From: an uncultured Pseudomonadota bacterium
Lineage (GTDB): Bacteria > Pseudomonadota > Gammaproteobacteria > Burkholderiales > Usitatibacteraceae
Assembly (NCBI GenBank): GCA_946885905.1
Contig: CAMPHL010000006.1
Coordinates: forward strand, 1-19,092
Direction of reading: 5' to 3'
DNA: 19,092 nucleotides
The notes under the pieces: model-generated
What the model was told of the DNA's origin: nothing
Databases searched by the model: none
Seen by the model: the letters and a program-made list of their open reading frames with translations, nothing else
Translations under genes and position numbers: made by a program
In this document: in pieces, positions 1 to 19,092 of the stretch
How the letters are laid out: the number at the start of each line of letters is the position of its first letter
How positions within the stretch are numbered: position 1 is the stretch's first letter

Positions 1-1
1 C

Positions 2-556
2 GTCTCGGTGGCCGCGGAGGCGCGGATCTCCCAGACGGTCAACGACGCGTTTCGCGCGGAGTTCGCCCGGCGCACCGTGCACGACGTGGTCTCGGGAGAG
101 CGCGAAATGATCATGAGCACGGTGGCCGACAAGGTCGACAAGGACCTGAAGAACATCGGCGTCGAGGTCGTGGACGTGAGGCTCAAGCGGGTGGACCTCG
201 TCGACGAGATCTCCACCGACGTCTACCGCCGCATGGAGTCCGAGAGGAAGCGGGTGGCGAGCGAACTGCGCGCCACCGGCCAGGCCGAAGGCGAGAAGAT
301 CAGGGCCGACGCGGACCGCCAGCGCCAGGTGACCGTGGCCGAGGCCTATCGCGACGCCCAGCGCGTCAAGGGCGAGGGCGACGCGCTCGCCTCACGCATC
401 TACGCCGAGGCGTTCCAGAAGAACCCCGAGTTCTACAGCTTCTACCGCAGCATGGAAGCCTACCGGCAGGGCCTGCGCACCAAGGGCGACGTGATGGTGC
501 TCGACCCGAGCTCCGAATTCTTCAAGTACTTCAAGAGCCCGGGCCGCGGCAAGTAG
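2..556 (+). CDS. hflC: HflC, membrane protease modulator (5' end missing)
   Basis: This is the C-terminal 184 codons of HflC; the start lies before the window. HflC forms a membrane complex with HflK that surrounds and restrains the FtsH AAA protease. What is visible is the second half of the SPFH/prohibitin domain, including GVEVVDVRLKRVDLVDEIS, which is typical of HflC. It is followed by the charged helical stretch with RMESERKRVASELRATG and the EGEKIRADADRQRQV segment. The protein ends with the conserved part containing FYRSMEAYR and the SSEFFKYFKSP tail. The N-terminal membrane anchor is not in view. The next gene begins 5 bp after the TAG stop, so they are very likely cotranscribed. The assignment to HflC rather than HflK rests on this C-terminal tail. 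Confidence 0.95.
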   Translation, partial: VSVAAEARISQTVNDAFRAEFARRTVHDVVSGEREMIMSTVADKVDKDLKNIGVEVVDVRLKRVDLVDEISTDVYRRMESERKRVASELRATGQAEGEKIRADADRQRQVTVAEAYRDAQRVKGEGDALASRIYAEAFQKNPEFYSFYRSMEAYRQGLRTKGDVMVLDPSSEFFKYFKSPGRGK

Positions 557-561
557 CGGCG

Positions 562-746
562 ATGGGCGAAGTCATCGCGGCGGGGATCGCGTTGATGTTC
601 GTGTTCGAGGGCGTGCTGCCCTTCGTTGCCCCGCGCCTCTGGCGCGAGACCTTCCGCAAGGCCATGGAGCTCACCGACGGGCAGCTACGCTTCTTCGGAC
701 TGGTCTCCATGGTAATGGGGCTCGGCATCCTGTGGCTGGCGCTCAA

Positions 747-750
<4 letters not shown>
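562..750 (+). CDS. DUF2065 family small inner-membrane protein
   Basis: This 62-residue protein has two hydrophobic segments, at about residues 4-21 and 43-60, joined by a charged loop (RLWRETFRKAMELTDGQLR). The pattern, the length and the position right after hflC match the DUF2065 (YjeT-like) family. In many proteobacteria that gene sits between hflC and purA. Its function is unknown; it should be an inner-membrane protein with a short loop. The ATG lies 5 bp after the hflC stop. The stop overlaps the next start as ATGA, so translational coupling to hisZ is likely. Confidence 0.85.
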
Positions 751-3118
<2,368 letters not shown>

Positions 3119-3127
3119 GCGTGCAGC

Positions 3128-3841
3128 CTAGCTGGCGCGCGGGTGCGCGCGCCCGTTGCCGTTGCGATTGAGCCGACCCATCAGCTTGTCGAGCGTCGAG
3201 GCCTTCTCCTCGGGCGCGCCGAACCGGACTTCGCGGGCCTGCTGGCGGACCTTCTCCGCGGAGGCGCGCAACTGCGCCGCGGCCTCGGCCATGACTTTCG
3301 CGCGCTGCTCCTGGTACTGGCGCTCCTCGAGCGCTTCCAGCGAACGGCGCGTGCTCTCGAGAATGATGCGTTCGGCCTCGGCGTTCCTGGCCTCGCGCTC
3401 GGCGCGGGCGGCTGCGAGCGCCGCGGCGCGCTCGTCGGCCTGGATGCGCTTCATCTTGGCCTCGGCCTCGATGCGGGCGGCTTCCTTGGACTCGTCCTTC
3501 GCTTTCGCGAGCTCGGTTTCGGCTTCCAGGCGCTTGCGGGCCGCGTCGAGCGCCTTGCTCTCGGCCTCCGCCCGAAGCTTGGCCGCCACGGCCGCTTCGA
3601 GCTCCGCCTTCACCTGCGCCGCCAGGGCCTCGGTGGCCGCAGCCTCGGCGATGGTGCGCGCTTCCACGGTCTTGCGGGCGTCGTCTTCCGCGACCTGGCG
3701 CTCACGCGCAAGGCGCGCGGCAAGCCGCGCCTCGTCGGCGGCCGCGCGGGCGCGGGCCGCGGCGATCGCGTCCATGGCGCTGTTCTGCTGCGCCACGGCG
3801 ATCGCGTCCTCGTGTTGCCGAAGCTCGTCGCGCGGGGTCAT
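3128..3841 (-). CDS. Hypothetical Ala/Glu/Arg-rich coiled-coil protein
   Basis: I do not recognise this protein. Almost the whole chain is a charged, alanine-rich helix (about residues 10-205 from the ATG at 3841) with repeated A/E/R/K heptad-like runs. A shorter C-terminal tail follows, ending with KASTLDKLMGRLNRNGNGR. There is no signal peptide, membrane segment or enzymatic motif, so it should be a soluble rod. Resemblance to TolA-type proteins is compositional only. The start is uncertain. An in-frame TTG at 3934 would extend it to 268 residues and begin 8 bp from the tRNA-Leu 3' end; a GTG at 3862 has AAGGGA upstream. Strand, stop and continuous frame are clear, and the opposite strand gives no credible protein. 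It occupies the interval where enterobacteria carry nsrR. Confidence 0.6.
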   Translation of the reverse strand: MTPRDELRQHEDAIAVAQQNSAMDAIAAARARAAADEARLAARLARERQVAEDDARKTVEARTIAEAAATEALAAQVKAELEAAVAAKLRAEAESKALDAARKRLEAETELAKAKDESKEAARIEAEAKMKRIQADERAAALAAARAEREARNAEAERIILESTRRSLEALEERQYQEQRAKVMAEAAAQLRASAEKVRQQAREVRFGAPEEKASTLDKLMGRLNRNGNGRAHPRAS

Positions 3842-3942
3842 GCCCCTACGAGGGCCGTCCACCCGGAGTAGTTCCCTTGGAGGGACTCCTTTGGGCCGGT
3901 CGCTGCCCCTCGGTTGATCGAAGAGCTTGCTCAAGGGAAACT

Positions 3943-4027
3943 TGGTGCCCAGAAGAGGACTCGAACCTCCACGGTGTTACCCGCCAGTACCTGAAACTGG
4001 TGCGTCTACCAATTCCGCCATCTGGGC
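3943..4027 (-). tRNA. tRNA-Leu, anticodon CAG
   Basis: Read on the minus strand, the 85-nt gene starts GCCCAGATGGCGGAATTGG and ends TTCTGGGCACCA, with the CCA encoded. The 7-bp acceptor stem GCCCAGA/TCTGGGC pairs perfectly. The anticodon stem CCAGT/ACTGG closes a loop TTCAGGT, so the anticodon is CAG (reads CUG, leucine). A variable arm longer than 5 nt (GCGGGTAACACCGT area) makes it a class II tRNA, as expected for leucine. The T-arm contains GGTTCGAGTCC. A candidate promoter lies just upstream. Confidence 0.95.
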
Positions 4028-4042
4028 GCGGAAGAACAATAA

Positions 4043-4071
4043 ATTTTAAGGGATGACACGAAGATTGTCTA
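4043..4071 (-). promoter_or_regulatory. Candidate sigma-70 promoter of tRNA-Leu
   Basis: On the minus strand there is TAGACA (4071 to 4066) as a -35 box and TAAAAT (4048 to 4043) as a -10 box, separated by 17 bp. Each matches the consensus at five of six positions. The expected start site is near 4036, about 9 nt before the mature tRNA. The -35 box and the spacer fall inside the first codons of rnr on the other strand. Confidence 0.6.
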
Positions 4072-6332
4072 GCAAAACCAAGGGCCTGGGGGACTACCCC
4101 ACCGAGATTCCCGCCCGCGAAGATTACCTCGCAGTGCTCAACGAAGAAGGCGTTCCGGTCGCCGAGGACCGCCTGCGCGAGCTCCTGGGCATCACCCCGG
4201 AGCAGCACGAAGGCTTCGAGCGGCGCCTGGCCGCCATGGAGCGGGAGGGCCAGGTCCTGCGCAACCGCCGCGGCCACGTGCTGCTCCCGGACCGCGCCGG
4301 CCTCATCAAGGGCAAGGTCATCGGCCATGCCGACGGCTTCGGCTTCCTCAAGCCGGAGGACGGCTCGGCCGACCTCTTCCTGGACCCCAAGCAGATGCAC
4401 AAGGTCCTGCATTCCGATGTCGTGCTCGCGCGCGTCACGGGCGTAGACCGGCGCGGGCGCCTCGAAGGCGCGATCGTCGAGGTGCTCGAGCGGCGCAACA
4501 CGAAGGTCGTGGGGCGCCTCTTCATCGAGCAGGGCGTGGCCTTCGTCATCGCCGAGAACAAGCGCATCAGCCAGGACATCCAGATCCAGCCCGAGACCCT
4601 GAACGGCGCGAAGGCGGGGCAGGTGGTCGTGGCCGAGATCGTCGAGCAGCCGTCGAAGAATTCCGAGCCCATCGGCAGGGTGGTCGAAGTGCTGGGCAAC
4701 TACGCCGATCCGGGGATGGAGATCGAGATCGCGCTGCGCAAGCACGACCTGCCGCACGAGTTCCCGAAGGACGCGCTGGAGCAGGCACGGAAGCTTCCCA
4801 AGGATGTGACCGAGAAAGACTGGTCGGGGCGAGCCCAGGGATCCGTACGCAAGGACCTGCGCTCGCTGCCCTTCGTGACCATCGACGGCGAGACCGCGAA
4901 GGACTTCGACGACGCCGTCTACGCCGAGAAGCGCGGCAAGGGCTTCCGGCTTTGGGTCGCCATCGCCGACGTCTCCCATTACGTGAGACCTGGCGATGCG
5001 TTGGACAAGGAAGCCTACGAGCGCGGCAACTCGGTGTACTTCCCGCGGCGCGTGATCCCGATGCTGCCCGAGGAGCTCTCGAACGAGCTCTGCTCGTTGA
5101 AGCCCGACGTGGACCGCCTCGTGATGGTGTGCGAGATGGACGTTTCCGCCAACGGCTCGGTGCGCCACTACGACTTCTACGCGGGCGTGATCCACTCGCA
5201 GGAGCGCTGTACCTACACGCGCGTGGCGGCCCACATCGAGGGCAAGGAGCCGGATCCGCCGCTTCCACCCTCGGTCGTTCCCAACATCGAGGACCTCTAC
5301 GGCGTCTTCAAGGCGCTCTTCGGCGCGCGCCAGAAGCGCGGCGCCATCGACTTCGACTCGGTCGAGACGCGCATGATCTTCGACGAGAACGGCAAGATCG
5401 AGCGCATCGTCCGGGTCGAGCGCAACGACGCCCACCGGCTGATCGAGGAGTGCATGCTCGCGGCCAACGTGTGCGCGTCCGACTTCCTCGCCAGGAACGA
5501 GCAGCACACGCTTTATCGCGTGCACGAGGGCCCTACGCCCGAGAAGCTCGAGGCCCTGCGCGCGATGCTCAAGGATTTCGCCCTCACGCTCGGCGGCGGC
5601 GACGAGCCGCAGGCCAAGGACTACGCGGAGCTGCTCAAGCGCGTGAAGGGGAAACCCTATTCGGGAATGCTGCAGACGGTGATGCTGCGCTCGCTCGCGC
5701 AGGCGGTGTACACGCCCGACAACGTGGGCCACTTCGGCCTGGCCTACGAGGCCTATGCCCACTTCACCTCCCCCATCCGCCGCTATCCCGATCTTCTCGT
5801 GCACCGTGGCATCAAGGCGGTGCTCGCGAAGAAGAAGTACGAGGCGGGTGACTGGGCCGCGATCGGCGTGCACTGTTCCGAGACCGAGCGCCGCGCCGAC
5901 GACGCCACGCGCGACGTGGAAGCCTGGCTCAAGACCTACTTCATGCAGGACCACGTGGGCGAGGAGTTCGACGGCACGATCAGCGGAGTCACGCAGTTCG
6001 GGCTCTTCGTGACCCTCGACGACCTCTACATCGACGGCCTGGTGCACATCTCCGACCTGGGCCAGGACTACTTCAAGTTCGACGCGCACAAGCACCTGCT
6101 CAAGGGCGAGCGCACGGGAGTGAAGTACCAGCTGGCCGGGCGCGTGCGCGTGAAGGTGGTGCGCGTGAACCTCGAGCAGGCGAAGATCGACTTCGTGCTG
6201 GTGAATGCGCCGCAGGCGTGGAAGAGCGATGAGCCCGAGGCGAACCCGCGGCCGCCCAAGCTGCGCGACTACGACAAGAAGGTGAAGAAGCTCGAAGCGC
6301 AGAACCCGAGGAAGAACAAAAAGTACAAATGA
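4053..6332 (+). CDS. rnr: Ribonuclease R (RNB-family 3'-5' exoribonuclease)
   Basis: This 759-residue RNase R degrades structured RNA from the 3' end and takes part in rRNA and mRNA turnover. The N-terminal part holds a winged-helix segment (about 20-85) and a cold-shock/OB segment (about 85-150, with [14 protein letters not shown]). The RNB domain spans about 262-590. Its metal-binding aspartates are visible as D278, D284, D286 and D287 in [12 protein letters not shown]. The conserved [19 protein letters not shown] follows. An S1 domain (about 635-720) precedes a lysine-rich tail ending RKNKKYK. The ATG at 4053 gives the right length but has no spaced Shine-Dalgarno (AAGGG abuts it), and the first residues overlap the opposing tRNA promoter. 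An in-frame TTG at codon 5 is the only close alternative. It is coupled to rlmB by an ATGA overlap. Confidence 0.96.
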
Positions 6333-7060
6333 AGATCCTGGTCGGCTTCCACGCCGTGACGAGCCGCCTGCGGCAGAAGCCCGGCACCGTGAGCGAGATC
6401 TACCTCGACGCCGGGCGCAACGACGGGCGCGCCAAGGATTTGCGCAAGTTGGCCGAGGGCGTCGGCGTGCGCCTGATCACCGTCGATTCGAAACGCCTGG
6501 ACGGCATGGCCGGCGGCACGCGACACCAGGGTGTGGTCGCGCAGGCGCAACCGCTCGACATGCCCAAGTTCATCGAGGACGTGCTCGATGCGCTCCTGGA
6601 GCCGCCGCTGCTGCTCATCCTCGACGGCGTGCAGGACCCCCACAACCTGGGTGCGTGCCTGCGCGTGGCCGACGGCGCGGGCGCCCACGCCGTCATCGCG
6701 CCCAAGGATCGCAGCGTCGGACTTACCGCGGCCGCGATCAAGGTCGCCTCCGGAGCCGCCGAATCCGTCCCCTACATCGTGGTCACGAACCTCGCACGCA
6801 CGATGCGCGACCTGAAGGACCGCGGCATCTGGCTGACCGGAACCGCGGATGGCGCGGCGCAGACGATCTACCAGGCGAAGCTCGACGGGGCCGTGGGCCT
6901 CGTGATGGGTGCGGAAGGCGAGGGGCTGCGCCGGCTCACCCAGGAGACTTGCGACCTGCTGGTGTCGATCCCGATGCTGGGATCGGTCGAGAGCCTGAAC
7001 GTCTCGGTGGCAAGCGGCGTGTGCCTGTACGAGGCGCGCCGCCGGCGCCTCTCGGCCTGA
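6329..7060 (+). CDS. rlmB: RlmB, 23S rRNA (guanosine-2'-O-)-methyltransferase
   Basis: This 243-residue SpoU/TrmH-family (SPOUT) enzyme methylates the 2'-O of the P-loop guanosine of 23S rRNA (G2251 in E. coli). The N-terminal part (about 1-75) is the L30e-like substrate-binding domain. The catalytic domain shows the three SpoU motifs: [14 protein letters not shown] with Asn106 and Arg112, GAEGEGLRR at 194-202, and [17 protein letters not shown] with Ser222 and Asn224. The start overlaps the rnr stop as ATGA, and the rnr-rlmB pairing is widely conserved. Length and motifs are normal. RlmB rather than another SpoU member is inferred from this context and the N-terminal domain. Confidence 0.95.
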
Positions 7061-7099
7061 TTTCGTCATCCGCGGGCCCCGTCGGCGCGTTCGGCGGGA

Positions 7100-7478
7100 A
7101 TGAGAAAGGCGAAACGGCGGGTCCGCGTCGATGCGCGGTCCATGGGTTCGGCGGTTCACCCCGGTGAGTGGTTGCAGCGGGCGTTCCTCGACGAGTACGG
7201 CGTCTCGCAGACGGCGCTGGCGCGGGCGATCGGGGTATCCCCGCGGCGCATCAATGAAATCATCCTCGGGCGCCGCGCGATCACGGGAGAGACCGCTTTG
7301 TTGCTGGAGCAAGGCCACCGGCTACTCGGCCCAGCAGTGGATGGCGTTCCAGGCCGAATACGACCTGGAGCGGGCCCGTATGCTGCTGGCGGGCCGGCCG
7401 CCGCGAAAGATCGTTCCCCTGTCGCCGTTGGAAGAGCCGATCGACGGGCGCGCTTCGCCTTCAAGCCATGACGCGTAA
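7100..7478 (+). pseudogene. HigA-type antitoxin / XRE regulator, frameshifted
   Basis: The first part, read from ATG 7100 (or ATG 7142), has the HigA signature: HPGEWLQRAFL, then the helix-turn-helix VSQTALARAIGVSPRRINEI, then GRRAITGETALLLE. After codon GAG (7307-7309) this frame loses family likeness. The next frame continues exactly with KATGYSAQQWMAFQAEYDLE, the normal HigA C-terminal half, and ends at the TAA at 7476-7478. Leaving out one base (C at 7310) would join the two parts into one protein. No HigB-like toxin is next to it. It is either a recent orphan pseudogene or a single-base sequence error. HigA proteins bind palindromic operators, and a long palindrome covers the end of this gene. 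Confidence 0.75.
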
Positions 7479-7493
7479 CGTTACGCGTCATGG
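7466..7493. repeat. Perfect 28-bp palindrome, candidate operator
   Basis: The left arm CCATGACGCGTAA (7466-7478) and right arm TTACGCGTCATGG (7481-7493) are exact reverse complements around a central CG, so the dyad has no unpaired loop. It covers the stop codon of the frameshifted HigA-like gene. It is about 200 bp upstream of the M16 peptidase start. There is no T-run, so it looks more like a protein-binding site than a terminator. A related sequence lies at 7564-7578. Confidence 0.6.
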
Positions 7494-7561
7494 GGCGTGA
7501 GGTGCACATGGGCGGGCGTGCGGTCCGAGGAATCTTTGGGCCGCTCCGAAGTCCCTCCCGT

Positions 7562-7580
7562 ATAACGTCATGCGTCATAG
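7562..7580. promoter_or_regulatory. Second, imperfect copy of the ACG/CGT dyad
   Basis: AACGTCATGCGTCAT here matches AACGTTACGCGTCAT in the right half of the 28-bp palindrome at 13 of 15 positions. It is itself an imperfect dyad (TATrACGy...rCGTyATA). The two copies flank about 70 bp without a gene, just upstream of the peptidase. It may be a paired operator site; the regulator is unknown. Confidence 0.35.
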
Positions 7581-7644
7581 CCCGAATCGAACCCCCAGGC
7601 GACGAGGAGTGTCCGCCATTGTGACAATCGTCCCCGCCTCCCTC

Positions 7645-7653
7645 TGGGATAAT
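7645..7653 (+). promoter_or_regulatory. Candidate extended -10 promoter for the M16 peptidase
   Basis: TGGGATAAT fits an extended -10 element (TG, one base, then GATAAT). It sits 43 bp before the chosen ATG at 7696. No convincing -35 box is found at 16-18 bp, although TTGTGACA occurs further upstream at 7619-7626. The assignment is weak. Confidence 0.35.
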
Positions 7654-7695
7654 CCGCACTCCTCGCCGTACCTCCTTTCCAAGGCCGTTGCCTCC

Positions 7696-10479
7696 ATGAC
7701 CCGAACCTTCGCTGCGCTCCTCCTCGCCCTTGCCGTGCCGCTCGCCGCCGCGCAGCCGCAACCTGCACCGCGCACCGGCACCGTGACGCCCGTGGAAGCG
7801 AAGGGCCGCAAGCCCGCGCAGCGCCTGCCGCAGCCAAAGGCCGTGACGCCGGTCAAGGTGCACGAAGTCGAAGGGATGACCGAGTACCGCCTGCCCAACG
7901 GCCTCCAGGTCCTGCTCTTCCCGGATCCCTCGAAGCCCACGATCACGGTGAACATCACGTACCTCGTCGGCAGCCGCCACGAGAACTACGGCGAGACCGG
8001 CATGGCGCACCTGCTCGAGCACCTGCTCTTCAAGGGAACGCCGAAGCATCCGAACATCGACCAGGAGTTCAACCAGCGCGGCGTGCGCTACAACGGCACT
8101 ACCTGGATCGACCGCACGAACTATTACGAGCTCTTCCAGGCGAGCGACGACAACCTCGCGTGGGCGATCGAGCTCGAAGCCGACCGGATGGTCAACTCGA
8201 ACATCGCGAAGAAGGACCTCGACAGCGAGATGACGGTCGTGCGCAACGAATACGAGAGCGGCGAGAACTCGCCCTTCAGCGTCTTGCTCAAGCGCCTGCA
8301 GAGCGTGACCTTCGACTGGCACAGCTACGGGCGCTCGACCATCGGCAACAGGAGCGACATCGAGAACGTCCGCATCGAGAACCTGCAGGCCTTCTACCGC
8401 ACGTACTACCAGCCCGACAACGCGGTGCTGCTCATCGCCGGCAAGTTCGACGAGAAGAAGGCGCTCGACCTCATCGCCAGGCACTTCGGCCCGATTCCAA
8501 AGCCCGTGCGCACACTGCCGCCCGAGTGGACGGTCGAGCCCACGCAGGACGGCCCGCGAGAGTTCCAGGTGCGCCGCAAGGGCGACATCCAGATCGTGGC
8601 GCTGGCGTACAAGGTGCCTTCCAGCCTGCACGTCGACTCCGACGCGATCGGGTTCGGCAGTTTCATCCTGGGCCACGTCCCCACGGGGCGCATGCACAAG
8701 GCGCTGGTGGAGACCGGGAAGGCCGCGCAGGTCTTCAGCGTGCCGCTGCCCGGCCGTCATACGGGGCTGCAGCTTTTCGGCGCCGTGGTGAAGCTGGGCG
8801 AGCCGGTCGAGCCGGTACGCGACGAGCTCGTGAGGATCGTGGAGTCGTTCAAGGACAACCCGCCCAATGCGCAGGAGATCGAGCGCACGAGGCTTTCGTT
8901 CATGAACGCTGTCGAGAAGACCCTCGCCAACCACGAGCAGCTGGGCGTGCAGATGTCCGAGTACATCGCGCTCGGCGACTGGCGGCTCTTTTTCCTCGCC
9001 CGCGACGACCTGGACAAGATCACCTCCGAAAAGGTCGCGGCCGCTTCCAAGGCCTACTTCCGCCGCGACAATCGCACGGTGGGAATCTTCGTCCCGGAGG
9101 ACAAGCCGATGCGCGCCGAGATCCCGGCGCCGCCACCCGTGGCCGAAGTGATGAAGGACTTCGTGGCCAAGCCCGCGACCAGCTACGCGGAGGCCTTCGA
9201 TCCCTCGCAGGCCAACATCATGGCTCGCACGAAGACCTACACCTTCGACAACGTGAAGGTGGCTCTCCTGCCGAAGAAGAATCGTGGAGAGACGGTCAAC
9301 GTCGCGATCGTGCTGCACCTGGGCAACGAGAAGGACCTGTTCGGCCAGCGCACGAACGCCTCGTTCGCCGGGTCGATGCTCGCGCGGGGCACGACCCGCG
9401 TCACGCGCGCGCAGCTCTCCGACGAATGGGAGCGGCTCAAGGTGTCGGGGCGGGTTGCCGGCCCGGCCGCCGGCTTGCAGACCACGCGCCCCAACCTGGA
9501 GGAAACGCTGCGGCTGGCCGTGCACGTGATGCGCGAGCCGCGCTTCGATCCGCAGGAGTTCGAGCAGCTGAAGATGCAACGCATCACCTCGATCGAGGCG
9601 CAGATGACCGAGCCCGAGTCGCGCGCCTCCGAGGCGATGTCCGCGCATTTCAATATCCATCCCAAGGGCGATTGGCGATATTCGCCCACGCTCGAGGAGT
9701 CCCTCGCGCAAACGCGCGCTGCGACCCTCGAGGGCGCCAAGGCCTTCCACGAGCGTTTCTACGGCGTGGCGCAAGCCGAGATCGCCGTGGTGGGCGACTT
9801 CGACGAGGCCCGCGTCGCCGCCGTGATCAAGGAGCTTTTCGCCGGCTGGCCGCCGAAGGTGCCCTACCAGCGCGTGCCCAACGAGTATCGCGACATCCCC
9901 GCGGCGCAAAAGACCATCGACACACCGGACAAGGAGAATGCCGTCTTCCTCGCGCGCCAGAACGTCGAGCTCAAGGACGACGATCCGGACTTCCCGGCGC
10001 TCTATGTGGCGAACTACATCCTGGGCGGTGGGGCGGGCTTCGATTCGCGCTTCGCCACGCGGATCCGCCAGAAAGATGGCCTGTCCTATGGCGTCGGTTC
10101 CGACCTGTCGATCGGCTCCCTCGATAGGGCCGGGTCGTGGTCGGCGTATGCCATCGCTGCGCCCGGAAACATCGCTCGCGTCGAGACCGCGTTCAGGGAA
10201 GAGCTCGAGCGGGCGCTCAAGGACGGCTTCACCGATGCGGAGCTCGCGGCTGCCAAGTCGGGAATCATGCAGAAGCGAGTGCAGGCGCGTTCCCAGGACG
10301 GCACGGTGGCGAGCGCCTGGACGGGCAATCTCTACCTCGGGCGCACGTGGGACTTCAGCAAGCAGTTCGAGGAGAAGATCCTGGCGCTCCGCGCGGCCGA
10401 GGTTTCCGCGGCGCTGCGCAAATATCTCGACCCGGCGAAGGTCGCGGTGGTGAAGGCGGGGGATTTCACGAAGAAATAG
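7696..10479 (+). CDS. Secreted two-domain M16 zinc metallopeptidase
   Basis: This 927-residue protein begins with a classic signal peptide ([20 protein letters not shown]), so it should be exported to the periplasm or beyond. The first M16 unit carries the inverted zinc motif HLLEH, with His105, Glu108 and His109. The second ligand Glu185 follows exactly 76 residues after His109 in [14 protein letters not shown] second M16 unit begins near residue 515. It has no HxxEH and is the inactive partner half that closes the chamber. It contains [20 protein letters not shown] and GLSYGVGSD, the usual substrate-contact region. Overall it resembles PqqL-like zinc peptidases; the substrate cannot be told. 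I chose ATG 7696 over the in-frame 7570 start because it places the signal peptide at the N-terminus. It is a single gene with its own likely promoter. Confidence 0.92.
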
Positions 10480-10720
10480 GCGGCCTCGGGCCGAGCGTGA
10501 GCTGCCACCGCTCGAAGATGCGTGCCACTTCCATCACGCTGTGGCCGGTACCGGTGCCGAGGTTCAACGTGAGGACGGTGCCCGTCTGCAGCCGCTCGAG
10601 GGCACGCAGCGCCGCGAGATGGCCCTCGGCGAGGTCCATCACGTGCACGTAATCGCGCACGCCCGTCCCGTCAGGGGTCGAATAGTCGTTTCCGAAAACC
10701 TCCAGGAGATTCCGCCCGGC
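10466..10720 (-). pseudogene. galE: Internal fragment of UDP-glucose 4-epimerase
   Basis: On the minus strand about 85 codons encode a clear GalE segment: [17 protein letters not shown], then [20 protein letters not shown] and [19 protein letters not shown]. Both ends are lost. Upstream, the frame meets a TGA near 10753 and the NAD-binding N-terminal two thirds are missing. Downstream, the family likeness stops after IFER and a TAG follows at 10466-10468, so the C-terminal region (about 60 residues) is also missing. The fragment overlaps the last 14 bp of the M16 gene and abuts the UDP-glucuronate genes. It is a remnant and cannot be a working epimerase. Confidence 0.8.
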
Positions 10721-10753
10721 GCGGCAGTTCCGCCGGGGGGCCGGAAGGCGTCA

Positions 10754-10761
10754 TATAGAAT
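10754..10761 (+). promoter_or_regulatory. Candidate -10 box right before the decarboxylase gene
   Basis: TATAGA (10754-10759), in the stretch TATAGAAT, ends 8 bp before the ATG at 10768. No Shine-Dalgarno lies in between (TCCCCCG). If used, transcription would start at or next to the A of the ATG and give a leaderless or nearly leaderless mRNA. No good -35 box is seen. Confidence 0.3.
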
Positions 10762-10767
10762 CCCCCG

Positions 10768-11727
10768 ATGGCCAGGCCATCGCGCAAATATTCGACGCGC
10801 CGCCGCGTCCTGGTGACGGGCGGCGCCGGCTTCATCGGCTCCCACCTGTGCGAGCGGCTGCTGGCCGAGGGTTGCGATGTGCTCTGCGTCGACAACTTCT
10901 TCACCGGCACGAAGGACAACATAGCGCACCTGATCTGCATGCCCTACTTCGAGGTCATGCGGCACGACGTCACCTTCCCGCTCTATGTCGAGGTGGACGA
11001 GATCTACAACCTCGCGTGCCCCGCGGCTCCGATCCACTACCAGTTCGATCCGGTGCAGACGACCAAGACGAGCGTGCACGGGGCGATCAACATGCTGGGG
11101 CTCGCCAAGCGGGTGAAGGCCAGGATCCTCCAGGCGTCCACCTCGGAGGTCTATGGGGACCCCGAGGTGCATCCGCAGGTGGAGAGCTATTGGGGACACG
11201 TGAACCCGATCGGCCTGCGTTCGTGCTACGACGAGGGCAAGCGCTGCGCGGAGACGCTGTTCTTCGACTATCACCGCCAGCACAGCCTGCGCATCAAGGT
11301 GGCACGGATCTTCAACACGTATGGTCCGAGGATGCATCCGAACGACGGCCGCGTGGTTTCCAATTTCATTGTCCAGGCGCTGAAAGGCGAACCGGTCACC
11401 ATCTACGGGGACGGCTCGCAGACGCGGTCGTTCTGCTACGTGGACGACCTGGTGGAGGCGCTGATCCGGTTGATGGCGACCGACGACACCTTCACCGGCC
11501 CGGTGAACCTGGGCAACCCCAGGGAGTTCACGATCCTTCAACTCGCCGAGCAGGTGCTCGGCCAGACCGGGTCGAAGTCGAGGATCGTGAGGAAGAAGCT
11601 GCCGAGCGACGATCCGAAGCAACGGCGGCCGGACATCACGATGGCGCGCAAGCACCTGCGGTGGAAGCCAACGACGTCGCTCGAGGCGGGCCTCGAAAAG
11701 ACCATCGACTACTTCCGCGCAAGGTAG
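10768..11727 (+). CDS. UDP-glucuronate decarboxylase (UDP-xylose synthase)
   Basis: This 319-residue short-chain dehydrogenase of the UXS type oxidises and decarboxylates UDP-glucuronate, then reduces it to UDP-xylose, using tightly bound NAD. The Rossmann motif GGAGFIG is at 18-24. The active site shows STSEVYGDP with Glu127, and YDEGKR with Tyr154 and Lys158, preceded by GLRSC. Glu in TSEVYG and YDEGKR are typical of the UXS/ArnA-decarboxylase group, not of plain epimerases. Other family marks are [33 protein letters not shown] and [14 protein letters not shown]. It has no membrane anchor, so it should be cytosolic. It lies 15 bp upstream of a second UDP-glucuronate enzyme. No Shine-Dalgarno precedes the start. 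Confidence 0.93.
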
Positions 11728-11742
11728 GGAAGGGTCGAGGAG

Positions 11743-12696
11743 ATGAAGATCTTGTTGACGGGCGCCGCCGGGTTCATCGGCGCGCACCTGGCAAAAGCGC
11801 TCCTGCGGCGAGGCGACGAGGTCGTGGGCGTCGACAACCTCAACGCCTACTACGATGTGTCGCTCAAGGAAGCCCGCCTGGAATGGATCGGGCGCGAGGG
11901 CGGTTCGTTCACCTTCGTGAAGGCCGACATCGCCGACCGGACGGCGATGGAAGGACTGTTCGCGAGCGCGCGGTACGGCGCGATCGTGAATCTCGCCGCC
12001 CAGGCAGGCGTGCGCTATTCGCTCGAGAACCCGGGCGCATACACGGAAGCGAACATCCGCGGCTTCCTCAACATCCTCGAGGGCGCGCGGCACCACGGCA
12101 CCGGTCACCTCGTATATGCGTCGACGAGCTCCGTCTACGGCACCAACAAGCCGCCGTTCCGTGAATCCGATCGAACCGATACGCCGATTTCGCTCTACGC
12201 GGCGACCAAGAAGGCCAACGAGGTCATGGCCCATGCGTACGCCCACCTCTTCGGGTTTCCGGCTACGGGGCTGCGCTTCTTCACCGTGTACGGCCCATGG
12301 GGCCGGCCCGACATGGCGCTATTCAAGTTCACCAGGGGCATCCTCGCCGGCGAAGCGATCCCGGTCTTCAACCAAGGCAGGATGGTGCGGGATTTCACCT
12401 ATATCGACGACATCGTCGAAGGCGTCCTGCGGGTGATCGACAGGCCCGACGGCTATCGCATCTTCAACATCGGCAACCACCGGCCGGTGCCGCTCATGGA
12501 TTACATCCGCGCCATCGAGGCCGCTGTGGGAAGGAAGGCGGTGCTCGACCTCATGCCGATGCAGGCCGGCGACGTCGAGGCAACGGAGGCCGACACCTCT
12601 GGATTGCAGCGAGCTACGGGATTCAACCCCGATACGCCGGTGGAAGAGGGCGTGAAGCGGTTCGTCGCTTGGTATCGCGACTATTACAAGGTATGA
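11743..12696 (+). CDS. NAD-dependent epimerase, likely UDP-glucuronate 4-epimerase
   Basis: This 317-residue extended short-chain dehydrogenase probably converts UDP-glucuronate to UDP-galacturonate, a precursor for capsule, LPS or exopolysaccharide. The NAD motif GAAGFIG is at 7-13, and the catalytic YAATK gives Tyr152 and Lys156. Several stretches mark the UDP-glucuronate 4-epimerase branch: VDNLNAYYDVSLKEARL, LAAQAGVRYSLENPGAY, and above all GLRFFTVYGPWGRPDMALF. The length is slightly under the usual 330-340. A Shine-Dalgarno (AGGGAAGGG, 11726-11734 region) overlaps the stop of the decarboxylase gene, so the two are one operon sharing one substrate. The other candidate activity is C4 epimerisation of another UDP-sugar. 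No UDP-glucose dehydrogenase is in the window. Confidence 0.88.
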   Translation: MKILLTGAAGFIGAHLAKALLRRGDEVVGVDNLNAYYDVSLKEARLEWIGREGGSFTFVKADIADRTAMEGLFASARYGAIVNLAAQAGVRYSLENPGAYTEANIRGFLNILEGARHHGTGHLVYASTSSVYGTNKPPFRESDRTDTPISLYAATKKANEVMAHAYAHLFGFPATGLRFFTVYGPWGRPDMALFKFTRGILAGEAIPVFNQGRMVRDFTYIDDIVEGVLRVIDRPDGYRIFNIGNHRPVPLMDYIRAIEAAVGRKAVLDLMPMQAGDVEATEADTSGLQRATGFNPDTPVEEGVKRFVAWYRDYYKV

Positions 12697-12839
12697 GCGC
12701 CGGATCCGGGCTTGGCGCGCCGCCCGGCGCCGTTTGCGATAGTCTTCGACAACAATCGCTCGTTCGCTCGACCGCCCTGTTGGACAATGCGGCCGGGGGA
12801 CGATGCCATCGGGAAGTTTCATCCAGGGGAGCCCGCTGA

Positions 12840-13121
12840 GTGGACAAGTTCGACTTCGATGCCCAGGCGCCGCTGCCGCGCGACCGTGTCTACGTGACCT
12901 GGAGCGAAACCTGGCCGCTCGCCCGCTACGTCGAGGAGTGGCTCAAGGCCCGGCGGCTGCGTACCGACGACGCGGCTCGTGCCCAGGTGCACCACTCGAT
13001 CGCCCGGTACCCGTGGAAAGGGCCTTTGCGCAAGGCGGACGTCGACCACTACCTGGACGCGAGCGTGAACAAGGCCGAGCTCGCGCTGCCCGAGCAGGTG
13101 CAGGCCGCGCGCAAGGCCTGA
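12840..13121 (+). CDS. Hypothetical 93-residue protein
   Basis: I do not recognise this protein. It is soluble, with no signal peptide or membrane segment, and mixed charge. The aromatic-rich beginning contains RVYVTWSETWPLARYVEEWL. A middle part has VHHSIARYPWKGPLRKADVDHYLD, and the tail is alanine-rich. It starts with GTG; the call is supported by AGGGGAG at 12825-12831 with an 8-nt spacer. Codon use looks like its neighbours. It lies about 140 bp downstream of the epimerase and about 130 bp before rpsF. It ends ahead of the rpsF promoter, so it is probably a separate transcript or the tail of the sugar operon. Confidence 0.6.
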   Translation: MDKFDFDAQAPLPRDRVYVTWSETWPLARYVEEWLKARRLRTDDAARAQVHHSIARYPWKGPLRKADVDHYLDASVNKAELALPEQVQAARKA

Positions 13122-13155
13122 GCCTTCCCCCCGGGCTCCCCGGTCCGGGAGCGCT

Positions 13156-13184
13156 TTGTTTTTGTTCGCCTTTTCAGCTATAAT
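13156..13184 (+). promoter_or_regulatory. Promoter of the rpsF-rpsR-rplI operon
   Basis: A perfect -10 box TATAAT (13179-13184) is preceded by TTGTTT (13156-13161) at a 17-bp spacing. The expected start is near 13191, giving a leader of about 60 nt before rpsF. This T-rich stretch stands out from the GC-rich surroundings. Confidence 0.75.
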
Positions 13185-13201
13185 GGCGGGCTTTCCACCT
13201 T

Positions 13202-13231
13202 GCCCCACCGCTACAGCGCATGTCGGGGGGC
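13202..13231 (+). promoter_or_regulatory. Leader hairpin upstream of rpsF, possible S6:S18 control site
   Basis: In the predicted leader, GCCCC (13202-13206) can pair with GGGGC (13227-13231). An inner stem CGC/GCG (13209-13211 with 13216-13218) is joined to it by asymmetric unpaired bases. In several bacteria the S6:S18 complex represses this operon by binding a bulged leader hairpin. That this one does so is an inference from position and general shape only. Confidence 0.3.
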
Positions 13232-13251
13232 TTTACCCATAAGGAGGCCCC

Positions 13252-13650
13252 ATGCGCCATTACGAAATCGTCTTCATCGTGCACCCGGACCAGTCCGAGC
13301 AGGTCCCCGGCATGATCGAGCGATACCGCAACACGATCACCACCGGAAACGGCAAGGTGCATCGCATCGAGGACTGGGGCCGGCGCCAGCTCGCCTACCC
13401 GATCCAGAAGGTGTTCAAGGCACACTACGTGCTCATGAACATCGAGGTCAACAACGAGACCCTGGTCGAGCTCGAGAACTCCTTCAAGTTCAACGACGCT
13501 GTCCTTCGCCACCTCACCGTCAAGGTGGACGAGGCCGTGACGGGTCCCTCCCCGATGATGAAGGAGGAGAAGTCGCGCAACGTGACCGACGGCCCCGCGG
13601 CCACCGACAAACCCGCCGAGGGCGCATCCGCCGCGCCCGCGGCCGCCTGA
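13252..13650 (+). CDS. rpsF: Small-subunit ribosomal protein bS6
   Basis: This 132-residue bS6 is a component of the 30S platform that binds 16S rRNA together with bS18. The N-terminus [17 protein letters not shown] and the central [23 protein letters not shown] are diagnostic, followed by [18 protein letters not shown]. The C-terminus is a longer, unstructured Ala/Pro/Glu-rich tail (about 103-132), as is common in proteobacteria. A full Shine-Dalgarno AAGGAGG (13241-13247) precedes the ATG. It is the first gene of the ribosomal operon with a strong promoter. The next gene is rpsR, only 13 bp away; the priB gene often found here is absent. Confidence 0.98.
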
Positions 13651-13663
13651 CAGGAGCGCCCCC

Positions 13664-13957
13664 ATGCCCCCGGCACGCAGAGGAATCAAAGGCAAAGGCA
13701 AGTTCGGCGCCAAGAAGGACGGCCGCAACCAGAACCGCGGCCTCTTCCGCCGCCGCAAGTTCTGCCGTTTCACCGCCGAGAAGATCAAGCAGGTCGACTA
13801 CAAGGACATCGCCCTGCTCAAGGACTTCATCAACGAGAACGGCAAGATCATCCCGGCCCGCATCACCGGCACCAAGGCCCGCTACCAGCGCCAGCTCGGG
13901 GTCGCGATCAACCGCGCGCGGTTCCTGGCCCTGCTGCATTACACCGACCTGCACTGA
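13664..13957 (+). CDS. rpsR: Small-subunit ribosomal protein bS18
   Basis: This 97-residue bS18 partners bS6 on the 30S platform. The core [19 protein letters not shown], then [20 protein letters not shown] and [11 protein letters not shown], is typical. It has Cys34 in the KFCRF motif. The N-terminus is about 20 residues longer than E. coli bS18 and very basic ([20 protein letters not shown]). Start support: AGGAG at 13652-13656 with a 7-nt spacer, directly after the rpsF stop. Confidence 0.98.
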
Positions 13958-13966
13958 GGACCCGCC

Positions 13967-14416
13967 ATGCAAGTGATCCTGATGGAAAAGGTGGTGAACC
14001 TCGGAAGCCTTGGCGACGTGGTCAAGGTGAAGGACGGTTTCGCCCGCAACTACCTCATCCCGCAAGGCAAGGCCAAGCGCGCGACCGAGGCGAACCTCAA
14101 GGAGTTCGAGGGGCGCCGCGCCGAGCTGGAGAAGAAGTCGAACGAAGCCCTCTCCTCGGCGCAGGAGCGTGCCGCCAGGCTCGAAGGCCAGAAAATCGAG
14201 ATCGCGCAGAAAGCCGGCCCGGACGGCCGCCTCTTCGGTTCGGTCACGAACAGCGACATCGCCGAGGCGCTCACCAAGGGTGGGGTCGAGGTGAAGAAGG
14301 CCGAGATCCGCATGCCCGCAGGGCCTCTCAAGCACATCGGTGAGTTCCCGATCATGGTCCACCTGCACGCGGACGTGGAAGCGAACATCGTCGTGCACGT
14401 GGTGGCCGAGCAATAG
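13967..14416 (+). CDS. rplI: Large-subunit ribosomal protein bL9
   Basis: This 149-residue bL9 binds 23S rRNA near the L1 stalk base and reaches out from the 50S subunit. The N-terminal domain has MQVILMEKVVNLGSLGDVV and VKDGFARNYLIPQGKA. A long connecting helix (about 40-75) leads to a C-terminal domain with LFGSVTNSDIAEAL and the ending HLHADVEANIVVHVV. Its GAGGA ribosome-binding site (13956-13960) overlaps the rpsR stop, so the two are translationally linked. It is the last gene of the operon before a strong terminator. Confidence 0.98.
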   Translation: MQVILMEKVVNLGSLGDVVKVKDGFARNYLIPQGKAKRATEANLKEFEGRRAELEKKSNEALSSAQERAARLEGQKIEIAQKAGPDGRLFGSVTNSDIAEALTKGGVEVKKAEIRMPAGPLKHIGEFPIMVHLHADVEANIVVHVVAEQ

Positions 14417-14432
14417 CGCAACCCGTTCGACG

Positions 14433-14463
14433 AAAAAAGCCGCCTCCCCGGGCGGCTTTTTTT
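14433..14463. terminator. Bidirectional intrinsic terminator
   Basis: GCCGCC (14439-14444) and GGCGGC (14451-14456) form a stem around a 6-nt loop. It is flanked by six A on the left and seven T on the right, so it works as a terminator on both strands. It lies 17 bp after rplI and 30 bp after the stop of the convergent kinase gene and can serve both. Confidence 0.93.
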
Positions 14464-14493
14464 CGCCTGCAAGCCTCTATCGCTCCAGCGACC

Positions 14494-15828
14494 TCATTTC
14501 TTCGGAGCCGCCGAGGGCGCAGCCGCCGCCTTTGGCCGTATGGCCGCGACGTAGCGGTCGTTGGAGTAGATGAGGCGCTGCACGAGGAGCTTCACGATCG
14601 CACGGCCGAATGCGGCCTGCAGCCTGCCCGACGCCCGTTGCAACGCATCGGCCGAAAAAGCGACGACCTGCGTTGGAATCACGGCGCGAACGCTCGCCGA
14701 GCGCGGGCGATCGGTGCCTTCGATGAACGCGATTTCGCCGAATCCCTCGCCGGAGGCGACGCGTCCGAGGCGAACGCCCTTGTGCATCACCTCGAGCTCC
14801 CCGGACTCCACGACATAGACCGTCCGGTCATCGGCACCTTCGTCGATCACCTCCTTGCCGGGCTCGTACGTCTGGCGGGTACCCAGGCGCACCGCTTCCC
14901 ACAGCTCGTTCTCCGCGAAGCGCGAGAAGAAGGGCAAGCCGCGCAGGGCCTCGAAACGCGCGCTCTCATTGGAAACGGCGTTGTCCTCGCGAATCTGCGG
15001 AAACGCCGCGGATAGGGCCATCCGGAACTGCTTCCAGGTCTGGAAGCGCTTGGTGCGATCGCGGTGCATCGCCGTGTCGATCGCCTCGCGCAGGCCCAGG
15101 GGCACGTTCTGGCGGCGGCGCTCGAGCGGCACGGGCTCGCCGTGCAGCTTCTCGTAGATCATCGCCGATTGGGTGTCGCCCCGGTGCGGGTAGTGGCCCG
15201 TCAGCAGGTTGTAGGCCATGACCCCGGCGGCGTAGATGTCGTGCTGGACATGCGGTTCGGCGCCCTCGAAGTGCTCGGGGGGCATGAACGGGAGCGTGCC
15301 AACGCCGATCACCTGCGTTTCGTCGGTGCCAGTCATGAACACGGCGCCGAAATCGCTCACCTTGGGCGTGCCGTCGGCTGCCAGCAGCACGTTGGCCGGC
15401 TTGATGTCGCGGTGGAGCAGGCCTTCGGTGTTCGCATATTCGAGCGCGTGGCACACCTTGAAGACGATGTCGGCCACCCTGGGGATCTCGAGCAGCGTAT
15501 GGGGTTGGACGTGGTCGGCGAGCGTTCCGCCTGCCAGGTACTCCATGACGAGGAAGCTGCGGTCGGTCTCCTGGCCCGCTTCGTAGATCTCGAGGATATA
15601 AGGGTGCTTGAGCCGGCCCGCGAGGCGCATCTCGTTCACCCAGAGCTGCTCTATGCGCGCCTGCTCGTCGGTCGGGCTCTCGATCGCCTGCATGATCTTG
15701 AGCGCCACCTCGCGCTGGTGGAAACGGTCCTTGACGAGATAAACCTCGGCCATGCCGCCCTGGCCGAGCGGGCGGATGTATTCGAACCGGCGGCCGAGGG
15801 CGCCGGAGAATGCTTCGGGAACGGCCAT
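14494..15828 (-). CDS. Ser/Thr protein kinase fused to a cyclic-nucleotide-binding domain
   Basis: This 444-residue protein is a Hanks-type kinase (about 15-275) followed by a CNB domain (about 298-415). Kinase motifs are complete: GQGGMAEVY loop at 22-30, Lys44 in VALK, Glu66 of helix C, HRDIKPAN with Asp141 and Asn146, DFG at 159-161, PPE at 183-185 in place of APE, and DIYAAG from Asp197. The CNB part shows a phosphate-binding cassette, FGEIAF...RSASV, with Glu365 and Arg376, the residues that hold the ribose and phosphate of cAMP or cGMP. It has no membrane segment, so it should be cytosolic. The layout resembles eukaryotic PKG in reverse order. Activation by cyclic nucleotide is inferred. 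No clear Shine-Dalgarno precedes the ATG. It faces rplI convergently and dnaB divergently. Confidence 0.92.
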   Translation of the reverse strand: MAVPEAFSGALGRRFEYIRPLGQGGMAEVYLVKDRFHQREVALKIMQAIESPTDEQARIEQLWVNEMRLAGRLKHPYILEIYEAGQETDRSFLVMEYLAGGTLADHVQPHTLLEIPRVADIVFKVCHALEYANTEGLLHRDIKPANVLLAADGTPKVSDFGAVFMTGTDETQVIGVGTLPFMPPEHFEGAEPHVQHDIYAAGVMAYNLLTGHYPHRGDTQSAMIYEKLHGEPVPLERRRQNVPLGLREAIDTAMHRDRTKRFQTWKQFRMALSAAFPQIREDNAVSNESARFEALRGLPFFSRFAENELWEAVRLGTRQTYEPGKEVIDEGADDRTVYVVESGELEVMHKGVRLGRVASGEGFGEIAFIEGTDRPRSASVRAVIPTQVVAFSADALQRASGRLQAAFGRAIVKLLVQRLIYSNDRYVAAIRPKAAAAPSAAPKK

Positions 15829-15919
15829 GAAGGGCGGAGGGAGCGAGACCTTGTTGTTTCGGGGGAATCTTACCTCGGCGAGGAGCCCTGTTCCCGCGGC
15901 GGCGGCAAAAACGGCGCTT

Positions 15920-15942
15920 ACAGGCTCACCTGGTGAGCCTGT
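15920..15942. repeat. 23-bp dyad in the kinase-dnaB intergenic region
   Basis: ACAGGCTCACC (15920-15930) and GGTGAGCCTGT (15932-15942) are exact inverted repeats around a single T. It lies 92 bp upstream of the kinase start in the 353-bp divergent gap. A minus-strand TATATT (15959 to 15954) could be a -10 box that puts the dyad at the start of the kinase transcript. No -35 box is convincing. The rest of the gap (15829-16181) shows no gene; only the dnaB ribosome-binding site near 16164-16170 is clear. Confidence 0.5.
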
Positions 15943-16181
15943 CCCCGCGCAAAAATATAGTTATTCGCGTCTTCCGGGTTGGCCGTACTCCACTGATGTT
16001 CCTGGACATTCACGGGTTTGCAAACACGATATCCACAAGCTGCGCGCGGCATCTTGCCCATCACGCGGCGCACGCGACCACAGGCTTATCCTTTGAACGG
16101 CCTGCCTCGCCATGACAGACTCGCGGCTCGCGATGTCGGGGGGACATCGGGCCCAACCCAAGTGAGGAGATAAGACCAGTC

Positions 16182-18623
16182 ATGGCACCTGCCACTGCCG
16201 GATCGGACCGGTTTTCCCGCGCCGTCCCGGGCGACGCCCAGATCGAATCGCTGCGCCTGCCGCCGCATTCGGTGGAGGCGGAACAGGCCGTGCTTGGCGG
16301 GCTCCTTCTTTCCAATCCGGCGTGGGACCGCATCGGCGACCTCATCCGGGATTCGGATTTCTACCGCGCCGACCATCGCGTCCTCTGGCGCACGATCACC
16401 AGGCTGATCGAGGACAACAAGCCGGCTGACGTGCTCACCGTCGCCGAGGCGCTCAAGGTCTCGGGTGAAATCACCGATGTCGGCGGCATCGCGTACCTGG
16501 ACCAGCTCGCCTCGGGCACGCCCTCGGCGGCGAACATCCGGCGCTATGCGGAGATCGTTCGCGAGCGCGCAATCATGCGCAAGCTCGCCGAAGTGGGCAC
16601 GAATATCGCAGACTCGGCCTATTCGCCCCTGGGTCGCGACGCGCGGCAACTGCTGGACGAAGCCGAAACAAGGATCCTGGAGATCGGCGAATCGGGCGGG
16701 CGCTCCTCCGAGAGCTTCGCCAAGATGTCGCAGGTCCTGGCCGAGGTGATGTCGCGCCTCGACGAGCTGCATCGCAATCCCGCGTCCGTCACGGGCAAGG
16801 CCACGGGTTTCGTCGACCTGGACGAGATGACGACGGGGTTGCAGGACGGGGATCTCATCATCGTGGCCGGGCGGCCCGCCATGGGCAAGGCGACCCCGGT
16901 GGATTCCCTCGTCAAGACGTCCACGGGTTGGGCGCAGATGGGGGCGCTCAAGGTCGGCGACGCGTTGGCTTCAATCGATGGCGCACACTCGGTCGTGACC
17001 GGCGTCTATCCTCAAGGCGAACGCCAGGTCTACCGGCTGACGTTCTCGGATGGCCGCCAAGTGGAGGCCTGCAAGGAGCACCTCTGGCGCATCCACCACG
17101 GCGGCTGGGATGAACCGCGCGTCGCCTCGACCGGGAAGCTGATGGAGATGCTGGCCCGCAAGCGCTATCAGCATCGCTTGTGGATCGACCAGGTTACCGG
17201 GGAATTCGGACACAGCGACCCGCTGCCGGTCGATCCCTGGGTGCTTGGAGCGTTGCTCGCTGACGGGGGTCTTGGCCACACGTCGCCGAAGTTCAGCACG
17301 ACCGACCGCGAAATGGCCGAACAGATGTCGGCTGTGCCCGAGGCGAACGGGGATGGCGTGCAAATGCGTCACGCGGACCGCCACGAGGTTATCGGCCGCC
17401 ATCCGGCGGTGCGAAGCGATCCGAACGCGCTCATCCACGAATTGCGCAAGGCGGGCGTCTGGGGCCTCGATAGCCAGGACAAGTACATCCCCTATGCCTA
17501 CCTGACCGCCAATCGTGCGGCGCGGCTCGCCTTGCTCCAGGGCTTCCTGGATACCGAGGGCTGGGTGGAGAAGGTGCGCGCCGTTCGCTATTGCACGACG
17601 AGCAAGCGCCTGGCGAAGGACGTCCAGGAGCTGGTGCGTTCCCTGGGAGGCTGGTGCTCGCTCGCCACCAGGGCGACGAAGTTTTCCTGCAAGGGCGAAA
17701 AGCGCGAAGGCCGCCCCGCGTTCGTGCTGGACATCCACCACCCCGAGCCTCGCTCCCTGTTCCGGCTTGCGCACAAGCGTGAGCGCCTCCCCGAGCGCTA
17801 TCGGCACGTCCCGAAACCGGTCCTCGTTTCGATCGAGCCAACCCGGGTGACCCAGACCCGATGCATCGCGGTCTCGCACGCGTCGCGGCTTTTCGTCACG
17901 AACGATTATGTCGTCACGCACAACACCTCCTTCGCCCTCAACATCGCCGAGCACGTAGGCCTCGAGCTCAAGCTTCCCGTCCTCGTGTTCTCGATGGAGA
18001 TGGGGGGCACGCAGCTGGCGACGCGCCTGCTCGGCTCCGTCGGGAAAGTGGACGCGCAAGCGCTTCGCACCGGGCGCCTTTCGCCCACGGACTGGGACCG
18101 CCTCGGGCATGCGCTCGGAAAGCTGAACGAGGCGCCGATCCTGATCGACGAATCGCCGGGCCTCAACCCGCTCGAGCTGCGTGCCCGCGCGCGCCGCAAG
18201 TGGCGCGAGTACGGCGGGCTCGGGCTGATCGTGGTCGACTACATACAACTCATGCAGGCCACCGACGCCGGCCAGGAAAACCGCGCCACGGAGCTGTCCG
18301 AGATCTCGCGCGGCATGAAGTCCATGGCCAAGGAGCTCAAGTGCCCCGTCATCGCGCTCTCGCAGCTCAACCGCTCGCTCGAGCAGCGGCCGAACAAGCG
18401 GCCGGTGATGTCGGACCTTCGTGAAAGTGGCGCGTTGGAGCAGGATGCGGACATGATCTTCTTCATCTACCGCGACGAGGTCTACAACGAGGATTCGCCC
18501 GACAAGGGCATCGCGGAGATCATCATCGGCAAGCAGCGCAACGGCCCCATCGGCACGGTGAAGCTCACGTTCCTCGGCAAGCACACGCGCTTCGAGAATT
18601 ACTCGGGGGCTCCGGGATACTAG
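16182..18623 (+). CDS. dnaB: Replicative DNA helicase DnaB with an intein
   Basis: This 813-residue precursor encodes the hexameric helicase that unwinds DNA at the replication fork. The N-terminal domain (about 25-125) has LPPHSVEAEQAVLGGLL, followed by the linker and the RecA-like ATPase domain. Walker A is GRPAMGK ending at residue 236, and its Thr (582) comes only after a 345-residue intein. After it follow FSMEMGGTQLATRLL, Walker B LIVVDYIQLM, ALSQLNRSLEQRPNKRPVMS, RESGALEQDAD and the KQRNGPIGTV arginine-finger region. Without the intein the protein is 468 residues, normal for DnaB. The start at 16182 has AGGAGA at 16165-16170. DnaB function depends on splicing, because the unspliced form has a broken nucleotide-binding loop. 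alr follows, as in many proteobacteria. Confidence 0.97.
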   Translation: MAPATAGSDRFSRAVPGDAQIESLRLPPHSVEAEQAVLGGLLLSNPAWDRIGDLIRDSDFYRADHRVLWRTITRLIEDNKPADVLTVAEALKVSGEITDVGGIAYLDQLASGTPSAANIRRYAEIVRERAIMRKLAEVGTNIADSAYSPLGRDARQLLDEAETRILEIGESGGRSSESFAKMSQVLAEVMSRLDELHRNPASVTGKATGFVDLDEMTTGLQDGDLIIVAGRPAMGKATPVDSLVKTSTGWAQMGALKVGDALASIDGAHSVVTGVYPQGERQVYRLTFSDGRQVEACKEHLWRIHHGGWDEPRVASTGKLMEMLARKRYQHRLWIDQVTGEFGHSDPLPVDPWVLGALLADGGLGHTSPKFSTTDREMAEQMSAVPEANGDGVQMRHADRHEVIGRHPAVRSDPNALIHELRKAGVWGLDSQDKYIPYAYLTANRAARLALLQGFLDTEGWVEKVRAVRYCTTSKRLAKDVQELVRSLGGWCSLATRATKFSCKGEKREGRPAFVLDIHHPEPRSLFRLAHKRERLPERYRHVPKPVLVSIEPTRVTQTRCIAVSHASRLFVTNDYVVTHNTSFALNIAEHVGLELKLPVLVFSMEMGGTQLATRLLGSVGKVDAQALRTGRLSPTDWDRLGHALGKLNEAPILIDESPGLNPLELRARARRKWREYGGLGLIVVDYIQLMQATDAGQENRATELSEISRGMKSMAKELKCPVIALSQLNRSLEQRPNKRPVMSDLRESGALEQDADMIFFIYRDEVYNEDSPDKGIAEIIIGKQRNGPIGTVKLTFLGKHTRFENYSGAPGY
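16890..17924 (+). mobile_element. Class 3-type intein with LAGLIDADG endonuclease, in DnaB Walker A
   Basis: The 345-residue insert (precursor residues 237-581) starts ATPVDSLVKTSTGW and ends VVTHN, followed by +1 Thr582. The first residue is Ala, so the usual Cys1/Ser1 pathway is impossible. The class 3 set is present: Trp302 two residues after His300 in block B (EHLW), Cys561 in block F (TRCIAV), and Thr579 directly before His580-Asn581 in block G. In class 3 inteins the block F Cys is the first nucleophile. Unusually, the block B Thr position is Cys297. The middle part has two dodecapeptide motifs, VLGALLADGGLG with Asp361 and LLQGFLDTEGWV with Glu459, so it carries a LAGLIDADG homing endonuclease with both acidic residues. 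Junctions are firm because the flanking DnaB motif is exact. Confidence 0.93.
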
Positions 18624-18630
18624 AATTCGG

Positions 18631-18648
18631 CCCCGGCCTTCGCCGGGG
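18631..18648. repeat. Stem-loop between dnaB and alr
   Basis: CCCCGGC (18631-18637) and GCCGGGG (18642-18648) form a stem with a CTTC loop, 8 bp after the dnaB stop. No T-run follows, so it is a weak terminator at best. The form, with GTGACG after it, resembles REP-like palindromes spread through many GC-rich proteobacterial genomes; copy number cannot be judged from this window. Confidence 0.5.
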
Positions 18649-18672
18649 TGACGAGCTTTCCGGCGACGAAGA

Positions 18673-19092
18673 ATGCCCCGACCCATCCAGGCAACCATCT
18701 CCGCTTGCGCGCTGCGCCAAAACTATCGAGCCGCGAAGCTTGCCGCGCCCCACTCGAGGGTGATGGCGGTGGTCAAGGCGAACGCCTACGGGCACGGGCT
18801 CGAGCGCGTGGCCGACGCCCTTAACGACGCGGACGGGTTCGCGATCGTCGAAGTCGACTGGGCCCTGGGGCTGAAGGAGAAGTACCCCGGGAAGCCCGTG
18901 CTGCTGCTCGAGGGATTCTTCGACGCCGGGGACCTGCGCCTGGCATCCTCCGCGGGCCTCGCGTGCGCCGTCCACGACGACGAGCAGCTGCGCATGCTCG
19001 AGCTGGAAAGGCCCGATCAGGCGCTCGATGTCTACCTCAAGATCAATACCGGCATGAACCGGCTCGGATTCGCGCCCTCGGCCGCGAGGGCT
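18673..19092 (+). CDS. alr: Alanine racemase (3' end beyond the window)
   Basis: The first 140 codons of a PLP-dependent fold-III racemase that converts L- to D-alanine for peptidoglycan. The PLP lysine is Lys35 in VVKANAYGHG, the hallmark motif. Later conserved parts are GFAIVEVDWALGLKEK, which is the usual GFAVA-E-A position, PVLLLEGFF, and LKINTGMNRLGF just before the edge. The N-terminus RPIQATISACALRQNY fits the family. The start ATG lies 49 bp after the dnaB stop; the ribosome-binding site is poor. Translation continues past the right edge, so the second catalytic Tyr and C-terminal domain are not seen. Confidence 0.95.
   Translation, partial: MPRPIQATISACALRQNYRAAKLAAPHSRVMAVVKANAYGHGLERVADALNDADGFAIVEVDWALGLKEKYPGKPVLLLEGFFDAGDLRLASSAGLACAVHDDEQLRMLELERPDQALDVYLKINTGMNRLGFAPSAARA

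What the first reader, a model, noticed from the sequence alone, without database searches (positions are those of the whole stretch)
16890..17924. Class 3 (non-canonical) intein splitting the DnaB Walker A motif
Seen: the insert lies exactly between Lys and Thr of GRPAMGK/T, starts with Ala and ends His-Asn before +1 Thr. It has Trp at the block B position two after His, Cys at block F position 4, and Thr just before the final His-Asn. Known: this Trp/Cys/Thr set defines class 3 inteins, in which the block F Cys replaces residue 1 as the first nucleophile and forms a branched intermediate. Inference: the host makes active helicase only after this rarer splicing route. Class 3 inteins are far less common than class 1 and are often linked to phage DnaB genes, so this may be a trace of phage-to-host transfer.
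Basis: partly seen in the sequence, partly recalled or inferred. Interest (0 to 1): 0.82.

Follow-up and report, generated by a model that had tools for sequence, protein, structure and literature searches.

The report
Self-splicing insert in bacterial DnaB helicase
The essential DNA-unwinding enzyme of this bacterium carries a self-removing protein insert of a known, less usual chemical type (class 3 intein) in the middle of its ATP-binding site; it is a good but ordinary member of a family found in many related bacteria and in phages.

The parts
16182..16889 (+). DnaB N-extein (236 aa), ends GRPAMGK
   Evidence: PF00772
16890..17924 (+). class 3 intein, 345 aa, with endonuclease domain
16890..16892 (+). 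intein residue 1, Ala (no nucleophile)
   Evidence: A 102 / S 12 / C 3 / 3 missing in 120 relatives
17070..17087 (+). block B CKEHLW: Cys61 (B:7), His64 (B:10), Trp66 (B:12)
17205..17780 (+). LAGLIDADG endonuclease domain (about residues 106-297, limits approximate)
   Evidence: (PF14528), (I-Tsp061I aligned at 108-307)
17238..17273 (+). block C, first LAGLIDADG motif WVLGALLADGGL, Asp125
17529..17570 (+). block E, second LAGLIDADG motif ALLQGFLDTEGWVE, Glu223 where 189 of 199 bacterial rows have Asp
17862..17864 (+). Cys325 = DnaB Cys561, block F position 4, proposed first nucleophile
17916..17924 (+). block G Thr343-His344-Asn345
17925..18623 (+). DnaB C-extein (232 aa and stop), +1 Thr at 17925-17927
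   Evidence: PF03796
18411..18443 (+). second DnaB intein site (SDLRE|SGALEQ, junction 18425|18426), empty here

Best explanation
A cis-splicing class 3 intein with a LAGLIDADG homing endonuclease domain sits in the Walker A motif of the chromosomal replicative helicase DnaB. The precursor folds; Cys561 (F:4), helped by His300 and Thr579, attacks the Lys236-Ala237 bond and takes the N-extein as a thioester; Thr582 (+1) takes it over; Asn581 cyclises and releases the intein; an acyl shift joins GRPAMGK to TSFALN. The 468-residue product regains its P-loop. The endonuclease part spread, or once spread, the element into empty dnaB P-loop sites. Shown here: architecture, active-site residues, predicted fold, empty sites and patchy distribution in one family, exchange with at least one phage lineage. 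Inferred from characterised class 3 inteins: every chemical step, that splicing happens, that the unspliced helicase is inactive, and that the endonuclease cuts.
Confidence: 0.94

Rival explanations
1. Class 2-like route: the +1 Thr attacks the N-terminal junction directly and Cys325 only assists.
For: Residue 1 is Ala, so a class 1 start is excluded.
Against: Class 2 inteins known to the review PMC4031507 are KlbA orthologues with Asp at F:4 (passages); here F:4 is Cys in 119 of 120 relatives, the other truncated, with the Trp and Thr that mark class 3.
Confidence: 0.03
2. Inactive or dying insert that leaves a broken dnaB.
For: Two unusual residues in the LAGLIDADG motifs; the window's intein has more unique changes than P0004 (28 against 14, p 0.04), though not clearly more than P0005 (27 against 17, p 0.17).
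Against: The frame is open and every splicing residue is kept, unlike the pseudogene Arth_1007, which lacks both His B:10 and Cys F:4 (PMC3196547, first part read); no second, uninterrupted DnaB P-loop was seen in the 7 intein-bearing genomes of the family. That dnaB is essential is established knowledge.
Confidence: 0.02
3. Recent phage-to-bacterium transfer put the intein into this host.
For: Phage DnaB in L081 has the same insert, 61-69% identical to seven of this clade's inteins, with the compared extein pieces at 46-48%. All 28 bacterial inteins as one side of a branch against 13 phage ones is rejected (p 0.0135), but that test concerns the 13 phage rows together, not L081 alone.
Against: The two nearest relatives by intein (P0004, P0005) are among the three nearest by extein; base composition equals the host's (GC 0.657 against 0.662); on 115 rows with a quick tree bacteria against phages was not rejected (p 0.329); the 13 nearest bacterial inteins as a group without L081 are not rejected either (p 0.245). 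Direction and age are open.
Confidence: 0.2

Closest known systems
Mycobacterium smegmatis DnaBi1 (class 3, PDB 6bs8) and M. leprae / M. chimaera DnaB inteins
   Same: DnaB P-loop as insertion site (PMC6195587, PMC8557812 passages), Trp-Cys-Thr set, Ala1 in DnaBi1, splicing-domain fold
   Different: DnaBi1 and the M. leprae intein are mini-inteins without endonuclease and with +1 Ser; DnaBi1 has Asp at B:7 (PMC6195587, PMC8557812 passages). Here there is an endonuclease domain, +1 Thr and Cys at B:7
DnaB P-loop inteins of Usitatibacter, Burkholderia, Polynucleobacter, Rokubacteria (class 3 by the same residues)
   Same: Site, length, signature residues; about 47-71% identity
   Different: Only ordinary divergence; 33 of 201 DnaBs checked also carry a class 1 intein at the second site, the window does not
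Class 3 inteins of phages, in DnaB-type and other proteins
   Same: In 80 viral loci the insert follows Lys in 79 and Asn in one, and is followed by Thr or Ser (read by eye)
   Different: By my BLAST test 23 of 80 sit in DnaB-type helicases, 57 in other proteins; more divergent, L081 excepted; the best-ranked of 511 records of the phage collection shows 38.7% identity

Membership tests
class 3 intein | Trp at B:12 | tested here: met
   Trp66; 120 of 120 relatives, 160 of 160 loci
class 3 intein | Cys at F:4 | tested here: met
   Cys325; 119 of 120, one truncated; 160 of 160 loci
class 3 intein | Thr at G:5, then His-Asn | tested here: met
   119 of 120, one truncated; the locus scans used patterns that include this stretch, so the 160 of 160 is less independent
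class 3 intein | no Cys/Ser/Thr at, or none needed at, residue 1 | tested here: met
   Ala1 here; varies in relatives
class 3 intein | His at B:10 and Ser/Thr at +1 | tested here: met
   His64 (120 of 120); +1 Thr (117 Thr, 2 Ser, 1 missing of 120)
class 3 intein | branched intermediate at Cys F:4 | not testable with these tools
   needs purified precursor
class 3 intein | falls in the monophyletic class 3 clade | not tested
   trees here hold WCT inteins only
class 1 intein | Cys/Ser/Thr nucleophile at residue 1 | tested here: not met
   Ala1
class 2 intein | Asp rather than Cys at F:4, KlbA host | tested here: not met
   Cys325, DnaB host
LAGLIDADG homing endonuclease | two LAGLIDADG motifs with catalytic acids, fold | tested here: inconclusive
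   fold and motif C Asp125 met; motif E has Glu223 where 189 of 199 have Asp; activity unknown

The most novel reading that the evidence does not exclude
In this branch of class 3 inteins block B reads CxxH: a second cysteine at B:7 (Cys61) is found in 185 of 199 bacterial rows and 49 of 80 viral loci, where class 1 inteins have Thr and mycobacterial DnaBi1 has Asp. B:7 is described as lying near residue 1 (PMC6195587, PMC4031507 passages), so Cys61 and the nucleophile Cys325 could form a built-in disulfide switch that holds DnaB inactive under oxidation, in the manner of Cys48-Cys118 of M. smegmatis but conserved and inside a splicing block. [quoted passage not shown]
Probability: 0.12. Interest if true: 0.55.

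Novelty: new member of a known kind. Interest (0 to 1): 0.27.

Why it matters
It adds a clean full-length (endonuclease-bearing) class 3 intein in a chromosomal dnaB, with close relatives that differ at residue 1 and with empty sites in related genomes. That set would let one test which residues class 3 splicing really needs, and whether splicing gates replication outside mycobacteria.

Tried and rejected
Whole genome of the window: none is held, so copy number of dnaB in this strain is unknown. A faster, decaying endonuclease in the window lineage: counts were not convincing (endonuclease part 16 against 8, p 0.15, against P0004; 14 against 9, p 0.40, against P0005; that script stopped with an error after these counts, and its last part, departures from conserved columns, was not run again). 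Foreign base composition: none seen. A printed account of CxxH in inteins: one search ('intein' with 'CxxH') listed three papers that look unrelated by title, which shows little. Papers on inteins of Usitatibacter or Polynucleobacter: none noticed among the 12 listed of 283. [quoted passage not shown] that it treats Ser1 class 3 inteins is recalled, not read. In one search residue 1 of nine rows was not A, S or C (eight phage rows, some read one place off, and one truncated bacterial row); they were left out, so 106 of 115 rows were counted; one search shows corrected letters.

Full report
What is there. The 813-codon dnaB frame (16182-18623, +) is interrupted in frame by 345 codons at 16890-17924, exactly between Lys and Thr of GRPAMGK/TSFALN. 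The frame lies in an ordinary chromosomal neighbourhood: ribosomal protein S6 and L9 genes upstream, start of an alanine racemase gene downstream. Pfam places DnaB domains on both sides and LAGLIDADG_3 inside. No whole genome is held for the window. By DnaB sequence it is near Usitatibacter-type betaproteobacteria: 89-90% extein identity, over the pieces compared, to proteins that a source names Usitatibacter sp. (P0024, P0025); this is an inference from one protein.

Class. The search limited to the insert gave 1566 proteins, of which the best 120 are listed. In all 120, intein positions 64 and 66 are His and Trp; positions 325 and 343-345 are Cys and Thr-His-Asn in 119, the remaining one (P0083) being truncated. 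Residue 1 is Ala in 102, Ser in 12, Cys in 3 and missing in 3. One of the 120, P0003, is the window's own protein (99.7-100% identical), so 119 are others. On a quick tree of 115 intein rows built without residue 1, the 106 rows with Ala, Ser or Cys need at least 12 changes between Ala and Ser/Cys, and 3 for Cys alone. So the F:4 Cys is kept and residue 1 is not, as expected if F:4 is the first nucleophile. The definition used (Trp B:12, Cys F:4, Thr G:5; His B:10; +1 Ser/Thr) was read in PMC5222942, introduction, and PMC3196547, first of three parts.

Control in the same host protein. Of 201 DnaB proteins checked (the window's two records and some proteins present under two ids included), 33 carry a second intein at SDLRE/SGA(I/L)EQ, 151 (the window's among them) have this site empty and 17 could not be called. 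My pattern required Cys at residue 1, and block B was looked for as T..H (found in 32 of 33), so these two are partly by construction; but Asp at F:4 (33 of 33), Leu, Ile or Val at B:12 (32 of the 32 read) and Ser at G:5 (31, Thr in 2) were not asked for. The P-loop intein and the second-site intein thus show different residue sets.

Endonuclease. Both LAGLIDADG motifs are present. The acid in the eighth place is Asp125 in the first, but Glu223 in the second, where 189 of 199 bacterial rows have Asp and 6 Glu; Ala124 replaces a Gly kept in 193 of 199. That the eighth place is the catalytic one is recalled knowledge. Activity is open.

Distribution. In the family to which genome G001 (locus L062) belongs, 7 of 28 genomes match the intein, two of them in pieces or part. 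A peptide made of the window's joined flanks matches uninterrupted and at 71% identity or more in 14 of 28; the 7 intein-bearing genomes give only broken halves or one half, so no intein-free copy showed there; 7 could not be called (5 without a match, one at 40% identity only, one partial). DNA at the 14 empty sites runs straight through the junction, with 15 to 20 of the 24 central bases equal to the window's. The scan of genome contigs kept the best 80 of 167 loci, mainly betaproteobacteria, with Rokubacteria and a few others.

Phages. The scan of viral contigs kept the best 80 of 432 loci. The insert follows Lys in 79 and Asn in one (L154), and Thr or Ser comes next, read by eye; 23 of 80 lie in DnaB-type helicases by my BLAST test, 57 do not; I did not test each for a P-loop. 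L081 is a phage contig by its neighbours (exonuclease, repressor, O-like initiation protein). Its intein is 60.6% identical to the window's and 69.1% to P0006, its compared extein pieces 47% to both; over whole exteins 45% (N) and 53% (C) to the window's. In a 41-row tree it falls with 13 Usitatibacter-like inteins at 100/98 support. Holding the 28 bacterial rows apart from the 13 phage rows is rejected (p 0.0135; other phage rows than L081 are involved too), holding the 13 apart from L081 is not (p 0.245); on 115 rows with a quick tree, bacteria against phages was not rejected (p 0.329). I conclude that the element moved between phage and bacterium in this branch, mainly from the contrast of intein and extein identity; direction unknown. 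Across 194 rows, up to ten of them viral (L081-L090), intein and extein identities go together (Mantel r 0.75, 0 of 999 permutations as high), yet in 6980 of 18721 pairs the intein is more alike than the extein pieces, so exchange also happens.

How it works. Published work on class 3 inteins gives the steps: F:4 Cys attack, transfer to +1, Asn cyclisation, acyl shift (PMC5222942 introduction, PMC4031507 passages). A P-loop insert should abolish ATP use; for the mycobacterial DnaB inteins this is called likely, by analogy with RadA (PMC6195587, PMC8557812 passages). For M. smegmatis DnaBi1 splicing is reversibly blocked by oxidants and zinc (PMC6195587, PMC8557812 passages; PMC7360933 title and passages). 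Whether that holds here is untested.

The less expected details. Position B:7 is Cys in 185 of 199 bacterial rows and 49 of 80 viral loci; Cys1 occurs beside the full WCT set in 3 bacterial relatives and in 3 viral loci that are near-copies of one another. The published census of 1701 class 3 inteins defined them as having no cysteine at the N-end (PMC7891396, section 6), so Cys1 members would have been left out. These are leads, not findings about the window, whose residue 1 is Ala.

Verdict. A correct reading of an ordinary but well-preserved member of a known class; interest is mainly as material for tests.

Noticed in passing
P0038, P0056, P0065; L132, L135, L138: WCT inteins that begin with Cys; P0056 and P0065 also have Ser instead of Cys at B:7. 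The three viral loci look like near-copies.
   Followed up: partly
33 of 201 DnaBs checked, e.g. P0006, L008, L053 (C-extein): DnaB with two inteins, class 3 in the P-loop and class 1 at SDLRE/SGA; the second ranges from 162 to 434 residues, so some are probably mini-inteins.
   Followed up: partly
L081, 4353-6797: Phage DnaB with a class 3 intein closest to Usitatibacter-type bacterial inteins.
   Followed up: yes
window 14494-15828, minus strand: Protein kinase with a C-terminal cyclic-nucleotide-binding domain, next to dnaB on the opposite strand.
   Followed up: no
window 10768-12696: Two adjacent NAD-dependent sugar-nucleotide epimerase/dehydratase genes.
   Followed up: no
window 7570-10479: Single 969-aa frame with M16 peptidase domains, two M16_C stretches.
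   Followed up: no
window 3943-4027, minus strand: tRNA-Leu (CAG) gene.
   Followed up: no
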